Shown here: positions 1 through 64,000 of the stretch, one piece after another
Numbering within the stretch: the first letter of the stretch is position 1
Layout of the letters: every line of letters begins with the position of its first letter
Origin: Fictibacillus terranigra
GTDB lineage: Bacteria; Bacillota; Bacilli; Bacillales; Fictibacillaceae
Reading direction: 5' to 3'
Assembly (NCBI RefSeq): GCF_030412265.1
Contig: NZ_JAUHLN010000004.1
Location: 248,001 to 312,000, forward strand
Length of the DNA stretch: 64,000 bases
The notes under the pieces: generated by a model
The model's database searches: none
What the model saw: only the letters and a program-made list of their open reading frames with translations
Told to the model about the DNA's origin: nothing
Made by a program: the position numbers and the translations under genes

Positions 1-340
1 GAAAACTGCCGATCAATTTTGGAAAGAGACGAGGATCAAAGATGGGAGGAAGACCGATCCTGATATGCCCCTTTTTTAAGCCGACAAGGTTATCCAGCTC
101 CATTTCCAGATTGTTGAACGCTTTATCGACGAGCTTCGCCTGCTCAAAAATGGTCCGTCCGGCATCCGTCAAGGTCAGTCCTTTTCGCGATCTGTCAAAG
201 AGAACGACGCCAAGCTCGTCCTCCAGATTTTTGATCATTTTGCTGATGGTCGGCTGGGTTATGAAAAGTGCATCAGCTGCCCGGGTGAAGCTGTTATATT
301 TGGCTACTTCAATAAAATACTGTAATTGTTTAATATCCAC
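1..340 (-). CDS. LysR-family transcriptional regulator (partial, N-terminal part)
   Basis: LysR-type regulator gene cut by the left edge; 113 N-terminal codons are visible. I start it at the GTG at 340 because the typical LysR opening MDIKQLQYFIEVAKYNSFT begins exactly there. Residues 1-60 form the winged helix-turn-helix, including the stretch ITQPTISKMIKNLEDELG, followed by the start of the linker helix. The opening resembles the CidR/YwbI branch, but the effector-binding domain lies outside the window, so the target and ligand cannot be named. The gene is divergent from the next one; the roughly 125 bp between them may hold both promoters. Confidence 0.85.
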   Translation of the reverse strand, partial: MDIKQLQYFIEVAKYNSFTRAADALFITQPTISKMIKNLEDELGVVLFDRSRKGLTLTDAGRTIFEQAKLVDKAFNNLEMELDNLVGLKKGHIRIGLPPIFDPRLFPKLIGSF

Positions 341-465
341 ATTGCACCTGCTTGCCGCTTGAACGGCGTTATTTTTATGTAGTTTATCACGATTGCTGGA
401 TAAAAACCAAAACAAGACAATTGTGCATATACTGTTTTATTGAAATCGAAAGGCGGGGACTACGA

Positions 466-1173
466 ATGTACAGACAGCGGCAGGAAGTTGATATAAAAAG
501 GGGAAATGTAATCGGCGACGGTGCGATTGATACGGTTTATCTCATGGCTGAAAAAACACCGCACAGTCCGTACTGGGTGAACATTGAAGCCGTCGTTCAG
601 GACGGAAGAACGAACAGGTACACAAGGATTCCGCTCAAAGAAAATTCAGGATACAATCCTACCCTCTTTCTTGGCGATTTTACAGGGGATAAGGTAGAAG
701 ACATCATGGTGGTCATGGATACGGGAGGCAGCGGCGGGATGATCAACGCCTATATCTTCGCCTTCAGAAACGGACAATTCCGACCGCTATTTGACTCCGA
801 GGTTTTCAATAACAGATACAAGTACAGTGTCTTTTACCTGAACCAATATAAAGCCCAGGTCAACAGCATTAATGTGCGCCAAACATTCATCATCGATCTA
901 AGTACAAAAAACAAGGAATATCTATCGGAGATCTATAATGCGGATGGAACGTTAAAAGCACCGATCCAGGGCTTTGTTTCTCCAATAGCCGGCCTTTACC
1001 CTGTTGATTTTGACCGAAATGGAGTCTATGAGCTGCTCGCTTACCAAAACATCGCCGGCCGATATAACGCCGACCGCCTCGGCTATGTGCAGACGACCCT
1101 GAAGTGGAACGGCCGGGAGTTTGGTACGGAGGTGCAGAATGTGGCGATTTTTGGCGGGGATCAAATGGGCTAA
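466..1173 (+). CDS. VCBS/FG-GAP-like repeat protein of unknown function
   Basis: A 235-residue protein. I chose the ATG at 466 rather than an in-frame ATG at 352 because AAGGCGGGG lies 8-15 bases upstream of it and the extra N-terminus looks non-coding. Two segments resemble FG-GAP/VCBS blades with calcium-loop-like acidic residues: GDFTGDKVEDIMVVMD near residue 70 and PVDFDRNGVYELLAYQ near residue 185. No signal peptide is visible, so it is probably cytoplasmic, unlike most VCBS proteins. Similar stand-alone proteins occur in Bacillaceae without an assigned function. It is a single-gene transcript ended by the hairpin at 1179. Confidence 0.75.
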   Translation: MYRQRQEVDIKRGNVIGDGAIDTVYLMAEKTPHSPYWVNIEAVVQDGRTNRYTRIPLKENSGYNPTLFLGDFTGDKVEDIMVVMDTGGSGGMINAYIFAFRNGQFRPLFDSEVFNNRYKYSVFYLNQYKAQVNSINVRQTFIIDLSTKNKEYLSEIYNADGTLKAPIQGFVSPIAGLYPVDFDRNGVYELLAYQNIAGRYNADRLGYVQTTLKWNGREFGTEVQNVAIFGGDQMG

Positions 1174-1178
1174 GTGGC

Positions 1179-1206
1179 AAACCTCTCTTGCCGGAGAGGT
1201 TTTTTA
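1179..1206 (+). terminator. Rho-independent terminator
   Basis: Stem AACCTCTC/GAGAGGTT followed by a run of T, 6 bases after the preceding stop codon. It is almost identical to the riboswitch terminator at 1471. Confidence 0.85.
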
Positions 1207-1329
1207 CAGTTAAGAAGATACACAAAGAACAATCCTGCTGCTTCCTCGGAATTATATAAAAAATTATTGACTTTCCCCCTTCTGCCGATTAAAGTAATAA
1301 CTATATTTTCAAAAAATTAAATATTCATT

Positions 1330-1440
1330 CTCTTATCAAGAGTGGCAGAGGGACTGGCCCTATGACGCCCAGCAACCGTTCCATAATGGAATTGGTGCTA
1401 ATTCCAGCAAAACAGCAGGCTGTTTTGAGAGATAAGAGAG
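1330..1440 (+). promoter_or_regulatory. SAM-I (S-box) riboswitch aptamer
   Basis: Hallmarks of the S-box leader are visible. P1 pairs CTCTTATC (1330-1337) with GATAAGAG (1431-1438). The core AGAGGGACTGGCCC lies at 1347-1360, followed by AGCAACC at 1371 and GGTGCTAATTCC at 1394-1405. The 3' P1 strand AAGAGAGG (1434-1441) can instead pair with CCTCTCTT (1473-1480) of the terminator, which gives the classic off-switch: SAM bound means termination. In the family, S-boxes control methionine and SAM synthesis, salvage and uptake. Here the leader precedes a three-gene ribose-type ABC importer. Confidence 0.95.
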
Positions 1441-1470
1441 GACGGAATCGGTATACATAAAAAACGATGA

Positions 1471-1499
1471 AACCTCTCTTTTCCGGAGAGGTTTTTTTT
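1471..1499 (+). terminator. Riboswitch expression-platform terminator
   Basis: Stem AACCTCTC/GAGAGGTT with eight T residues after it. Its 5' arm is complementary to the 3' P1 strand of the SAM-I aptamer, so it forms only when the aptamer is closed. Confidence 0.92.
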
Positions 1500-1573
1500 C
1501 GTAGACATGGGCTTGTTGCCTGTACAAAATCACCTTGAAGAGAGTAGGATACAAAAAATGGGGAGTTGGGGAA

Positions 1574-2686
1574 ATGAAAAAATTCATTAAATGCGCGGCT
1601 GTCTCAGTGGTCGCTTTATCACTTTTATTAACAGGGTGTTCATCCGGCAGCGATACGATTAACGCCCGAAAACATGAGAAGGTGTCGTTTGATAACGTGC
1701 CGAAGCGGTTTGCTAAAGGACAGGGAGCACGGATCAAGGTCATCCGCAAAATCGGTGGTGATGATCATACGGCACAGTTTTTAGCCGGCGCTAAAGCGGA
1801 AGGAGAGGCACTTGGTTTTACGGTTGATACCTATACAGCAAACGGTGATACCGCCAAGTTTCACGATGCGATCGCCCAGGCGGCCGAGGAGAATTACGAT
1901 GGTTTCATCATCTCTCACGGTGACGATGCAGCTACCATTAACGACATTAAGAAGCTGCGGGAAAAAGGAAAGAGCGTCGTGACATTCGATTCCAATCCAG
2001 ACCTCGCAAAAGTAGATGGTGTCACTCTGACTTCTCAAGATGATGAGGCTCTTGCCAAGCTCGCCCTTGATCAGCTCGTGAAAGAAAATAAAGGGAAAGC
2101 CAACATCGTGTACCTCTGGGTCGACGGGTTCCCGCCGATGGTGCGACGCAATGCCGTTTATAAAGAGACATTAAAGAACAACCCGGGAATCAAAGAAATC
2201 GAACGCTTTGGAGTCGCTTCAGCGGATACATCAGTCCAGACGCAAAATGCGGTAACAGCGATGCTGAACAAACATAAAAAAGGCGAAATCGACGCGGTAT
2301 TTGCCACCTGGGACGCCTTTGCGATCGGGGCCGCACGTGCGATTAAAGAAGCTGGACGCAACGAGATTAAAATCTATGGAATCGATGTCTCCAACGCAGA
2401 CCTTCAAGAGATCCAGAAGAAGGACAGCCCTTGGAAATACACAGCAGCTGTTGATCCTAAGCTTATTGGAGCAGTGGATATGAGAATTCTTGCCAAAAAG
2501 CTTGCTGGAGAAAAAACCCCACCAACGTATGATCTGAAGGCTTCTTTGGTTTCACAAAAGGATCTTCAAAAGTCAAACGAAGGCGTGAACATGGTAAACC
2601 TGTCCAAGGAAATTAAAGGCTGGGGAAAATCCGAAGCGTTTGAAGAAGATTGGATGAAGACGCTGAAGGATCACTACCAAAAGTAA
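1574..2686 (+). CDS. Ribose-type ABC transporter substrate-binding lipoprotein, SAM-riboswitch controlled
   Basis: A 370-residue Peripla_BP_4-type solute-binding lipoprotein. The start at 1574 gives a clean lipoprotein signal peptide with lipobox LLLTGC (Cys22); an upstream in-frame ATG at 1535 would spoil it, and GGGGAG precedes 1574. The mature part has the RbsB-like two-lobe fold (HTAQFLAGAKAEGEALGF near the N-terminus, YGIDVSNADLQ in the C-lobe). It is the first gene of an operon with a fused two-domain ATPase and a permease. The SAM-I leader points to a methionine-cycle ligand; 5-methylthioribose is the most plausible because it is a ribose derivative, but that is inference. I recall a candidate methylthioribose transporter being proposed from comparative genomics of S-box regulons. 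Confidence 0.9.
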   Translation: MKKFIKCAAVSVVALSLLLTGCSSGSDTINARKHEKVSFDNVPKRFAKGQGARIKVIRKIGGDDHTAQFLAGAKAEGEALGFTVDTYTANGDTAKFHDAIAQAAEENYDGFIISHGDDAATINDIKKLREKGKSVVTFDSNPDLAKVDGVTLTSQDDEALAKLALDQLVKENKGKANIVYLWVDGFPPMVRRNAVYKETLKNNPGIKEIERFGVASADTSVQTQNAVTAMLNKHKKGEIDAVFATWDAFAIGAARAIKEAGRNEIKIYGIDVSNADLQEIQKKDSPWKYTAAVDPKLIGAVDMRILAKKLAGEKTPPTYDLKASLVSQKDLQKSNEGVNMVNLSKEIKGWGKSEAFEEDWMKTLKDHYQK

Positions 2687-2773
2687 CTTTAAGTAAATCA
2701 AGTATTAAATGATAACGCGCGCTCTCTTTCTAAGCTGAAGAGAGTGTTTGCTTTGAGGAAAGGGGAGAAGCGG

Positions 2774-4273
2774 ATGGCTCTGTTGGAGATGAAGGATATA
2801 AGTATCGAGTTTCCGGGGGTAAAGGCTTTGAATCATGTGAGCTTTGCCAGTGAGACTGGACGGGTTCATGCGCTGATCGGGGCAAATGGGGCTGGAAAGT
2901 CGACCCTCATGAAGGTTCTGTCAGGGGCTTACAGCCATTATACGGGTGAGATTCATTTGGACGGAAGGAAAGCGGTCATCACTTCACCGAGGGATGCTTT
3001 GGAAGAGGGAATTCAAATCGTGCATCAAGAGGTAGATACCGCTCTGATCCCCTATTTAACGGTTGGAGAAAACATTTTGCTCCATGATCTGGTCAACGAA
3101 ATGGGCAGAAAGCAGCTGGTAGGTTGGAAACCGCTGCATAAGAAAGCCACGCGAATTTTAGAAGAGATGAACATCAGCGTTTCATCTAAAATGCTGGTCA
3201 GTGAACTGACTCTTGCACAAAAACAGATGGTGCTCATTGCCCGTGCCGTATCAGCACAATGCCGTTTTCTTATTCTGGATGAACCGACTGCACCGTTGAG
3301 CCACTCAGAAACGAACGAGCTGTTCCGTATCGTGCGAAACCTGAAGGCACAACATGTAGGAATAATTTTCATTTCTCACCGTCTCCCTGAAATATTTGAG
3401 ATCTGCGACGATATCACGGTGATGAGGAACGGTGAATTGGTCATAAAAGAAAACATCAGTGAGACGTCGATCCATCGGGTTATCGAGCAAATGCTCGGAA
3501 AGTCGCTGGATGAGCAGTTTCCTTTCTTAAACGGCAAAGTGGGTGAAATCGTTCTGGAGGTAAAAGGGCTTTCCGACGCCGAGAAGATCAAGGATTTGAA
3601 CTTAACTGTCCGCGCCGGTGAAATTATCGGGATTGCGGGACTTGTAGGTGCAGGGAAAACCGAGCTGTGCAAAACGCTGTTCGGCTGTACGAAGATTACC
3701 GCTGGCGATGTTTTTCTCAATGGGCGGAAACTGAAGCTGAAAAATCCGCATCAGGCGGTAAGGCAGGGGATGGCTCTTGTTCCTGAAGAACGGAGAAAAG
3801 AGGGGATCCTGGTTGAGGAATCAGTAGCTGCCAATTTAACAGCTGCTAATCTTGGCCAATTCACCAAAGTGTTCAGCTTTCTGGACCGCCGGGCGGAAAA
3901 GCAAAAGGCTGTTGAAATCATTCAAACCTTGGGTATCAAGACACCGTCAGAAAAAACGAAGGTTCAAAATTTGTCCGGAGGGAATCAGCAAAAGATTGCG
4001 ATCGGCAAATGGCTTATTGCGGACGCCGATGTGTATATATTCGATGAACCGACGAAGGGCGTGGATGTTGGCGCTAAGAAGGACATTTTTGAACTCATTT
4101 CGGCGCTGGCTAAACGGGGGAAAGCCATTGTTTACGCGTCCTCCGAGTTTCCGGAGATCCTGGGCATCACGAACCGCCTCTACGTGCTGTATGACGGACG
4201 CGCTGTTAAGGAGCTCGAAACCTCAGCAGCCACGGAAGAAGAGCTTTTATTCTATTCAACAGGAGGAAGGTAG
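2774..4273 (+). CDS. Ribose-type ABC transporter ATP-binding protein (two nucleotide-binding domains)
   Basis: A 499-residue RbsA/MglA-type ATPase with two fused nucleotide-binding domains. The start at 2774 is set by AAGGGGAG at 2760-2767; an in-frame ATG at 2744 lacks a good site. Domain 1 has Walker A GANGAGKST (residues 37-45) and Walker B LILDEPTAPLS, with a degenerate signature (ELTLAQKQM). Domain 2 has Walker A GLVGAGKTE, canonical signature NLSGGNQQKIAIGKWL and Walker B YIFDEPTKGVDVG. This asymmetry is normal for the carbohydrate uptake-2 family. It follows the binding protein by 87 bp and abuts the permease gene. Confidence 0.93.
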   Translation: MALLEMKDISIEFPGVKALNHVSFASETGRVHALIGANGAGKSTLMKVLSGAYSHYTGEIHLDGRKAVITSPRDALEEGIQIVHQEVDTALIPYLTVGENILLHDLVNEMGRKQLVGWKPLHKKATRILEEMNISVSSKMLVSELTLAQKQMVLIARAVSAQCRFLILDEPTAPLSHSETNELFRIVRNLKAQHVGIIFISHRLPEIFEICDDITVMRNGELVIKENISETSIHRVIEQMLGKSLDEQFPFLNGKVGEIVLEVKGLSDAEKIKDLNLTVRAGEIIGIAGLVGAGKTELCKTLFGCTKITAGDVFLNGRKLKLKNPHQAVRQGMALVPEERRKEGILVEESVAANLTAANLGQFTKVFSFLDRRAEKQKAVEIIQTLGIKTPSEKTKVQNLSGGNQQKIAIGKWLIADADVYIFDEPTKGVDVGAKKDIFELISALAKRGKAIVYASSEFPEILGITNRLYVLYDGRAVKELETSAATEEELLFYSTGGR

Positions 4274-5278
4274 ATGGAGGTTTCTAAACCAGTAACAGCA
4301 CAGTCTTTACCAAAAAAGAAGTTTGAGCTGTTCGACTTTTTTTATAAATACGGAACGATCTTAACCATCCTTGTTCTCATTGGTGTGTTCACTGCGGCTA
4401 ATCCTTCTTTTGTACAGGGACATAACCTTATGAACATTCTCCGTTCCATCTCTATTGTTACGATTATTGCGATCGGGATTACGATATCCCTTTCCGTCAA
4501 AGGGTTTGACCTTTCTGTCGGGTCGGTGGCGTCTCTTTCCAATGCCATTGCGATCTCCATGTTTGTCTGGTTCTCACAGAACACGGCAACAGCGATCTTT
4601 TCAGCCCTGGCAGCCGCTTTGATGGTCGGCATCATTAACTCCGTGATGATTGTTAAAGTGAAAATTCCGGATATGCTGCTGACGCTTGCGACAATGTTCA
4701 TCATTCAGGGTATTGCACTCACATACACGAAAGGGGCGACCATTTCGCAAAACATGGTCATGCCTGACGGAACATTTGCGACAGGAAAGATCAGTGCAGC
4801 CTTCGAGAAAATCGGCCAAGTTCCCTGGATCATCGTCATTATGGCAGCAGCAGTCGTTCTCGTCCATGTCCTTCTCAATTACACGAAGCACGGAAGGTAT
4901 ATGTATGTCATAGGCGGGAATGAAGAAGCGGCAAGGCTTTCGGGCATTCCGGTCGATAAATATAAGGTGGCGGCCTATCTTCTCTCTGCCTTCTTTGCTT
5001 CCATCGGAGGTATCGTTCTCGCCTCCAGGGTGATGACTGCGGAAATTAATGCCGGAACGCCCTATTTAATGGATGCTGTAGCGGCGGCCTTCATCGGTTT
5101 TTCAGTATTTGGATCAGGCAAGCCGAATGCTTTTGGGACACTGGTCGGGGCCATCCTGATCGGCATTCTGCAAAATGGCCTTGTTATGATGTCCGTGCCT
5201 TACTATTCCATGGACATTGTAAAGGGAGCGGTCCTCGCTTTTGCGCTTGCGTTAACGTATTATAAACAAAAAAAATAA
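4274..5278 (+). CDS. Ribose-type ABC transporter permease
   Basis: A 334-residue RbsC-family (BPD_transp_2) membrane permease with about eight to ten hydrophobic segments. It contains the family motif GVDLSVGS-like stretch KGFDLSVGSVASLSNAIA and, near the C-terminus, AAAFIGFSVFGSGKPNAFGT. It begins at the base after the ATPase stop codon, with AGGAGGAAGG as ribosome-binding site overlapping that gene's end, so the two are translationally coupled. It forms the channel of the SAM-riboswitch-controlled importer. A terminator follows at 5324. Confidence 0.93.
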   Translation: MEVSKPVTAQSLPKKKFELFDFFYKYGTILTILVLIGVFTAANPSFVQGHNLMNILRSISIVTIIAIGITISLSVKGFDLSVGSVASLSNAIAISMFVWFSQNTATAIFSALAAALMVGIINSVMIVKVKIPDMLLTLATMFIIQGIALTYTKGATISQNMVMPDGTFATGKISAAFEKIGQVPWIIVIMAAAVVLVHVLLNYTKHGRYMYVIGGNEEAARLSGIPVDKYKVAAYLLSAFFASIGGIVLASRVMTAEINAGTPYLMDAVAAAFIGFSVFGSGKPNAFGTLVGAILIGILQNGLVMMSVPYYSMDIVKGAVLAFALALTYYKQKK

Positions 5279-5323
5279 ACAGCAGAGTTTGGCTTAAGGT
5301 ATGCAAAATCCATCCTGGTGATG

Positions 5324-5349
5324 TCCAGCAGAAAGCTGCTGGATTTTTT
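5324..5349 (+). terminator. Rho-independent terminator
   Basis: Stem CCAGCAG/CTGCTGG with an AAAG loop and a T-run, 45 bases after the permease stop. It closes the transporter operon. Confidence 0.88.
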
Positions 5350-5430
5350 GTATTCCTTAATAAAGGATAAAGTAGTCTTACAGCGAATTAGTTTATATTG
5401 AAAATTAGAGGCGGGGAGAGTTGATGAAAA

Positions 5431-5913
5431 GTGATAGAAGAATACTATAATAATTGGCTCAAACATCGAACGGTGCTGCATGAGCTGCTCGACCAGGTCG
5501 GACCGGAGCATGTGTTCTTTAAACCTTGGAGCGAAGGATTTTCATTGGGCGAACTTGCGGTTCACATTGTAAGCTCTACGGATATGTTCCTTGCAACGGT
5601 CAAGAACGGACAATTTGCATCGCCCGGCACACCGCGCGATTTTCAGACGATGGATGAGGTGCGAGAGATCGTTCAGGAATTCACTCACAAATCAAAACGA
5701 GATTTTTCTGTTTTGAAAGAAGCGGATCTAAACAATGAGATCGATATTTTTGGATACATGGCACCAGGGAAGTATTGGATCGAGAGTTTGATCGATCATG
5801 AGATCCATCATAAAGGGCAGTTGTTTGTGTATGCTCGTATGACAGGTGCAGAGAAGGTTCCTTTTTTCAAGCAGCTGCCTTCAAGAGCTGTAAATGATGC
5901 TGCAGCCGATTGA
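5431..5913 (+). CDS. DinB-family protein (putative metal-dependent enzyme)
   Basis: A 160-residue four-helix-bundle protein of the DinB/YfiT superfamily. The three expected metal-binding histidines are visible: His45 in ELAVHIVSS, and the pair in DHEIHHKGQL near residue 125. The start is a GTG with GGCGGGGAG upstream; the nearby ATG at 5424 is out of frame and closes at once. Many members are thiol-dependent transferases or stress-induced proteins in Bacillus, but the substrate of this one cannot be read from sequence. It stands alone between two hairpins. Confidence 0.85.
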   Translation: MIEEYYNNWLKHRTVLHELLDQVGPEHVFFKPWSEGFSLGELAVHIVSSTDMFLATVKNGQFASPGTPRDFQTMDEVREIVQEFTHKSKRDFSVLKEADLNNEIDIFGYMAPGKYWIESLIDHEIHHKGQLFVYARMTGAEKVPFFKQLPSRAVNDAAAD

Positions 5914-5939
5914 CAGGGGCTGCAAGTTATACATAAAAT

Positions 5940-5967
5940 ACGAATACGTACTCGTACGAAATATACA
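5940..5967. promoter_or_regulatory. Overlapping palindromes upstream of thioesterase gene (possible operator)
   Basis: The stretch ACGAATACGTACTCGTACGA holds TACGTA and TCGTACGA palindromes in a row, about 35 bases before the start of the next gene. It looks like a binding site for a TetR- or MarR-type dimer. No cognate regulator is adjacent, so this is tentative. Confidence 0.3.
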
Positions 5968-5997
5968 GATACCCACTCAGAAAGAGGTGTGCACAGG

Positions 5998-6525
5998 ATG
6001 AAAGAATCATGGAAAACGAGAGTCGTCCGCTATGGCTTTAACTTGTTCCCTGCCTTTAGAGGTACAGGAGCAAGAGTCCTTCATATTGCTGAAGATTATT
6101 CGGAGATCCGAATCAAGCTGCCGCTCAACTGGCGGACCCGCAACTATGTCGGCACAATCTTTGGCGGCAGCATGTATGGGGCTGTGGATCCCGTTTATAT
6201 GTTCATGTTTCTAAAAATGCTCGGCAATGATTATATTGTCTGGGATAAAGCTGCTTCCATCAGGTTTAAAAAACCGGGCAAGAACACATTATATGCATCG
6301 TTTAAAATAACGGGTGAAGAGCTCGATGAAGTGAAGCGCACTCTTGAGGAAAAACGGAGTATTGACCGGGTGTATAACGTCGAGCTTGTTGATGAGAACG
6401 GTACGGTTCACGCGGCAGTCGAAAAAACCATTTACATGCGCAAAAAAGACCGGGAAGGATCCCCATCATCCGGGAACGTTGTCTCACTGGCAAAATCAGA
6501 ATCAAAATTTCAAAAAAGTGAATGA
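5998..6525 (+). CDS. DUF4442 hot-dog-fold thioesterase-like protein
   Basis: A 175-residue protein with a PaaI/YiiD-type hot-dog thioesterase fold (DUF4442). The stretch YVGTIFGGSMYGAVDPVYMF is the helix that normally carries the acyl-thioester site, followed by the strand DKAASIRFKKPGKNTLYASF. I start at the ATG at 5998, ten bases after AAAGAGG; a GTG at 5989 is too close to that site. Members are thought to hydrolyse or bind acyl-CoA-like molecules, but the substrate is not predictable here. A bidirectional terminator separates it from the convergent next gene. Confidence 0.8.
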   Translation: MKESWKTRVVRYGFNLFPAFRGTGARVLHIAEDYSEIRIKLPLNWRTRNYVGTIFGGSMYGAVDPVYMFMFLKMLGNDYIVWDKAASIRFKKPGKNTLYASFKITGEELDEVKRTLEEKRSIDRVYNVELVDENGTVHAAVEKTIYMRKKDREGSPSSGNVVSLAKSESKFQKSE

Positions 6526-6530
6526 AAAAC

Positions 6531-6559
6531 AAACTCAGCCTTTTTACGGCTGAGTTTTT
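6531..6559. terminator. Bidirectional terminator
   Basis: Stem AAACTCAGCC/GGCTGAGTTT with A-run on one side and T-run on the other, between convergent genes ending at 6525 and 6544. It overlaps the last codons of the minus-strand gene. Confidence 0.88.
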
Positions 6560-7563
6560 GCATCATGAAGCTTCATGACCTGATCTTCAGCTTCGTAGTT
6601 TAATCCGTGTGTTTCGGGAGGATTTTTTAGTTCCCAATCTATCGTACGTTTCAATCCCTCTTCAAATGAAACCCTTTCTTTAAAGCCTAATTCATTACGT
6701 ATTTTATCAGAAATAAATACTGCATTCTGAGTGGCGTCAATTCCCCAGGAATAGCTTTCTGGAAGCAGGCTGTCAGGCACTACAACAATTTTCCCTTTCC
6801 AATGGAGTGAGGAAGCCAGCTTGTTAACCCACTCTTTCATGGTGAATGTGTCGTTCTCCCCAAGGTTGTAGATCTTTCCTTTTGCCTGATCATTTACTAT
6901 AGCCTGCACGATACCCAACGCCATATTTTCTACATAGCCCCGTGTCCATCTCCAGTCAGCAAGGCTTTCCGGAAGGAGGATGTACGGCCGTTGATCACTC
7001 ATCGGTTTGATATAGGAATACCATCGATGTGCTTTATCGTTCGGGCCATATACGGCAGGCAGTCTAATGATTGTTCCTTGAATCGTTGGATGGTTCATGA
7101 TCGTACGCTCCACCAAAATTTTATCATAGTTGCGCCTTTCCTCGGTTTTGGCAAACGCTCTCTGCGGATACAGGTTGCGGCGCAGCGCACCATCCTCGTC
7201 AATCGGTACTGGTTCAATCACGCCGCTTTCCGTTCCGTTTACCAGGCCAAAGGCACGGTAAACATCTTGTGAGCTGGCTACGATGACACGGTTAACTATG
7301 CCATCCAGCGTTTGGACCAGTAATCTAGCCTGCTGTTCAGTCATACAGATCATATCCAGTACCGCATCCGGCTTTAGCTGTTGAATAGCCGTCCGATAAG
7401 AAGGCAGGTCGTTTCTGTCGCCAAGAATCTCATGCCGTCCAGAAGGAGGGTCGCCCTTGGTTTGCCCTCTGTGAAAAACTGTGACCTCGTGTCCAGAATG
7501 AAGCAGCTGTTCAATTACCTTTGGCCCCATAAAACTGGTGCCCCCAATCACAAATACATGCAT
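6544..7563 (-). CDS. NAD-dependent epimerase/dehydratase-family protein (SDR)
   Basis: A 339-residue extended or atypical short-chain dehydrogenase. The Rossmann motif GGTSFMGPKVIEQLLHSGH opens the protein, and DMICMTEQQARLL and RVIVASSQDVYRA form the core. The active-site tyrosine arrangement is not canonical (no clear YxxxK after the serine strand), as in RNA-binding-protein-like SDR members. I start at the second ATG (7563) because GGGAG lies 7 bases upstream; the first ATG (7569) is too close. The substrate is probably a nucleotide sugar or related compound, unknown. It is convergent with the thioesterase gene. Confidence 0.8.
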   Translation of the reverse strand: MHVFVIGGTSFMGPKVIEQLLHSGHEVTVFHRGQTKGDPPSGRHEILGDRNDLPSYRTAIQQLKPDAVLDMICMTEQQARLLVQTLDGIVNRVIVASSQDVYRAFGLVNGTESGVIEPVPIDEDGALRRNLYPQRAFAKTEERRNYDKILVERTIMNHPTIQGTIIRLPAVYGPNDKAHRWYSYIKPMSDQRPYILLPESLADWRWTRGYVENMALGIVQAIVNDQAKGKIYNLGENDTFTMKEWVNKLASSLHWKGKIVVVPDSLLPESYSWGIDATQNAVFISDKIRNELGFKERVSFEEGLKRTIDWELKNPPETHGLNYEAEDQVMKLHDAKTQP

Positions 7564-7754
7564 ATTCATTTCTCCCTTCTATTCCGTTTATGAAGAATGT
7601 ATAGCCAAGGATGAAATACGTAAAAAAAAAATTGTACGTAAAATTATTTTATTACGAATATTCAGAAATAGTCAATCTTTATGTGACAGAGTAAGCTTGT
7701 GGTAGGATGGAAAGAGAGTATTGTGTACCAGACAAGGGAGGAGAAAATCAACGA

Positions 7755-8303
7755 GTGAGTGTTGCAAAATTATCTGCCGGGGTCGGTGGCTGGCTGATTT
7801 TTATGGCCATTCTTGGGCTTATATTCTACCTGTACATGGATCGGGAAAGAGCCAAAAGAGAGGTTCCGATGCCCTCCGAACTTCATCCGGTCGTAGAAGA
7901 AAATAAACAGAAATTGATTCAAAGAGCGAAGGAGAAGGGAATTCCGATTGTCATTACGGATGGTTTTCGTTCCATAGAAGAACAAAATAAATTGTATGAA
8001 AAAGGCCGAACGACAGAAGGAGATATCGTCACTACCGTTAAGGGTGGAGATTCTTACCATAATTACGGTCTGGCGATCGATTTTGCGCTGTTGAACAGTG
8101 AGGGGAATGCCGTGTGGGATACAATGCGGGACAGCAACGGCAATCACAGATCCGATTGGATGGAGGTGGTTTCCATCGCCAAAATGTTAGGCTTTACATG
8201 GGGCGGTGATTGGGAGTTCAAGGACTATCCGCACCTGCAAATGGATTTCGGTCTAAGTATGAGAGATTTGAAAAACGGTGAACGGCCGCCGGAACGACGA
8301 TAG
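7755..8303 (+). CDS. Membrane-anchored M15-family peptidoglycan peptidase (CwlK/VanY-like)
   Basis: A protein of about 182 residues with one N-terminal membrane anchor (GGWLIFMAILGLIFYLYM) and an extracytoplasmic peptidase M15 domain. Zinc ligands fit SYHNYGLAIDFA (His and Asp) and YPHLQMDF (His), with the Trp-Gly-Gly-Asp-Trp loop before the last ligand, as in CwlK-type L-alanyl-D-glutamate endopeptidases. GGGAGGAG at 7736-7743 favours the GTG at 7755; an in-frame ATG at 7707 has a poor site and would add 16 residues. It probably trims cell-wall peptides. The next gene follows 14 bp later. Confidence 0.85.
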   Translation: MSVAKLSAGVGGWLIFMAILGLIFYLYMDRERAKREVPMPSELHPVVEENKQKLIQRAKEKGIPIVITDGFRSIEEQNKLYEKGRTTEGDIVTTVKGGDSYHNYGLAIDFALLNSEGNAVWDTMRDSNGNHRSDWMEVVSIAKMLGFTWGGDWEFKDYPHLQMDFGLSMRDLKNGERPPERR

Positions 8304-8317
8304 AGAAAGGGAACAGC

Positions 8318-8746
8318 ATGAAAGAATTAATTACAGAATGCTTGCTGCCATACCCAATTGAAGCAGTATGGAGCGTGATTGCTGATACAAAAACACATTC
8401 CTTATGGAACCCGCAGATCGTTTCTGTAAACGGGGAATGCAGAATAGGAAGCTGCCTGTCGGTTCGTGTAAAATCACCGATCGGCCACGGGATCCCTTTT
8501 CGTTTTAAAGCGAAAGTACTGGATTTTGAACCGAACAGAAAACTGGCGTGGACGGGCGGAATATCCGGTTTCTTGACCGGTTATCATTACTGGGAGCTGA
8601 CAGACCTCGGTGATATGACCAAAGTGGTCCAAGGAGAGCGGTTTAATGGTTTATTTACCGCTTTTTTGTCAACAAAGAGAATGGAAGCGATGCGACCGGC
8701 CTATGAATCAGCCAATAGTGGGTTAGAAAGCTTTTTGAAACGCTAG
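8318..8746 (+). CDS. SRPBCC-family protein
   Basis: A 142-residue protein with the START/Bet v 1-like SRPBCC fold. It opens with an N-terminal strand (ITECLLPYPIEAVWSVIAD), then the helix-grip pattern with NPQIVSVNGECRIG and KVLDFEPNRKLAWTG, and a C-terminal helix. Such proteins bind hydrophobic ligands or act as polyketide-cyclase-like enzymes; the ligand is unknown. It lies 14 bp after the M15 peptidase gene with its own GAAAGGG site and is probably co-transcribed with it and the following gene. Confidence 0.82.
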   Translation: MKELITECLLPYPIEAVWSVIADTKTHSLWNPQIVSVNGECRIGSCLSVRVKSPIGHGIPFRFKAKVLDFEPNRKLAWTGGISGFLTGYHYWELTDLGDMTKVVQGERFNGLFTAFLSTKRMEAMRPAYESANSGLESFLKR

Positions 8747-8776
8747 AACTAAAATGATTAACAGAGGGAAGTTACG

Positions 8777-10033
8777 ATGGAAAAAAAGGAAAAAAAATCG
8801 AAATACTTTGCGGAAATTTCATTAGGAGTGATGGGGGCAGGGTTTCTCGGAAGCATTCCCTTTCAGGATTCTTTTGTTGGAGAATTGCTGCAGGGGGGAT
8901 TTGAGGCAGGACTCGTAGGGGGACTGGCCGATTGGTTTGCTGTAACGGCTCTCTTTCGCCATCCTTTGGGCATACCGATCCCTCACACGGCATTACTTCC
9001 AAAGAACCGTGACAGGATGATGAAAGCTATTGTATCCATGCTTGAAAATGATTGGCTGACAAAAGAAAGTATTCAGGGGAAAATCCAGCAAATCCAAATT
9101 ACAGATAAACTCATTCAAATGGCAGAGAAAGAATTGGATTCGGATACCTTTCATAAGGCGGTTGGAAATTTTCTTAACCAGGCGATACGCCATATTCAAC
9201 CGGAAAAACTGGCTCCGTATATTGAAAAGGAGCTAAAGGCTTATCTTCGTTCTCTTGATGCAGCAGGCTTTCTTCAGTCCTTGATTAATAACGCCCTCGA
9301 CAGAAACCTGCAGGATCGAGCATTCGATTATATTCTGGCTGAGACTGAAAAGTGGATGGCAAAAGAAGACACTAAACGAAAAATCGGCAAAATGGCGAAA
9401 CAGCTGCTGGATAATACGGAGGCCGATGGTTTTATAAAGATGGCCCTTCAATCGTTCAGCAATTTTATCAATGAAGAGAAGCTGGGGAATATCCTTCAAC
9501 CCTTTTTTCTTAAAAGGATCATTTTATTGCAAGAAGCAGATAATCCTTACCGGCATTTAATCCTTAATCGAATTCGCACTGAGTTGGAAAATGTACAAGA
9601 TCGGGAAAATCTGGCGGTTGAACTCAATGAATGGAAAGATAATATGGTCGATTCGTGGAGTCCTGCAGATCAAATTACCAATATTTTGGGGCAGGTTCAG
9701 AAGAAGTTGCTGCTGCTGAGCCAGGATGAAGAATTTGTCGATGAGTATGTGATTTCATTCATTAGAGATCTCATCGAGCGAACAAAAAATGACCCTGAAA
9801 AAATGAGCAGCATTGAACGGTGGCTGCAGCTTCAAATTTCCACTCTGATTGAAAGCAACCATTCCCGAATAGGCAATCTTGTGAAAGAAAACCTTGATAA
9901 ACTGGATAATGAAACACTGATCGATATGATGGAAAATAACGTGGGCAAAGAACTACAGTGGATAAGGGTCAACGGAGCCATTTGCGGGTTCTTGATAGGA
10001 CTTGTCTTAACCACATTTAAGGCTCTTATCTAA
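8777..10033 (+). CDS. DUF445-family membrane-associated protein (YjiN-like)
   Basis: A 418-residue DUF445 protein. It has an N-terminal hydrophobic hairpin (EISLGVMGAGFLGS and QGGFEAGLVGGLADWFAV), the family's signature LADWFAVTALFRHPLGIPIPHTA, a long helical middle, and one C-terminal membrane segment (INGAICGFLIGLVLTTF-like). Related Bacillus proteins include YheB and YjiN homologues, some of which are linked to spore integrity or sigma-F/G regulons; no enzymatic role is known. AGAGGGAAG lies before the ATG. A strong hairpin shared with the convergent gene follows. Confidence 0.85.
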   Translation: MEKKEKKSKYFAEISLGVMGAGFLGSIPFQDSFVGELLQGGFEAGLVGGLADWFAVTALFRHPLGIPIPHTALLPKNRDRMMKAIVSMLENDWLTKESIQGKIQQIQITDKLIQMAEKELDSDTFHKAVGNFLNQAIRHIQPEKLAPYIEKELKAYLRSLDAAGFLQSLINNALDRNLQDRAFDYILAETEKWMAKEDTKRKIGKMAKQLLDNTEADGFIKMALQSFSNFINEEKLGNILQPFFLKRIILLQEADNPYRHLILNRIRTELENVQDRENLAVELNEWKDNMVDSWSPADQITNILGQVQKKLLLLSQDEEFVDEYVISFIRDLIERTKNDPEKMSSIERWLQLQISTLIESNHSRIGNLVKENLDKLDNETLIDMMENNVGKELQWIRVNGAICGFLIGLVLTTFKALI

Positions 10034-10042
10034 GATAAATAA

Positions 10043-10091
10043 GGCTGGCTTAAAAGATCACAACCTGTGTCTTTTAGGCCAGCCTGTTTTT
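10043..10091. terminator. Bidirectional terminator with long stem
   Basis: Long stem GGCTGGCTTAAAAGA paired with TCTTTTAGGCCAGCC, extended by CACA/TGTG, followed by TTTT. It lies between convergent genes. Confidence 0.85.
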
Positions 10092-10734
10092 ATAGGTTTT
10101 TCAATGCTTCTCGAATCGATTGTTCGCCGGAAATCAGATCAAACGAGCGTTTAAATGTGTTTTCTTCCGTAAGTGCAGCCAAAACGGTTTGAGCGACATC
10201 CTCACGCGGGATGGAGGCCCGGCGAAGGTTCTCACTGGCTTCCACTTTGCCTGTGCCCGGCTCGTTTAATAGTCCGCCCGGCCTTACAATTGTATAGTTC
10301 AAGCTGCTGCTTTCGAGAATTTTATCCGCATAGTGCTTGGCCACATAATACGGCCGTATCTTTTCGTTCCAGTTTTCACGGTTGTGCGCCTGTAAGGCAC
10401 TGACCATCACAAAACGGCCGACCCCCGCCTGTTCAGCAGCTTCCACCATTTTAGCCGCACCGTCCAAGTCAACGAGGAGCGTTTTGTCAGAGCCTGTGCT
10501 GCCTCCGGATCCGGCAGAGAAAATAATGGCTTCGCTTCCTTTAACGGCTTCTGCAAGCTCAGATACACTGCCCTCCAAGTCAGCGACTACAGTTTCTGCT
10601 CCCAGCTTCTCCAGTTCGCCCGCCTGTTCAGGGTTTCGAATCATCGCCCGGACACTATGCTCTGAACTCCTGCCTAAGAGCTCAACCAATTTACGCCCAA
10701 TTTGCCCATTTGCTCCTACTAAAAAGACTTTCAT
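10090..10734 (-). CDS. yhfK: NAD(P)-binding SDR-family protein, YhfK-like
   Basis: A 214-residue atypical SDR with the dinucleotide motif GANGQIGRKLVELL at residues 7-20, then ADLEGSVSELAEAVKGSEAI and the active-site region YYVAKHYADKILESSSLNYT (Tyr and Lys present), ending with the NmrA-like IVRPGGLLNEPGTG. It matches B. subtilis YhfK in length and motifs. Members bind NAD(P)H and are often redox- or stress-linked; the substrate is not known. The ribosome-binding site GGAGAGTGTCGTT precedes the ATG. It is convergent with the DUF445 gene. Confidence 0.85.
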   Translation of the reverse strand: MKVFLVGANGQIGRKLVELLGRSSEHSVRAMIRNPEQAGELEKLGAETVVADLEGSVSELAEAVKGSEAIIFSAGSGGSTGSDKTLLVDLDGAAKMVEAAEQAGVGRFVMVSALQAHNRENWNEKIRPYYVAKHYADKILESSSLNYTIVRPGGLLNEPGTGKVEASENLRRASIPREDVAQTVLAALTEENTFKRSFDLISGEQSIREALKNL

Positions 10735-10844
10735 AACGACACTCTCCTTTTTCTATAGGATTGACAACTCACCTCAAAGTATTTCAAACAAGGATGCACC
10801 GTTCAAATTTCCTGCTCAAAAAAGGATATATGTAGGGTTCACAA

Positions 10845-11405
10845 TCAACTGCTAAAAATCTTCCTATACTTCCTTAACAACAGCAAAAACATAATCTCCG
10901 CCAAAAGGGAGAGCAGCAAGAACAAAACCGTGTAGGCTGTGACCAAAGTCCCAATGAAATTCATGGTGAAAGGCAGAGTGATGTTTAAAATAAGCATGAC
11001 AGCCATATAGGCAATCAACCGGTGTCTGGCTGATGCGCAGAGCTGTTGGTCACCCTTTCTCCTAGCGATATCCAAGAGAATATTAAAAACATAGAATACA
11101 AGAATCAGCTTTAGAATGGCGATGACTTGCGTATAGATTGGCCAGAAACTTAAATCAAACACTTTTTCTGCAGTGCTGCCCATTGAATTTTGCTGGATAA
11201 AGACGGCAGGGATTGATAGAAAGACCAGACCCAAGGCCAGATATTTAGCTTTTGCTACCGCCGGGCTGTCTTTTTTCAACATCACGATGCCAGAAAAGAC
11301 AAGGTAGTAGCCGGCAGGGTCAGGCAAAATATCAAGCGCTACAATATGAATCTCTATCAAGATCAATAGAAACCCCCAGAACATTTTGTGAAAACTCTCT
11401 CTCAT
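10845..11405 (-). CDS. Hypothetical multi-pass membrane protein
   Basis: A 186-residue protein with about five hydrophobic helices, starting with FWGFLLILIEIHIVALDILPDPAGYYLVF; the Asp-Pro-x-Gly-Tyr turn after helix 1 is the most distinctive feature. I do not recognise a named family. Its ATG overlaps the stop of the upstream gene by 4 bases, so the two form an operon and probably a functional pair: a soluble or anchored partner plus a membrane protein. Confidence 0.7.
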   Translation of the reverse strand: MRESFHKMFWGFLLILIEIHIVALDILPDPAGYYLVFSGIVMLKKDSPAVAKAKYLALGLVFLSIPAVFIQQNSMGSTAEKVFDLSFWPIYTQVIAILKLILVFYVFNILLDIARRKGDQQLCASARHRLIAYMAVMLILNITLPFTMNFIGTLVTAYTVLFLLLSLLAEIMFLLLLRKYRKIFSS

Positions 11406-12328
11406 TTCTCCCTGACTCCGTTTTTGGAAATGATGCGGTCAATATCATTCTGGCTGAGAACCGGCTTGAGGGTTACCCAAACATTAGAAACAGCAGGCTT
11501 TCCTTGACTTGTTCCATGAAGTTTAATCGAAAATTCACCAAACGCTGCTGTGTTTGGTTTTGATTTGGCCACAATCTCAAACCAATCCTTCTTTTTCAGG
11601 CGTATGCTGAACTTCTTATGTGGTGCGATCAACTGGAAACCATCATCATTCTTTTCGTTATGTTTCAGCCAGGAGGAAGGGCCATCACCGCTCAAATTAT
11701 TTTTTATTTGCACCAATGCTTTCTGATTTGTGTTTGCTTTCACAGAAACTAGTCTTTCCGTTTCTTTATCAAAGGGCAGACTGATACTTGTCAACGTAAT
11801 GGGCTTCAATGCCTGATAAATCGCGATGTCACTTAAATTGTCTGAGCTTGCAATCTGTTGCTCCAGAATTTTACCTTCTTTATACGTTTTATTGATCGTT
11901 ACTTCTCCGATGTCTGCTGTAAAGGTCTGGCCGTTATTCATGGCAACCTTTATTTTATTAAAAGAAAAAGCTTCTTTGTTGTTCATCTGTGAAAGCAGAT
12001 CCTCTAGTGAAACAGTAAACACTTTTAAATCCTGATGAGTGTATACCTGTTCAACGGGAGGAGTATTTTCGCCCGACATAAAATCATCCCGGGAGTAGGG
12101 AAACAATACAGCGTCCTTAATACGAACACTTTGCACGTCCTCCTTGTCATTACGGTTCGCCAAGTAATAGAACTTTAAATATTGTTTTCCATCATCAGAC
12201 GCTTCGTAGAAGTGTTCTAAAAAGATCGGATGCTCGATCTGCTTTGACTGATAATAAAAGGAGTTCCCAATCCAGCTTGCTGAAGAGATAATGATTCCTG
12301 CCCAAAGCCACCTTTCTTTCACATTCAT
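11402..12328 (-). CDS. Hypothetical membrane-anchored protein
   Basis: A protein of about 308 residues with one N-terminal membrane segment (WLWAGIIISSASWIGNSFYY) and a large beta-rich domain predicted outside the cell. No family is recognised. AGGGGGG immediately precedes the ATG at 12328; a GTG at 12322 gives better spacing, so the true start may be there. It overlaps the next membrane-protein gene by ATGA, which implies translational coupling. The pair sits alone on the minus strand between YhfK and the divergent SIMPL gene. Confidence 0.68.
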   Translation of the reverse strand: MNVKERWLWAGIIISSASWIGNSFYYQSKQIEHPIFLEHFYEASDDGKQYLKFYYLANRNDKEDVQSVRIKDAVLFPYSRDDFMSGENTPPVEQVYTHQDLKVFTVSLEDLLSQMNNKEAFSFNKIKVAMNNGQTFTADIGEVTINKTYKEGKILEQQIASSDNLSDIAIYQALKPITLTSISLPFDKETERLVSVKANTNQKALVQIKNNLSGDGPSSWLKHNEKNDDGFQLIAPHKKFSIRLKKKDWFEIVAKSKPNTAAFGEFSIKLHGTSQGKPAVSNVWVTLKPVLSQNDIDRIISKNGVREK

Positions 12329-12462
12329 CCCCCCTAAAATCACTCGTTCATTTTACCATATTAATGGGACTTATGGTTTATATTTCTAAATTCCCGACTC
12401 TGTTATGAACATGCTCTGTACCGCATACACTGTGATGTGACGAACAGTGGGGAGGGGCTTAG

Positions 12463-13125
12463 ATGTATTACAACAGGCCGGAATATACAACCGACCATAT
12501 GAGCAGCTTGATCAGAGTTACCGGTGAAGGTTCCGTATTCGCCGTACCTGATCAAGCCAAGCTTTCTTTAGGTGTAATTACAGAAAATAAAGATGTGAAC
12601 ACCGCGCAAAGGCAAAACAATGAAATTATGAGGAACGTCATTCAAGGTCTGTTAACGATGGGGATTCAAAACAAAGATATCCAGACCTCGCTCTATCGCA
12701 TTGAGCCGCAATATGTTTATGAGAACGGTCAGCAGAACCTTAAAGGCTATCAGGTAAACCATCAGCTTCAAATCACGGTTGAAGACGTAGGAGGAACGGG
12801 AGCTGTCATCGATAGGGCTGTCAGCCAGGGAGCGAATTCCGTTTCCTCCATCCAGTTTACGGTTTCTTCTCCTGATGCTTTTTATAACAGAGCCCTTTCG
12901 CTCGCCGTTAACAGTGCCCAGCAGAAGGCAATGGCTATATCTCGTGACCTTGGTGTCACGCTCAATCGCTTTCCTGTAAAAGTAACAGAGCTGTCAAAGG
13001 GCTTCCAGCCTGGGCCAGTCCCTTATCAGGGAGCGGTGCTTTCGCAGGGAAGTCCCGTGCCGGTCCAGACTGGCGAGAATGAGATTACGGCACGCATCGA
13101 GGCGGAATTTTTTTATACTCCATAA
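12463..13125 (+). CDS. SIMPL (DUF541) domain protein
   Basis: A 220-residue SIMPL/DUF541 protein. Typical elements are ITVTGEG-like IRVTGEGSVFAVPDQAKLS near residue 23, the central NEIMRNVIQGLLTMGIQ helix, and LKGYQVNHQLQITVED. The C-terminus EITARIEAEFFYTP ends the beta-sandwich. No signal peptide is obvious, unlike many periplasmic relatives. The founding member interacts with a kinase in NF-kB signalling; bacterial members such as BP26 form channel-like oligomers, but the role in Bacillus is unknown. GGAGGGG precedes the ATG. Confidence 0.87.
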   Translation: MYYNRPEYTTDHMSSLIRVTGEGSVFAVPDQAKLSLGVITENKDVNTAQRQNNEIMRNVIQGLLTMGIQNKDIQTSLYRIEPQYVYENGQQNLKGYQVNHQLQITVEDVGGTGAVIDRAVSQGANSVSSIQFTVSSPDAFYNRALSLAVNSAQQKAMAISRDLGVTLNRFPVKVTELSKGFQPGPVPYQGAVLSQGSPVPVQTGENEITARIEAEFFYTP

Positions 13126-13217
13126 AAAAACATAAATTTCAAAAGAAATGAGTTAGAATCTTATTGAAGGGATCTAGCTCTTTTTTAAATGCAGCTTTTA
13201 TAGGATGGAGGATGGAA

Positions 13218-14147
13218 ATGAGTTCACAGGAGCCCATTATCAGAGTAGAGCATCTCGTGAAACGCTATGGTGAGTTTACCGCTGTAAAGGGAGTTGACTT
13301 TGAAGTACATAAAGGTGAGGTGTTCGGGCTGCTCGGTCCGAATGGCGCCGGAAAAACGACCACGCTTGAAATGCTTGTCGGATTGAGAAAACCGGACAAA
13401 GGAACGGCCTGGATCGGTGAATTTGATATTAAGAAGCACCTGGAACGTGTAAAGGAAGTCATTGGAGTACAGCTTCAGTCTACGACGCTGTTTGAACTGC
13501 TCACCGTTGAAGAGATTTTGAAGATGTATGCCAGCTTCTATCCCAAGCATATATCCATCCCCGATCTCATCGAAGACATGATTTTATCCGATAAGCGTAA
13601 AAGCAGGATCAAGAGCTTATCGGGCGGCCAGAAGCAGAGGCTGGCGATCGCGCTGGCACTTGTACATGATCCATGGATTATTTTCCTGGATGAACCGACA
13701 ACTGGATTGGATCCGCAGGCTCGGCGTACATTGTGGGATATTATCCTGAATTTAAAAGAAAGAGGAAAGACGGTCATGCTGACAACCCACTATATGGATG
13801 AAGCTCATGTGCTCTGTGACCGGATCGCCATTATGGATCAGGGGCTGCTGATCGCGCTGGATACTCCGGGAAATCTGGTGAAGAACCTTCAGTCCGACAG
13901 CGCCGTCGAGTTCCGTTTGCCAGAAGGTGCCCCTGTACTTGATCTGAAAGAAATTGAAGGGGTTAAGCAGACAGGCAGCCATAAGGATACTCAAGTTCTC
14001 TATACCGATAATTTACAGCAGACACTGACCAGTCTGATTCAGACGGCTTCTGAAAAAGATTTGAAACTGACCGATCTGCAGACACGTACAGCAACATTGG
14101 AAGATGTGTTCATTCATATGACAGGAAGGAGCTTGAGAGAAGGATGA
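13218..14147 (+). CDS. ABC-2-type transporter ATP-binding protein
   Basis: A 309-residue ATPase of the drug/antibiotic exporter type (CcmA/DrrA/YfiL-like). Walker A GPNGAGKTT lies near residue 41, signature LSGGQKQRLAIA near residue 136, Walker B WIIFLDEPTTGLDP, and the switch histidine in TTHYMDEA. The C-terminal extension (QTRTATLEDVFIHMTGRSL) is typical of this subfamily. I prefer the ATG at 13218 with GGAGG at 13207-13211; upstream in-frame ATGs at 13164 and 13212 are less well placed. It overlaps the permease gene by 4 bases. Confidence 0.92.
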   Translation: MSSQEPIIRVEHLVKRYGEFTAVKGVDFEVHKGEVFGLLGPNGAGKTTTLEMLVGLRKPDKGTAWIGEFDIKKHLERVKEVIGVQLQSTTLFELLTVEEILKMYASFYPKHISIPDLIEDMILSDKRKSRIKSLSGGQKQRLAIALALVHDPWIIFLDEPTTGLDPQARRTLWDIILNLKERGKTVMLTTHYMDEAHVLCDRIAIMDQGLLIALDTPGNLVKNLQSDSAVEFRLPEGAPVLDLKEIEGVKQTGSHKDTQVLYTDNLQQTLTSLIQTASEKDLKLTDLQTRTATLEDVFIHMTGRSLREG

Positions 14148-15244
14148 AAGCATATTGGCAGCTGACGTTAGCTCAATTGCGTATTTTCATGCGCAACCGC
14201 CAAGTCTTGTTTTGGACACTCGCGTTTCCGATCTTCCTCATGATCATGCTCGGCTCTTTTCTTGGGAATGGGAACGGTGTATCGGTTACGATTGGCCTTG
14301 TGGATCAGGATCACTCTCCTCAATCCAAACAATTGGCGGCGATGTTGAAGAAGAACGAAGCGATATCGCTCGAGAAATCATCGAGTGAACAAGAGGCGCT
14401 CTCTAAACTGAAAAAAGGGGACGTCCAACTCGTTCTGCAGGTTCCGAAGGGCTATGATGAGGAGATGAAGACTGCGGCTAAAGGTGAAAAGCCGTTTACG
14501 CTTCCTGTATTTTATAATGAAACAAACATGGCTGTTTCGCAGGTTGGACAGCAGCTTGTATATAATGCGGTCGATGCCGTCAGCAAACAGCAGGCAGATT
14601 ATAAGCCATCGGTGGTCATCGATCCAAAAGGGGTAGAGGCACTGAATCTCCGTTATATCGATTTTCTTGTTCCGGGAATCGTAGCGATGATGATCATGAG
14701 CAATAACATGAACGGGGTAGCGGGCCAGATTGCGTCATGGCGCGAACGCGGTATTTTGCGGCGAATGCAGGGGACAACATTAAAAGCTCATACCTTTATC
14801 GCGGCACAGATTACTGCCAGGCTGATGCTGAACGGCTTGCAGGCGCTCATCGTTCTTGGTGTGGCTCGTCTTGTCTTTGATGTGGAAATCAAAGGATCGT
14901 GGCTGACGCTCGTCAGTTTTGTCATCTTGGGCACTCTTGCGTTTATGGCAATCGGATTTATTATTGCCGGGATTGCCAAAACACCTGAAAGCGCAGGCCC
15001 GATTGCCGGCTTCTTATCTTTTCCGATGCTGTTTTTGGGCGGCGTATTCTTCCCGATTAAAAATATGCCGGAATTTCTTCAGCCGATCGTGCATATCCTT
15101 CCGATAGCGCACTTAACGACAGCGATGAGAGAAACGATGAACGTGGGCGCTTCGTTTATGAACCTGGGATCTGAAGCCTTGATCCTCAGCTGCTGGCTCG
15201 TTGGCGCTTTTATCGCAGCGAGTCTGACGTTTAAGTGGGAATAG
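14144..15244 (+). CDS. ABC-2-type transporter permease
   Basis: A 366-residue ABC2_membrane_3-type permease. One N-terminal helix (QVLFWTLAFPIFLMIMLGSFLG) is followed by a large extracytoplasmic domain (residues about 45-170), then five helices ending with the LILSCWLVGAFIAASLTF segment. This YhgE/Pip-like architecture is typical of exporters of lipids, peptides or antibiotics. Its ATG overlaps the ATPase stop (ATGA). Substrate unknown. Confidence 0.92.
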   Translation: MKAYWQLTLAQLRIFMRNRQVLFWTLAFPIFLMIMLGSFLGNGNGVSVTIGLVDQDHSPQSKQLAAMLKKNEAISLEKSSSEQEALSKLKKGDVQLVLQVPKGYDEEMKTAAKGEKPFTLPVFYNETNMAVSQVGQQLVYNAVDAVSKQQADYKPSVVIDPKGVEALNLRYIDFLVPGIVAMMIMSNNMNGVAGQIASWRERGILRRMQGTTLKAHTFIAAQITARLMLNGLQALIVLGVARLVFDVEIKGSWLTLVSFVILGTLAFMAIGFIIAGIAKTPESAGPIAGFLSFPMLFLGGVFFPIKNMPEFLQPIVHILPIAHLTTAMRETMNVGASFMNLGSEALILSCWLVGAFIAASLTFKWE

Positions 15245-15271
15245 GAAATTTGAGTATAGGGGGTAAGCAGC

Positions 15272-15706
15272 ATGGAAAATCAAAACTTTAAAAACCATAC
15301 ACGGGTGGATCCGCTGTTTCATTACGTATTAACGCTCTTCGTGCTGGGGACTCTCGTAACGTCACTGGTTTACTTTTTCCGTGAATGGAGTGATGGAGGC
15401 AGCGTACTCCTCGCCTGTGTGCTGTTTTTGGCGGCAGGGTCAATTCTCATTCTCTATGTTCTTGTGAGAATGTATGCGCTGAAAGCCCAAGACCGGGCCA
15501 TACGAGCCGAAGAGAATCTGAGGCATTTTGTCCTGACCGGAAAACTCATGGATTCCAGGCTGTCCACAGGACAGATTGTTGCTTTGCGGTTTGCCGGTAA
15601 TAAGGAGATGCCTGCGTTAAGCCAGCGAGCTGCGGAAGAAGGCATGAATTCAAAAGAAATTAAGCAATCGATCAATGATTGGCGCGGGGACTATTACCGA
15701 ATATAA
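15272..15706 (+). CDS. DUF6526-family membrane protein
   Basis: A 144-residue protein that opens MENQNFKNHTRVDPLFHYV, characteristic of the small Bacillus family DUF6526. Two hydrophobic helices (VLTLFVLGTLVTSLVYFF and VLLACVLFLAAGSILILYVLV) are followed by a cytoplasmic amphipathic tail. Function unknown. It lies 27 bp after the ABC permease with its own GGGGGTAAGC site, so it may share the transcript. A terminator follows. Confidence 0.8.
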   Translation: MENQNFKNHTRVDPLFHYVLTLFVLGTLVTSLVYFFREWSDGGSVLLACVLFLAAGSILILYVLVRMYALKAQDRAIRAEENLRHFVLTGKLMDSRLSTGQIVALRFAGNKEMPALSQRAAEEGMNSKEIKQSINDWRGDYYRI

Positions 15707-15711
15707 GAGGG

Positions 15712-15736
15712 AGGCAGCCGTTTTGGCTGCCTTTTT
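15712..15736 (+). terminator. Rho-independent terminator
   Basis: Stem AGGCAGCC/GGCTGCCT, loop GTTTT, followed by TTTT; closes the ABC-DUF6526 transcript. Confidence 0.87.
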
Positions 15737-15751
15737 CATGGATCACCACAC

Positions 15752-15792
15752 AAAAAAAGATAGGAGAGGCATAAGGCCTGTTCCTATCTTTT
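15752..15792 (-). terminator. Rho-independent terminator of the citrate transporter gene
   Basis: On the minus strand, AAAAGATAGGAACAGGCC pairs with a near-complement ending CCTATC, followed by seven T. It starts 5 bases after the CitMHS stop codon. Confidence 0.82.
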
Positions 15793-15796
15793 GTAC

Positions 15797-17095
15797 TTAA
15801 AACGGGATAACGGATAAACCGAGAGCTACGAGTATCATTACACCCGTTGCACCACAAGCCCATTTCAGAAATCCTCTCTGAAGGTCCCCGAAGTCTTCGC
15901 CTACCATTCCGACTAATAGATAAGTAGATGGTACCAAAGGGCTTAATAGATGGACCGGCAATCCTAAAAGGGAAGCACGTCCGATCATGGCTGGATCAAT
16001 GCCGTATCCGGCAGCGGCTTTAGCGAGCAGTGGAAGCACCCCGTAATAAAAGGCATCATTGGACATGAAAAAGGTAAAAGGTGCAGAGATAATGGCTGTA
16101 ATAAGCGCAAAATGGGAGCCTAGTCCATCAGGTATGTGAGTAATCATGGAGTTGGCCATCGCATCCACCATTTTTGTACCGGAAAGAATACCTGTGAAAA
16201 TACCTGCAGCAAATACCATCGTGACGACAGATAAAGCATTATCAGCATAGTTCGCAATTCGTTCTTTTTGGTCACGGAGTTTAGGATAGTTCATTGTAAT
16301 CGCGATAGCAAAGCCTATCATAAATAATACGGTTGTCGGCAAAAGCTCTTTGATCAAGGCGACAAGAAGCAGGATGGTTAACAGATAGTTCACCACGATC
16401 AGTTTTGGACGCTTTAAGCTGACCGCGTCAGCATCAATAGCAGCTGCCTGCATGGCCATCGTGCTGTAATCAATTTCCGCTATACCGATGCGTCTGCGCT
16501 CTTTTTTTCCCAGAACATAGGACATGAACAGGACAAATATGACACCTCCGATCATGGATGGGATGACGGGAGTAAAGATATCAGACATTTCCAGTTTTAA
16601 GGCGGTCATGGCTCTGGCTGTAGGTCCGCCCCAAGGCAGGAGGTTCATGACCCCTGAAGCGGAAACAGCGATTCCTGCCAGGATGAGCGGCCTCATCCCG
16701 ATTCTTTTGTACAAAGGGAGCATGGCTGAGATGGTAATCATGTATGTTGTTGTACCGTCGCCGTCTAAAGAAATCAATAGAGCGAGCACTGCAGTACCGA
16801 TGGCGATCTTTACAGGATCTCCTTTTGCAACTTTTAAAATGCTTGAGATAATGGGATCAAATACACCGGCATCAATCATAATGCCGAAGAAAAGAATGGC
16901 AAACAGAATCATGATTCCTGTAGGCGCTACACTTTTTATGCCCTCAAGCGCCATCGGTCCGATTCCTTTGCCGAATCCGCCGATCAAGGCGAATGCTACA
17001 GGGACGACCATCAAGGCGATCATGGCGGTCAGGCGTTTGGTCATAATTAAAATCATGAATGTGAGTATCATCAAAAAACCTAATAATGCGAGCAT
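15797..17095 (-). CDS. CitMHS-family divalent metal-citrate/proton symporter
   Basis: A 432-residue polytopic transporter of the CitMHS family (CitM/CitH). About 11-12 hydrophobic segments span the protein; family motifs include LLISLDGDGTTTYMITISAMLPLYKR, and GVMNLLPWGGPTARAMTALKL. It takes up citrate complexed with a divalent metal by proton symport. The start at 17095 follows AGAGGTGAAG; an upstream in-frame ATG at 17134 would add 13 non-hydrophobic residues. A near-perfect CcpA cre lies at 17146. The upstream genes on the same strand encode a CitS/CitT-type two-component pair, which in B. subtilis activates citM in response to citrate. Confidence 0.9.
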   Translation of the reverse strand: MLALLGFLMILTFMILIMTKRLTAMIALMVVPVAFALIGGFGKGIGPMALEGIKSVAPTGIMILFAILFFGIMIDAGVFDPIISSILKVAKGDPVKIAIGTAVLALLISLDGDGTTTYMITISAMLPLYKRIGMRPLILAGIAVSASGVMNLLPWGGPTARAMTALKLEMSDIFTPVIPSMIGGVIFVLFMSYVLGKKERRRIGIAEIDYSTMAMQAAAIDADAVSLKRPKLIVVNYLLTILLLVALIKELLPTTVLFMIGFAIAITMNYPKLRDQKERIANYADNALSVVTMVFAAGIFTGILSGTKMVDAMANSMITHIPDGLGSHFALITAIISAPFTFFMSNDAFYYGVLPLLAKAAAGYGIDPAMIGRASLLGLPVHLLSPLVPSTYLLVGMVGEDFGDLQRGFLKWACGATGVMILVALGLSVIPF

Positions 17096-17145
17096 CGTCT
17101 TCACCTCTTTTATTTGTAAACTCAGTGTAAACAAAATATTCTGAA

Positions 17146-17161
17146 ATGAAAACGTTTACAA
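17146..17161. promoter_or_regulatory. CcpA cre site upstream of the citrate transporter
   Basis: ATGAAAACGTTTACAA matches the catabolite-responsive element consensus at all key positions. It lies 51 bases upstream of the transporter start, consistent with glucose repression as known for B. subtilis citM. Confidence 0.85.
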
Positions 17162-17245
17162 AATAAAGTTATTAAAGTACTTTAAATGGATTTCGTACAT
17201 AAAGTTCATGGAATAAAAAAAGGGGACAGCGCGCTCGCCATCCAC

Positions 17246-17923
17246 TTACAGGGGGTAATATTTTTTTTCGGGCCGGCCGACAATGCCATAGACGACTTCG
17301 GCTTTGGATTGGTTTATGGAGGACAGAAACTCAAGATAGCGGCGGGCCGTAATTCTTGAGGCTCCGATTTCGCTTCCGACTTCCTCTGCGGAAAGCCCGT
17401 CCCTTTTTTCCTGCAGGACGGCCTTCACTTTGCCCAGCGTGATCTCATCAATTCCTTTTGGAAAGCCGGTTCCCTTTTTGTTCAGCTCATTTTTTTTCTT
17501 ATCAAAAATCAGGTCAATCAGGTTTTGATCCACTTGTTCATTGGACGAAAGAAGTGCATGCTTTTTGATAAAGGACTGGATGATCTCTTCGAATCGTTCC
17601 TGGCTCACAGGTTTGATTAAATAATTTTCCACACCATACCCCAGGGCTTTCTCAAGGAAATCCTTGTCCGTTGCAGCTGTGATCATGATAATACTCAGTT
17701 TTGCAAATTGATCACGGATGAGAGGGAGGAGCTCAGAGCCCAGCATATCAGGCAGATAGACATCAAGAAGAAGCAGGTCGGGTTCCGATGATTTCAGCAA
17801 TTGCAATGTCTGCTGTCCGGTCAATGCCTTTCCGACTACCTCAATCTCATCGAACTTCCGCAAAAACTTTTCGTGTATATCAGCGATCCTGAAATCGTCT
17901 TCCGCTATCACTGCTTTGATCAT
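17246..17923 (-). CDS. citT: Response regulator, CitT/DctR family
   Basis: A 225-residue CitB-type response regulator. The receiver domain has the acidic pair in IAEDDFRIADIHEKF (residues 7-10), the phosphoacceptor Asp in LLLLDVYLPDMLGS (about residue 54), Thr in IMITAATDK and Lys in NYLIKPVSQERF. The C-terminal helix-turn-helix (GLSAEEVGSEIGASRITARR) is the CitT/DcuR type. The first 44 bases overlap the 3' end of the kinase gene. Together they should sense external citrate and activate the downstream transporter gene. No terminator is evident before the transporter, but the cre and spacing suggest a separate promoter. Confidence 0.87.
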   Translation of the reverse strand: MIKAVIAEDDFRIADIHEKFLRKFDEIEVVGKALTGQQTLQLLKSSEPDLLLLDVYLPDMLGSELLPLIRDQFAKLSIIMITAATDKDFLEKALGYGVENYLIKPVSQERFEEIIQSFIKKHALLSSNEQVDQNLIDLIFDKKKNELNKKGTGFPKGIDEITLGKVKAVLQEKRDGLSAEEVGSEIGASRITARRYLEFLSSINQSKAEVVYGIVGRPEKKYYPL

Positions 17924-19493
17924 TTAAATCAGCTCCCTTATCCTTCTTAGGAAGATACACCGTAAATACAGTACCCTTGCCTGGATTACTTTGTACTTCA
18001 ATTATTCCGTTCATATCCCGTACGGCCTCATCTGCGTTCGATAGTCCATACCCTCTTGGCTCATCTCCCTGTTTCGACGAGTAGCCCCGATCGAAGAGAA
18101 GGAGGATTTCATGCTCGTTCAGTCCTTTGCCATTATCCTCCACCTCAAAAATGATATCACTCCCGATATCTGTCGCAAAAAGAGTTACTTTCGGATCCTT
18201 CACATGATAAACCGCTTCGAAAGCGTTATCAATAATATTTCCCAGAATGACAATCAAGCTGGACAGCTGGAAGTGCATCGGCAGTTCTTCGAGGAAACTA
18301 TCAGAAGCGATCTCGAACTGTATTTTTTTCTCGGAAGCTTTTCCCAGCTTGCCTAATAGAATCGCCTGTACTTTCGTATCTTTTATTTGGTTAAAGACAA
18401 CGGAATTCTGAACATGGAGAATCTGCGTTTCGCTTTTGACCATCTCAATGGCCTGTTGATATTCCCCAAGCTGCAAGAGACCGTAAAGCACGTACAGTTT
18501 ATTGGTAAACTCATGGGTCTGCGAGCGAAGATCTTCGGAATACCGTTTTACTTCAGAGAGGGTGTTGATCATCTGCTCGACCTCTGTTTTATCCCGAAAG
18601 GAAGCAACCACTCCGCTGATCTTGTTTTGATGAAAGAGGGGTGTACAGTTTACGATGACCGTTTTATCTTTCCAAAACATTTCTTTATCCGTCAGTGGAT
18701 TTCCGTGCTTTAACACTTCATAAAGATAGTCTGAAGGAAAGAGGCCGTCCACTTTCATATGTCTGACTGATCCTTCAATATGGAGCAGTTTTTTTGCGGA
18801 TTGATTCATATTCGTAATCCGTCCTTCTTTATCAATGGCCAGGATTCCCTCTTTGACGGAATGATACACTGCGTTCTTTTCTTTATAGAGAGCCGCAATC
18901 TCAAACGGTTCAAGCCCCATCGTATCTCTCCGTATATTTCTTGAGAGCAGGAAACTCCCAATCACCGATACCAGCAGGGCAAAAAGAGAAACAAAAAGAA
19001 CCTTTAAAAAGTTGTTCATGATTTGCTGATTGATATCTTCGAAAAGGAAACCCACTGAAACAAGTCCGATGATCCTTCCTTGTTTGTCATAGATGGGGGA
19101 TTTTCCCCGAAGAGATAAACCGAGAGACCCTTTTGCTTTTGAAACATAATATTCTCCTTTAAGTGCTCTCTCATTATCGCCGCCGGTCATTTTCTTGCCG
19201 ATTTCTGACGAGATCGGGTGTGAATAGCGTATACCGGATGTATTTCCGACCACAATAAATTCTGCCCCGGTGTGTTTCCTGATTTTTTCAACGAGAGGCT
19301 GTATCGTTTGGGAGGGATCACTCGTTTCAAAGGCATGAATAACAGTAGGCATGAAGGAAATGGACTTTGATAACTCAAGGGCCATTTTTCCTTTGTTATC
19401 TTCAATTTGTTTGCTTTCTTTATAGCTGAAATAACCTGTCAGCAATACAATAAGCAACAAACCCAATAGCAGAACCAGCCCGAGTATTTTCAT
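17880..19493 (-). CDS. citS: Citrate-type sensor histidine kinase, CitS family
   Basis: A sensor kinase of at least 537 residues. It has membrane helix 1 (VLLLGLLLIVLLTGYFSY), an extracytoplasmic sCache/CitA-like domain (residues 30-170, with VVGNTSGIRYSHPISSEIGK) and membrane helix 2 (VLFVSLFALLVSVIGSFLL). A PAS domain (AIDKEGRITNMNQSAKKLL), the SpoOB-type dimerisation helix with His in LRSQTHEFTNKLYVLYGLL, and an HATPase domain (GNIIDNAFEAV, DNGKGL, GYGLSNADEAV) follow. Dicarboxylate kinases (DctS, MalK) share this layout; the CitMHS neighbour favours citrate. The ATG at 19493 has no good ribosome-binding site. A CTG at 19520 with GAGGAGG 8 bases upstream may be the true start. Confidence 0.85.
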   Translation of the reverse strand: MKILGLVLLLGLLLIVLLTGYFSYKESKQIEDNKGKMALELSKSISFMPTVIHAFETSDPSQTIQPLVEKIRKHTGAEFIVVGNTSGIRYSHPISSEIGKKMTGGDNERALKGEYYVSKAKGSLGLSLRGKSPIYDKQGRIIGLVSVGFLFEDINQQIMNNFLKVLFVSLFALLVSVIGSFLLSRNIRRDTMGLEPFEIAALYKEKNAVYHSVKEGILAIDKEGRITNMNQSAKKLLHIEGSVRHMKVDGLFPSDYLYEVLKHGNPLTDKEMFWKDKTVIVNCTPLFHQNKISGVVASFRDKTEVEQMINTLSEVKRYSEDLRSQTHEFTNKLYVLYGLLQLGEYQQAIEMVKSETQILHVQNSVVFNQIKDTKVQAILLGKLGKASEKKIQFEIASDSFLEELPMHFQLSSLIVILGNIIDNAFEAVYHVKDPKVTLFATDIGSDIIFEVEDNGKGLNEHEILLLFDRGYSSKQGDEPRGYGLSNADEAVRDMNGIIEVQSNPGKGTVFTVYLPKKDKGADLNDQSSDSGRRFQDR

Positions 19494-19574
19494 CTGCAGC
19501 GAAACTCTTATAGACTTCAGGCGGCATTCCTCCTCATTTCTTTGATTCTACTATACGCCAAACCGTCTGCTCTC

Positions 19575-19671
19575 TTCAAATCGATCATTGCTTACAGGTT
19601 TGGTGAATTTACTCACGGGTTTCGTTCATTTACTCGCGGTTCGACATGTTTTACTCACGGTTTCGGTTTGG
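19575..19671. repeat. Degenerate 21-bp tandem repeats flanking the insertion sequence
   Basis: Three units of about 21 bp with core TTTACTCRCGGKTTYG run from about 19606 to 19665. Two more units (ATTACTCGCGGTTCGACACG and TTTTACTCACCAATCAC) occur at 21130-21167, just beyond the other end of the IS3-family element. The IS therefore appears to sit inside one repeat array. Confidence 0.6.
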
Positions 19672-19772
19672 CCCCCGTATTTTTAGACACAAGTTTCTTA
19701 TTCTTCGTTTATCTTAGTTTTTTACTTTTTTGTTCTGCATCTTCAGTCGTTGAAAGAAGATGGAGTTCTTTT

Positions 19773-20657
19773 TTATAAATTGACGACCATATCTTCTTTA
19801 CAGCCATGTTCCTTGAACCACTCATGATATTGAACAGGTGACATATAGTTGAGACTTCCGTGGTATCGACGTTTGTTATAGAAATCGATGTATTCATCTA
19901 TTCGATAATATGCCTCATCAAAACAATCAAAGTTATATTCTTGATAACATTCTCGTTCAATCACGCTGTGGAAGGATTCAATAAAGGCATTAAGATCCGG
20001 AGACTTCGGTGGGATTCTTTCATGTAGAACGTAATGATGATGGCAGAATTCTCCGAAGGACCGGCTTAAAAACTGAGGGCCGTTATCTGTCCGTATAATT
20101 AAATTCATTGAATCATCCTCATCTGAGAAATGAATCTGACGCCTTAAAAACGCCTCATGAAGCATTTTAGTAACATCTCTTGCCTGACAGGTCGACCCTC
20201 GATAATATCCTACGATACAGCGATCAAACACATCGATGGCACTGGCCAGGAAGAAAAAACGGCCACTCTTCTGGATAGATCCGTATTTGATGTCCAGCTG
20301 CCATAATTGGTTAGGCCCCGTAATGATATGCTGTTTGGCAAGTCTTCTGGGATATAAGGGGCCGCTCTTTCGCTTCTGCATTAGAATATCCAGGCCAGCA
20401 CACAGCCGGTAAACCTTTTTCGGATTAATATCCAGCTGCTTCTCCGTGCGGAGATAGTGGGTAAGTTTCCGATACCCATACGCACTTTTTTCTCCTTCAA
20501 TGGCTTCCATGAGAAACTCTTCAATCTCGAGATCTGAGACTTTGTCTCCAGCTATCGTTAAGGAATACCCGGGGGTCGGGCGGCCCCTTTTTATAGGGGA
20601 AAGCTCCTCCTGATCCGTCTTTTCATGGTAATAAAACAAGGAACGATGCACCTCCAA
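19773..20657 (-). CDS. IS3-family transposase OrfB (DDE integrase domain)
   Basis: A 294-residue OrfB with an N-terminal HTH_21 segment (EGEKSAYGYRKLTHYLR) and an rve catalytic core. The DDE residues are visible: Asp in QLWQLDIKYGSI, Asp in IIRTDNGPQFLS, and Glu in LNAFIESFHSVIERE. The frame stays open upstream of this ATG as REFSIEEKIAEARLWIEEG back to the A7 run at 20741-20747. The active product is therefore probably an OrfAB fusion made by -1 frameshifting rather than a separately started OrfB. Confidence 0.9.
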   Translation of the reverse strand: MEVHRSLFYYHEKTDQEELSPIKRGRPTPGYSLTIAGDKVSDLEIEEFLMEAIEGEKSAYGYRKLTHYLRTEKQLDINPKKVYRLCAGLDILMQKRKSGPLYPRRLAKQHIITGPNQLWQLDIKYGSIQKSGRFFFLASAIDVFDRCIVGYYRGSTCQARDVTKMLHEAFLRRQIHFSDEDDSMNLIIRTDNGPQFLSRSFGEFCHHHYVLHERIPPKSPDLNAFIESFHSVIERECYQEYNFDCFDEAYYRIDEYIDFYNKRRYHGSLNYMSPVQYHEWFKEHGCKEDMVVNL

Positions 20658-20713
20658 AGATTCTGTTGTTTTCTTTACAGAGAATCCTTCTTCTATCCAT
20701 AACCTGGCTTCTG

Positions 20714-21037
20714 CTATTTTTTCCTCGATGGAGAATTCCCTTTTTTTAAGAGGTTTTTTAACATCGCCACTTCCAGTTCTTTCTCTCCAAGTAACTTCAT
20801 GGCCTGTTCATACTTCTCCAGCAGCTCATCCTTTGAAGGGTCATCGGATAAAACAGTGGTGCCTTCCTCCTCCATCTGTTCTCGGACCTCATCTTCGTAC
20901 TCCTTCATCCACTGAGATAATGTATTCCGGGATATTCCTGCTTTCCGGGCAATAGAGGTCATTCTTCCGGATTCCAACGCCATTCGAACATGTTTCTTTT
21001 TCACATCTTCTATAATTTCGATTTTCTTCTTCGGCAT
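20714..21037 (-). CDS. IS3-family transposase OrfA (HTH protein)
   Basis: A 107-residue OrfA. The helix-turn-helix SIARKAGISRNTLSQWMKEY binds the IS ends, and the C-terminal leucine-zipper-like helix (LEKYEQAMKLLGEKELEVAM) oligomerises. AAGGGGAC lies 8 bases before the ATG at 21037. The gene ends with KKGNSPSRKK after passing the slippery A7 run, where ribosomes can shift into orfB. Confidence 0.88.
   Translation of the reverse strand: MPKKKIEIIEDVKKKHVRMALESGRMTSIARKAGISRNTLSQWMKEYEDEVREQMEEEGTTVLSDDPSKDELLEKYEQAMKLLGEKELEVAMLKNLLKKGNSPSRKK
20738..20751 (-). other. Probable programmed -1 frameshift site in the IS
   Basis: On the minus strand, CTTAAAAAAAGGG. The A7 heptamer at 20741-20747 is in the correct phase (A-AAA-AAA) for -1 slippage from orfA into the open orfB frame. 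Confidence 0.75.
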
Positions 21038-21270
21038 TCGATTGTCCCCTTAATCTTTGACTAGTTTTAGTGTATTTCTTTTTATATTTCGTGTCCAAAT
21101 GATTAAGGGGGCTAAAAAGGTTTTTCCTCAATTACTCGCGGTTCGACACGTTTTACTCACCAATCACATCATTTCATAGGTGTGGCTTCCTCGATATCGC
21201 CGCCAGACTAATCCGGTTTGCGAATAACAGCCAGATCATCAGGGGTCAACCAGCGGCCATCCGAAACACC

Positions 21271-21301
21271 AAAAAACCGGTCCTCCAGGGGACCGGTTTT
21301 T
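21271..21301 (-). terminator. Terminator of glnS
   Basis: Stem AACCGGTCC/GGACCGGTT followed on the minus strand by a run of T, 10 bases after the glnS stop. The 110 bases between it and the IS repeats hold no gene I can support. Confidence 0.87.
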
Positions 21302-21310
21302 ATACTTCGT

Positions 21311-22969
21311 TTAAAGCTTAAATGAACTTTTTAAGGATACGATACGGTTGAAAACGATCTTATCTTCCGTCGTATGCTTCGGATCGACGTTAAAGTAGCC
21401 GTGTCGGAAGAACTGGAACTTGTCCTGCGGCTTCGCGTCTTTCATGGTTGGTTCGATGAATCCCTCCTGGATGGTCAAGGAATCTTCGTTGACAAAATCG
21501 ATAAACGTTTTGTCTTCACTCTCATCAGCTGCCTTCAAGTCCTCATCACGGATCAACGGCTCATATAAACGAAACTCGGCTGGAATGGCTTGTGAGGCTT
21601 CCACCCAGTGCAAGGTTCCTTTTACTTTACGGCCGGTAAAACCGCTGCCGCTTTTCGTTTCCACATCATACGTACAATGGAGTTCAATTACATTTCCGTT
21701 CTCGTCTTTGATGACATCCTCGCATTTTATGAAGTAAGCATGTTTTAAACGGACTTCATTGCCAGGGAAGAGGCGGAAGTATTTTTTTGGAGGGTTCTCC
21801 ATGAAGTCATCCTGCTCCACATAGATCTCGCGGGAGAAAGGAATCTGGCGTGTCCCCATTTCAGGATTTTCAGGATTGATTTCCGCATCCAGCATCTCAA
21901 CTTGGCCTTCAGGGTAGTTCGTGATGACAACTTTAAGCGGGTTCAGGATACCCATCGTACGCGGAGCCTTCAATTTTAAATCTTCACGTACAAAGTGCTC
22001 GAGCATCGCTTCGTCTACGGCGCCTGAACCTTTGGAAACACCTGTTGCCTGTACGAATTCACGAATCGATTCTGGAGTATATCCTTTTCGGCGAAGGCCG
22101 GAAATCGTCGGCATGCGCGGATCATCCCAGCCATCCACATACCCTTCGTCCACGAGCTGTTTCAGTTTGCGCTTACTCATGACCGTGTTTTCGATGTTCA
22201 AGCGGCCGAACTCGATCTGCTGAGGCTTGCTTTCCATCTCGCACTCTTCAACCACCCAGTTATAGAGGGGGCGCTGTTCTTCAAACTCGGTCGTACAAAG
22301 AGAGTGGGTAACGCCTTCAATGGCATCCTCAAGAGGGTGAGCGAACGCATACATCGGATATATGCACCAGGTATCACCTGTATTGTGATGTGTCGCGTGG
22401 GATACACGGTAGATGACCGGGTCACGCATGTTAATGTTTCCTGATGCCATATCAATTTTGGCACGGAGCACTTTTTTACCGTTTTCGAACTCACCCTTGC
22501 GCATGCGGTCAAAAAGGTCAAGGTTTTCTTCCACCGTGCGGCTGCGGTATGGACTGTCTTTTCCAGGCTCAGTCAATGTGCCCCGGTATTCGCGGATTTC
22601 ATCTGGTGACAGGTCATCAACGTACGCTTTTCCTTTTTTAATCAGAAGGACGGCACGGTCGTACATTTCCTCAAAATAATCGGAGGCAAAGCGAAGGTTT
22701 TCCCATTCATAGCCCAGCCATGCCACATCATTCTTAATGGAGTCGACATACTCCCGGTCTTCCTTCAGTGGATTGGTGTCATCGAAACGAAGGTTGGTCT
22801 GTCCGTTAAACTCATCGGCGATCCCAAAATTTATGACAATGGATTTGGCGTGTCCGATGTGCAGATAACCGTTCGGTTCTGGGGGGAAACGTGTGATAAC
22901 GGTATCCCTTTTGCCTGATTCCAAATCCTCTTTTATGATGCTTCTAATAAAATTCGAGTTTTCTTCCAT
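21311..22969 (-). CDS. glnS: Glutaminyl-tRNA synthetase
   Basis: A 552-residue class I aminoacyl-tRNA synthetase of the GlnRS type. The HIGH motif is at residues 37-40 within [15 protein letters not shown], and KMSKS is represented by [10 protein letters not shown] near residue 265. The Gln-specific insertions ([34 protein letters not shown]) and the beta-barrel anticodon-binding domain (from about residue 340) are present. It attaches Gln to tRNA-Gln directly. Most Bacillales lack GlnRS and use GluRS plus the GatCAB amidotransferase, so this gene was probably acquired. A TATAAT at 23006-23011 (complement) marks its likely promoter. No T-box leader is seen. Confidence 0.95.
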
Positions 22970-23200
22970 CCCGTATCAGCCTTTCTGTTAGCATTCTATC
23001 TCACCATTATAACATTCACAGCAAGGAAACAAAATTGCCTATAGCTACCTTAGCTATTATAAACAAAAAATCTCTCAAAACGCGCATACCTGCCCAGTCT
23101 TTTTTCATAATTCGACTTTTTTATAAAAAATTTATAAAAGCAGGCAGGAATTTCAAACTGGGAAAAATACGCTAGACGAGCCGGAGAATCTCAGGTAAAA

Positions 23201-23215
23201 TATTTTCAGAATATT
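23201..23215. promoter_or_regulatory. CodY box upstream of the branched-chain amino acid operon
   Basis: TATTTTCAGAATATT differs from the CodY consensus AATTTTCWGAAAATT at two positions. It overlaps a possible -35 element (TTGATT, 23214-23219), so binding would block transcription when isoleucine, leucine, valine and GTP are plentiful. Confidence 0.7.
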
Positions 23216-23225
23216 GATTTTATTT

Positions 23226-23243
23226 ACAATATTTAAATATTGT
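23226..23243. promoter_or_regulatory. Perfect 18-bp palindrome in the operon promoter region
   Basis: ACAATATTTAAATATTGT is a perfect 18-bp palindrome 11 bases past the CodY box, covering the likely -10 region. It could be a second operator. Confidence 0.45.
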
Positions 23244-23282
23244 AGATGTTTCATTTTCACAAAAAAATAGGGGGATGAGAAA

Positions 23283-24461
23283 ATGAAGAAGAGAAAACTG
23301 GCGGGGATCTTTCTATCCTTATCACTTTCAGCAGGAGTAATGGCGGGCTGCGGTGCAGCTTCGACATCGTCCGGCGGCTCAAGTGGCAAGGAAACGATTA
23401 AAGTAGGAGCCAACCTTGAGCTTTCAGGAGGGGTAGCATCCTATGGCCAATCCATCGCGGAAGGGCTTCAGCTGGCACTGGACGAAATCAATAAAAAAGG
23501 AATTGAAGGCAAGAAGATCAAGCTTGTAAAAGTCGACAATAAATCAGAAGCGGCAGAGGCGACAAACGGAGCAGTAAAGCTAGTCAGCCAGGATAAAGTA
23601 GCGGCTGTCGTCGGTGCTGCGACTTCCACCAACACACTGGCTCAGGTTCAGATTGCTCAAAGCAACAAGGTTCCGCTTGTCACTCCGACAGGAACAAACC
23701 CTGAGATCACAAATAAAGACGGCAAAGTAAATGATTACGTGTTCCGGACATGCTTTATTGATCCGTTCCAGGGAACTGTAGCTGCAAACTTTGCGTCAGA
23801 TAAATTGAAAACAAGTAAAGCGGCTGTGTTCATCGACAGTGCCAGTGATTACTCAAAAGGGCTGGCTTCGGCGTTTAAAACGGCTTATGAGAAAAACGGC
23901 GGCAGCATCGTAGCTGAAGAAGCGTATGTTGCGAAGGATACGGACTTCCGTGCCACACTTACCCGTTTAAAAGCAGCGAAACCGGACTTCATTTTCCTTC
24001 CTGGCTACTATGAAGAAGTCGGTCTGATCATCAAGCAGGCGCGGGAGATCGGCATCACTGCGCCATTCATGGGTGGAGACGGCTGGGATTCTCCGAAACT
24101 TGTAGAAATTGCCGGACCAAAAGCGCTGAACAATACTTACATTACAAACCACTATTCTTCTGGAGATCCGGATAAGAAGATTCAAGACTTTGTCAGTGCA
24201 TTTAAGAAGAAATACAAAGGAAAATCTCCGGACGCATTCAGTGCCCTTGGTTATGATACAGCGTATTATCTGGCTGATGCCATCAAGCGTTCAGGTGATG
24301 CCAGCCCTGAAAAAATTGCAAAAGCACTTGCGAAAACAAAAGATCTTTCCCTTGTTTCCGGCCAATTGACATTGGATAAGAACCATGACCCGATCAAATC
24401 AGCATCAATTCTTGAGTACAAAGACGGCAAACAAGAGTTTAATACAAAAATTAATCCATAA
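23283..24461 (+). CDS. livJ: Branched-chain amino acid ABC transporter substrate-binding lipoprotein
   Basis: A 392-residue Peripla_BP_6 solute-binding lipoprotein. The signal peptide ends in a lipobox (GVMAGC, Cys23), followed by a Ser/Gly-rich linker. The mature domain has LIVBP-like features: ANLELSGGVASYGQSIAEGL for ligand contacts and FMGGDGWDSPKLVEIAG in the second lobe. AGGGGGATGAG precedes the ATG. It is the first gene of livJHMGF and is separated from livH by a weak hairpin that may set its expression above that of the membrane components. It captures leucine, isoleucine, valine or related amino acids at the cell surface. Confidence 0.92.
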   Translation: MKKRKLAGIFLSLSLSAGVMAGCGAASTSSGGSSGKETIKVGANLELSGGVASYGQSIAEGLQLALDEINKKGIEGKKIKLVKVDNKSEAAEATNGAVKLVSQDKVAAVVGAATSTNTLAQVQIAQSNKVPLVTPTGTNPEITNKDGKVNDYVFRTCFIDPFQGTVAANFASDKLKTSKAAVFIDSASDYSKGLASAFKTAYEKNGGSIVAEEAYVAKDTDFRATLTRLKAAKPDFIFLPGYYEEVGLIIKQAREIGITAPFMGGDGWDSPKLVEIAGPKALNNTYITNHYSSGDPDKKIQDFVSAFKKKYKGKSPDAFSALGYDTAYYLADAIKRSGDASPEKIAKALAKTKDLSLVSGQLTLDKNHDPIKSASILEYKDGKQEFNTKINP

Positions 24462-24478
24462 GAGCAATTTAACGAATA

Positions 24479-24498
24479 GGGGGCTCCGTCCCCCTTTT
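24479..24498 (+). terminator. Weak intercistronic hairpin after livJ
   Basis: GGGGG-CTCCGT-CCCCC followed by four T. Probably a partial terminator or RNA-stabilising structure that lets the binding protein be made in excess. Confidence 0.55.
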
Positions 24499-24543
24499 CT
24501 GTGTTTTTAGGGACTGGATATTTTTTATGAAGGAGAGTTGGAG

Positions 24544-25422
24544 ATGGAACTTATACAACAGCTGGTCAACGGTATATCACTCGGCAGTATTTATGCCCTA
24601 ATTGCTCTTGGCTACACGATGGTATATGGAATTGTAAAACTGATCAACTTCGCACATGGCGACGTTTTCATGGTGGGCGCCTTTGTCGGTTTCTACTCCA
24701 TTACCGTTTTGCATATCCCATTTGTCTTGTCATTGATCCTTGCCATGGCCGTCTGTGCACTATTCGGGGTGCTGATCGAACGCATCGCGTATAAACCGCT
24801 CAGAAACGCTACCCGGATCGCGGCGTTGATCACAGCAATTGGTGTTTCACTGCTCATTGAGTACGGCTTTATTTATGTGAGGGGCGCACAGCCGGAAGCC
24901 TATCCGGGAGATGTGCTTCCAGAGCATGTCATCCACCTTTTTGGTGCAAAAATCAACAGTCAGTCGTTGCTCATCCTCGGTGTTTCTGTTGTCCTCATGA
25001 TCATCCTGCAGTTCATCGTACATAAAACAAAAATCGGTAAAGCGATGCGTGCTGTTTCCTTTGATGCCGAAGCTGCACAGCTGATGGGAATCAACGTTGA
25101 CCGCACGATATCTTCTACCTTTGCGATCGGGTCGGCCCTTGCTGGGGCAGCCGGTGTTATCTTTGGAGTTTACTATATAAAAATCGAGCCTTTGATGGGG
25201 GTTATCCCTGGACTGAAAGCGTTCGTTGCTGCCGTTCTTGGGGGGATTGGTATTCTTCCTGGTGCAATGGTTGGCGGGTTGCTGCTCGGCGTCATTGAAT
25301 CACTTGTCAGTGCGTTCGGTTACTCTTTATGGCGTGACGGGGCTGCATTTGTTGTTCTTATCTTGATCCTTATCTTCCTTCCTTCGGGATTGTTCGGAAA
25401 ATATAGAAGAGAAAAGGTATAG
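24544..25422 (+). CDS. livH: Branched-chain amino acid ABC transporter permease LivH
   Basis: A 292-residue LivH-type permease. It begins MELIQQLVNGISLGSIYALI, the family's typical opening, and contains the EAA-like loop region KAMRAVSFDAEAAQLMGIN. About eight transmembrane helices are visible. The ATG at 24544 has AAGGAGAG at correct spacing; a TTG two codons upstream is less likely. It pairs with LivM to form the channel. Confidence 0.93.
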   Translation: MELIQQLVNGISLGSIYALIALGYTMVYGIVKLINFAHGDVFMVGAFVGFYSITVLHIPFVLSLILAMAVCALFGVLIERIAYKPLRNATRIAALITAIGVSLLIEYGFIYVRGAQPEAYPGDVLPEHVIHLFGAKINSQSLLILGVSVVLMIILQFIVHKTKIGKAMRAVSFDAEAAQLMGINVDRTISSTFAIGSALAGAAGVIFGVYYIKIEPLMGVIPGLKAFVAAVLGGIGILPGAMVGGLLLGVIESLVSAFGYSLWRDGAAFVVLILILIFLPSGLFGKYRREKV

Positions 25423-25433
25423 GGGGAACAAAA

Positions 25434-26408
25434 ATGGCGATTTTTAAACAAGCTAAGCACTTTTGGACATATATCGTTCTTTCTCTCGTTATCTTTGGCG
25501 TTATTCAGTTCATGATTACAGGCCAAATGCTGAACCTCTTTTATGTCAACACCCTTATCTTTATCGCAATTAACATCATTTTGGCGGTTTCGCTTCACTT
25601 GATCATCGGAATCACCGGACAGTTTTCTATCGGACATGCCGGGTTTCTTGCAGTAGGAGCCTATGCCTCAGGAATTATTACTATGAAACTGGAGCTTCCG
25701 TTTGCAGCTGCACTCCTGATTGGAGGACTGGTAGCAGCATTGGCCGGTTTTATTATTGGGTTTCCGAGCCTTCGGCTGAGAGGAGATTATCTGGCCATCG
25801 CGACACTCGGATTTGGTGAGATTGTCCGTATTGTATTTTTAAATCTGGATTATGTCGGCGGAGCGAGCGGCATGCAAGTCAACCATTTGACGACGTGGCC
25901 ATGGGTCTTCGGCTGTATTCTTATTGCCATACTTGTGATCGTAAACTTTACAAATTCTACACACGGCCGGGCTTGTATTTCCATCCGGGAAGATGAAACC
26001 GCGGCTGATGCGATGGGAATCAATACAACCTATTATAAAGTTGCTGCTTTTGTGATCGGCGCCTTTTTTGCCGGCATAGCTGGTGGTCTGTATGCCCACA
26101 ACTTCTATATTATCCAGCCATCCAACTTTGGGTTTCTGAAATCATTCGATATTTTAATTTTCGTTGTGCTAGGCGGTCTGGGCTCCTTATCGGGTTCTGT
26201 TATTGCAGCAGTCCTTCTTACCGTTGTTTCCACGTTCCTGCAGGACTATCCTGAAACACGGATGATCATCTACAGCATTGTCCTCATTGTTGTTATGCTG
26301 TACCGTCCACAAGGCTTGATGGGGACGAAAGAGATCACATCGATCTTCAGTAAAGGAAAAAGGTCGAAGGGAGGAGCAAAGGATGGAAACAAACAAACCG
26401 TTGCTTAA
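25434..26408 (+). CDS. livM: Branched-chain amino acid ABC transporter permease LivM
   Basis: A 324-residue LivM-type permease with about nine helices. Family motifs are HLIIGITGQFSIGHAGFLAV near residue 60 and SIREDETAADAMGINTTYYK in the cytoplasmic loop that contacts the ATPases. It starts 11 bp after livH with AGGGGGAAC, and its 3' end overlaps livG by 26 bases. Confidence 0.93.
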   Translation: MAIFKQAKHFWTYIVLSLVIFGVIQFMITGQMLNLFYVNTLIFIAINIILAVSLHLIIGITGQFSIGHAGFLAVGAYASGIITMKLELPFAAALLIGGLVAALAGFIIGFPSLRLRGDYLAIATLGFGEIVRIVFLNLDYVGGASGMQVNHLTTWPWVFGCILIAILVIVNFTNSTHGRACISIREDETAADAMGINTTYYKVAAFVIGAFFAGIAGGLYAHNFYIIQPSNFGFLKSFDILIFVVLGGLGSLSGSVIAAVLLTVVSTFLQDYPETRMIIYSIVLIVVMLYRPQGLMGTKEITSIFSKGKRSKGGAKDGNKQTVA

Positions 26409-27162
26409 AGTAGACAACATTGGAATCCGTTTTGGCGGGCTAAGAGCGGTTTCTGACGTCAACATTGAATTGTTCCCGGGAGAGATGGCCGGGCTGATCG
26501 GACCGAACGGCGCGGGAAAAACCACCTTTTTTAATATGCTGACCGGGGTTTATGTGCCTACAGAAGGTCAGATCCTGCTGAACGGAAAAAAACTGAATAA
26601 CCTTCCTCCGTACAAGATTACGAGAAACGGAATCAGCCGGACGTTTCAGAACATACGGCTGTTTGGGGAATTATCTGTTATTGATAACGTAAAAGTGGCT
26701 TACCATTCTCAGGCCAAGCATACGCTGTTCAGCTCGATCCTCAGGCTTCCAGGACATTTTTCCGGAGAAAAAGAGATGGAAGAGAAGGCGACAGAATTCT
26801 TAAAGATCTTTAACTTAGATCGATTTAAGGATGAAAAAGCGAAGAACCTGCCATATGGCCAGCAGCGCCGCCTGGAGATCGCCCGTGCGCTTGCCGCAAA
26901 CCCGAAGCTGCTGCTGCTCGATGAGCCGGCGGCCGGGATGAATCCTCATGAAACAAAAGAACTCATGAATTTGATCGCCTTCATCCGGGAGCAATTCAAT
27001 CTGACCGTTCTTCTCATTGAACATGATATGCCGCTTGTCATGGGGGTTTGTGAGCGGATCTATGTTCTTGACCACGGCCAGCTCATCGCTGAAGGAACAC
27101 CATCAGAAATTAAAAATAACCCGAAAGTCATCGAGGCGTATCTGGGCGAGGAGGTTTCATAA
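26383..27162 (+). CDS. livG: Branched-chain amino acid ABC transporter ATP-binding protein LivG
   Basis: A 259-residue ATPase. Walker A GPNGAGKTTFFN is near residue 40, the Q-loop lies in SRTFQNIRLFG, the degenerate family signature is LPYGQQRRLEIARAL, Walker B is LLLLDEPAAGMNP and the switch His is in IEHDMPLVMG. The C-terminal tail NPKVIEAYLGEE is diagnostic for LivG. It overlaps livM upstream, and its stop overlaps the livF start (TAATG). Confidence 0.95.
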   Translation: METNKPLLKVDNIGIRFGGLRAVSDVNIELFPGEMAGLIGPNGAGKTTFFNMLTGVYVPTEGQILLNGKKLNNLPPYKITRNGISRTFQNIRLFGELSVIDNVKVAYHSQAKHTLFSSILRLPGHFSGEKEMEEKATEFLKIFNLDRFKDEKAKNLPYGQQRRLEIARALAANPKLLLLDEPAAGMNPHETKELMNLIAFIREQFNLTVLLIEHDMPLVMGVCERIYVLDHGQLIAEGTPSEIKNNPKVIEAYLGEEVS

Positions 27163-27869
27163 TGCTGAAGGTAGAGGATATAAATGTTTACTATGGCAAC
27201 ATTCAGGCGCTTGAAGGGATATCGCTGGAAATCCATCAAGGCGAGATCGTTACCTTGATCGGTGCGAACGGGGCCGGTAAAAGCACGCTGCTTAAAACCG
27301 TTTCAGGTCTGTTAAGGCCAAAGCAGGGAAAAATCCTCTATAAGGGGAAAGTTATTAATGGAAAAGCCGCTCAGACGATCGTAAAACAAGGAATCTCACA
27401 TGTGCCTGAGGGACGCCGTGTATTTGCAAATATGACGGTAGAGGAAAATCTGCAGCTTGGCGCGTTTTTAAGAAAGGACAAAGACGGGATCAAGCAGGAT
27501 ATGGAAAAGGTATATGATCTTTTTCCAAGATTGCTTGAACGGCTGAAGCAGCAGGCCGGAACTCTTTCAGGAGGGGAACAGCAGATGCTGGCCATGGGAC
27601 GGGCGCTGATGGCGCGCCCGCGGCTGCTCCTGCTGGACGAGCCTTCCATGGGGCTGGCCCCGCTATTGGTCAAAACCATCTTCCGGATCATTGAAGAGAT
27701 CAACCAGGCTGGAACAACCATTTTACTCGTAGAACAAAATGCCAATCTGGCACTTTCCATCGCGAACCGTGCGTATGTTGTGGAAACGGGCCGTATTGTG
27801 CTTTCTGGTGACGCGGCGGAGCTTACATCAAGTGAACAGGTAAAAATGGCTTACTTGGGCGGACACTAA
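27162..27869 (+). CDS. livF: Branched-chain amino acid ABC transporter ATP-binding protein LivF
   Basis: A 235-residue ATPase. It has Walker A GANGAGKSTLLKTVSG, the LivF-specific HVPEGRRVFANMTVEENLQL, signature LSGGEQQMLAMGRALM, Walker B LLLLDEPSMGLAP and LLVEQNANLALSIA. It is the last gene of the operon, coupled to livG by TAATG and ended by the hairpin at 27886. Confidence 0.95.
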   Translation: MLKVEDINVYYGNIQALEGISLEIHQGEIVTLIGANGAGKSTLLKTVSGLLRPKQGKILYKGKVINGKAAQTIVKQGISHVPEGRRVFANMTVEENLQLGAFLRKDKDGIKQDMEKVYDLFPRLLERLKQQAGTLSGGEQQMLAMGRALMARPRLLLLDEPSMGLAPLLVKTIFRIIEEINQAGTTILLVEQNANLALSIANRAYVVETGRIVLSGDAAELTSSEQVKMAYLGGH

Positions 27870-27885
27870 TAGAATACAAGGAATG

Positions 27886-27915
27886 AAAAACCGGTCCTGT
27901 TGAAGGACCGGTTTA
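27886..27915 (+). terminator. Terminator of the liv operon
   Basis: AAACCGGTCC/GGACCGGTTT stem with loop TGTTGA. The stem sequence is the same as in the glnS terminator, although the T-run is short. Confidence 0.75.
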
Positions 27916-28044
27916 TGTATGTTCCAGGGTTAAGCAGGCAATGGATATAGAAATGAAGATTTATCGTATAAGCTGATCATTGTGTGAATTTCGCATTTAA
28001 CGCTATAATTCACAAAAAAGATATTCTGCGGGAAGGGGGTCCAT

Positions 28045-30207
28045 ATGAGGTATTGGCACCGTTTGCTCGCTTCGGATCCTGGCCGGAAGCGGTTAAGGAC
28101 GGCGAGCAAAGTGACGCTGAGTGTGATCAGTTCGGTAATGGTCATGCTGATTATCATCCTATATGCCGGTGGACAGGTCACGGCTGCTATTTTTGCAGGT
28201 GTCGTTGGCATGATGGGCATTCTTGTGGTTAACGATGACACGGAAAAAGAAAAGAAACTGACGACGGTTCTGCTTGCACTCTCGAGTGCGTGTTCCCTCA
28301 CGATCGGTTCTTGGCTGGCCAAATGGGGAATGGCCGCTGATTTATTTTTGCTGCTTGTTGTGTTTTTGGCTCTTTACCTTCAGCGCTTTGGCAGCCGCTA
28401 CTTTTCAATCTGCATGATCGCTTTCATGTCCTTTTATTTTGCAACGCTTCTTAAAGTTGATTTCACACAGGTTCCATGGCTCTTCGCTTCGATTCTGACG
28501 GGAATCTTATTTGCCTATTTCTACAACTTTATCCTCATTCATGACAAGCCGGAAGAAGTTTTAAAACGGTCCATGGCTTCATTTCATATTCAGGCAAATT
28601 TAACCTTGAACCTTGTTATTGAGATTGTCAGGGATATTAAAATGGACAAGCAGAGATTGTTAAACCTCGACCGGAATGTGAAAAAACTTGGAGATTATGC
28701 TCGCGTCGTCTCCAATGAGCTTGGCACGACAGAACCAGGGGAAATTTGGCCGGGGCTAAGCACGAGTCAGCTTCGCCTCTACATTTTTGATACCGCAATG
28801 CTGATGGAAACGCTGTCGCCGTCCATACGGCGTTTAAAAGAGCATCGTGCGCTTGAAAACCATGCGATACGTTCCTCGCTGCTGCAAGTTATACAATCCA
28901 TTCGCGAAGCTGAAGTGCTCAACAGGGAACAGGTTCATTATCTGGAAAACGCAGCAGCCAGTTTGCAGACTCTTCGTGAGCTGCTTTGGACCTTGAACCC
29001 GGATGAGGATAATGGGGAATGGCTTTACTTGATCCGCCGGATTGAGTCCATCGCCAACCATATTATTGATGGCGCCTTCGGCCTTCAGCAGTCTCTCCAG
29101 CAGGCGAATGAGCATCATATCGGCCAGCGGACGGAGGAGCAAGAGAATGACGAACAAGAAGAGCAGGATGAGGAGTATGGAATCCGCCCGACGACCAAGA
29201 AGGCCATTCAGGCTCTGATTGCGGGAGGTTTATCCATCGTTCTCGGGCATATCTATTCTCCAGCTCATCAATATTGGATTTTATTGTCCTGTTTTGTTGT
29301 TCTTCTTGGTACGGAGACTGTCGGCCGTACACTCGTGAAAGCAGTACAGAGGAGCATAGGAACGTTTCTGGGGGCGATTGCGGGGTTCATTATCGCTATG
29401 TACCTAACCGGCATCCAGGATATTGTCATGTTGTTCATTTGTGTTTTCCTCGCTTTTTACCTGCTGCCGATCTCTTATACGCTGATGATGTTCTGGATCA
29501 CGATGCTGCTGGCATTAATGTATGATATCCTCCTTGGCGGCATCAACCAGCAGTTAATGATCGCACGTGTTATTGACACTGTTGCCGGGGTAGGATTGGG
29601 ATTTGCAGTATCTGCCCTCATCTATCCGCACCGGACACGGGATAAGGTGACTACTTCGACGGTTGAATATTTGAATTCGCTAAAGGAATATGTGAACAAC
29701 TATATTGACCGGTTCAGTGAGAAACATACAGCTTTTAACCTTGCTGACCTTGCATTGGAGCTCGATCAGCTGCTGGAGACGTTAATCGAGGACGCAAGCC
29801 CTTTATACAGAGGGTGGTTTGGCCGTTCGGGCATACAGCAGCAGCTAACGGTATTAACGGCCATTAATTTTTACGCCAAGCATCTCACGGCTTCTTCTAC
29901 AAGAAAAAGCCAGCTGAATACGGACGAGAGGTTTGAGGATCTGTTAAACCATGTTCAGCGCTCACTGACGGAAAATATTGATGCACTGTCCGCGGCGGTA
30001 AGGGGAGAGGGGCAGGCGCGAATTGTCAATCTGGATGAAGAACGGAGACAGGTGGAGCGCCTGCCGGAAAAATCCAAATCCAATGATCATGAATTGCTCA
30101 ACCATCTCCGCCTGCTGCATAATGTCCATTATATCTGGCGGATCAATGAGTCGATCGTATATCTGGCCCGACAGCTTGGTGCGGAGCCGAAGAGCAAAGA
30201 TCAGTGA
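28045..30207 (+). CDS. FUSC-family membrane protein (aromatic acid/fusaric acid exporter-like)
   Basis: A 720-residue protein with two hydrophobic blocks, at residues 25-170 and 395-530, each of about five to six helices, separated by a helical cytoplasmic domain and followed by a second one. This duplicated layout with ARTIFAG-like TAAIFAGVVGMMGILVVNDD matches the FUSC/YccS/ArAE superfamily, associated with efflux of aromatic acids. A glutamate-rich stretch (TEEQENDEQEEQDEEYG) lies before the second membrane block. GGAAGGGGG precedes the ATG at the right distance. No membrane-fusion partner is encoded nearby, as expected in a Gram-positive. Confidence 0.82.
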   Translation: MRYWHRLLASDPGRKRLRTASKVTLSVISSVMVMLIIILYAGGQVTAAIFAGVVGMMGILVVNDDTEKEKKLTTVLLALSSACSLTIGSWLAKWGMAADLFLLLVVFLALYLQRFGSRYFSICMIAFMSFYFATLLKVDFTQVPWLFASILTGILFAYFYNFILIHDKPEEVLKRSMASFHIQANLTLNLVIEIVRDIKMDKQRLLNLDRNVKKLGDYARVVSNELGTTEPGEIWPGLSTSQLRLYIFDTAMLMETLSPSIRRLKEHRALENHAIRSSLLQVIQSIREAEVLNREQVHYLENAAASLQTLRELLWTLNPDEDNGEWLYLIRRIESIANHIIDGAFGLQQSLQQANEHHIGQRTEEQENDEQEEQDEEYGIRPTTKKAIQALIAGGLSIVLGHIYSPAHQYWILLSCFVVLLGTETVGRTLVKAVQRSIGTFLGAIAGFIIAMYLTGIQDIVMLFICVFLAFYLLPISYTLMMFWITMLLALMYDILLGGINQQLMIARVIDTVAGVGLGFAVSALIYPHRTRDKVTTSTVEYLNSLKEYVNNYIDRFSEKHTAFNLADLALELDQLLETLIEDASPLYRGWFGRSGIQQQLTVLTAINFYAKHLTASSTRKSQLNTDERFEDLLNHVQRSLTENIDALSAAVRGEGQARIVNLDEERRQVERLPEKSKSNDHELLNHLRLLHNVHYIWRINESIVYLARQLGAEPKSKDQ

Positions 30208-30638
30208 CAGGCGAGATAACGGGACGATGCACAGCTTTGGCAGGTTTTCTGATCGAAGCGCTGTTCTGGGGGGAATTTAACGCTGCAGTATTGGCAAGTC
30301 CGATACTGCTTTTTTCGTAAACGAATCGTTGTAATCAATGTGTTTAATATTCTCTCATGCCGTTCCTCCCTGCTGCTTGTTTCCAGGGCCTCCCATTTGA
30401 TCAGCTGCCGTTTTACCATCGAGGGCGCGTGCCGAGAAGGATCTGTCTTTTTCATAGAATGATAGCCGAATTGCAAGCCGTCCTCATCTCGGCAGATAAA
30501 AAAGACCGGGTTTTCTTCGCAAAATCCTTCAACGGTAAACAAGTAGGTTTTTAGGGCATGATCCTTTTTTATATCAATTTTTTCCTGATGGATGAGGCGG
30601 GACAGCCAGCGAACCGCCTGCGCCTTAGTAGATTTCAT
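30201..30638 (-). CDS. Hypothetical protein with C-terminal zinc-ribbon-like cysteines
   Basis: A 145-residue protein of unknown function. The C-terminus holds two CxxC pairs (RTCQYCSVKF and KTCQSCASSR) spaced as in a treble-clef or zinc ribbon. The N-terminal part (AQAVRWLSRLIHQEKIDIKK) suggests a small nucleic-acid-binding or regulatory role, but no family is recognised. AAAGGAAATGG precedes the ATG. Its 3' end overlaps the FUSC gene end by 7 bases in convergent orientation. The 246 bp upstream, to 30884, show no other gene. Confidence 0.7.
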   Translation of the reverse strand: MKSTKAQAVRWLSRLIHQEKIDIKKDHALKTYLFTVEGFCEENPVFFICRDEDGLQFGYHSMKKTDPSRHAPSMVKRQLIKWEALETSSREERHERILNTLITTIRLRKKQYRTCQYCSVKFPPEQRFDQKTCQSCASSRYLACH

Positions 30639-30884
30639 ACACCATTTCCTTTCTTTCTCAGATTATAAAGCATATGGAACAAAAGAACTAGATAGTTATT
30701 AGATAATTTCGGCATATTAAGCCAAAACTCCTTTATCTCCAAAAAAATAACAATATTCCTCATTTTTGTGTGAAGAAACAGGGAATATTGACCTATTCCA
30801 AGCAATAAAAATAGAGGGAAGGCAGGAGGAGACCGGCGTTTAAAAGAAGTAAATACATACGGAATTAAACAAAAGGAGTTAAAC

Positions 30885-31829
30885 ATGGAGATCATCGACT
30901 TTCATTGTGATGCATTATTAAAACTGTATGAAGGAAAAGGGAAGCTTAAGTTTGCAAATTCACCCGAGCTGGAAACGAATAAGGAGCGGCTGAAAAAGGG
31001 GCAGGTAAAAGTGCAATGCTTTGCCATTTTTATTGAGCCAGAGATTCCATCCGACCAGAAGTTCCAGGCAGCGCTAGGCCAGGTAGATTACTTTTATAAA
31101 GAGGTGCTGGGAAAAAATCCGGAGATAAAGCACATACGCAGCTGGGAGGAATTTAACGGAGTTCAGGACGGAGAAATTGGTGCGATGCTGACTCTGGAAG
31201 GGGTAGACGCTATTGGAAATGATCTTTCCAAGCTGCATATCCTCCATCAGCTAGGTGTACTTTCTGTCGGATTAACATGGAATACGGCGAACCTGGCGGC
31301 TGACGGAGCCGGAGAGCCCCGTGGCGGTGGCCTTACCCTGTTTGGAAAAGAGGTGGTTCACTTCCATAACCAGCATCAGATCCTCACCGACGTTTCCCAT
31401 TTAAGTGAGATGGCTTTCTGGGATGTTCTGGACATCGCGGATTATCCGTTTGCCAGCCATTCCAATTCCAAAGAACTGTGTGACCATCCAAGAAATCTAA
31501 CCGATGAACAGGCAAGTGCCATGTTTGAAAAAGGCGGAACGATCCATGTCGTATATAATCCCCCTTTTATTAATCAGGAACAGACAACAGCTTCTATTTC
31601 TGACCTTATCAAACACATCGATCGCTTTTGCGCACTTGGCGGAGTGCGGCAGATTGGCTTGGGCTCTGACTTTGATGGGATCGCCAATTTTGTCACTGGT
31701 TTGGAGAACGCGTCCAAAAGCCAGAACTTGATCAATGAATTGCTTAAGCACTATACCGAGGATCAGGTGAGGGGATTTGCATTTGATAACTTTATGAATC
31801 ACCGGCCGAATGTGAGAAAAGTAAAGTGA
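30885..31829 (+). CDS. Membrane dipeptidase-like peptidase, family M19
   Basis: A 314-residue M19 (renal dipeptidase-type) enzyme. The metal ligands are visible: HCD in IIDFHCDALLKLYEG (residues 7-9), the bridging Glu in AMLTLEGVDAIG, His in ILTDVSHLSEMAFW and His in FASHSNSKELCDHPRNLTDE, and Asp in QIGLGSDFDG. It should hydrolyse dipeptides with broad specificity, in the cytoplasm because no signal peptide is present. AAAAGGAG precedes the ATG. It is followed 53 bp later by an alpha/beta hydrolase gene. Confidence 0.9.
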   Translation: MEIIDFHCDALLKLYEGKGKLKFANSPELETNKERLKKGQVKVQCFAIFIEPEIPSDQKFQAALGQVDYFYKEVLGKNPEIKHIRSWEEFNGVQDGEIGAMLTLEGVDAIGNDLSKLHILHQLGVLSVGLTWNTANLAADGAGEPRGGGLTLFGKEVVHFHNQHQILTDVSHLSEMAFWDVLDIADYPFASHSNSKELCDHPRNLTDEQASAMFEKGGTIHVVYNPPFINQEQTTASISDLIKHIDRFCALGGVRQIGLGSDFDGIANFVTGLENASKSQNLINELLKHYTEDQVRGFAFDNFMNHRPNVRKVK

Positions 31830-31882
31830 TAACTTCAAGCTGATGATAGGATAAAGCCCATTTAGGGAAGGGAGCGAGAGGC

Positions 31883-32695
31883 ATGCCTTTTACGAAGATT
31901 GAAGATCAGGTAGAACTCTTTTATGAAGAACGGGGAACGGGAAGGCCTGTAATATTTATCCATGGTGTATGGATGAGCAGCAAATTTTTTCATAAACAGC
32001 TTTCTGCTGCTTCTAAGCATTACCGAACCATCGTGCTGGACTTAAGAGGCCATGGCAGCTCCTCGATGGTTCATCATGGACACACGATCGCTCAATACGC
32101 ACGTGATCTAAACGCTTTTATTCAAAAGCTGGATTTGAAGAATGTCGTATTGGCAGGCTGGTCGATGGGGGCATTTGTGATTTGGGATTACCTACAGCAA
32201 TTTGGTGAAAACAGCGTAAAAGGCACAGTTATTATTGACGAACTCGCTTCTGATTTTAAATGGCCTGATTTCTCGATCGGAGCGTTTGATCTGCCTGCAC
32301 TGACACAGTTTATGAGAGACGTTCAGAATAACCGTAGGGCAGTGCTTGAAGGGTTTGTACCTCTCATGTTCAAAGAGGAACTGTCCAAGGACGATTTTTC
32401 CTGGATGATGGAGGAAGTTACAAAAATGCCGGAGTCGATTGCAAGTGCCACATTGTTCGATCAATCGATTGTCGATTACCGAGATTTTTTAAGTGAAATT
32501 AAAAAACCAACATTGCTTTGTTTTGGAAGAGAAGAAAAGCTTATACCTGTAGCTGCGGGTGAACATCTGCACGAGAACATACCTAATTCCCGGCTGGAGA
32601 TCTTTGAGCAAAGCTGCCATTGTCCATTTCTTGAAGAAAGTGAGAAATTCAATAGTGTGCTCGAACAATTTGTTGGATCATTGGACGATTTCTGA
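31883..32695 (+). CDS. Alpha/beta hydrolase
   Basis: A 270-residue alpha/beta hydrolase-fold enzyme. The oxyanion region is FIHGVWMSSKFF, the nucleophile elbow LAGWSMGAFVIW (Ser), the acid in LCFGREEKLIPVAAGEHL, and the catalytic His in FEQSCHCPFLEES. It resembles haloperoxidase- and esterase-type hydrolases of Bacillus; the substrate is unknown. GGGAGCGAGAGGC precedes the ATG. It is followed by a second hydrolase gene on the same strand. Confidence 0.88.
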   Translation: MPFTKIEDQVELFYEERGTGRPVIFIHGVWMSSKFFHKQLSAASKHYRTIVLDLRGHGSSSMVHHGHTIAQYARDLNAFIQKLDLKNVVLAGWSMGAFVIWDYLQQFGENSVKGTVIIDELASDFKWPDFSIGAFDLPALTQFMRDVQNNRRAVLEGFVPLMFKEELSKDDFSWMMEEVTKMPESIASATLFDQSIVDYRDFLSEIKKPTLLCFGREEKLIPVAAGEHLHENIPNSRLEIFEQSCHCPFLEESEKFNSVLEQFVGSLDDF

Positions 32696-32780
32696 CTTTG
32701 AAAACAAAAAGAAAGCAGGACTCACGCCCGTTTAAACGAAGTGTAAGGTGTATAAATCCCTTAGATGGAAGGTGATTTCT

Positions 32781-33542
32781 GTGGAAGACAGAGCATTGCA
32801 GTATCCGGTCTTGAAAGATGCACAGCCGTTTTATTTTGAAGGGAGCCATGTGGGTATATTGGTTTCGCATGGCTTTACAGGTTCTACACAGAGCATGCTG
32901 CCGCTCGGCAGGGCTTACGCTGAAGCTGGCTATACCGTATGCGGCCCCAGACTGAAAGGGCATGGCACTCATTATGAGGACATGGAACAGAGCAATTACC
33001 AGGACTGGGTGGCTTCTGTGGAGGAAGGCTATCAATGGCTGAAAGAACGCTGTGATACGATCTATGTAACCGGGCTTTCCATGGGTGGCACTTTAACCCT
33101 CTATCTAGCTGAAAAATATCCAGAGATTAAAGGGATTATTCCCATTAATGCGGCGGTAGAGATTCCAGAGATGGAGCCGTTAAAAGATGCAGCTGAGCCC
33201 CGGTTTCTGGACGCGATTGGTTCAGATATCAAAAAAGAGGGTGTTCTAGAACTTGCCTATGAAAAAACACCGGTTCAATCGGTTAAGGAAATTTTAAAGC
33301 TGATGGAGGAAGTCAAGGATCAGCTTGACCGGATAACGTGTCCTGCCTTCATTTTCGTTTCGGAGGAAGATCATGTTGTTCCGCCTCTCAATTCTCAGTT
33401 AATCTTTGAACGAATTTCTTCTGAGGATAAAGAACTGTTTTATATGAGTGACAGCTATCATGTGGCAACGCTTGATCATGATCAAGAGGCTATTATTGAA
33501 AATACCCTTGCCTTTATTCAAAGGCAGCTTGGTAAATCATAA
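32781..33542 (+). CDS. Carboxylesterase/monoacylglycerol lipase (Est30/YvaK-like)
   Basis: A 253-residue esterase of the Est30 family. It has the oxyanion motif VSHGFTGSTQSM, nucleophile Ser in VTGLSMGGTLTLYLA, Asp in FVSEEDHVVPP and His in SDSYHVATLDHD. I start at the GTG at 32781, preceded by GGAAGGTGA; an in-frame ATG at 32748 adds 11 residues that are not homologous to the family. B. subtilis YvaK is the likely counterpart. A terminator follows at 33546. Confidence 0.88.
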   Translation: MEDRALQYPVLKDAQPFYFEGSHVGILVSHGFTGSTQSMLPLGRAYAEAGYTVCGPRLKGHGTHYEDMEQSNYQDWVASVEEGYQWLKERCDTIYVTGLSMGGTLTLYLAEKYPEIKGIIPINAAVEIPEMEPLKDAAEPRFLDAIGSDIKKEGVLELAYEKTPVQSVKEILKLMEEVKDQLDRITCPAFIFVSEEDHVVPPLNSQLIFERISSEDKELFYMSDSYHVATLDHDQEAIIENTLAFIQRQLGKS

Positions 33543-33545
33543 GCA

Positions 33546-33576
33546 GAAGCCAGCTTTTAAGCCGGCTTCTTTTTTA
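33546..33576 (+). terminator. Rho-independent terminator
   Basis: GAAGCCAGC/GCCGGCTTC stem with TTTTAA loop and a T-run, 4 bases after the esterase stop. Confidence 0.87.
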
Positions 33577-33590
33577 TCGTACAAAGGATA

Positions 33591-33640
33591 AAATAAAGTG
33601 GGGTTCTGTCGTGGAATACTGACAGAACCTTACTTTATTT
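33591..33640. repeat. Twenty-base-pair intergenic hairpin
   Basis: AAATAAAGTGGGGTTCTGTC and GACAGAACCTTACTTTATTT form a 20-bp RNA stem (two G-U pairs) around a 10-base loop. There is no T-run and no gene between it and the preceding terminator. It could be a small mobile repeat or a structured RNA. Confidence 0.65.
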
Positions 33641-33769
33641 CCCCTGTTCTATGAATATTCCCTCGGAAATAATCGAAAAACCACAAATATTGCTCGGGAT
33701 TACAAGGTAATACTCGAAGGTATAGTATTTTTAGAGAGGACATTTGTTTCTTCTGTGTGGAAAATACCC

Positions 33770-33798
33770 TTGCATCTTATACTGAAACGCGCAATAAT
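33770..33798 (+). promoter_or_regulatory. Sigma-A-type promoter of the aspartokinase gene
   Basis: TTGCAT, 17-base spacer, AATAAT. A near-palindrome ATTTACCGGTTAAAT follows at 33809-33823, just upstream of the ribosome-binding site, and could be an operator. Confidence 0.55.
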
Positions 33799-33846
33799 AG
33801 TAACTAAAATTTACCGGTTAAATTCTAACAGTAGGGGATGTTAAAA

Positions 33847-35208
33847 ATGAAGGTAGTGAAATTCGGAGGATCATCTTTATCGTGTTCAGAGCAGGTCGAA
33901 AAAGTGTTTAATATTGTCGTTTCAGATCCCGAACGCAAAGTAGTCGTGGTGTCAGCTCCGGGAAAGCGGTTTGCTGAAGATACGAAAGTAACGGATCTTT
34001 TAATAGAATGTGCTGCAGCTTATCTTCAAGGAAGAGAAGATCATCATGCGTTTCAGGCTATTATCGACCGATATGAAAGCATTGCTGAAGGGCTTAAGCT
34101 GCCGGGGGGAACGGTGGTTGAAATTAAGTCAAACCTTTTGGAATTGTTGAACGGAGACCGCAGTGATCCGCAGAAATATATGGATGCTGTTAAGGCGACC
34201 GGAGAGGACAGCCATGCCAGGCTGATTGCTGCCTACTTTCAGCATAAAGGAGTAGAGGCCCATTATGTTAACCCTAAGGAAGCAGGCCTTCTTGTTACCG
34301 ATGAGCCCGGGAACGCCCAGCCGCTGCCGGAAACCTATGAATCTCTTTATCGGCTGAGAGAGCGGGAAGGCATTGTCATTTTCCCCGGGTTTTTTGGCTT
34401 TAACAGAGAAGGAGAAATTGTTACCTTTTCACGCAGTGGTTCAGATATTACGGGTTCCATTCTGGCGAGCGGCATAAAGGCTGCAGTCTATGAAAATTTC
34501 ACGGATGTGGATGCCGTTTATTCTGTAAACCCTTCGATTATTAACCGTCCGAAGGAAATCACTGAAATTACCTACCGTGAAATGCGGGAACTGTCCTATG
34601 CCGGTTTTTCCGTGTTTCATGATGAAGCGCTCATGCCGGCCTTTAAAGCAGGCATACCGGTGAATGTGAAGAACACGAACCAGCCGGGGAAGCCGGGGAC
34701 TATGATCGTAAAAGAAAGAGAGCTGGCCAATGGCCCTGTGATCGGTATTGCCAGTGATGAAGGCTTTTCCAGCATTTATGTCAGCAAATATCTTTTGAAC
34801 CGGGAAATTGGGTTTGGCCGCAAGCTTCTTAGCATCCTCGAGGACTTTCATCTGTCGTTTGAGCACATGCCATCAGGTATTGATGACATTTCCATCATTT
34901 TAAGGCAGGAACCTCTCAATCAAACGGTGGAGGAACAGGTTGTGCAGCGGATTAAAGAAGAGCTTCAGGCAGACGACGTTAAGGTAGAACGTAATTTGGC
35001 ACTTATTATGATGGTAGGCGAAGGAATGAGAGAAAGTGTAGGTACGGCGGCCCGTGCCTCTACAGCCTTAGCCAGAGCCGGGGTTAACATTGAGATGATC
35101 AACCAGGGATCTTCAGAGGTAAGCATGATGTTCGGTGTAAGAGTGAGTGATGAAAGAAAAGCCGTTCAGGCGCTGTATGAGGAGTTTTTTGCCGGTGTAG
35201 CGATATGA
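33847..35208 (+). CDS. yclM: Aspartate kinase, YclM/ThrD type
   Basis: A 453-residue class III aspartokinase that phosphorylates L-aspartate, the first step to threonine, methionine and lysine. The kinase domain opens MKVVKFGGSSLSCSEQVEKV and holds the nucleotide loop FSRSGSDITGSILASG and FTDVDAVYSVNP. Two ACT domains follow (about residues 295-450), the second containing RAGVNIEMINQGSSEVSMMFG. Length and motifs match B. subtilis YclM (ThrD). I start at the second ATG (33847), 9 bases after AGGGG; the ATG at 33838 overlaps that site. It is a single-gene unit with its own promoter and terminator. Confidence 0.93.
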   Translation: MKVVKFGGSSLSCSEQVEKVFNIVVSDPERKVVVVSAPGKRFAEDTKVTDLLIECAAAYLQGREDHHAFQAIIDRYESIAEGLKLPGGTVVEIKSNLLELLNGDRSDPQKYMDAVKATGEDSHARLIAAYFQHKGVEAHYVNPKEAGLLVTDEPGNAQPLPETYESLYRLREREGIVIFPGFFGFNREGEIVTFSRSGSDITGSILASGIKAAVYENFTDVDAVYSVNPSIINRPKEITEITYREMRELSYAGFSVFHDEALMPAFKAGIPVNVKNTNQPGKPGTMIVKERELANGPVIGIASDEGFSSIYVSKYLLNREIGFGRKLLSILEDFHLSFEHMPSGIDDISIILRQEPLNQTVEEQVVQRIKEELQADDVKVERNLALIMMVGEGMRESVGTAARASTALARAGVNIEMINQGSSEVSMMFGVRVSDERKAVQALYEEFFAGVAI

Positions 35209-35215
35209 ATTATGT

Positions 35216-35246
35216 AAACAGAACCAGGCTATTGGTTCTGTTTTTC
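35216..35246 (+). terminator. Terminator of the aspartokinase gene
   Basis: AAACAGAACCA/TGGTTCTGTTT stem with T-run. Confidence 0.88.
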
Positions 35247-35322
35247 TTTCATTGAGATTTTTAACAAATAAGTAGGGGTACAGAAAAAGTGATGTAGTAA
35301 ATAAAAAAAGGAGGGATTATAT

Positions 35323-37122
35323 ATGACAAAGTATGTTGTAAACAACAGTTCAATAGATGTAATTATGGGTTGGATAAAAGGAGGAGAAATTGCCATACCA
35401 GAAATTCAAAGACCTTTTGTATGGCCGGCAAGCAAGGTTAGAGACTTAATGGATTCACTCTATAAAGGGTATCCTGTTGGATATATTATTACATGGAGAA
35501 ATCCGGATACGAAATTAAAAGATGGTACAACCTCTACAGGGAAAAAAATATTAATTGATGGTCAGCAAAGAATAACAGCTATTACAGCTGCTTTATTAAG
35601 TATGGAAGTTGTGGGTTCCGATTATAAAAAGAAAAAAGTAAAAATTGCTTTTAATCCAATTGAAGAAAGATTTGAGGTATTAAATCCAGCTATAAAAAAG
35701 GATTCTGAATGGATTGATGATATATCCTCTTTTTTTATAAGCGGTTTTAATTATTTTGATTTTATACAAAATTACTGTAGTACAAACAATATTAATGATT
35801 ATAATAAGATTGGTCAAATTATTAACAGGTTAATAGAAATAAGGCATAGTAACCTAGGAATAATTGAATTATCTCATGAACTCGATATTGAAACAGTAAC
35901 TGAAATATTTATACGAATAAACTCTCAAGGTGTGGTATTAAGCCAAGCTGATTTTGCTATGTCTAAGATTGCAGTGAGTGAAAAATATAATGGGGTATTA
36001 ATTAGAAAAGTAATAGATTATTTTTGCCACTTAGCAAAAAATCCTGCGGATTATTCTACAATACAATCAAATGATACAGAATTCACTGCTTCACCCTATT
36101 TTGAAAAAATTAAGTGGATCAAGGACCATCATGAATCTCTCTATGTCCCAGATTATTCCGATTTAATTCGAGTAGCATATACATATAAATTTTTTCGAGG
36201 AAAGTTATCAAATCTCGTTAGTTTATTATCAGGAAGAGATTTTGAAACAAGAGTATATAAAGAAGATATTGCTGAAGCTTCTTTCCAAAAACTGGAGGAG
36301 GGAGTGCTAGGTTTTATTAATGAAACTAATTTTAAAAGGTATTTGATGATAGTAAAATCAGCTGGAATAATAAATAAAAGCCTTATTCGATCTCAAAATA
36401 CTTTGAATTTTGGTTATATCTTGTATTTATTGCTAAGAGATAGGAAAATTGACTCTGCTGTAATTAATAAAACGGTTAGAAAATGGATTGCTTTATCTAT
36501 GTTGACTGGCAGATATTCAGGTTCACCAGAGTCAATGTTTGAATACGATGTTCGACGATTTAATAGTTCTAATAATGTTGAGGACTATGTTAAGAATGTG
36601 GAAGAAGGAGAATTATCAGAAGCATTCTGGAACAATATTTTAATTACTCGTTTAAATACATCAGTGGCAAGCAGTCCGTATTTTAATTTATTTTTGATTT
36701 CCCAAATAAAATATGGAGATAAAGGGTTTCTTTCAAAAAATATAGAGGTGCGGCATTTAATAGAAGAACGTGGAGACATACATCACATTTTCCCTAAAAA
36801 GTACCTGCAAAGAAATGGTTATACCGCTCGAAATCAGTATAATCAAATAGCCAATTACGTTTATACTCAACAAGAGATTAATATTACTATAAAAGATCAA
36901 CCTCCAAAAGATTATATAGCTAAAGTGTTGCAGCAAAGTCAAGAAGGGGCTGAATTAAAGTATGGAGAAATTAGTGGTAAAGTACAACTTTTAGATAATT
37001 TAAAAGTTAATAGTATTCCTGCTCAAATAATTGACATGGATATAAAAAATTATGATGAATTCCTTTTTTTACGAAGAAAGCTTATGGCTAATAAAATAAA
37101 AGAATATTATTTTGCACTGTAA
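35323..37122 (+). CDS. DUF262-HNH protein of the GmrSD/BrxU type (putative phage-defence nuclease)
   Basis: A 599-residue protein. The N-terminal DUF262 domain (ParB-like) has IPEIQRPFVWPASKVRDLMD at residues 24-43 and the signature ILIDGQQRITAITAALL near residue 80. The C-terminal part has a DUF1524-type HNH nuclease signature: DIHHIFPKKYLQRNG near residue 487, then IANYVYTQQEINI. In the family, a DUF262 NTPase sensor coupled to a DUF1524 nuclease cleaves modified phage DNA (GmrSD, BrxU). The gene is strikingly AT-rich, with heavy use of ATA, AAT and TTA codons compared with both neighbours. It sits alone between two terminators, which suggests horizontal acquisition. GGAGGG precedes the ATG. 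Confidence 0.87.
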   Translation: MTKYVVNNSSIDVIMGWIKGGEIAIPEIQRPFVWPASKVRDLMDSLYKGYPVGYIITWRNPDTKLKDGTTSTGKKILIDGQQRITAITAALLSMEVVGSDYKKKKVKIAFNPIEERFEVLNPAIKKDSEWIDDISSFFISGFNYFDFIQNYCSTNNINDYNKIGQIINRLIEIRHSNLGIIELSHELDIETVTEIFIRINSQGVVLSQADFAMSKIAVSEKYNGVLIRKVIDYFCHLAKNPADYSTIQSNDTEFTASPYFEKIKWIKDHHESLYVPDYSDLIRVAYTYKFFRGKLSNLVSLLSGRDFETRVYKEDIAEASFQKLEEGVLGFINETNFKRYLMIVKSAGIINKSLIRSQNTLNFGYILYLLLRDRKIDSAVINKTVRKWIALSMLTGRYSGSPESMFEYDVRRFNSSNNVEDYVKNVEEGELSEAFWNNILITRLNTSVASSPYFNLFLISQIKYGDKGFLSKNIEVRHLIEERGDIHHIFPKKYLQRNGYTARNQYNQIANYVYTQQEINITIKDQPPKDYIAKVLQQSQEGAELKYGEISGKVQLLDNLKVNSIPAQIIDMDIKNYDEFLFLRRKLMANKIKEYYFAL

Positions 37123-37123
37123 C

Positions 37124-37158
37124 AAAAAAGCTGTTTCTAGTTGGAAACAGCTTTTTTC
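37124..37158. terminator. Bidirectional terminator
   Basis: AAAAAGCTGTTTC/GAAACAGCTTTTT stem between the convergent DUF262 gene and the next minus-strand gene. Confidence 0.88.
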
Positions 37159-37159
37159 T

Positions 37160-37600
37160 CTACCATAAAACGGGCTTGGCCACCATGAACCAAAGCATAG
37201 CCATCATGAGGACAAGGTAGATCCATATGGCTTTTTTCAGTTTGGTAATCAGAGGATTCCTTTGTTCTTCAAGGTCCTTAAATCTTCTGATGGTCGGTGA
37301 AAAGGCTCTCGCGAGAAAATAGAGCGAGCAGATTAATATAATCATTGTCGTCAGCAGCCAGGGGGTTGTCCAGGAACGGTTCGTAATAAGTACGAGGAGC
37401 ACACCGCTCACCACAAGGATATGTCCAGCATGCTTGGCAAGCCGGACCGCTGCCTTGAAGGAGTCTAAGTACGCCTCTTCGCTGCCGGGTCCTGCTGACC
37501 TCAGCTTCTTTAATAAGGGAAGCAGGATAAAGAAGGGGCCGACTGACAGGATCACACTGAAAATATGAATATAAAGCAGTACACGATAAGTTATGTTCAT
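37160..37600 (-). CDS. Hypothetical membrane protein (DUF2269/CopD-like)
   Basis: A 146-residue protein with four hydrophobic helices. It opens RVLLYIHIFSVILSVGPFF, which resembles DUF2269/CopD-like small membrane proteins with a conserved His-x-Phe in helix 1, and RLAKHAGHILVVSGVLLVLI continues the pattern. Function unknown. The start has AGGGAG-like spacing weakly (GGAGCTGTAACT region on the opposite side is not used). It lies 12 bp downstream of the ASCH gene and may be co-transcribed. Confidence 0.68.
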   Translation of the reverse strand: MNITYRVLLYIHIFSVILSVGPFFILLPLLKKLRSAGPGSEEAYLDSFKAAVRLAKHAGHILVVSGVLLVLITNRSWTTPWLLTTMIILICSLYFLARAFSPTIRRFKDLEEQRNPLITKLKKAIWIYLVLMMAMLWFMVAKPVLW

Positions 37601-37612
37601 AGGGAGCTGTAA

Positions 37613-37963
37613 CTAATCTTCGAGGGCGCGGAATTCATGAACCCATACTCTCATGTGCGGCAGCCAGGGCATCCCCGGATGGATGGAGAGTATGGAATTT
37701 TTATAGCCTTCCACATCATCAAAGCCTTCCTGTTTTGCATGTTCGTCTGTTAACTCACCAAGCGACTGGGAGTATACATTTTCAACAACAAATTTTGACC
37801 CTTTAAGTTCCATGATTTCTCCGATGTCTGCATATCTGCCATTGCGGCGAGTCGCTGTTTTTTTCCCGGCAAGTACTTTTTCCACATCGTCTGGAATGGT
37901 GACTAATTGTTCGATTGTACATGTTTTTGGCGGGAGCCCGCTATTTTTCATTTGATTGCTCAT
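37613..37963 (-). CDS. ASCH-domain protein
   Basis: A 116-residue ASCH (PUA-like) domain protein. The stretch VLAGKKTATRRNGRYADIGE at residues 30-49 carries the conserved basic positions near the predicted RNA-binding cleft, and VENVYSQSLGELTDEHAKQE gives the second strand and the EExxxEG-like helix. ASCH proteins bind RNA or act as nucleoside-processing enzymes (YqfB). AGGAGGAACC precedes the ATG. It is probably co-transcribed with the membrane protein downstream. Confidence 0.82.
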   Translation of the reverse strand: MSNQMKNSGLPPKTCTIEQLVTIPDDVEKVLAGKKTATRRNGRYADIGEIMELKGSKFVVENVYSQSLGELTDEHAKQEGFDDVEGYKNSILSIHPGMPWLPHMRVWVHEFRALED

Positions 37964-37994
37964 GTCGGTTCCTCCTAGTTCGAAGCGGATATTT

Positions 37995-38192
37995 TTATTC
38001 GCTCAGAATATCCTTTACTCTGCCCACTTGTCCATCTTGAAGCCGTACTTTAATTCCATGCGGATGGAAAGCAGCATTCGTCAGAATATCCTTCACGATG
38101 CCGTTTGTGAGCTTGCCGCTTCTCTGATCTTGCTTTAAAACGATATTAACTTCCAGTCCTGGAGAGATGTCTTTCCGGTTCTGCCCATTCAC
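37995..38192 (-). CDS. ywbE: YwbE-family protein
   Basis: A 65-residue protein matching the YwbE family along its whole length (NGQNRKDISPGLEVNIVLKQ at the start, AAFHPHGIKVRLQDGQVGRV near the end). The GTG at 38192 is the start: AGGAGGTG lies 7 bases upstream and the family begins with Asn-Gly-Gln-Asn here. An in-frame ATG at 38270 would add unrelated residues. The fold is a small KOW/SH3-like beta barrel, so RNA or ribosome binding is plausible, but no function is established. Confidence 0.88.
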   Translation of the reverse strand: MNGQNRKDISPGLEVNIVLKQDQRSGKLTNGIVKDILTNAAFHPHGIKVRLQDGQVGRVKDILSE

Positions 38193-38365
38193 TGTAAACA
38201 CCTCCTGCAGTCCATATTCCTTTGAATTATACCATTCTTTCCGTAAGTGAAGGTGTATTTGAAGGTTCAAATTATTTAATAAATTGTTCGGACAAGGTAT
38301 GATTAAGGTGGTAAATAATACATATTATTATTTTTCACAGAAGGCTCTGGAGGGATGATACAGTC

Positions 38366-40105
38366 TTGAAAGTCATATCGATACTAAAACCTTACCGTGT
38401 TCAGATCGCTGTTGCTTTGTTTTTAATGCTTGTTGAGCTTGCTGTCGAGCTTTTGCAGCCTTTGTTGATCGCCCGGATTATTGATAACGGCATCATGAAA
38501 AAAGATCTCGGGGTTGTCATGGTGTGGGGAGGAGTGATGATCGGCCTATCGCTTTGCGCATTTGCCGCTGGTGTGAGTAATTCCTTCTATGCATCTCACG
38601 TCAGCCAAAACTATGGATATAACCTCAGGAAGGAATTGTTTACAAAAATTCAGGCGTTTTCTTTTGAGAATTTTAACCAGTTTCCTGCGACATCTCTCAT
38701 CACAAGAATGACCAACGATGTTACCCAGATGCAGAATACGGTGTTCATGAGCTTGAGGGTCATGCTGAGGGCGCCCTTATTGATCATTGGCGGTCTTGTC
38801 ATGTCGTTTATCATAGATGCGAGACTGGCTATTTTCATTGCGGTGGCTGTCCCGGTTTTATTTGTGTTTTTAATGTGGGTGATGAAAAAAGGGGGCGCAC
38901 TGTTTAAATCGGTCCAAGAGAACCTGGACAGAGTGAACGGCGTGATGAGGGAAAACCTTTCAGGCATACGAATCATCAAAGCATTCTTAAGAAGCAGGCA
39001 TGAAGTGAAACGGTTCACGGAAGCCAACCGCAAGCTTAAGAGTAATACAGCCTTTGCGCTGAGGCTGATGGAGTCCACGAACCCTATCCTTCTTCTCGTC
39101 ATGAATATCGCTATTCTTTGCGTTCTTTGGTTTGGCAGTGTTCAGGTCAATACAGGTGGTGGCAAGATTGGTGATTTAGTCGCCGTTATCAACTACAGCA
39201 CGAGAATCACCTCCACTTTTTCCATCTTTTCTTGGATCATTATGGCGTTTTCAAGAGCGAAGGCTTCAGGTAGCCGAATCTCTGATGTGCTGAATACTGA
39301 GGTCGACCTCGTTGCCCCTGTGGATTCCGTGATCACCCGTCCTGATTTCAAAGGTGAAATTGAGTTCCAGGGTGTCTCTTTTCATTATCCCGGGACGAAA
39401 AAACAAGTCCTGAAGGACATTTCGTTCAAAGCAGAACCAGGTGAAACGGTTGCCGTAATGGGAGCGACAGGGTCCGGAAAGTCGTCGCTGTTTCAGCTGA
39501 TCCCCCGGCTGTATGATGTTGATGAAGGCAAGATTTTGCTTGATGGAATGGATATATCACGTCTAAAGCTTGAGCATTTAAGGAATGCTATCGGCCTTGT
39601 TCCTCAGGAAGCTCTTCTTTTCACAGGAACCGTAAAGGAGAATATCACCTGGGGTAAGGAAAATGCCACTGAAGAAGAGATAAAGATCTCTGCTGAGAAC
39701 TCCCAGATCGCTGAAACGATAGCGTCCCTGCCAAAACAATACGAGACCAGAATCGGGCAGAAAGGGGTCAATTTATCCGGAGGCCAAAAACAGCGACTTT
39801 CCATTGCCCGTGCTTTGGTGAGAAAGCCGAAGATTCTGCTGCTTGATGACAGTACGAGCGCTCTTGATTTGAAAACAGAAGGAAAACTTCTCGGAGCTTT
39901 GAAGCACTATCCCTCTACGATCCTGATCATAACGCAAAAGATTGCCACAGCGATGGAAGCGGATAAAATTCTGCTGATTGAGAACGGCATGCTGCTGATG
40001 GAAGGAAAGCATGAGGATCTGCTGCTTCGCTCCAGCCTGTATCAGCAAATCTTCCAATCCCAGTTTGGAGAGGAGTCGTTAAAGCATGCTAAAGGCTTTG
40101 AGTGA
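38366..40105 (+). CDS. Heterodimeric ABC exporter, subunit 1 (BmrC/YfiB-like)
   Basis: A 579-residue fused permease-ATPase of the type I multidrug exporter class. Six transmembrane helices occupy residues 1-300. The ATPase has Walker A GATGSGKSSLFQLIP and signature NLSGGQKQRLSIARAL, but Walker B LLLDDSTSALD has Asp in place of the catalytic Glu. This marks the subunit that forms the degenerate site in heterodimers such as BmrCD and YfiBC. The start is a TTG after GGAGGG; the nearby ATG is out of frame and soon stops. Its last 20 bases overlap the partner gene. Confidence 0.9.
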   Translation: MKVISILKPYRVQIAVALFLMLVELAVELLQPLLIARIIDNGIMKKDLGVVMVWGGVMIGLSLCAFAAGVSNSFYASHVSQNYGYNLRKELFTKIQAFSFENFNQFPATSLITRMTNDVTQMQNTVFMSLRVMLRAPLLIIGGLVMSFIIDARLAIFIAVAVPVLFVFLMWVMKKGGALFKSVQENLDRVNGVMRENLSGIRIIKAFLRSRHEVKRFTEANRKLKSNTAFALRLMESTNPILLLVMNIAILCVLWFGSVQVNTGGGKIGDLVAVINYSTRITSTFSIFSWIIMAFSRAKASGSRISDVLNTEVDLVAPVDSVITRPDFKGEIEFQGVSFHYPGTKKQVLKDISFKAEPGETVAVMGATGSGKSSLFQLIPRLYDVDEGKILLDGMDISRLKLEHLRNAIGLVPQEALLFTGTVKENITWGKENATEEEIKISAENSQIAETIASLPKQYETRIGQKGVNLSGGQKQRLSIARALVRKPKILLLDDSTSALDLKTEGKLLGALKHYPSTILIITQKIATAMEADKILLIENGMLLMEGKHEDLLLRSSLYQQIFQSQFGEESLKHAKGFE

Positions 40106-41924
40106 ACCGTTCCGGCATAAAAGAGCCATCGTTCAAAAGGTGGCGGCGCAGGCAGCGGTACCGAAAAGAAAAAAAGAGAAGGCAAAGGATTGGCGCAGAA
40201 CACTGCCTCGGATCTGGAGCTATCTTGCACGTGAGAAGGGGCGCTTATGGCTCGTTCTCCTCATGGTTGTCCTCAGTTCGATTTTGGGTCTGCTCGGCCC
40301 CTTTTTGATCGGGAAGGCTATTGATAACTATATAGTCACGAAAGATAACAGCGGCCTCTTAAGGCTTCTTGCCGGTTTGCTGGCCATTTATATTCTGAAC
40401 TCGGCAGCACTCTGGTTTCAGAACTACTGGATGATCGGGATTGCACAAAATACCGTCTTTTCGATGAGGACGCAGCTGTTTCGCCATCTTCACAAACTTC
40501 CGATCCCGTTCTTTGATCAGCGCCAGTATGGTGAGATCATGAGCCGGGTCATCAATGATATTGAAAATGTGAGTTCTACTCTGAACTCTTCGGTTATCCA
40601 GATCATCTCCAGTGTATTGACGCTGTTGGGCACGGTCGGGTTCATGCTTTGGCTGAGCCCGCTGCTTACAGCGGTCACCCTCATTATCGTGCCTATCATG
40701 TTCGTTGGCATGCGCTGGATTACTAGCCGTACCGGCAGGCTGTTTAAAGAACAGCAGAGGAACCTTGGGGAGCTGAACGGCTATATCGAGGAAACCGTGT
40801 CAGGCCAGCGTATCGTTAAAGCTTTCTGTCAGGAAGAACGAGTGATTGCGGAGCTGTTGGATAAGAATGACAAGTTGAAGGAATCCGGATTTTGGGCTCA
40901 AACGTATTCGGGTTTTATTCCTAAGCTGATGAATGTTCTAAATAATCTTAGCTTTGCTCTCATTGCCGGTGCAGGGGGCGTTCTTGCGTTAAATGGAGTC
41001 GTTACCATCGGGACCATCGTCGTTTTTGCCGAGTACTCCAGGCAGTTCACCCGTCCGCTCAATGACCTGTCGAATCAGTACAATACGCTCTTATCAGCGG
41101 TAGCAGGGGCAGAGCGGGTTTTTGAAGTTCTGGATGAGGAAGAAGAAACGAAAGATGAAGAAGGAAACGAGGAGCTGGCCGGTGTTCGAGGAGAGATTGA
41201 ATTTAAGGAGGTTTCATTCTCATATGAAGAGGGAGGAAACACTGTCAATCATATCTCATTTCATGCCTCGCCGGGTGAAACGGTTGCCCTGGTCGGCCCA
41301 ACGGGAGCGGGGAAGACGACGATTATCAATCTACTGTCCCGTTTTTATGATGCGAAAAGAGGGAGCATTCTTGTGGACGGGCGCGAAATCAAAGGGATTA
41401 AGCGGGAGTCTCTTCGGGAGCATATGGGGTTCGTGCTGCAGGATCCATTTCTTTTTGAAGGTACCATTATGGAAAACATCCGATTTGGACGACTGGATGC
41501 TTCAGACGATGATGTCATGAAAGCGGCTAAGGAGGCAAACGCGCACTCCTTTATCACGAAACTGGCAAACGGGTACGGGACGATCGTGGAGCAGGACGGC
41601 AGCGGAATCAGCCAGGGGGAGAAGCAGCTTTTAAGCATTGCGAGAGCTATCCTTGCCAATCCTGTGATTCTTGTACTGGATGAGGCGACGAGCAGCATTG
41701 ATACGATCACCGAGATGAAAATTCAGGAAGCCTTGCATCGCCTGATGATTGGCAAGACGAGTTTCATTATTGCCCACAGGTTGAATACCGTTCAAAAAGC
41801 GGATCAAATCCTCGTTTTGAAAAATGGTGAAATTTTAGAAAGGGGCTCGCACGACGACCTGCTAAAGCAAAAAGGCTTTTACTTCGAGCTCTACAACAGC
41901 CAGCTCCAAAGGGAGATCGGCTAG
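40086..41924 (+). CDS. Heterodimeric ABC exporter, subunit 2 (BmrD/YfiC-like)
   Basis: A 612-residue partner subunit. A basic N-terminal extension of about 45 residues precedes six membrane helices. The ATPase has Walker A GPTGAGKTTIINLLS, a modified signature (SGISQGEKQLLSIARAI) and intact Walker B with catalytic Glu (VILVLDEATSSIDT). This complements subunit 1: the competent site uses this Walker B and the partner's LSGGQ. The lengths of the two (579 and 612) fit YfiB/YfiC slightly better than BmrC/BmrD. The pair probably exports drugs or lipophilic compounds. Confidence 0.9.
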   Translation: MLKALSEPFRHKRAIVQKVAAQAAVPKRKKEKAKDWRRTLPRIWSYLAREKGRLWLVLLMVVLSSILGLLGPFLIGKAIDNYIVTKDNSGLLRLLAGLLAIYILNSAALWFQNYWMIGIAQNTVFSMRTQLFRHLHKLPIPFFDQRQYGEIMSRVINDIENVSSTLNSSVIQIISSVLTLLGTVGFMLWLSPLLTAVTLIIVPIMFVGMRWITSRTGRLFKEQQRNLGELNGYIEETVSGQRIVKAFCQEERVIAELLDKNDKLKESGFWAQTYSGFIPKLMNVLNNLSFALIAGAGGVLALNGVVTIGTIVVFAEYSRQFTRPLNDLSNQYNTLLSAVAGAERVFEVLDEEEETKDEEGNEELAGVRGEIEFKEVSFSYEEGGNTVNHISFHASPGETVALVGPTGAGKTTIINLLSRFYDAKRGSILVDGREIKGIKRESLREHMGFVLQDPFLFEGTIMENIRFGRLDASDDDVMKAAKEANAHSFITKLANGYGTIVEQDGSGISQGEKQLLSIARAILANPVILVLDEATSSIDTITEMKIQEALHRLMIGKTSFIIAHRLNTVQKADQILVLKNGEILERGSHDDLLKQKGFYFELYNSQLQREIG

Positions 41925-41938
41925 GGGTATACCATTCA

Positions 41939-41951
41939 GGTGCCAGGCACC
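41939..41951. repeat. GGTGCCAGGCACC palindromic repeat, copy 1
   Basis: A 13-bp palindrome (odd centre) just after the exporter stop codon; identical copies occur at 55128 and 55165. Confidence 0.8.
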
Positions 41952-41960
41952 GCGAAGTGA

Positions 41961-41987
41961 AAAGCCGGCAAATGCCGGCTTTTTTTG
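41961..41987 (+). terminator. Rho-independent terminator
   Basis: AAAGCCGGC/GCCGGCTTT stem, loop AAAT, followed by a T-run; closes the exporter operon. Confidence 0.88.
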
Positions 41988-41994
41988 CTTCAAA

Positions 41995-42135
41995 TTAAAA
42001 GAAAGTTTTCACTTCTGTTTCTGTATGCTTGCAGTTGGTGCAGGTATATTCAAGTTCTAGTGCATCTTCACGAACAATGTGCATCGTTTCTTTATTGCAA
42101 TGGCTGCAGTGCCTTTTCATTTTTGTCTCTTCCAT
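41995..42135 (-). CDS. Small zinc-ribbon protein
   Basis: A 46-residue protein with two CxxC knuckles (RHCSHCNKET and YTCTNCKHTE) that make a zinc ribbon, as in small RNA-polymerase- or ribosome-associated proteins. The ATG at 42135 has GGAAGGATG 8 bases upstream; upstream in-frame ATGs are not supported by a site. A start at 42120 is also possible. Function unknown. Confidence 0.75.
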   Translation of the reverse strand: MEETKMKRHCSHCNKETMHIVREDALELEYTCTNCKHTETEVKTFF

Positions 42136-42323
42136 CCTGAACACATCCTTCCATGGATATCGATAAAAATAGTATTCCTCTAACCACCATATGTAAAACA
42201 ATCGAGATCAAGTATTGACTTCTGATGCTAAAGACCTAGACTTAGGAAAGGAAGCAAACTCATTATTTTTGATGGAATAAGCCACCTTAAGATATAGGAA
42301 ACAGAGGAGGGCAGGAGCAGGTG

Positions 42324-44273
42324 ATGGAAGTGAATGAACGGCAAAACAGACTGCTTTCTTATTTATTAAAAAGCGGAGGAAGTATATCAGTAGATCAGAT
42401 CGCGTCTGAACTGGATTGTTCTGAAAAAACGATCCGGAACGACTGCAAGGTGATCGATGACTGGCTGAAGCTGAAATCAGACGTTCGCTTAATAAGAAGG
42501 CGAGGGGTTGGCGTGTATCTTGAAGGTACAGCATCCGCCATCTCGAATTTAATGGATCTATCTAAGAAAGAGCAGGCAGCGGACACAGTAATGGCTGACA
42601 GCATTAGAAGAATAAGTATCGTGCGCCAGCTGCTTTTAAAAAATAAAGAGACGACGCTTCAGGAGCTTGCTGAAAAATATTATGTGAGCAAAACCGTTGT
42701 CAGGCATGATATTAAGATGATGGAGGATTGGCTTAAGTCGTTTCACCTCAAAGTTCTGCCTAAACAAAAGGTGGGTTTGAGAATTGACGGAAACGAAAAA
42801 AATAAGCGTGATGCTCTATCCAGATTAACCGGTATGCTGATCCATGCGGCAGAAGAAGAAAAAAACTTCGTGAACCGGATCTTTGCGCCTCATGAAATCG
42901 CTTTTGTCAGAAACGGCCTTAGGAAATTGGAAACGCAGCTCAACTATCCTTTCACCGACAGTGCTCTTGAAAACTTAATCACTCATATTCTGGTCTCAGT
43001 CCAAAGGGTAAAGACAGGCAGTAAAATTACGATTTCACCAGATGAAGAGGAGCGGATCACTCGAATGAAGGAATATCCGGCTGTGAGAGCTTTTTTGAAG
43101 GATATTGAAAGGGTCATGGCTGTTAGACTTCCTAAGGAGGAAGCGGTCTATATTACGATCCGGGTTCTTGGTACAAAAGTTTATTATCATGCGAAAGACA
43201 GGGACAGGCTGGAGGAAGAACTGGCGGGATTCGATACTGCCGTACTGGAATTTTCCAAGAAGCTGATCGAAGCTGTTTCTGAAATCACTGATATTGATTT
43301 TACAAATGATGAGCTTTTGCTCGCAGGATTAGCGGGCCATCTGCAGACGACATTCCATCGACTGGAATATTCCCTGCCGTTATCCAATCCAATGGCAGAT
43401 CAGATCAAGAAAATGTACATGACGATGTTCGAAATGATTTATTATGCTTTGCCGGTTGTCGAACAAAAGCTGAAAAAATCCCTTCCTGAGGAGGAAATTG
43501 CCTATTTGACGCTTCATTTTCAAGCTTCAGTCGAACGGTTCAAGAAAAAGAATGCCCGCCATCTCAAGGTGCTCGTCATATGTACAATGGGGATCGGTAT
43601 GTCTCAGCTCATCGTGACAAAGCTGGAGCGGAAGTTTCATTCGATTGAGATCGCTGGTACAGCCTCCGTCAGCGAAGCGCCGGCTGAAATAAAAGAGAAG
43701 AAGCCTGATCTTGTGATCAGCACGGTTTCTCTCTCTTATCCGGATGTGCCCGTGCTGGTCGTTTCTCCTCTTATGACTGAGGAGGATCAGAAGGAAATCG
43801 AAAAGTGGATTCAAAACGGTCCGCCAATAGAGACGCACAGCAGCTATCCCCTCTTAAAGCAGCTGCTGAATTCAAAGCTGATCTTTGTTCATTCCGGAGA
43901 GACAGATCCGACAGATATCCTAAAGACCATGGTTCATCAAATGGAGGAAAATGGATTTGTAAAAGAAAGCTACAAAGAAAGTGTATTGAACCGTGAAGAA
44001 CAATCATCTACTGCGGTAGGTGGCGGTGTAGCGATCCCTCACGGCAGTTCTGATCTTGTGAAGGAAGCAGTAATCGGGATGTCGGTTTTCAGAAATCCCG
44101 TCCGGTGGGGAAAAGAAGAAGTGTCGATCATATTACTTCTCGCCATGGACAATGAAAAAAGATATCTCTTGAAAGACCTATTCCAAGAGATATCTCATTT
44201 GACGGAGAATCCAACTTTTATTCGAGAAGTGGCAGAACAAAAATCCGCAGAATGCATATATGAACTATTTTAA
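42324..44273 (+). CDS. PRD-containing PTS transcriptional regulator (ManR/MtlR-like)
   Basis: A 649-residue BglG/MtlR-type activator. In order: HTH (SISVDQIASELDCSEKTIRND, residues 20-40), second HTH (LQELAEKYYVSKTVVRHD), two PTS regulation domains (about 195-300 and 310-415) with phosphorylatable histidines such as LITHILVSVQR and LTLHFQASVER, an EIIB-like domain with Cys in VLVICTMGIGMSQLI, and an EIIA-like domain with His in GGVAIPHGSSD. It should activate the PTS genes next to it when the sugar is present and be tuned by phosphorylation. The ATG is at 42324 after GGAGCAGG. Length matches B. subtilis ManR. Confidence 0.88.
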   Translation: MEVNERQNRLLSYLLKSGGSISVDQIASELDCSEKTIRNDCKVIDDWLKLKSDVRLIRRRGVGVYLEGTASAISNLMDLSKKEQAADTVMADSIRRISIVRQLLLKNKETTLQELAEKYYVSKTVVRHDIKMMEDWLKSFHLKVLPKQKVGLRIDGNEKNKRDALSRLTGMLIHAAEEEKNFVNRIFAPHEIAFVRNGLRKLETQLNYPFTDSALENLITHILVSVQRVKTGSKITISPDEEERITRMKEYPAVRAFLKDIERVMAVRLPKEEAVYITIRVLGTKVYYHAKDRDRLEEELAGFDTAVLEFSKKLIEAVSEITDIDFTNDELLLAGLAGHLQTTFHRLEYSLPLSNPMADQIKKMYMTMFEMIYYALPVVEQKLKKSLPEEEIAYLTLHFQASVERFKKKNARHLKVLVICTMGIGMSQLIVTKLERKFHSIEIAGTASVSEAPAEIKEKKPDLVISTVSLSYPDVPVLVVSPLMTEEDQKEIEKWIQNGPPIETHSSYPLLKQLLNSKLIFVHSGETDPTDILKTMVHQMEENGFVKESYKESVLNREEQSSTAVGGGVAIPHGSSDLVKEAVIGMSVFRNPVRWGKEEVSIILLLAMDNEKRYLLKDLFQEISHLTENPTFIREVAEQKSAECIYELF

Positions 44274-44537
44274 AAAGGCAGCTTTCATGCTGTCTTTTTT
44301 TAAATAATGATGGATGACGAGCGGATCCGGACCGCCCATCGCCTGGGGAAGATGATCCAGATCAAAAAATCGCACATCCTTCACTTCGATCCCGGCAATA
44401 ACTTCACTGCCTTCATAGTCTGTACAAACATAAGCAGCGACAACGTTGTGTACCTCGTCTCCGTGCGGGTATTGATAGTAAAACTCCTTCCCGGAAAATA
44501 CATGAAGCAGCGTAAGGCTGAGGGAGATATATCCCGT
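44265..44537 (-). pseudogene. Nudix hydrolase remnant (C-terminal part only)
   Basis: On the minus strand, an open stretch reads LTLLHVFSGKEFYYQYPHGD, then NVVAAYVCTDYEG, and ends near PDPLVIHHYLKK. This is the C-terminal third of a Bacillus Nudix hydrolase. A stop lies just upstream (44538-44540), and the Nudix box with its catalytic glutamates is absent, so this is a truncated, dead copy. Its 3' end overlaps the regulator gene's last codons. It fills most of the 450-bp gap between regulator and PTS genes. Confidence 0.72.
44273..44302 (+). terminator. Terminator of the PRD regulator gene
   Basis: AAAAGGCAGC/GCTGTCTTTT stem with T-run at the regulator stop codon. Confidence 0.82.
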
Positions 44538-44604
44538 TCATGTAAAGTTAGTTACCGATTCCTTACATTCGGCTTTGCCAATCAAAATCCTGCATCAGCT
44601 TGCA

Positions 44605-44619
44605 TTGGAAACGCTTTTA
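44605..44619. promoter_or_regulatory. Probable CcpA cre site of the PTS operon
   Basis: TTGGAAACGCTTTTA fits the cre consensus with one mismatch. It directly precedes a TATAAT at 44620-44625. Confidence 0.6.
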
Positions 44620-44642
44620 TATAATTTGTTTTTGCCGGAACT

Positions 44643-44671
44643 TACGGTAAATATTAAATCTATTTACCGTA
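44643..44671. promoter_or_regulatory. Inverted repeat, likely operator of the PRD regulator
   Basis: TACGGTAAATA and TATTTACCGTA form an 11-bp inverted repeat with a 7-base spacer. It covers the -35 region of a promoter whose -10 would be TACAAT (44682-44687), the position expected for a ManR-type activator. Confidence 0.65.
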
Positions 44672-44731
44672 TTTACTAAGCTACAATTAGTTCATGGACA
44701 AGACAGATAAATGAAAGCGGAGGTTAGGAAA

Positions 44732-46126
44732 ATGAAGTTATTAGGAATTACTTCGTGTCCTAATGGAATCGCTCATACGTATATGGCTGCTGAGAGCCTG
44801 CGTAAGGGAGCCGAGGAATTAGGAGTTAAAATAAAGGTCGAAACACAAGGATCCATCGGGGTGGAAAATGAATTCACCGCCGACGAGATCCGGGAAGCCG
44901 ACGGCATTATTATAGCTGCAGATAAAGCGGTCGAGAAAAGCCGTTTTGTTGGCAAAAAGGTGCTCGTCACTGGTGTGCAGGATGGAATTCATAAAGCACA
45001 GGAGCTCATCCGGCGTTTTGAAACCGGTGATGTGCCGGAGTATAAGGGTGACATGAAATCCATCAATGAAGTAAAACAGGAACGAAAAGATAAACAGAAT
45101 CCCTTTTACCGCCACTTGATGAATGGTGTTTCCTATATGATCCCATTTGTTGCGGTTGGAGGGCTGCTCATTGCTTTGTCCTTGGCCATCGGGGGACACC
45201 CGACGGACAGCGGACTCCAAATTCCGAAAGATTCGGTTTGGAAGCAGATCATGGATGTAGGTTCAGCAGGTTTTACGTTCATGGTTCCGATTCTGGCTGG
45301 TTTCATTGCCATGAGTATTGCTGACCGTCCGGGGCTTGCTCCAGGGATGATCGGCGGGTATATCGCAGCCAATGGAAGCTTCTATGGAAGTGAAGCAGGT
45401 GCAGGGTTCCTCGGGGGTATCCTTGCTGGCTTTGTCGCTGGTTATATCGCCAAGTGGATCAAATCCTGGAGCGTTCCAAGAGTCATCCAGCCCATTATGC
45501 CAATCCTGGTTATCCCTTTACTTGCATCCATCGTTGTTGCCAGTTTGTTTATTTTTGTAGTCGGAGCACCAATCGCCAGCCTGATGGATTGGCTTACCGC
45601 TTTCCTGAATGGCATGCAGGGCGCTTCAAGCATCATTCTTGCACTGATCCTCGGCGCCATGATCTCCTTTGATATGGGCGGCCCGGTGAATAAAGTAGCG
45701 TTCCTTTTCGGAGCAAGTATGATCGGACAGGGCAATGTTCATATCATGGGCGCGATTGCGGCAGCGATTTGTGTTCCGCCGCTTGGAATGGGACTCGCGA
45801 CATTGCTTAACAAGAAAAAATATGAAAAAGCCGAACAGGAAGCCGGAAAAGCAGCATTGGCGATGGGGCTCGTTGGAATCACAGAAGGAGCCATCCCGTT
45901 TGCGGCTAAAGATCCGCTGCGAGTTATTCCAAGTATTATGGCTGGATCGATGGTCGCTTCTACGATTGCCATGCTCGGCCATGTCGGAAACAATGTCCCT
46001 CATGGTGGGCCGATTGTTGCGGTGCTTGGCGCCATCAGCCATCCACTCATGTACTTTATCGGCATAGTAGCGGGTGTTTTCGTAACGGCTCTCTTAGTCA
46101 ATACAGTAAAGAAAAACGTAGCCTAA
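44732..46126 (+). CDS. PTS fructose/mannose-family EIIBC component
   Basis: A 464-residue PTS permease. The EIIB domain (residues 1-100) carries the phosphocysteine in GITSCPNGIAHTYMAAE (Cys9). The EIIC domain (about 120-460) has nine or ten helices and the conserved MSFDMGGPVNKVAF-like MISFDMGGPVNKVAFLFGAS and GITEGAIPFAAKDP. The fructose family includes fructose, mannose (ManP) and 2-O-mannosylglycerate carriers; the exact sugar cannot be told. I chose the ATG at 44732, 8 bases after GGAGG; the ATG at 44711 is upstream of that site. EIIA follows 15 bp later as a separate gene. Confidence 0.92.
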   Translation: MKLLGITSCPNGIAHTYMAAESLRKGAEELGVKIKVETQGSIGVENEFTADEIREADGIIIAADKAVEKSRFVGKKVLVTGVQDGIHKAQELIRRFETGDVPEYKGDMKSINEVKQERKDKQNPFYRHLMNGVSYMIPFVAVGGLLIALSLAIGGHPTDSGLQIPKDSVWKQIMDVGSAGFTFMVPILAGFIAMSIADRPGLAPGMIGGYIAANGSFYGSEAGAGFLGGILAGFVAGYIAKWIKSWSVPRVIQPIMPILVIPLLASIVVASLFIFVVGAPIASLMDWLTAFLNGMQGASSIILALILGAMISFDMGGPVNKVAFLFGASMIGQGNVHIMGAIAAAICVPPLGMGLATLLNKKKYEKAEQEAGKAALAMGLVGITEGAIPFAAKDPLRVIPSIMAGSMVASTIAMLGHVGNNVPHGGPIVAVLGAISHPLMYFIGIVAGVFVTALLVNTVKKNVA

Positions 46127-46141
46127 CAAGGAGTGGAAAGC

Positions 46142-46597
46142 ATGAAACTTACCGAATTAATGAGTAAAGATCTTGTAGATATCGACTTGAAAGCTTCAAC
46201 AAAAAATGAAGTGATCGACCATATGATCGAAAAGCTGGATCAGTCGGATGCTTTGAAATCCAAGCGTAAGTTTAAAAAAGCGATTGAGAAGCGCGAGAAG
46301 GAAGGAAGCACAGGCATTGGTTTTAAGGTTGCGATCCCTCATGGGAAATCAAAAGCTGTTACTGCTCCGAGAGTCGCATTCGGGCTTAGCCGGGCTGGTG
46401 TAGACTGGAACAGTGTGGATGGAGATAACGCCCAGTTGGTCTTTATGATTGCTGTACCTGAAGAAAGTGCAGGAAATGAACATTTGAAGATTCTGCAGAT
46501 GCTTTCTATCAAGCTTATGGACGAAGCTTTCAGAAACCAATTATTGAATGTTCAAACTGTGAATGAAGCGTATGAATTATTGGAGCAGATCGGATAA
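46142..46597 (+). CDS. PTS fructose/mannose-family EIIA component
   Basis: A 151-residue EIIA of the fructose/mannitol (PTS_EIIA_2) type. The phosphoacceptor His is in GFKVAIPHGKSKAV (about residue 66). It relays phosphate from HPr to the EIIB domain encoded upstream. AAGGAG at 46127-46132 favours the ATG at 46142 over a GTG at 46133. The last gene of the operon, with a terminator at 46605. No hexose-phosphate isomerase (manA) follows, unlike in B. subtilis. Confidence 0.92.
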   Translation: MKLTELMSKDLVDIDLKASTKNEVIDHMIEKLDQSDALKSKRKFKKAIEKREKEGSTGIGFKVAIPHGKSKAVTAPRVAFGLSRAGVDWNSVDGDNAQLVFMIAVPEESAGNEHLKILQMLSIKLMDEAFRNQLLNVQTVNEAYELLEQIG

Positions 46598-46604
46598 CCG
46601 ACGT

Positions 46605-46636
46605 GCAGCACACCTGTCTAAGGTGTGCTGCTTTTT
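46605..46636 (+). terminator. Terminator of the PTS operon
   Basis: GCAGCACACC/GGTGTGCTGC stem and T-run. Confidence 0.9.
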
Positions 46637-46841
46637 ATTGTTTTTTTAGTACATAAGCCTGTTCTGTTCCAAATACTCTATCTGATTTTGTCTTAAACAA
46701 CTGTTTAATTACCATTGAGTACCGCCCTGTTTATGGAGATTTGGCGATACATGCACATCACGCAGGCGTGCGGGCCAGTCTTTTTTTTGAGATAGTTATT
46801 GCATAATTCTGTCATCCCGGATACACTTTGATTAAAGATTG

Positions 46842-46857
46842 ATGAAAGCGTTTGCAC
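46842..46857. promoter_or_regulatory. CcpA cre site upstream of the amylase gene
   Basis: ATGAAAGCGTTTGCAC is a full match to the cre consensus, 34 bases before the amylase start codon, as in classic catabolite-repressed amylase genes. The rest of the 255-bp gap shows no gene. Confidence 0.88.
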
Positions 46858-46891
46858 AAGTTACACAAACTGCTCAAAAGGAGGAGTCTAG

Positions 46892-49351
46892 TTGAAAAAG
46901 GGATTAGGCATATTAATGTTACTGGTGCTGCTTTTAGGGATCATATGGGTTCAGCTTCCTGCATCGGCTGCTGCAAGCAGCTATCAAAAAGTGGTGATAA
47001 GGGGAAGTTTGCCCCCCCTGGATTGGGGTTCAGACAACAATCCGCTGGCTCTGCAGCAGGACGGGACATGGAAAAGCAACCCTATTCCGCTTACTGGAGG
47101 GAGCAAGCTTGAATTTAAGTACGTAAGAGATGGACAGTGGATGGATGGGGGCAATCTTGAATTCACTCCGCCACAGACGGGCAGCTATGTTTTCGTTTTT
47201 CATCCGGATGAAGAGAGAAAGGTGGATATTAATCTCTTGGAAGGGAAAGGCAAAGTAACCCTTAATCTGACGGTTCCGAAATCTACCCCAGACTGGGCAA
47301 ACATAACGGCAGGAACAAGCCTGAACAGTTATAACTATTCTGTATCCAGCCTCAAAAAAGCAGGGGAACAGAAGTACAGCATCGAGCTGACTGGGGAACC
47401 CGGCCAGTCGTTCAGTTATTATTATGCGCTTGGTGATGCACAGTTTAAAGAGGTAAGAAGCGAGCCCCGTACCGCTGTCTTCACAGAAGCCGGCCAGCCG
47501 GTGAACGATGAAGTAGAAAAATGGACCGCAGTGCCGGTTGCCAAGAATGTCACGCACGATTTCAATTATCAGCCGTTTATTCCGGACCATAAGGATAACG
47601 TAACGGTCAAAACGACAGTAGAACATTATGGACCGGTCAATAAAGGCGGAATCTACTATACTACGGATGGGTCGGCTCCATCAGGAAAAAGAGGATTGGC
47701 AACGCACGGAATGTTTGTGCCGATGTATGCTGTTTCCAAAACGAGCCTCGGGGGCGGATTGTATAAATCCGTTCTAACAGGAGTCATCCCAAAACAAAAA
47801 GACAACACGAGAGTAAAATATAAATTGGATGTATGGAGCACGGCGGGAAATGGTTCACAGTTTGCTGACACGAACAGCATCCAACCTGAGGACGCAACAG
47901 AATTTGCTTATTATATAGATGACTATCAGTCTCCTGAATGGGCGAAAAATGCTTCCATCTATCATGTTTTTGTTGATCGTTTTATGGATGGAAATCCGAA
48001 GAACAATGAACCGGTGGATCCTGATCTTTCCTATGACGAGCGTTTAAAGGGATGGATGGGCGGCGACCTTCAGGGCGTTAAAGATAAGATCAGCTATATC
48101 AAGGATTTAGGAGTCAATACGATCTGGATTTCTCCGGTTTTCAATGGGCCTTACTCCCATGGTTTTCATCCGGCAGACTATTTAAAAATCGATCCGCGTT
48201 TTGGAACGAACAAGCTCATGAAGGACATTATTAAAGAGGCGCACAAAAAGGGCATGAAAGTCGTCTACGATCTGGTGCCGAACCATACGTCCATTCAGCA
48301 TCCGTTCTTCCAGGACGCTTTGAACAATGGAACAACAAGCCCATATTACAACTGGTACACGTTTACGAAATGGCCAACGGAATACAAAACGTTTTACGGT
48401 GTAACCGAACTGCCGGAGCTAAATAACGACAATCCGGCGACCCGCAGCTACATGATGGATAAAGTCGTTCCTTTCTGGCTGAATGAGCTTGGCTTTGACG
48501 GCTTCCGCCTGGATTATGCAAAAGGGCCAAGCTACAGCTTCTGGGTGGATTTCAGGCATGCGGTTAAAAATCTGAAGCCGAATGCTTTTATCTATGGAGA
48601 AGTATGGGACAGCCGTGAAAAGATCAACACATACTCCGGCAAGCTGGACGGTGCTCTGGACTTCCCGATGCAGGGAGCATTGCTTGATGTGTTTGCCAAA
48701 GGACAATCCATGCATGAACTTAGTGAGGCGGTCCGCTTAAACGAACAGACATACAACCGTGAATATGTGATGGGCACGTTCCTCGACAACCATGATATGC
48801 CTCGCTTTCTATTCGAGTCAGGCGGGGATGTGAATAAACTGAAGCAGGCAGCTGCGGCACAATTTACACTTCCGGGAGCACCTATCATCTACTATGGGAC
48901 AGAGGTTGGTTTATCGCAAAGCAAGGACCATAGCACGGTTGATGATTATAAGGACCGCTACTTCCGGGAGATGATGCCATGGGATAAAGCGCATCAAAAC
49001 ACTTCTTTAAAGCAGTACTACAAAAAATTGATCAAGCTGAGAAACGATGAGCCCGCCCTCCGTACCGGCAAGTACAAGGAGTGGTACTCAGACGATCAAG
49101 TCATCGTATTTGAAAGAAGCAATAAACATGACCGCTTCCTTGTCGTTCTAAATAATGGAAATGAAGAAAAAGTAACATTGAAAAAGTCATTTGATCATGG
49201 GCATGGCCTGGTATTAAGGAATGTTTGGGATAAAAAGGACGTGATCGGGCCTGGAAAGAAAGATGATCTAACGATCGATTCAAAAACAGGATCGATTCAG
49301 ATCTTTGAAGTGGTAAAAGGAAAGAAGAGCGTTAAGAAAAAAGCATCCTGA
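46892..49351 (+). CDS. Secreted alpha-amylase-family glycoside hydrolase (GH13)
   Basis: An 819-residue secreted enzyme. Signal peptide residues 1-27 (LGILMLLVLLLGIIWVQLP, cleavage after ASA). Residues 30-120 form a pullulanase-type starch-binding or X25-like module (VVIRGSLPPLDWGSDNNPL), then a second beta domain, then the GH13 barrel from about 350. Conserved regions are DLVPNH, GFRLDYAKG (nucleophile Asp), YGEVWD (acid Glu) and FLDNHDMPR (third Asp), with a C-terminal beta domain. Closest relatives are neopullulanase- and alpha-amylase-type enzymes that degrade starch or pullulan outside the cell. It starts at a TTG with AAAGGAGGAG 6 bases upstream. Confidence 0.92.
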   Translation: MKKGLGILMLLVLLLGIIWVQLPASAAASSYQKVVIRGSLPPLDWGSDNNPLALQQDGTWKSNPIPLTGGSKLEFKYVRDGQWMDGGNLEFTPPQTGSYVFVFHPDEERKVDINLLEGKGKVTLNLTVPKSTPDWANITAGTSLNSYNYSVSSLKKAGEQKYSIELTGEPGQSFSYYYALGDAQFKEVRSEPRTAVFTEAGQPVNDEVEKWTAVPVAKNVTHDFNYQPFIPDHKDNVTVKTTVEHYGPVNKGGIYYTTDGSAPSGKRGLATHGMFVPMYAVSKTSLGGGLYKSVLTGVIPKQKDNTRVKYKLDVWSTAGNGSQFADTNSIQPEDATEFAYYIDDYQSPEWAKNASIYHVFVDRFMDGNPKNNEPVDPDLSYDERLKGWMGGDLQGVKDKISYIKDLGVNTIWISPVFNGPYSHGFHPADYLKIDPRFGTNKLMKDIIKEAHKKGMKVVYDLVPNHTSIQHPFFQDALNNGTTSPYYNWYTFTKWPTEYKTFYGVTELPELNNDNPATRSYMMDKVVPFWLNELGFDGFRLDYAKGPSYSFWVDFRHAVKNLKPNAFIYGEVWDSREKINTYSGKLDGALDFPMQGALLDVFAKGQSMHELSEAVRLNEQTYNREYVMGTFLDNHDMPRFLFESGGDVNKLKQAAAAQFTLPGAPIIYYGTEVGLSQSKDHSTVDDYKDRYFREMMPWDKAHQNTSLKQYYKKLIKLRNDEPALRTGKYKEWYSDDQVIVFERSNKHDRFLVVLNNGNEEKVTLKKSFDHGHGLVLRNVWDKKDVIGPGKKDDLTIDSKTGSIQIFEVVKGKKSVKKKAS

Positions 49352-49355
49352 TGAT

Positions 49356-49392
49356 AAAGGCCGCCCCCCTTTTCCGATAGGCGGCCTTTTTT
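49356..49392 (+). terminator. Rho-independent terminator
   Basis: AAAGGCCGCC/GGCGGCCTTT stem with a T-run, 5 bases after the amylase stop. Confidence 0.88.
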
Positions 49393-49485
49393 GCTGCGAT
49401 ATAGGACGATTTTCTCACTATTTGGCAGGGGAAAGTAACTTCCTGTCGTAATTATAGGATAACAAACTCGTTGGGAGATAAACTG

Positions 49486-50745
49486 ATGCTGACGGAAAAA
49501 CTCCTTTTACATGTGTTGATTGTTCTGGCTCCGATTTTGCTGTTAAGCTTTTTTTTTGAAAAGCGTCCGATCGGACAATCTCCTTATTTCACAGGCATGC
49601 TTCATTCTTTATCTGCGATATTGTGTGTAGTTTTCGCCTTCTATGAAGGCAGCCTGTATTGGGATCTTCGCTATGTCCCATTGGTCATTGCCTTTTTATA
49701 CGGTGGAAGATCGGCAGGAGGAATGGTTTTCGGGTTCATCTTTGTGGCAAGAACGGTTGTGGGAGGTGACGCGCTTGTTTTTGCACTGAGCGGTATCGTT
49801 CTGGCCGCAGCAGTTCCTTATTTCTATTGCAGTAAATTTATAGAGCTCTCTCCTGCAAAAAGGGTAAAGAACGCCATGCTGATGGGAGTGTGGCCGTCTT
49901 TTGTTCAAATCATGATCCTGTTTTCTTACACGTTCTATTATGACGGCGAAACGAACGAGGAGTTTGCACAATCGCTTTCCCATGTGCTTATCTTTGGAAT
50001 CATTCAAGTATTAGCTGTCGGAACAGCAGCCAAGCTGTATGAACTGGTCATTGAACGGTCATTGATGAAGAATGAGATTGAGAGGGCCGAAAAGCTGAAC
50101 ACGCTGGGGGAGCTTGCTGCTTCGATTGCCCATGAAGTAAGAAATCCTCTTACCGTAGTAAAGGGGTTCCTTCAGCTCATGCAACGGGACGATAAAGCAG
50201 ACAACCATCCTTATATTCCTCTTGTCTTAAGCGAATTGGGCCGTGCCGAAGTGATCATCAGCGACTATTTAAATTTTGCTAAACCAGAATTTAAAAAACT
50301 TGAGCGTTTCTCTATCTCACAAATCCTGTCTGATGTTATGCTGCTCCTCAATGCGCTGGCTGTGAAGCAAGGCGTGGAATTAGTGAGCGATTTGAAATCT
50401 GAACCTTTTTTGTTTACGGACCGGAATCAGTTGAAGCAGGCGTTCGTCAATATTATAAAAAACGCCATTGAAGCAACCCCTTCAGGGGGAACGGTTACGG
50501 TCAGCCTGTCAGTGTCAGGAGATCAGGCAGTCGTTACGGTAGCAGACACGGGCAAAGGGATGACAGAAGAGCAGCTTTCAAGAATTGGCACACTCTTTTA
50601 TACGACAAAAGACAAGGGGACAGGGCTCGGGACGACGGTTTCTGTTAGAATCATAGAATCCATGCAAGGCAGGGTTTCCTTTAAAAGCGAGCTTGGCAAG
50701 GGGACTGAAGTCACTTTGCACCTGCCAACCGTGCAAAACGATTAA
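49486..50745 (+). CDS. Membrane sensor histidine kinase, KinB-like
   Basis: A 419-residue kinase. Six membrane helices (residues 5-190) of the 5TMR-LYT type have almost no external domain. HisKA has the phospho-acceptor His in ELAASIAHEVRNPLTVVKGF, and HATPase_c has NIIKNAIEATPSGG, VADTGKGMTEE and TGLGTTVSV. Architecture and length match B. subtilis KinB, which feeds the sporulation phosphorelay. No response regulator is adjacent, which also fits an orphan phosphorelay kinase. The ATG at 49486 has GGGAG 8 bases upstream; a TTG at 49471 is weaker. No kapB-like gene follows. Confidence 0.83.
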   Translation: MLTEKLLLHVLIVLAPILLLSFFFEKRPIGQSPYFTGMLHSLSAILCVVFAFYEGSLYWDLRYVPLVIAFLYGGRSAGGMVFGFIFVARTVVGGDALVFALSGIVLAAAVPYFYCSKFIELSPAKRVKNAMLMGVWPSFVQIMILFSYTFYYDGETNEEFAQSLSHVLIFGIIQVLAVGTAAKLYELVIERSLMKNEIERAEKLNTLGELAASIAHEVRNPLTVVKGFLQLMQRDDKADNHPYIPLVLSELGRAEVIISDYLNFAKPEFKKLERFSISQILSDVMLLLNALAVKQGVELVSDLKSEPFLFTDRNQLKQAFVNIIKNAIEATPSGGTVTVSLSVSGDQAVVTVADTGKGMTEEQLSRIGTLFYTTKDKGTGLGTTVSVRIIESMQGRVSFKSELGKGTEVTLHLPTVQND

Positions 50746-50808
50746 ATCGGCCTAATGCTCTTGTTTCTGTTACACTTCTCTTAAGAGACCTTATGAAATG
50801 GTGATAAC

Positions 50809-53100
50809 ATGCTGGACATAGTAAAAGTTTCTGTAAGGGGACTTGTCGAATACGTCTACCGAAGCGGCAGCATCGATTGGCGTTTTCGCACGGCCACCAC
50901 ACTGGCCGAAGGTACGAAAGCCCACCAAAAAATACAGCAGTCATATGGAAAATGCGATCAGAAAGAAGTATTTGTTCATACAGAGATGGTCGTGGACAAC
51001 CTTTCTTTTCTCATTGAAGGCCGTTGTGACGGCCTGCTTTTTTCTGATGAACGGGTAACGATCGATGAAATCAAATCCACTTCACATGACCTGAGTTCTA
51101 TTGAGGAAGATACATACCCCGTCCATTGGGCACAGGCAAAGGTATATGCCTGTATCTATGCCTCAGACCACGGGCTTGATAACATCCAGGTTCAGCTTAC
51201 TTATGTACAGGTGGATACACAGGAGCAGAAGCGGTTTAAAAAAGAATTTTCCCGTGATGAGCTCATACTGTTTCTGGAGGAAGCGGTAAAGGCTTACGCC
51301 CCTTATGCCCTGCTGCAGGTGAGACATAGGAAGGAAAGGGATTACAGTATTAAAGAACTGCCCTTTCCGTTTGACCGATACCGTGAAGGACAAAGGAAAT
51401 TGGCAGGGGCAGTCTATACGGCCATCGCAGAAGGTAAAAATCTGTTTGCCCAGGCGCCGACGGGTATCGGCAAAACGATGTCGACTACATTCCCGGCAGT
51501 TAAAGCAATCGGCGAAGGTCTGCTCCAGCGCTTCTTTTACTTGACGGCGAAAACAATCACGAGAGAGGCAGCTGAAGAAGCTGTTTTGCTAATGCAGGAC
51601 AAAGGCCTTCGCCTGCATACTGTCACGTTGACCGCAAAGGATAAAATGTGTATGAAGGATAAGACAATCTGCCAAAAAGATTACTGTGAATTTGCAGATG
51701 GATATTATGATCGTGTAAACGGAGCCGTGCTGGATATATTGGAAAACGAAACGGTGATCAACCGCAGAACGATCCAGGAGTATGCTCTGAGGCACCAGCT
51801 TTGCCCATTTGAGTTTTCCTTGGATTTGGCCTATGGGGCAGATGTGGTAATCTGTGATTATAATTATATATTTGATCCGAGAGTGTCATTAAAGCGTTTC
51901 TTTGAAGAGCAGAAAAAGAAAACTGCCTTGCTTGTAGATGAAGCCCATAATCTTGTCGACCGGGGCCGTGAAATGTTTTCTGCAGAAATCCACAAATCAG
52001 CCTTCTTGAACGTTTCACGTGAATATAAAGGGAGTAATGCAGAGCTTCAGAAGGCCGCCAAAGCCGTCAATGACTTCGGGCTTTCTGTGAAAAAAAGGTG
52101 CGGGGAAGCGAGAAGTCTTGTGATGGAAGACAAACCCGATCAACTGATTGAGCTTTTGGAAGTTTTTATTGCTCTTGCTGAAAGAGAATTGTTGAATCAA
52201 GGAGAAGGACAACAGCTTCTGCTCGATACCTACTTCACGGCTCAAAGCTTCATCCGCATCTCCAAACTATACGATGACCGGTATGTCACATACGCAGAAT
52301 ACGAAAGAAGCGAAGTGAAGATTAAAATGTTCTGCCTGGATCCTTCTGTTCTCCTTCAGCAAATGGGCAAAGGTTATCGTTCGAGCATCTTCTTTTCGGC
52401 TACTTTTACGCCGATTGATTACTACAAGGACATGATCGGCTTTCGGGATGAAGATTATGCTCTGGCTATCCCGTCTCCCTTCAGACGTGACCAGCTTCAG
52501 ATCTGCATCCAGCCATTGTCCACACGATACCGTGACAGGGAAAGAACAAGAGAGCCGATCGCACAAATGATTCATCAGGTGGTAAGAGAAAATAAAGGCA
52601 ACTTTCTTGTATTTTTCCCTTCCTATCAATACATGTTTGATGTGTATGAACAGTTTTTGAATGAAAAATTCCCCTTTAAATCAATAGTTCAATCGTCTGG
52701 CATGTCAGAAGAGGAACGGGAACAATTTTTACAATCATTCCAGGCGGATGCGGATGAACCTCTTATTGGTTTTGCAGTGATGGGCGGCATTTTTTCAGAA
52801 GGAGTGGACCTTGTCGGGGACCGGCTTAACGGTGTCATTGTGGTGGGGGTAGGACTCCCCCAGCTTGGTCTGGAACGAAATATCATCAAGGATTATTTTT
52901 CATCGCTTGGAAAGAACGGCTATAATTATTCCTATGTATATCCAGGAATCAATAAAGTGCTGCAGGCTGGTGGAAGGCTGATCCGATCCGAATCAGACCG
53001 CGGGACAATCGTTCTTGTCGATGACCGCTTTCTAACCCGCCAATATCAGGCGCTCCTTCCGTATGAATGGCAGGACTATACGATCCTGAAGCCAGATTAG
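50809..53100 (+). CDS. DinG/XPD-like helicase with N-terminal PD-(D/E)XK nuclease-like domain
   Basis: A 763-residue protein. Residues 1-150 hold a Cas4-like PD-(D/E)XK pattern (IEGRCDGLLFSDERVTIDEI followed by Lys; Asp, Glu, Lys in order). The helicase part has Walker A QAPTGIGKTMST near residue 220, four cysteines for an Fe-S cluster (KMCMKDKTICQKDYCEF and HQLCPFEF), the DEAH box LLVDEAHNLVDRG, motif V VGVGLPQLGLERN and motif VI QAGGRLIRSESDRG. It is a 5'-3' DNA helicase of the DinG/XPD superfamily, probably for repair. The start is the ATG after GGTGATAAC. It stands alone, 63 bp after the kinase gene. Confidence 0.88.
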   Translation: MLDIVKVSVRGLVEYVYRSGSIDWRFRTATTLAEGTKAHQKIQQSYGKCDQKEVFVHTEMVVDNLSFLIEGRCDGLLFSDERVTIDEIKSTSHDLSSIEEDTYPVHWAQAKVYACIYASDHGLDNIQVQLTYVQVDTQEQKRFKKEFSRDELILFLEEAVKAYAPYALLQVRHRKERDYSIKELPFPFDRYREGQRKLAGAVYTAIAEGKNLFAQAPTGIGKTMSTTFPAVKAIGEGLLQRFFYLTAKTITREAAEEAVLLMQDKGLRLHTVTLTAKDKMCMKDKTICQKDYCEFADGYYDRVNGAVLDILENETVINRRTIQEYALRHQLCPFEFSLDLAYGADVVICDYNYIFDPRVSLKRFFEEQKKKTALLVDEAHNLVDRGREMFSAEIHKSAFLNVSREYKGSNAELQKAAKAVNDFGLSVKKRCGEARSLVMEDKPDQLIELLEVFIALAERELLNQGEGQQLLLDTYFTAQSFIRISKLYDDRYVTYAEYERSEVKIKMFCLDPSVLLQQMGKGYRSSIFFSATFTPIDYYKDMIGFRDEDYALAIPSPFRRDQLQICIQPLSTRYRDRERTREPIAQMIHQVVRENKGNFLVFFPSYQYMFDVYEQFLNEKFPFKSIVQSSGMSEEEREQFLQSFQADADEPLIGFAVMGGIFSEGVDLVGDRLNGVIVVGVGLPQLGLERNIIKDYFSSLGKNGYNYSYVYPGINKVLQAGGRLIRSESDRGTIVLVDDRFLTRQYQALLPYEWQDYTILKPD

Positions 53101-53203
53101 CGGGCCAAGAAGAACTGAACATAATGGAGGAGGACGCTTGCTCGTCTACGGGGATGAGGAGTGGCCCGCATTCCGGTCACGAAACGAAAATAGATCAAAA
53201 GAT

Positions 53204-53247
53204 AAAAGCTTCAGCATAGCGGATATTCCGCCGTGCTGAAGCTTTTC
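53204..53247. terminator. Bidirectional terminator
   Basis: AAAAGCTTCAGCA/TGCTGAAGCTTTT with an inner GCGGA/TCCGC pair, between the convergent helicase and M14 genes. Confidence 0.85.
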
Positions 53248-53251
53248 GTGT

Positions 53252-53285
53252 ATCCAGCTTCAGCGCCCAGCAGGGCGCTTATGCT
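53252..53285. repeat. Fragment of a dispersed Bacillaceae repeat
   Basis: TCCAGCTTCAGCGCCCAGCA followed by GGGCGC resembles the start of a dispersed TCCAGCTYCAGCGCC repeat that I associate with Bacillaceae intergenic regions. Only a fragment is present, next to the terminator. Confidence 0.4.
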
Positions 53286-53292
53286 TTCCATG

Positions 53293-54969
53293 TTATCTCG
53301 CATTCAGTTTCTGATCGCTCATATAGCGGTAAATCGGCAGCTCTTCGCCAGCATCCGTTGGAATAAAGTTAAAGGTGACATAGCTGTCGATGGATTCAGG
53401 TTCAAGGGCAAGCGCAATAAAGTTGGCGTTCGGCTGCGCCATGCTGAACACGTAGCTGCCAGCAGGGAAGGAGCGGACGGTTTCCTTCACATCTGTTGTT
53501 ACTTCATTCGTATAGTGCCCATTCTCGAGAGTGGAGGACACTTTTTTGCCGGTTACTTTGTAACGCTCAACCGATTTGGAAGCTGGCTTTTTCAGCTTCT
53601 GCACGTGAACCCCAAGCAATTCGAGTTTCCGGGCAATGCTGTGGTAAGCCGGCGGCATGATGTAGGCTGTCGGACGCTCTCTTTCCAGTGTTGGGTAGGC
53701 ATCGGTAGAGTCTTCCCAAACGATCGGGATGTTTACTTTTTTTGCTTGAGCAAGATCCACCACTTCAAGCTGCTGGCCAGGAACCCGTTTGTTCTCGCTT
53801 TTTACGACGATCGAATCTTTATCGTTGGCTTTCTTGCCTTTATCCACGACATCCCTTGTTGCATTTGTGACCAGTGTTTTTATTTTACTGGAGTAGGCTG
53901 CGGTCGTTTTAATAAAGTTTTCCTGTGCGGTGGCCTGTGCGTAGACTCGACGGTTAAAATCAGCCCGGCCGATATTGATGCCCCTGGTCTCGATCAAATA
54001 GGTGAGCGTGTTCTTTAACCCTAGTGCGTTTCTTCCGATGCGGGTTTCTGTACTTCCTTCCGTTGCGACAAGCTGGCCGTCATCATCCGTATCCAGTGTG
54101 TAATAATCGTGATGTGATAATTTCTTTTGATCGAGGGCCTGATTGACCTTGTTAAGAACCAGATTGTCCGATGGTTTCCTCAGCTGCTCTGGAATATTCA
54201 AGTTTTTTGCTGAAGAGATCAACAGATCATAAGATGAAACAGAGCCCTGCTCTCCAAACTTTTTGAGGAGGGGAGAATTTACAGTATACTCATGGGCATC
54301 CAGGACCACATCAGGCTTATATTCATTGACCGCTCTATGTACTGCTTGTACCTCTGGATATTCGACTTTCATGTAGTCGCGGTTTGCGTCAAGGTTGGTC
54401 GCAATCTGCCGTTTGAAGTAGTAGGAGCCATCTGGGTTAACACGGGGCACAATGGCGACGTTTACTTTGTCCAGAACATTACCCATCTTGCCTTGGGCCA
54501 GCTTCTGAGCGGTGACAAGAACCGATTCACCTGCAGCGGGTTCGTTTCCGTGAATTTGTCCCTGAATCCAGATCAGGGGCTTCTTTTTGTTGTTCTTAAT
54601 TTTGTCAGGATTATCTTTGCTGAAGAACAGAATAGGCAGATCACGGCCCTCCATGGACTTGCCGATGCTTTTTAGTGTCACATACTTATTTTTGTTGTCG
54701 AGCTTCTTAATAAAGGAGAGCATTTCTTCCTGGGAAGTAAACGGGAGTCGTCCCTTTTCAAAGGCAGGTGTGGAGAATTGTTCAGCTGGCTTCGGGAAGA
54801 GATAGGAGATGCTGCTGGGCTGAACATAGCTGGGACCGTAACCGTAGTAAGGCGTGAAACTCTCCGTTTCATCCGCAGCGGCCGCTTTCAGCGGGGCAGG
54901 TGAACAGCAGATACCTGCGGCAAGGGTCATTGCCATTACAAAAGAAGCAGAACGGAAGACATTTTTCAT
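53293..54969 (-). CDS. Secreted M14-family zinc carboxypeptidase
   Basis: A 558-residue exported metallopeptidase. The signal peptide spans residues 1-31 (SFVMAMTLAAGICCSPAPLKA). The M14 domain has zinc ligands His and Glu in QGQIHGNEPAAGESVLV, the third His in VVLDAHEYTVNS, the substrate-binding Arg in NLDANRDYMKVEYP and the catalytic Glu in LTYLIETRGINIGR. A C-terminal beta domain of about 150 residues follows. It removes C-terminal residues from extracellular peptides. AGGAGGTTATT precedes the ATG. It is convergent with the helicase gene. Confidence 0.9.
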   Translation of the reverse strand: MKNVFRSASFVMAMTLAAGICCSPAPLKAAAADETESFTPYYGYGPSYVQPSSISYLFPKPAEQFSTPAFEKGRLPFTSQEEMLSFIKKLDNKNKYVTLKSIGKSMEGRDLPILFFSKDNPDKIKNNKKKPLIWIQGQIHGNEPAAGESVLVTAQKLAQGKMGNVLDKVNVAIVPRVNPDGSYYFKRQIATNLDANRDYMKVEYPEVQAVHRAVNEYKPDVVLDAHEYTVNSPLLKKFGEQGSVSSYDLLISSAKNLNIPEQLRKPSDNLVLNKVNQALDQKKLSHHDYYTLDTDDDGQLVATEGSTETRIGRNALGLKNTLTYLIETRGINIGRADFNRRVYAQATAQENFIKTTAAYSSKIKTLVTNATRDVVDKGKKANDKDSIVVKSENKRVPGQQLEVVDLAQAKKVNIPIVWEDSTDAYPTLERERPTAYIMPPAYHSIARKLELLGVHVQKLKKPASKSVERYKVTGKKVSSTLENGHYTNEVTTDVKETVRSFPAGSYVFSMAQPNANFIALALEPESIDSYVTFNFIPTDAGEELPIYRYMSDQKLNAR

Positions 54970-55127
54970 AATAACCTCCTGAAAATAATTTTTTGATTAT
55001 TCAATAAATAACATACATAAAAGCAGGAGTGTAAACGATTCGTACTGCTCAAGGGGAAAACAGGAGATAACGACCAACACCGTAGGAGGAAATGTCGCAA
55101 AGCTGAGCGGTTGGACCTATGACATAT

Positions 55128-55177
55128 GGTGCCAGGCACCGCTTTTACATAGTTGTGTAATTGCGGTGCCAGGCACC
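55128..55177. repeat. Two GGTGCCAGGCACC repeats in inverted context
   Basis: Copies at 55128-55140 and 55165-55177. Their flanks (TGGTGCC..GGCACCGC and GCGGTGCC..GGCACCA) are themselves inverted, so the pair can fold into a larger hairpin. A third copy lies at 41939. Confidence 0.8.
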
Positions 55178-55189
55178 ACATGGTATAAT
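55161..55189 (+). promoter_or_regulatory. Promoter of pheA with the repeat in its spacer
   Basis: TTGCGG, 17-base spacer, TATAAT. Most of the spacer is the GGTGCCAGGCACC repeat. Confidence 0.65.
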
Positions 55190-55238
55190 CCTCAGAAAAG
55201 TTTCAGTTAGAGAAACGGCAAAAGAGGAGTTTTTGAAC

Positions 55239-56063
55239 ATGAAAGTGGCATATTTAGGACCTCATGGCACATTTTCCGAGGAAGCAGCTCACCGGTATTT
55301 TAAAGGACATGACATCGAATGGCAGATGTGTGATTCGGTTCCTGAAGTGCTTGAAGCGGTGGGTGAGGGGCTGGCTGATAAAGGAATTGCCCCGATTGAA
55401 AATGCGATTGAAGGGACCATTACAATGACGGTGGACAGCCTTCTTGTCCACGATCTTTATATCGAGGGAGAAGCTATTCTTCCTGTATCCCTCCATCTGC
55501 TCGCAGCTGCGGATACACGGCTGGAGGACATTAAAGAAGTATGGTCGATTCCCCCTGCTCTCGCTCAGTGCAGGGAGTACCTCAGGGAATTAAAAGTAAA
55601 GAGCCGCCATTTTGACAGTACGGCTTCTGCAGCAGAGGCCATCAGGAATACGGACCGCCGCGATGTTGCTGCTGTAGCGTCAGAGTATGCGGGTGATCTT
55701 TTTGGTCTGCAGCCGATTAAGCGCAATATAGAGGAAAGCTTTGAGAACCAGACCCGGTTCGTTATTGTATCAAAAGACAAAACCCCATTGGAAAACGCGG
55801 CAAAAACGATGCTTCAGGTTACACCAAGCGATGAATATACTGGGGTCCTGTCTGCGATCCTCAATGTCTTTTCTGCACTCAATATCAATTTGACATGGAT
55901 CGAATCACGGCCGACAAAAAAGAAATTGGGAACCTATCAATTTTTCCTGGAGCCGGGGCTTAGCTCTGTTCATCCATCCATCCAAAAAGCCATTGCCGTC
56001 CTGCAGACGTATGGCCACGAAGTGAACGTATTAGGAAGCTTTACCGCAACAAAACTGGACTAA
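55239..56063 (+). CDS. pheA: Prephenate dehydratase
   Basis: A 274-residue monofunctional prephenate dehydratase that converts prephenate to phenylpyruvate for phenylalanine synthesis. The catalytic domain (1-180) opens MKVAYLGPHGTFSEEAAHRY and has GIAPIENAIEGTI and the active-site NQTRFVIVSKD. The ACT domain (about 195-272) has the Phe-binding motifs GVLSAILNVFSALNINLTW and IESRP. The ATG at 55239 has AGAGGAG at 9 bases; the longer frame to 55161 crosses the promoter. A DUF1835 gene follows 32 bp later. Confidence 0.95.
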   Translation: MKVAYLGPHGTFSEEAAHRYFKGHDIEWQMCDSVPEVLEAVGEGLADKGIAPIENAIEGTITMTVDSLLVHDLYIEGEAILPVSLHLLAAADTRLEDIKEVWSIPPALAQCREYLRELKVKSRHFDSTASAAEAIRNTDRRDVAAVASEYAGDLFGLQPIKRNIEESFENQTRFVIVSKDKTPLENAAKTMLQVTPSDEYTGVLSAILNVFSALNINLTWIESRPTKKKLGTYQFFLEPGLSSVHPSIQKAIAVLQTYGHEVNVLGSFTATKLD

Positions 56064-56095
56064 AAACGAAACCGCTTTACGATAAGGGGGATTTC

Positions 56096-57069
56096 ATGAA
56101 GGTTCATATTGTAAACGGAGATATAACGGGCAACAAGCTCAAACCTCTTGATGGAGAAGTGATCGTCTGGAGGGAGATGTATGACCTGGGCCCTGTATCA
56201 GCCGATATGGATGAGAAAAAGGTTAAGAACCGAGCAGAATTCTTTGAACGCAAATTGGGAGTCCCCGCGGAGATTTTTCTTCAGAACTCCGTTGGCAGGA
56301 AAGCCGGCTGGGTAAACTCCCAAAGGAGACGGAGATTACTCTCTGGTTTGAGCATGACCGATACGACCAAACCATGCTGATGTACTTGCTGAAGTTACTC
56401 GATTCACTCGGACTTCACACATTATACATGGTAACAACCGATTCCTATCCGGGAATTGAACCGTTCTTTGGGCTTGGCCAGCTTTCAGAAGTGCAGCTTG
56501 CCAGCCTGGAAGAGCACCGGGTACCCATCACCACAGAGCAGGTTAAAGAGGGAGCGGGGGGATGGGACGCCTATTCCTCATCAAATCCGCTTGATCTTAC
56601 AGGATGGCTTCATCAAACCAAATGCCAGCTGCCTTTTGCAAAAAGGGCCATGAAGCGTCACTTGGACTATTATCCTTCTTTAAAAAACGGTCTGAACCAG
56701 GTGGAAGAGCTGGCTTTTCAGTACATGTATGATGGCATCACTTCGTTTCATGAGCTGTTTCATAAGGTCAGTGGCCAGCGTCTGGATGACGGATTGAGCG
56801 ACCTTCATTTCGCCGCTTTGCTCGACCAGGTGCAAAAAGGTCCGAAACCGCTTATTAAACGGACAGAAGGAACACTGCCGCGGTACAATATCGAACCTGA
56901 GGATGCTGTGATCGAGCTGACATATGAAGGAATTGAAGTGTTAATGGAAAGGGAAGACCGTTTTGATTATACATCAGCTGATTGGTGGCTTGGCGGTGTT
57001 TACAACGAGCGGGGAACATGGCGATGGGACGGACAAAACCTAATAAACACGCAAGAGAGACAGAGATGA
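56096..57069 (+). pseudogene. DUF1835-family gene with a frameshift
   Basis: Two overlapping frames together encode a DUF1835/DUF3658 protein of about 324 residues. Frame 1 starts MKVHIVNGDITGNKLK and VIVWREMYDLGPVSADM, the family opening. The continuation, LGKLPKETEITLWFEHDRYD then QTMLMYLLKLL, is in another frame from about 56281. A one-base deletion near 56287-56300 would join them as EIFLQNS then RWQESRLGKLP. The rest runs on to 57069 without other damage. Either a recent pseudogene or a sequencing error. Family function is unknown. Confidence 0.82.
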
Positions 57070-57209
57070 TCTCGAAATAAACCCTCCTTTAGTATCTATG
57101 TGAATGTTTTACATTTCTGTAAGATGTAATTAACCATGCCGGTTAAGATCAAACTATACGATACTCATTGTGCTTCATGGATAAAAAATGAGCAGGGGAG
57201 GGTTTTATT

Positions 57210-58379
57210 ATGAGAACAAAGCCGGTGAGAAGCTTCAGGCTCGCCTTTCTGTTTTCACTTGTCTCAACAATGGTGATTGGAAGTTTCGCCTTTCTTCCTT
57301 TACTAAATGCATCAGGAGACGGATCGGCTTCATCGCCGTACACTGTTTCACAGGCTATCTCTAATCAAAACAACAATTTGAAAACGGTTCAGGGCTATAT
57401 AACAGGCCAGCCGACTGCTGCATCGACCGTAGTTACAAGCAATTATCCTAACGATTATGCACTTGCTTTAGCTGATACGGCAGGAGAAACGAACACTTCC
57501 AAAATGGTTTATGTGCAGATTCCTTCTTCTTACCGTTCGCAATTTGGACTTCAGTCGCATCCAGCCCTAAAAGGAACCCAGATAAAAGTAACTGGCAATC
57601 TAACGTCTTACTTCTCTCATGCCGGCATTAAAAATGTAACCAATATGACAAATGGAGGCGGAGGCACACCATCAGAACCGCCGGCTTCTGATACGGGATC
57701 TTATTATGACAATGCCCAGGGGAAAACCGGTGCGGCTTTAAAAAGTGCGCTTCATCATATTATTAATGATCACACGGAGCTCTCCTACGATGCAGTCTGG
57801 AATGCCCTCCGCCATACGGATGAAGACCCGAACAACACCAGTAACGTTATTTTGCTGTATACTGGCCGTTCACAAAGTAAAACAGCAAACGGTTCAGGTG
57901 TGAACGATTGGAACAGGGAGCATGTTTGGGCAAAATCGCATGGGGATTTTGGAACAGCGATGGGGCCTGGAACAGACCTTCATCATTTACGTCCCGCGGA
58001 TGTTTCCGTAAACAGTGACCGTGGAAATCTTGATTTTGATAATGGCGGTACAGAAAATGCAGAAGCAAGAGGCAACTACTCGGACAGTGATTCATGGGAA
58101 CCGCGCGATGCGGTTAAAGGAGATGTTGCCCGAATGATCTTCTATATGGCCGTCCGTTACGAAGGAGACAGCGGCGAACCTGATCTGGAGATGAACAACA
58201 GTGTGAGCAACGGATCAGCACCTTATATCGGAAAACTGTCAGTGCTGTTTCAGTGGAATCAGCAAGATCCAGTTGACAGGTTTGAGCGCCGCCGCAACGA
58301 TGTGATCTACAATAATTATCAGCACAACCGCAACCCTTTTATCGATCATCCGGAATATGCGGCAGCTATCTGGCAATAA
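57210..58379 (+). CDS. Secreted endonuclease I-family nuclease (Bsn/YurI-like) with OB-fold domain
   Basis: A 389-residue exported nuclease. The signal peptide spans residues 1-34 (LAFLFSLVSTMVIGSFAF). An OB-fold-like DUF6359 domain follows (residues 40-155, SPYTVSQAISNQNNNLKTVQ), then a Gly/Pro linker and an endonuclease I domain (165-389). The latter has the His-Me finger catalytic motif NDWNREHVWAKSHGDFG and the metal site TDLHHLRPADVSVNSDRGN. B. subtilis Bsn (YurI), an extracellular ribonuclease, lacks most of the N-terminal domain. GCAGGGGAGGG precedes the ATG. It should degrade external nucleic acids for nutrients. Confidence 0.9.
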   Translation: MRTKPVRSFRLAFLFSLVSTMVIGSFAFLPLLNASGDGSASSPYTVSQAISNQNNNLKTVQGYITGQPTAASTVVTSNYPNDYALALADTAGETNTSKMVYVQIPSSYRSQFGLQSHPALKGTQIKVTGNLTSYFSHAGIKNVTNMTNGGGGTPSEPPASDTGSYYDNAQGKTGAALKSALHHIINDHTELSYDAVWNALRHTDEDPNNTSNVILLYTGRSQSKTANGSGVNDWNREHVWAKSHGDFGTAMGPGTDLHHLRPADVSVNSDRGNLDFDNGGTENAEARGNYSDSDSWEPRDAVKGDVARMIFYMAVRYEGDSGEPDLEMNNSVSNGSAPYIGKLSVLFQWNQQDPVDRFERRRNDVIYNNYQHNRNPFIDHPEYAAAIWQ

Positions 58380-58390
58380 TCTGCTTTCAC

Positions 58391-58428
58391 AAAAAAGCTG
58401 GTTCACCTCGGTGAACCGGCTTTTTTTT
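58391..58428 (+). terminator. Rho-independent terminator
   Basis: AAAAAAGCTGGTTCACC/GGTGAACCGGCTTTTTT stem with T-run. Confidence 0.9.
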
Positions 58429-58590
58429 AGGTAATAGGACGTTAGTTGCAGAGTCGGAGAAGTATAGGTTAGTAATAATTTCCTGTTTTATCTGTGTTTG
58501 TTCTATATCTGCAAAATTTTACAAAATTTTCAGTTATCATTAGATAACAGCATGAAAATTTATATCTTTTATTAAAAAGGAGGAGATCCA

Positions 58591-60402
58591 TTGCTGAAAA
58601 GGCCGCTTTCTCTCACATTATGTTCTGCATTATTGCTCCCAATCATGATGGGGGCAGGTGTGCCAGACAACAACCTGCATAACAAGACAAAGGTTGTGCA
58701 GAATCCCGTCATCAAAGATGGGATGACGCAGCCCGTCTATTCGCTGGACGAGGCTGTTACTGAAAAGGTATTTATAGAAACGAAGTTTGATAGTGACAGA
58801 GATGGGAAGCGTGACCGGATCCATGCGGATATCATCCGTCCAAAGGAAACAGAAGAAGGGCTTAAGGTCCCGGTTATTTATGAAATGAGCCCATACCGTG
58901 CAGGGCTGGAAGATGTACCTGTTTATGATGTGAATACGGAGCTCTATGCAGTACCGAAGAAGAGCGGTCAAGGAAATCATAAGGGGAAACCTTTTGCCGT
59001 AGGCAGTGCCGGAAACCTCCCGGGTTACTATGATGATTATTTCGTCCCAAGAGGATATGGGGTCGTGCTTGCGGAAAGCATTGGTACCGGGTTTTCCGGC
59101 GGCTGTCCGACAACAGGGGACGAACGGGAGATTCAAGGAACGAAAGCAGTCATTGACTGGCTGAACGGGAGAGCGAAGGCATATACCTCCGACGGAAAAG
59201 AAGTAAAGGCAGATTGGAGTACAGGCAACGTCGGAATGACCGGTGTATCGTACAATGGAACCCTTCCAAACGCTGTAGCGGGAACCGGTGTGAAAGGTCT
59301 GAAAACCATCGTACCGATTGCGGCCATCAGCAGCTGGTACGATTATTACAGAGGAAATGGTGCTGTCATCGCTCCTGGTGGATACCCTGGCGAGGATACA
59401 GACAACATGGCTGAAGCGATTTTGACTCGGGAAAATCCGGAAGCCTGCAGAGATGTGATGAAAGAACTGACAGTAGGACAGGATCGAAAGACAGGGGATT
59501 ACAATAAATACTGGTCACACAGAGATTATGTGAAAAATGCCGATCAAGTCAAGGCTAGCGTCTTTGTCGTTCACGGGTTGAACGACTGGAATGTGAAGAC
59601 AAAGCAATTCGCACAATGGTGGGAAGCGCTCGGACAAAACCATGTACCCCGCAAGCTTTGGCTTCATCAAGGGGGACATGCCAACCCCTACAGTTTCAGA
59701 AGAGATGTATGGCTGCCGACGTTAAACAAATGGTTTGATTACTGGCTGTACAACGTAAAAAATGACGTCATGGAAGAGCCAGCAGTAGACATTCAGCGTG
59801 AAGACAAACATTGGGATACTGAGAGCAGCTGGCCGGCTAGGAGTACGAAACAGGTGGAGCTGTATCTTCAGCCGAAAGCGCTCAGCAAAAAGCCTGGCCG
59901 TCATAAACAAAAAGAGCGGCAAACCATCTTTGATGATGCGCAGCAAAAAGCAGAAGACCTTGTATTGAATCCGGAAACAGATTCGGCTAACCGACTCGCA
60001 TATGTAACACCAAAGTTAGAAAAGAATGTCCGTATTAGCGGAACACCGAAAGTGAGCATCCGTGCAAGCATCGACCGTCCCGTTGCGAATCTGACAGCAT
60101 TACTCGTTGATTACGGGCCTGAAAAGACCGAGATAGTAACACGTGGATGGCTGGATCCACAAAATCTCCGTTCAGAGTCCCGGTCACAGGCTCTTACTCC
60201 TGGAAAATCGTATGCATTGGAGTGGAGCCTTCAGCCGGATGACTATGTGGTCCAGGCGGGCCACAAATTAGGATTGGTCCTGCTGTCCAGTGATTACCAC
60301 TATACCCTTCGTCCCAAGTCAGGGACTAAAATTACTGTGGAGCCGCAAAAGAGCGAGCTGATTCTCCCTGTGACTGGAGGTAGCCATTCGCTTCAATGGT
60401 GA
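58591..60402 (+). CDS. Xaa-Pro dipeptidyl-peptidase (S15/CocE family), secreted
   Basis: A 603-residue serine peptidase with an N-terminal signal sequence (LSLTLCSALLLPIMMGAG). The alpha/beta hydrolase core has nucleophile Ser in VGMTGVSYNGTLPNAVA, Asp in VVHGLNDWNVKTKQF and His in LHQGGHANPYS. Residues from about 415 form the galactose-binding-like C-terminal domain of the S15 family. It releases Xaa-Pro dipeptides from peptides outside the cell. The start is a TTG with AAAGGAGGAG 6 bases upstream. The 210-bp upstream gap holds the previous terminator and no gene. Confidence 0.9.
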   Translation: MLKRPLSLTLCSALLLPIMMGAGVPDNNLHNKTKVVQNPVIKDGMTQPVYSLDEAVTEKVFIETKFDSDRDGKRDRIHADIIRPKETEEGLKVPVIYEMSPYRAGLEDVPVYDVNTELYAVPKKSGQGNHKGKPFAVGSAGNLPGYYDDYFVPRGYGVVLAESIGTGFSGGCPTTGDEREIQGTKAVIDWLNGRAKAYTSDGKEVKADWSTGNVGMTGVSYNGTLPNAVAGTGVKGLKTIVPIAAISSWYDYYRGNGAVIAPGGYPGEDTDNMAEAILTRENPEACRDVMKELTVGQDRKTGDYNKYWSHRDYVKNADQVKASVFVVHGLNDWNVKTKQFAQWWEALGQNHVPRKLWLHQGGHANPYSFRRDVWLPTLNKWFDYWLYNVKNDVMEEPAVDIQREDKHWDTESSWPARSTKQVELYLQPKALSKKPGRHKQKERQTIFDDAQQKAEDLVLNPETDSANRLAYVTPKLEKNVRISGTPKVSIRASIDRPVANLTALLVDYGPEKTEIVTRGWLDPQNLRSESRSQALTPGKSYALEWSLQPDDYVVQAGHKLGLVLLSSDYHYTLRPKSGTKITVEPQKSELILPVTGGSHSLQW

Positions 60403-60406
60403 AACC

Positions 60407-60442
60407 AAAAAAAGCCTGCTGTCCTGTACAGCAGGCTTTTTA
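60407..60442. terminator. Bidirectional terminator
   Basis: AAAAAGCCTGCTGT/ACAGCAGGCTTTTT stem between convergent genes. Confidence 0.9.
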
Positions 60443-60448
60443 AAAGCA

Positions 60449-62005
60449 TTAAAACACTTTTGTCGTCCAGTCTTCGCAGTTCCACACTTCAGTAACGACC
60501 TCACGGTAAAATTCCGGTTCGTGGGAGATCAGCAGGATGCTTCCTTTGTAGGCCTTTAACGCCCGTTTCAGTTCGTCCTTAGCATCGACATCCAAATGGT
60601 TGGTCGGCTCATCCAGAACAAGGAGGTTCGTTTCGTTATTGATCAGCTTGCAGAGCCGGACTTTTGCTTTTTCTCCTCCGCTGAGTACCTGTACTTTGCT
60701 TTCAATATGCTTGGTGGTCAGGCCGCATTTTGCGAGAGCGGCACGGACCTCATGCATGTTGAAAGAAGGAAACTCGCTCCAAACCTCGTCAATACACGTA
60801 TTATTGTTATTGCTTTTGATCTCCTGCTCAAAGTATCCGATATGCAGATATTCGCCTCGTTCCACAGAACCGGAGATCGGCTTGATTTCACCCAGAATAC
60901 TGCGAAGCAATGTTGTTTTTCCGATACCATTCGCTCCGACAAGCGCGATCTTTTGGCCCCGTTCCATTCTTAGGTCAAGCGGGCGGGATAACGGTTCGTC
61001 ATATCCAATTACGAGATTTTTTGTTTCAAAGATCATTTTTCCTGAGGTACGGGCTTCCTTGAAATTGAATTCAGGCTTTGGTTTTTCCTTGGCCAGCTCG
61101 ATGACCTCCATTTTATCCAGCTTTTTTTGGCGGGACATCGCCATGTTTCGAGTGGAAACACGAGCTTTATTTCTCGCAACAAAATCCTTCAGCTCGGAAA
61201 TTTCCTGCTGCTGGCGTTTGAAAGCTGCTTCCAGCTGCTGTTTTTTCGCTTCGTGAATATGCTGGAAGTTATTGTAGTCTCCTACATAGCGGTTAAGCTC
61301 TTGATTTTCCATGTGATAGATCAAGTTGATCACACTGTTCAAGAACGGAATATCATGCGAAATTAAAACAAATGCATTCTCATATTCCTGAAGGTAGCGC
61401 TTCAGCCACTCGATATGCTGTTCATCCAAGTAGTTCGTCGGCTCATCCAGCAAAAGGATCTCAGGCTTTTCAAGCAACAGCTTTGCCAAAAGAACCTTTG
61501 TACGCTGCCCGCCTGACAGGTCATGTACGTCACGGTCAAGGCCGATATCTTCTAGACCGAGTCCGCGAGCGATCTCTTCTACCTTTGCGTCAATTATATA
61601 AAAATCGTTATTTGTTAACGTGTCTTGAAGGACACCAACATCCTCCAAAAGTTTTTCTAGCTCTTCAGGTGTCGCTTCCCCCATTTTTTCGTACATGCCG
61701 TTCATTTCGTTTTCAACATCAAAAAGGTATTGAAACGCACTTTTCAGCACATCGCGAATGGTCATTCCCTGCTGAAGGACTGTGTGCTGATCAAGGTAGC
61801 CAACACGCACTTTTTTTGCCCATTCTACTTTACCTTCGTCTGGCTGCAGCTTGCCGGTGATAATGTTCATGAAGGTGGATTTTCCTTCACCATTTGCTCC
61901 GATCAATCCGATGTGTTCTCCTTTTAGGAGACGGAAGGAGACATCATTAAAAATCGCACGGTCACCAAAGCCGTGGCTTAAGTTTTTTACGGTTAAAACA
62001 CTCAT
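60449..62005 (-). CDS. yfmM: ABC-F family ATPase, YfmM-like
   Basis: A 518-residue soluble ABC-F protein with two ATPase domains and no membrane part. Walker A motifs are GANGEGKSTFMNII (about 36) and GANGIGKTTLLRSIL (about 355). Signatures are LSGGQRTKVLLAKLL and LSGGEKAKVRLCKLI, Walker B motifs ILLLDEPTNYLDEQ and LLVLDEPTNHLDVD. The interdomain linker (P-site tRNA interaction motif) spans about 240-320. It matches B. subtilis YfmM in length and along its sequence. ABC-F proteins bind the ribosomal E site to relieve stalling or protect against antibiotics. The start is the ATG after AAAAGGTGCATATAG. Confidence 0.94.
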   Translation of the reverse strand: MSVLTVKNLSHGFGDRAIFNDVSFRLLKGEHIGLIGANGEGKSTFMNIITGKLQPDEGKVEWAKKVRVGYLDQHTVLQQGMTIRDVLKSAFQYLFDVENEMNGMYEKMGEATPEELEKLLEDVGVLQDTLTNNDFYIIDAKVEEIARGLGLEDIGLDRDVHDLSGGQRTKVLLAKLLLEKPEILLLDEPTNYLDEQHIEWLKRYLQEYENAFVLISHDIPFLNSVINLIYHMENQELNRYVGDYNNFQHIHEAKKQQLEAAFKRQQQEISELKDFVARNKARVSTRNMAMSRQKKLDKMEVIELAKEKPKPEFNFKEARTSGKMIFETKNLVIGYDEPLSRPLDLRMERGQKIALVGANGIGKTTLLRSILGEIKPISGSVERGEYLHIGYFEQEIKSNNNNTCIDEVWSEFPSFNMHEVRAALAKCGLTTKHIESKVQVLSGGEKAKVRLCKLINNETNLLVLDEPTNHLDVDAKDELKRALKAYKGSILLISHEPEFYREVVTEVWNCEDWTTKVF

Positions 62006-62159
62006 CTATATGCACCTTTTCTTGTTTGTTAAGATCACCATTTGATTATAGTATTAATTGCAGGGAGAACTCAATCTTTATGGGGGAATTTACTAAGAAT
62101 GTTTCAAGCTGAAGTGAAATGGTAAAGTCCTCTTGAAATGATGGAAAAGGAGGAGCGGC

Positions 62160-62339
62160 ATGATGCATGATTACAGTGTGGTTCCCAATCAGGGGGAAAA
62201 CGGCTGGGTCGTCAAAATTCAAAATACAGCACCGAGCGGCACTTACTCAAGCCGGTCAGAAGCTATTGCACTTGCAAAAAATCAGCCGAGGAAGACAAAC
62301 CCAGCAGGCTGCTTGTTTAGGATACTGAGCTTAGAGTAG
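62160..62339 (+). CDS. DUF2188-like small protein
   Basis: A 59-residue protein whose pattern YSVVPNQGENGWVVKIQNTA then SSRSEAIALAKN matches the small DUF2188 family (a beta hairpin plus helix). AGGAGG at 62149-62154 sits 5 bases before this ATG and 8 before the second ATG at 62163, so either may be used. Family function unknown. A hairpin TTTTAACG/CGTTAAAA follows at about 62355. Confidence 0.75.
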   Translation: MMHDYSVVPNQGENGWVVKIQNTAPSGTYSSRSEAIALAKNQPRKTNPAGCLFRILSLE

Positions 62340-62380
62340 CAGAAGAGAAGCGATTTTAACGCAGAACGTTAAAAGGCATG

Positions 62381-62411
62381 AAAAAAGGAGCCTTGGGTCC
62401 AAGACTCCTTC
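62381..62411 (-). terminator. Terminator of the micropeptide array
   Basis: On the minus strand GAAGGAGTCTTGG pairs with CCAAGGCTCCTT, followed by T6. It closes the transcript carrying the three small peptide genes. Confidence 0.8.
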
Positions 62412-62468
62412 AATGTGTTGCGTTGTTCAACCTACGTGGTTTGATGCTTTTTTACTTATTGATTCGTA

Positions 62469-62567
62469 CTACAAAATACTCACTGCTTTATTCTGCTTCG
62501 GGTTCCCACTATTAGGTCCAGCTCTTGGTTCTTCGCAAGTTTCGGAACAAAAACTGTTCCGATTCAT
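62469..62567 (-). CDS. Micropeptide with EPR-GPNS core, copy 3
   Basis: A 32-residue peptide. Its core CSETCEEPRAGPNSG (residues 7-21) aligns with those of the two copies upstream. The tail is basic and polar (NPKQNKAVSIL). GGAGGGG lies 7 bases before the ATG. It has no signal peptide or membrane segment. It is the last gene before the terminator at 62381. Too short for routine gene finders. The aligned core, optimal ribosome-binding site and shared order argue that it is real; function unknown. Confidence 0.62.
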   Translation of the reverse strand: MNRNSFCSETCEEPRAGPNSGNPKQNKAVSIL

Positions 62568-62639
62568 GAGAGTTCCCCTCCGTTTGGCTCTGAATAGTGT
62601 TTTCACTCATTTAATCACAAATACAATTCAAACTCTGCT

Positions 62640-62726
62640 TTAAATCGCTCTTTCACACGTGCATTCACTATCTGGTCCATCTCTCGGATCATTGCAAGTT
62701 TCGGAACTGTAGACGTCCTTAACCAT
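62640..62726 (-). CDS. Micropeptide with EPR-GPNS core, copy 2
   Basis: A 28-residue peptide with core SSETCNDPRDGPDSECTCER (residues 7-26) containing three cysteines. A full AGGAGGT lies 6 bases before the ATG. The frame stays open upstream through an in-frame ATG that would add MQHYTPYTGGLQ; the same MQHY start precedes copy 1, so a 12-residue longer product is possible. Divergence from copy 1 leaves the PRDGP centre intact, which suggests selection on the peptide. Function unknown. Confidence 0.65.
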   Translation of the reverse strand: MVKDVYSSETCNDPRDGPDSECTCERAI

Positions 62727-62856
62727 TTGCAAACCTCCTGTATATGGCGTATAGTGTTGCATCTTGCCTCAAACATAGAGCTGATCTGTTCACACATCGT
62801 ACCTATTACTGCCTAAACGTCTTGCTTAGTCTTGCTTTACAAAAATATGAACCACG

Positions 62857-62946
62857 CTAATCTTTTATTCCTATTTCTGTGTTGCATTCACTATTCGGTC
62901 CATCTCTTGGCTCATTGGATGTTACGGAACGATTGTTCTTTCTCAT
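62857..62946 (-). CDS. Micropeptide with EPR-GPNS core, copy 1
   Basis: A 29-residue peptide, the first of three tandem paralogues. The core is RSVTSNEPRDGPNSECNTE (residues 6-24). GGAGGG lies 7 bases before the ATG. An upstream in-frame ATG gives the alternative start MQHYVTHMEGIE, like copy 2. It is 95 bases downstream of the methyltransferase gene on the same strand with no GC-rich terminator between, so the two may be co-transcribed. No known family is recognised. Confidence 0.65.
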   Translation of the reverse strand: MRKNNRSVTSNEPRDGPNSECNTEIGIKD

Positions 62947-63041
62947 CTCAATTCCCTCCATATGGGTGACATAGTGTTGCATGGTTTGTTTACCCCGTCT
63001 GAAAGAAATAAAACTTCATTTACAATAAAATTTTATAATTT

Positions 63042-63647
63042 TTACACTGGCTTGGCAGCTGTTACGATCACGGCATCCACAGGTCTCATGTTCTTCACGC
63101 TTGCGGAAATATGAGAAAAACCTGCCTCCTTTAAATAAAGGGAGATAATCCTTCCGATTTCTTTTGTAGTATCATCATCTGCTCCTTTTTCGTGTGGCTG
63201 AAGGGTAACAGCTATACGGGCCTGTTCCTTCATCAGACTCTTGATCTTTTTAAGATCCCCAATCGGATCCTTCCAGATGAAGATGGAATTTACGGTATAC
63301 ACGCCATCAAATTTCGGTGTGTGCTCATCGGCTGAAGTGATGGGACCTTCAAACAGCTCCACGCGTCCTTCTTTTATGAACGAATCGTTCCGTGATTCTG
63401 CTTGTTTCTTCATGACATGTGAAACATCATAGCCGACGATGCGGCAGGAGGGATAGTTGCTGCACACATATTCAATGCCTACACCCGGCCCATAACCCAC
63501 TTCCAGGAGACGGTCGCCCGCTCCCGGCTGCAGTGCAGAAATGGTCCATTCATTCAGTTCCTTGTTTTCGCTGGACATGATTTTTCCCGCAAGCTTACCG
63601 AGCAGACCCTCGGGTTTTTCAAATTGTTCGAAGATATTTTGCCTCAT
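63042..63647 (-). CDS. Class I SAM-dependent methyltransferase
   Basis: A 201-residue methyltransferase. The SAM-binding motif I is DRLLEVGYGPGVGIEYV (about residues 46-62), the acidic end of strand 2 is in RIVGYDVSHVMKKQA, and motif post-II is VELFEGPITSADEHTPKFDG. The C-terminal beta strands end ISASVKNMRPVDAVIVTA. It resembles UbiE-like small-molecule methyltransferases; substrate unknown. I start at the ATG at 63647, 8 bases after GGTGGGAG; a GTG at 63662 is in frame upstream. It is divergent from the MerR gene, with a CodY box between. The micropeptide genes lie downstream. Confidence 0.87.
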   Translation of the reverse strand: MRQNIFEQFEKPEGLLGKLAGKIMSSENKELNEWTISALQPGAGDRLLEVGYGPGVGIEYVCSNYPSCRIVGYDVSHVMKKQAESRNDSFIKEGRVELFEGPITSADEHTPKFDGVYTVNSIFIWKDPIGDLKKIKSLMKEQARIAVTLQPHEKGADDDTTKEIGRIISLYLKEAGFSHISASVKNMRPVDAVIVTAAKPV

Positions 63648-63746
63648 ATGGTACACTCCCACCCTTTGGATTCTATAATCAATGTACCCGAAAAAAGGGG
63701 AATCAAAAAGCTGATATTATAAGCTGCTGTCAGCCATTCGAAAAAA

Positions 63747-63761
63747 TATTTTCAGAAAATT
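63747..63761. promoter_or_regulatory. CodY box between the methyltransferase and MerR genes
   Basis: TATTTTCAGAAAATT differs from the CodY consensus by one base. It lies 12 bases upstream of the MerR promoter's -35 and about 100 bases before the divergent methyltransferase start. Confidence 0.65.
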
Positions 63762-63772
63762 TCATTAAATGC

Positions 63773-63803
63773 TTGAACCTTACGTAACGGCATGTTGTAC
63801 AGT
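63773..63803 (+). promoter_or_regulatory. MerR-type promoter with 19-bp spacer
   Basis: TTGAAC, then a 19-base spacer with the dyad CTTACGTAACG, then TACAGT. The overlong spacer with a dyad is the hallmark of MerR-activated promoters, so the following regulator probably controls itself. Confidence 0.75.
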
Positions 63804-63846
63804 AGAGTTGCCGGCAGTAAGCTTGCGAAAAAGGAAGGAGCTGATT

Positions 63847-64000
63847 ATGGAGGGAAAATATAAGATTGGTGAACTGGCCGCAGTAGCAGGGCTGACCGTT
63901 CGTACGCTGCGATATTATGATCAAATTGATTTATTATCACCATCAGCGCATTCTGGCTCAGGGCACAGGCTATATGATAAGAATGATTTTTTTCGCCTGC
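63847..64000 (+). CDS. MerR-family transcriptional regulator (partial, N-terminal part)
   Basis: The first 51 codons of a MerR regulator; the window ends inside it. The DNA-binding motif YKIGELAAVAGLTVRTLRYY, then DQIDLLSPSAHSGSGHRLYD, is the canonical HTH and first wing. AAGGAGC precedes the ATG. Its promoter has the 19-bp spacer of self-activated MerR systems. The effector domain that would tell a multidrug (BmrR/Mta/TipA) from a metal or redox type is outside the window. Confidence 0.92.
   Translation, partial: MEGKYKIGELAAVAGLTVRTLRYYDQIDLLSPSAHSGSGHRLYDKNDFFRL

Follow-up and report, generated by a model that had tools for sequence, protein, structure and literature searches.

Short leader peptides such as ErmCL and TnaC stall the ribosome in response to a signal and precede the gene that they regulate. 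Ribosomes are also arrested by RAPP/RAGP-like peptides, among them SecM, ApcA, ApdA/ApdP and the RQH family, and the chemistry of this arrest has been explained (PMC10951233). The Arg of RAP(P/G) motifs is described as irreplaceable, an Ala to Asp change as partly permissive in ApdA and ApdP, and the motif alone as insufficient for arrest; RAGP partly supports ApdP arrest in vivo and gives mainly full-length product in vitro (PMC12992588). RDGP figures among the RAPP-like query motifs, and stalling with Gly in the P site has been shown for the B. subtilis RAGP protein YwcI (PMC10987492). The passages on RAPP/RAGP variants do not include a test of RDGP itself (PMC12992588, PMC10987492). Lastly, SR1/SR1P of B. 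subtilis is described as a dual-function sRNA, a small RNA that also has a mini-ORF (PMC8501984, PMC8152036).

The window analysed here, 64,000 nucleotides of Fictibacillus terranigra, carries on its minus strand a tandem array of three mini-ORFs, of 29, 28 and 32 codons, between a methyltransferase gene and a terminator hairpin. The original prediction had described this arrangement, with a Shine-Dalgarno (SD) sequence before each ATG (GGAGGG, AGGAGGT and GGAGGGG) and a core common to the three peptides. We confirmed it from the window sequence, with SD to ATG spacings of 7, 6 and 7 nt and the shared core (E/D)PR(D/A)GP. The mini-ORFs and the genes on either side are:

62857..62946, minus strand: mini-ORF 1, ATG at 62946, 29 aa, core NEPRDGPNSEC, SD GGAGGG at 62959-62954
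62640..62726, minus strand: mini-ORF 2, 28 aa, core NDPRDGPDSEC, SD AGGAGGT at 62739-62733
62469..62567, minus strand: mini-ORF 3, 32 aa, core EEPRAGPNSGN, SD GGAGGGG at 62581-62575
63042..63647, minus strand: class I SAM methyltransferase, Pfam Methyltransf_25/11 above cut-off, directly upstream of the array in 7/7 array genomes
62160-62339, plus strand: DUF2188 protein of 59 aa, on the opposite strand between the array and an ABC-F gene

The other two peptides are 52% and 46% identical to that of unit 1. The statement that no family with this core has been described held at cut-off in Pfam, NCBIfam and Rfam: none of the three peptides scored above a Pfam/NCBIfam cut-off (best DUF7715, 13.5 bits against a cut-off of 27), and in window positions 61900-64000 Rfam gave nothing at gathering score, its three matches (up to E 5) reaching 12-19 bits against 44-50. 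The core strings DPRDGP, EPRDGP, NEPRDG and CEEPRDGP were not found in the literature searched, and the Fictibacillus small RNA literature, judged by titles, holds nothing on this array. The array seems to be an apparently undescribed tandem regulatory RNA module.

By its sequence, the core tail R-(D/A)-G-P, whose Pro is residue 17 or 18 and lies 1-14 residues from the end of the peptide, belongs to the published class of RAPP/RAGP-like ribosome-arrest motifs. The likeness to SecM, ApcA, ApdA/ApdP and the RQH family, as the cited passages describe them, consists of the invariant Arg, a small residue or Asp at position 2, Gly-Pro at positions 3-4, and RNA structure around the gene (PMC12992588, PMC10987492, PMC10951233). 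The pattern R[ADGS][GP]P does not occur in the 16,844 residues of the window's stop-to-stop frames of at least 250 aa. Arrest at the mini-ORF cores is a testable hypothesis, a lead and not a demonstration. Unlike the SecM- and RQH-type peptides, those of the array have no N-terminal signal sequence or transmembrane segment (no hydrophobic segment or localisation signal was found in four peptides, whose best 15-aa Kyte-Doolittle means are -1.07 to -0.85). Only 16-17 residues precede the Pro of the motif, the copies are three in tandem, and no sec/yidC-type gene would be co-transcribed downstream, a terminator hairpin following the array in 7/7 genomes. Because there is neither a localisation signal nor a gene before the terminator, we do not file the array with SecM or the RQH family. 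With ErmCL and TnaC it has in common a mini-ORF of similar length, a stall motif and a hairpin-rich RNA; unlike these leaders, it has no gene after the mini-ORFs within the predicted transcript. The pairing of small RNA and mini-ORF recalls SR1/SR1P, from whose published description the array differs in its three repeated hairpin-ORF modules and its sigma-B-type promoter motif (PMC8501984, PMC8152036). At the sequence level, it has a promoter and a terminator of its own, as in a dual-function sRNA. Our preferred reading, to which we give a probability of about 0.38, is a dual RNA, induced by stress, whose structured minigenes stand in tandem and are possibly of the arrest type.

Searching related genomes with a profile, as had been proposed, recovered the array beyond chance: the peptide profile finds it in 6/7 genomes of the genus and in 7/34 of the family. 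The seventh carrier, G033, belongs to another genus and has a single copy. The carriers within the genus are clade A (this genome, G000, with G002 and G006) and clade B (G003, G004 and G005). Together the seven genomes supply a set of 20 units, 16 with an intact frame and four that are frame-broken or start-less. A profile search of the genome's own 5 Mb gave no fourth copy, the further rows (E 1.8 and 7.9) being at chance level. In an order sample of 397 genomes the peptide profile matched three, one of them weakly, and the RNA model also matched three, one of them by chance, under stricter filters that lose weak matches; a class sample gave 2/398, one weak. The convincing matches in these evenly drawn samples are members of the genus only. 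The weak distant matches L060 and L065 were judged to be chance after reading their sequences, and L083 from its result row, which has a 347-aa open frame. A dispersed or mobile repeat was rejected: the genome has three copies, and collections of 72,556 plasmids and 50,697 phages, from which near relatives of the window's genome may be missing, gave no match; the only viral-contig pattern match (L082) lies inside an ORF that by eye reads as unrelated. In G004 (L038, plus strand), units 3 and 4 lie at 2560-2674 and 2761-2871; the fourth copy is decaying, and the 3' half of unit 3 resembles unit 2, from which it looks copied. We infer a recent internal duplication and gene conversion in this array.

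The DNA around the cores had been described as diverged. This is not simply so, since complementary arms, CACTAT on the 5' side and ATAGTG on the 3' side in most units, flank the units. In the RNA, CACUAU stands upstream of the SD (as GCAaCACUAU in unit 1 and in G033) and AUAGUG (AUAGUGaaUGC) just after the core, with variants in some copies, clade B unit 2 among them. Each unit is an RNA hairpin of about 105 nt that encloses the start codon and the core, and single units, folded individually, give long hairpins of similar plan. Those of this genome are:

62877..62987, minus strand: hairpin of unit 1, outer stem UGCA-a-CACUAU / AUAGUG-aa-UGCA, 130.7 bits (in the model), fold z -2.74, stem formed in the full-transcript fold
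62654..62765, minus strand: hairpin of unit 2, 86.4 bits (in the model), fold z -2.14, outer stem formed in the full-transcript fold
62501..62603, minus strand: hairpin of unit 3, lacking the UGCA of the outer stem, 41.2 bits, E 1.4e-9 (outside the model), fold z -1.17

A covariance model built from 10 units recovers 20/20 units across the seven genomes, among them the ten that were not used to build it. On the alignment fitted to this model, which leans towards structure, the paired share of cells is 88.9%; sliding lowers it to 30-36%, and shuffles give 85.5% (20 units, 18 distinct rows). Double-changed cells number 20 against 8.7 in shuffles and the covariation score is 0.164 against 0.118, with 0/500 shuffles as high in either case, and the measure of further pair types is ordinary (98/500). 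The 5' and 3' arms of a unit also pair better with each other than permuted arms do (15/20,000), a statistic that, like the covariation shuffles, ignores relatedness. At columns 12-108 the stem pairs C with G in 14 rows and U with A in 4. The 5' arm of G004 unit 3 has a C to U change that matches the 3' half, which we read as a possible compensation after gene conversion. An A-U pair at columns 35-87 of G004 unit 4 was rejected as SD-core compensation: in the sister copies column 35 is already an A, unpaired opposite C, so the change is one-sided.

Relative to synonymous recoding, hairpin stability is unremarkable (16 units, z -1.82 to +1.13), 5/6 unit 2 sequences being less stable than their recoded mean; the case for the hairpin therefore rests on the arms and the covariation, not on energy. 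Shuffling the upstream arm clearly weakens the unit 1 and G033 hairpins. From a plain MAFFT alignment, RNAalifold obtained just -4.68 kcal/mol and compensation in 2/13 pairs. In full-transcript folds the outer stem (at least 5 expected pairs) forms in 18/20 units, the four broken ones included; the exceptions are the unit 3 copies of this genome and G006. The same folds pair the unit 1 AUG with a probability of at least 0.94 in 6/6 array-bearing genus genomes and leave the first three bases of its SD mostly unpaired (at most 0.16). The AUG of G033 is unpaired, and so are, in clade A unit 2, the first two bases of the start codon. With the unit 1 SD mostly free and these start codons wholly or largely open, simple start gating is not general. 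Two other candidates were rejected: a true start at an in-frame ATG further upstream (MQHY...), which neither unit 3 nor clade B unit 2 has, and a CsrA-type GGA platform, whose second GGA is replaced by GGG in G033.

These hairpins could be all that matters: a purely non-coding regulatory RNA, its three tandem hairpins forming a protein- or sRNA-binding platform and its ORF-like look a by-product, is a possible if doubtful alternative. The frames speak against it. The coding-frame score of 842 was reached by just 9/3000 column shuffles (12 distinct intact units), the other two frames scoring -348 and -306; to the end of the core, the paralogue ORFs measure either 51 or 54 nt, a difference of 3 nt; SD and ATG are present in 16/16 intact units, including G033 with its different spacing; and R-(D/A)-G-P is kept in 16/16 intact units, changes in the Arg codon being confined to units that lack an intact frame (Lys in 2/4 of the frame-broken or start-less ones). 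Translation of the mini-ORFs is likely. To this extent the peptide-level selection claimed by the original prediction stands, although the RNA feature accounts for part of the conservation.

That part is seen where the frame has been lost. Broken frames, which had been named in advance as a sign against the prediction, are partly present, 4/20 units having a broken frame or no start codon. In clade B unit 3, a one-base break lies between ATG and core in 3/3 genomes and the hairpin is kept, and the start-less G004 unit 4 retains its outer stem, as a non-coding RNA would have it. Among G003, G004 and G005, the frame-broken unit 3 has 8-11 differences in 92 nt, the preceding spacer has 13-23 in 89-90 nt, and 23-41% of methyltransferase fourfold sites differ. 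The constraint outlasts frame loss, and in the folds the outer stem is kept in the four frame-broken or start-less copies. Conservation of the 3' non-coding motifs across genera also fits a non-coding RNA, as does the behaviour of unit 1. The methyltransferase differs at 62-70% of fourfold sites between clade A and clade B, which is saturated, and over codons 1-17 of unit 1 the clades have 0/7 fourfold differences, no synonymous change and 1-3 non-synonymous codon changes. With clades this saturated, the lack of synonymous change in unit 1 indicates nucleotide-level constraint. Unit 2 is coding-like, with 4-6 synonymous versus 1-3 non-synonymous codons between the clades.

The coding signal and the strong SDs, together with the occurrence of array and methyltransferase in the same 7/34 genomes, could also reflect a stress-induced small-protein operon, in which three cytoplasmic paralogues have their own function, such as binding the methyltransferase or another protein, and the hairpins merely tune translation. 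We consider this unlikely: in clade B (3/6 array-bearing genus genomes), a stop one residue beyond the core shortens unit 1 to 18 aa, and these three genomes also have the broken unit 3 frame; peptide C-termini vary in length and sequence; and the absence of synonymous change in unit 1 does not suit a protein-only constraint. Since clade B unit 1 ends one residue after the core, the post-core part is dispensable there. On balance, it is probable that constraint acts on one DNA stretch at the levels of structure and code alike, with RNA and peptide both under selection in an autonomous transcript.

The neighbouring genes bear on the roles first proposed for the peptides. Methyltransferase orthologues (at least 54% identity) occur in exactly the 7 array-bearing genomes out of 34, and three further genomes with 38-44% identical methyltransferases have no array in a whole-genome profile search; a scan of the genome contigs with the methyltransferase gave 2 loci. 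Small tandem genes adjoining a methyltransferase would suit a secreted signalling peptide or RiPP precursor, which we nevertheless regard as very improbable. The missing hydrophobic stretch disfavours the secreted-signal role, and the RiPP precursor, toxin and metal-binding roles found no positive evidence, the Cys residues not being conserved. Nor did the matches listed for the three neighbour proteins scanned (methyltransferase, DUF2188 and ABC-F) include any family of peptide receptors or maturases that passed its cut-off. The ABC-F ATPase gene beyond the array carries the Pfam label ABC_tran, is of the ribosomal-protection type and not an exporter according to NCBIfam, and has its own promoter-like site. 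The array as a leader of this downstream gene was rejected: the terminator intervenes, and no ABC-F is found among the frames above 100 aa in the 5.5-kb G033 locus.

The signals that would delimit the transcript, and two motifs near its 3' end, are:

62990..63014, minus strand: sigma-B-type promoter motif GTTTTA-N13-GGGTAA, sole such match in the window (0.09 expected, with a pattern drawn up after the sites had been seen)
62381..62410, minus strand: strong intrinsic terminator, GGAGTCTTGGACCCAAGGCTCC-T6, recognised by eye and as a 3' stem in full-transcript folds in 7/7 genomes
62426..62442, minus strand: 3' non-coding motif AAACCACGTAGGTTGAA, with one base varying in 6/6 genus arrays, recognisable in G033 as TAATCAAGTAAGTTGAA
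62462-62472, minus strand: 3' motif TGTAGTACGAA, overlapping the stop of mini-ORF 3, conserved into another genus

The sigma-B consensus is GTTT-N13/14-GGGWA, and GTTTT(A/G)-N13-GGG(A/T)A(A/C) precedes unit 1 with identical spacing in 7/7 genomes. The genome has a sigma-B gene, above cut-off, and GTTTGA-N14-GGGTA lies 42 nt upstream of a putative rsbV ORF, which we take to be rsbV by gene order. For the sigB operon, the fixed-spacing promoter pattern found nothing and a looser one gave 2 sites (0.33 expected). The array looks like a stress-type RNA that may be under sigma-B control, and we infer that its 5' end lies about at the first base pairs of hairpin 1. At the other end, the terminator loop varies at one base across 6/6 genus genomes and a different hairpin stands in G033; a consensus terminator scan did not list the terminator at 62381..62410. 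The two 3' motifs, ACGAA after TGTA or the like and AA.CA.GTA.GTTGAA, are kept, also in G033, and are possibly an sRNA seed or a protein site.

The dual RNA of structured minigenes would then work as follows. A transcript of about 600 nt would run from the sigma-B-like promoter motif to its own terminator (~62983 to 62381) and carry three tandem copies of one module, a hairpin of ~105 nt enclosing SD, start codon and a mini-ORF whose conserved peptide part ends in R-(D/A)-G-P at residue 17-18. It would be made under general stress, presumably starting just before hairpin 1, and the hairpins are predicted to modulate initiation, unevenly between units. Ribosomes that initiate would pause after 16-17 residues, the P site occupied by Gly and the A site by Pro, as the motif and the published mutagenesis of RAGP/RAPP-like arrest peptides suggest. 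A ribosome paused on the 3' arm of the outer stem could keep the hairpin open, and the RNA might be protected or ribosomes sequestered. Pausing and these consequences, taken jointly, are tentative. A stronger version is less likely still, namely a stress-induced ribosome-trapping RNA in which each hairpin minigene admits a ribosome and locks it at R-(D/A)-G-P. Such an RNA would act in trans, as a ribosome store or a sensor of the translation state, and not in cis, which would make it an arrest-peptide device that lacks a target gene. Should the mini-ORFs stall ribosomes, arrest motifs would work outside the usual arrangement of sensor peptide and downstream gene; even without stalling, a tandem module of apparently undescribed type stands behind a sigma-B-type promoter motif. 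The array is of greater interest as a structured RNA in which minigenes are embedded than as a set of plain peptides, and its sister copies with and without an intact frame are a natural experiment that could separate structure from code.

The methyltransferase gene may share sigma-B-type control with the array, with a weaker -35. Three smaller observations concern the flanks. The start of the DUF2188 protein appears deleted in G004, as seen in the locus alignment only. The segment at window positions 63769-63999 (plus strand), which runs off the window, looks like the start of what we take to be a MerR-type regulator, divergent from the methyltransferase gene. A GGGTACATT element lies upstream of the methyltransferase gene at window positions 63681-63689 (minus strand) and is also present in G002 and G003.
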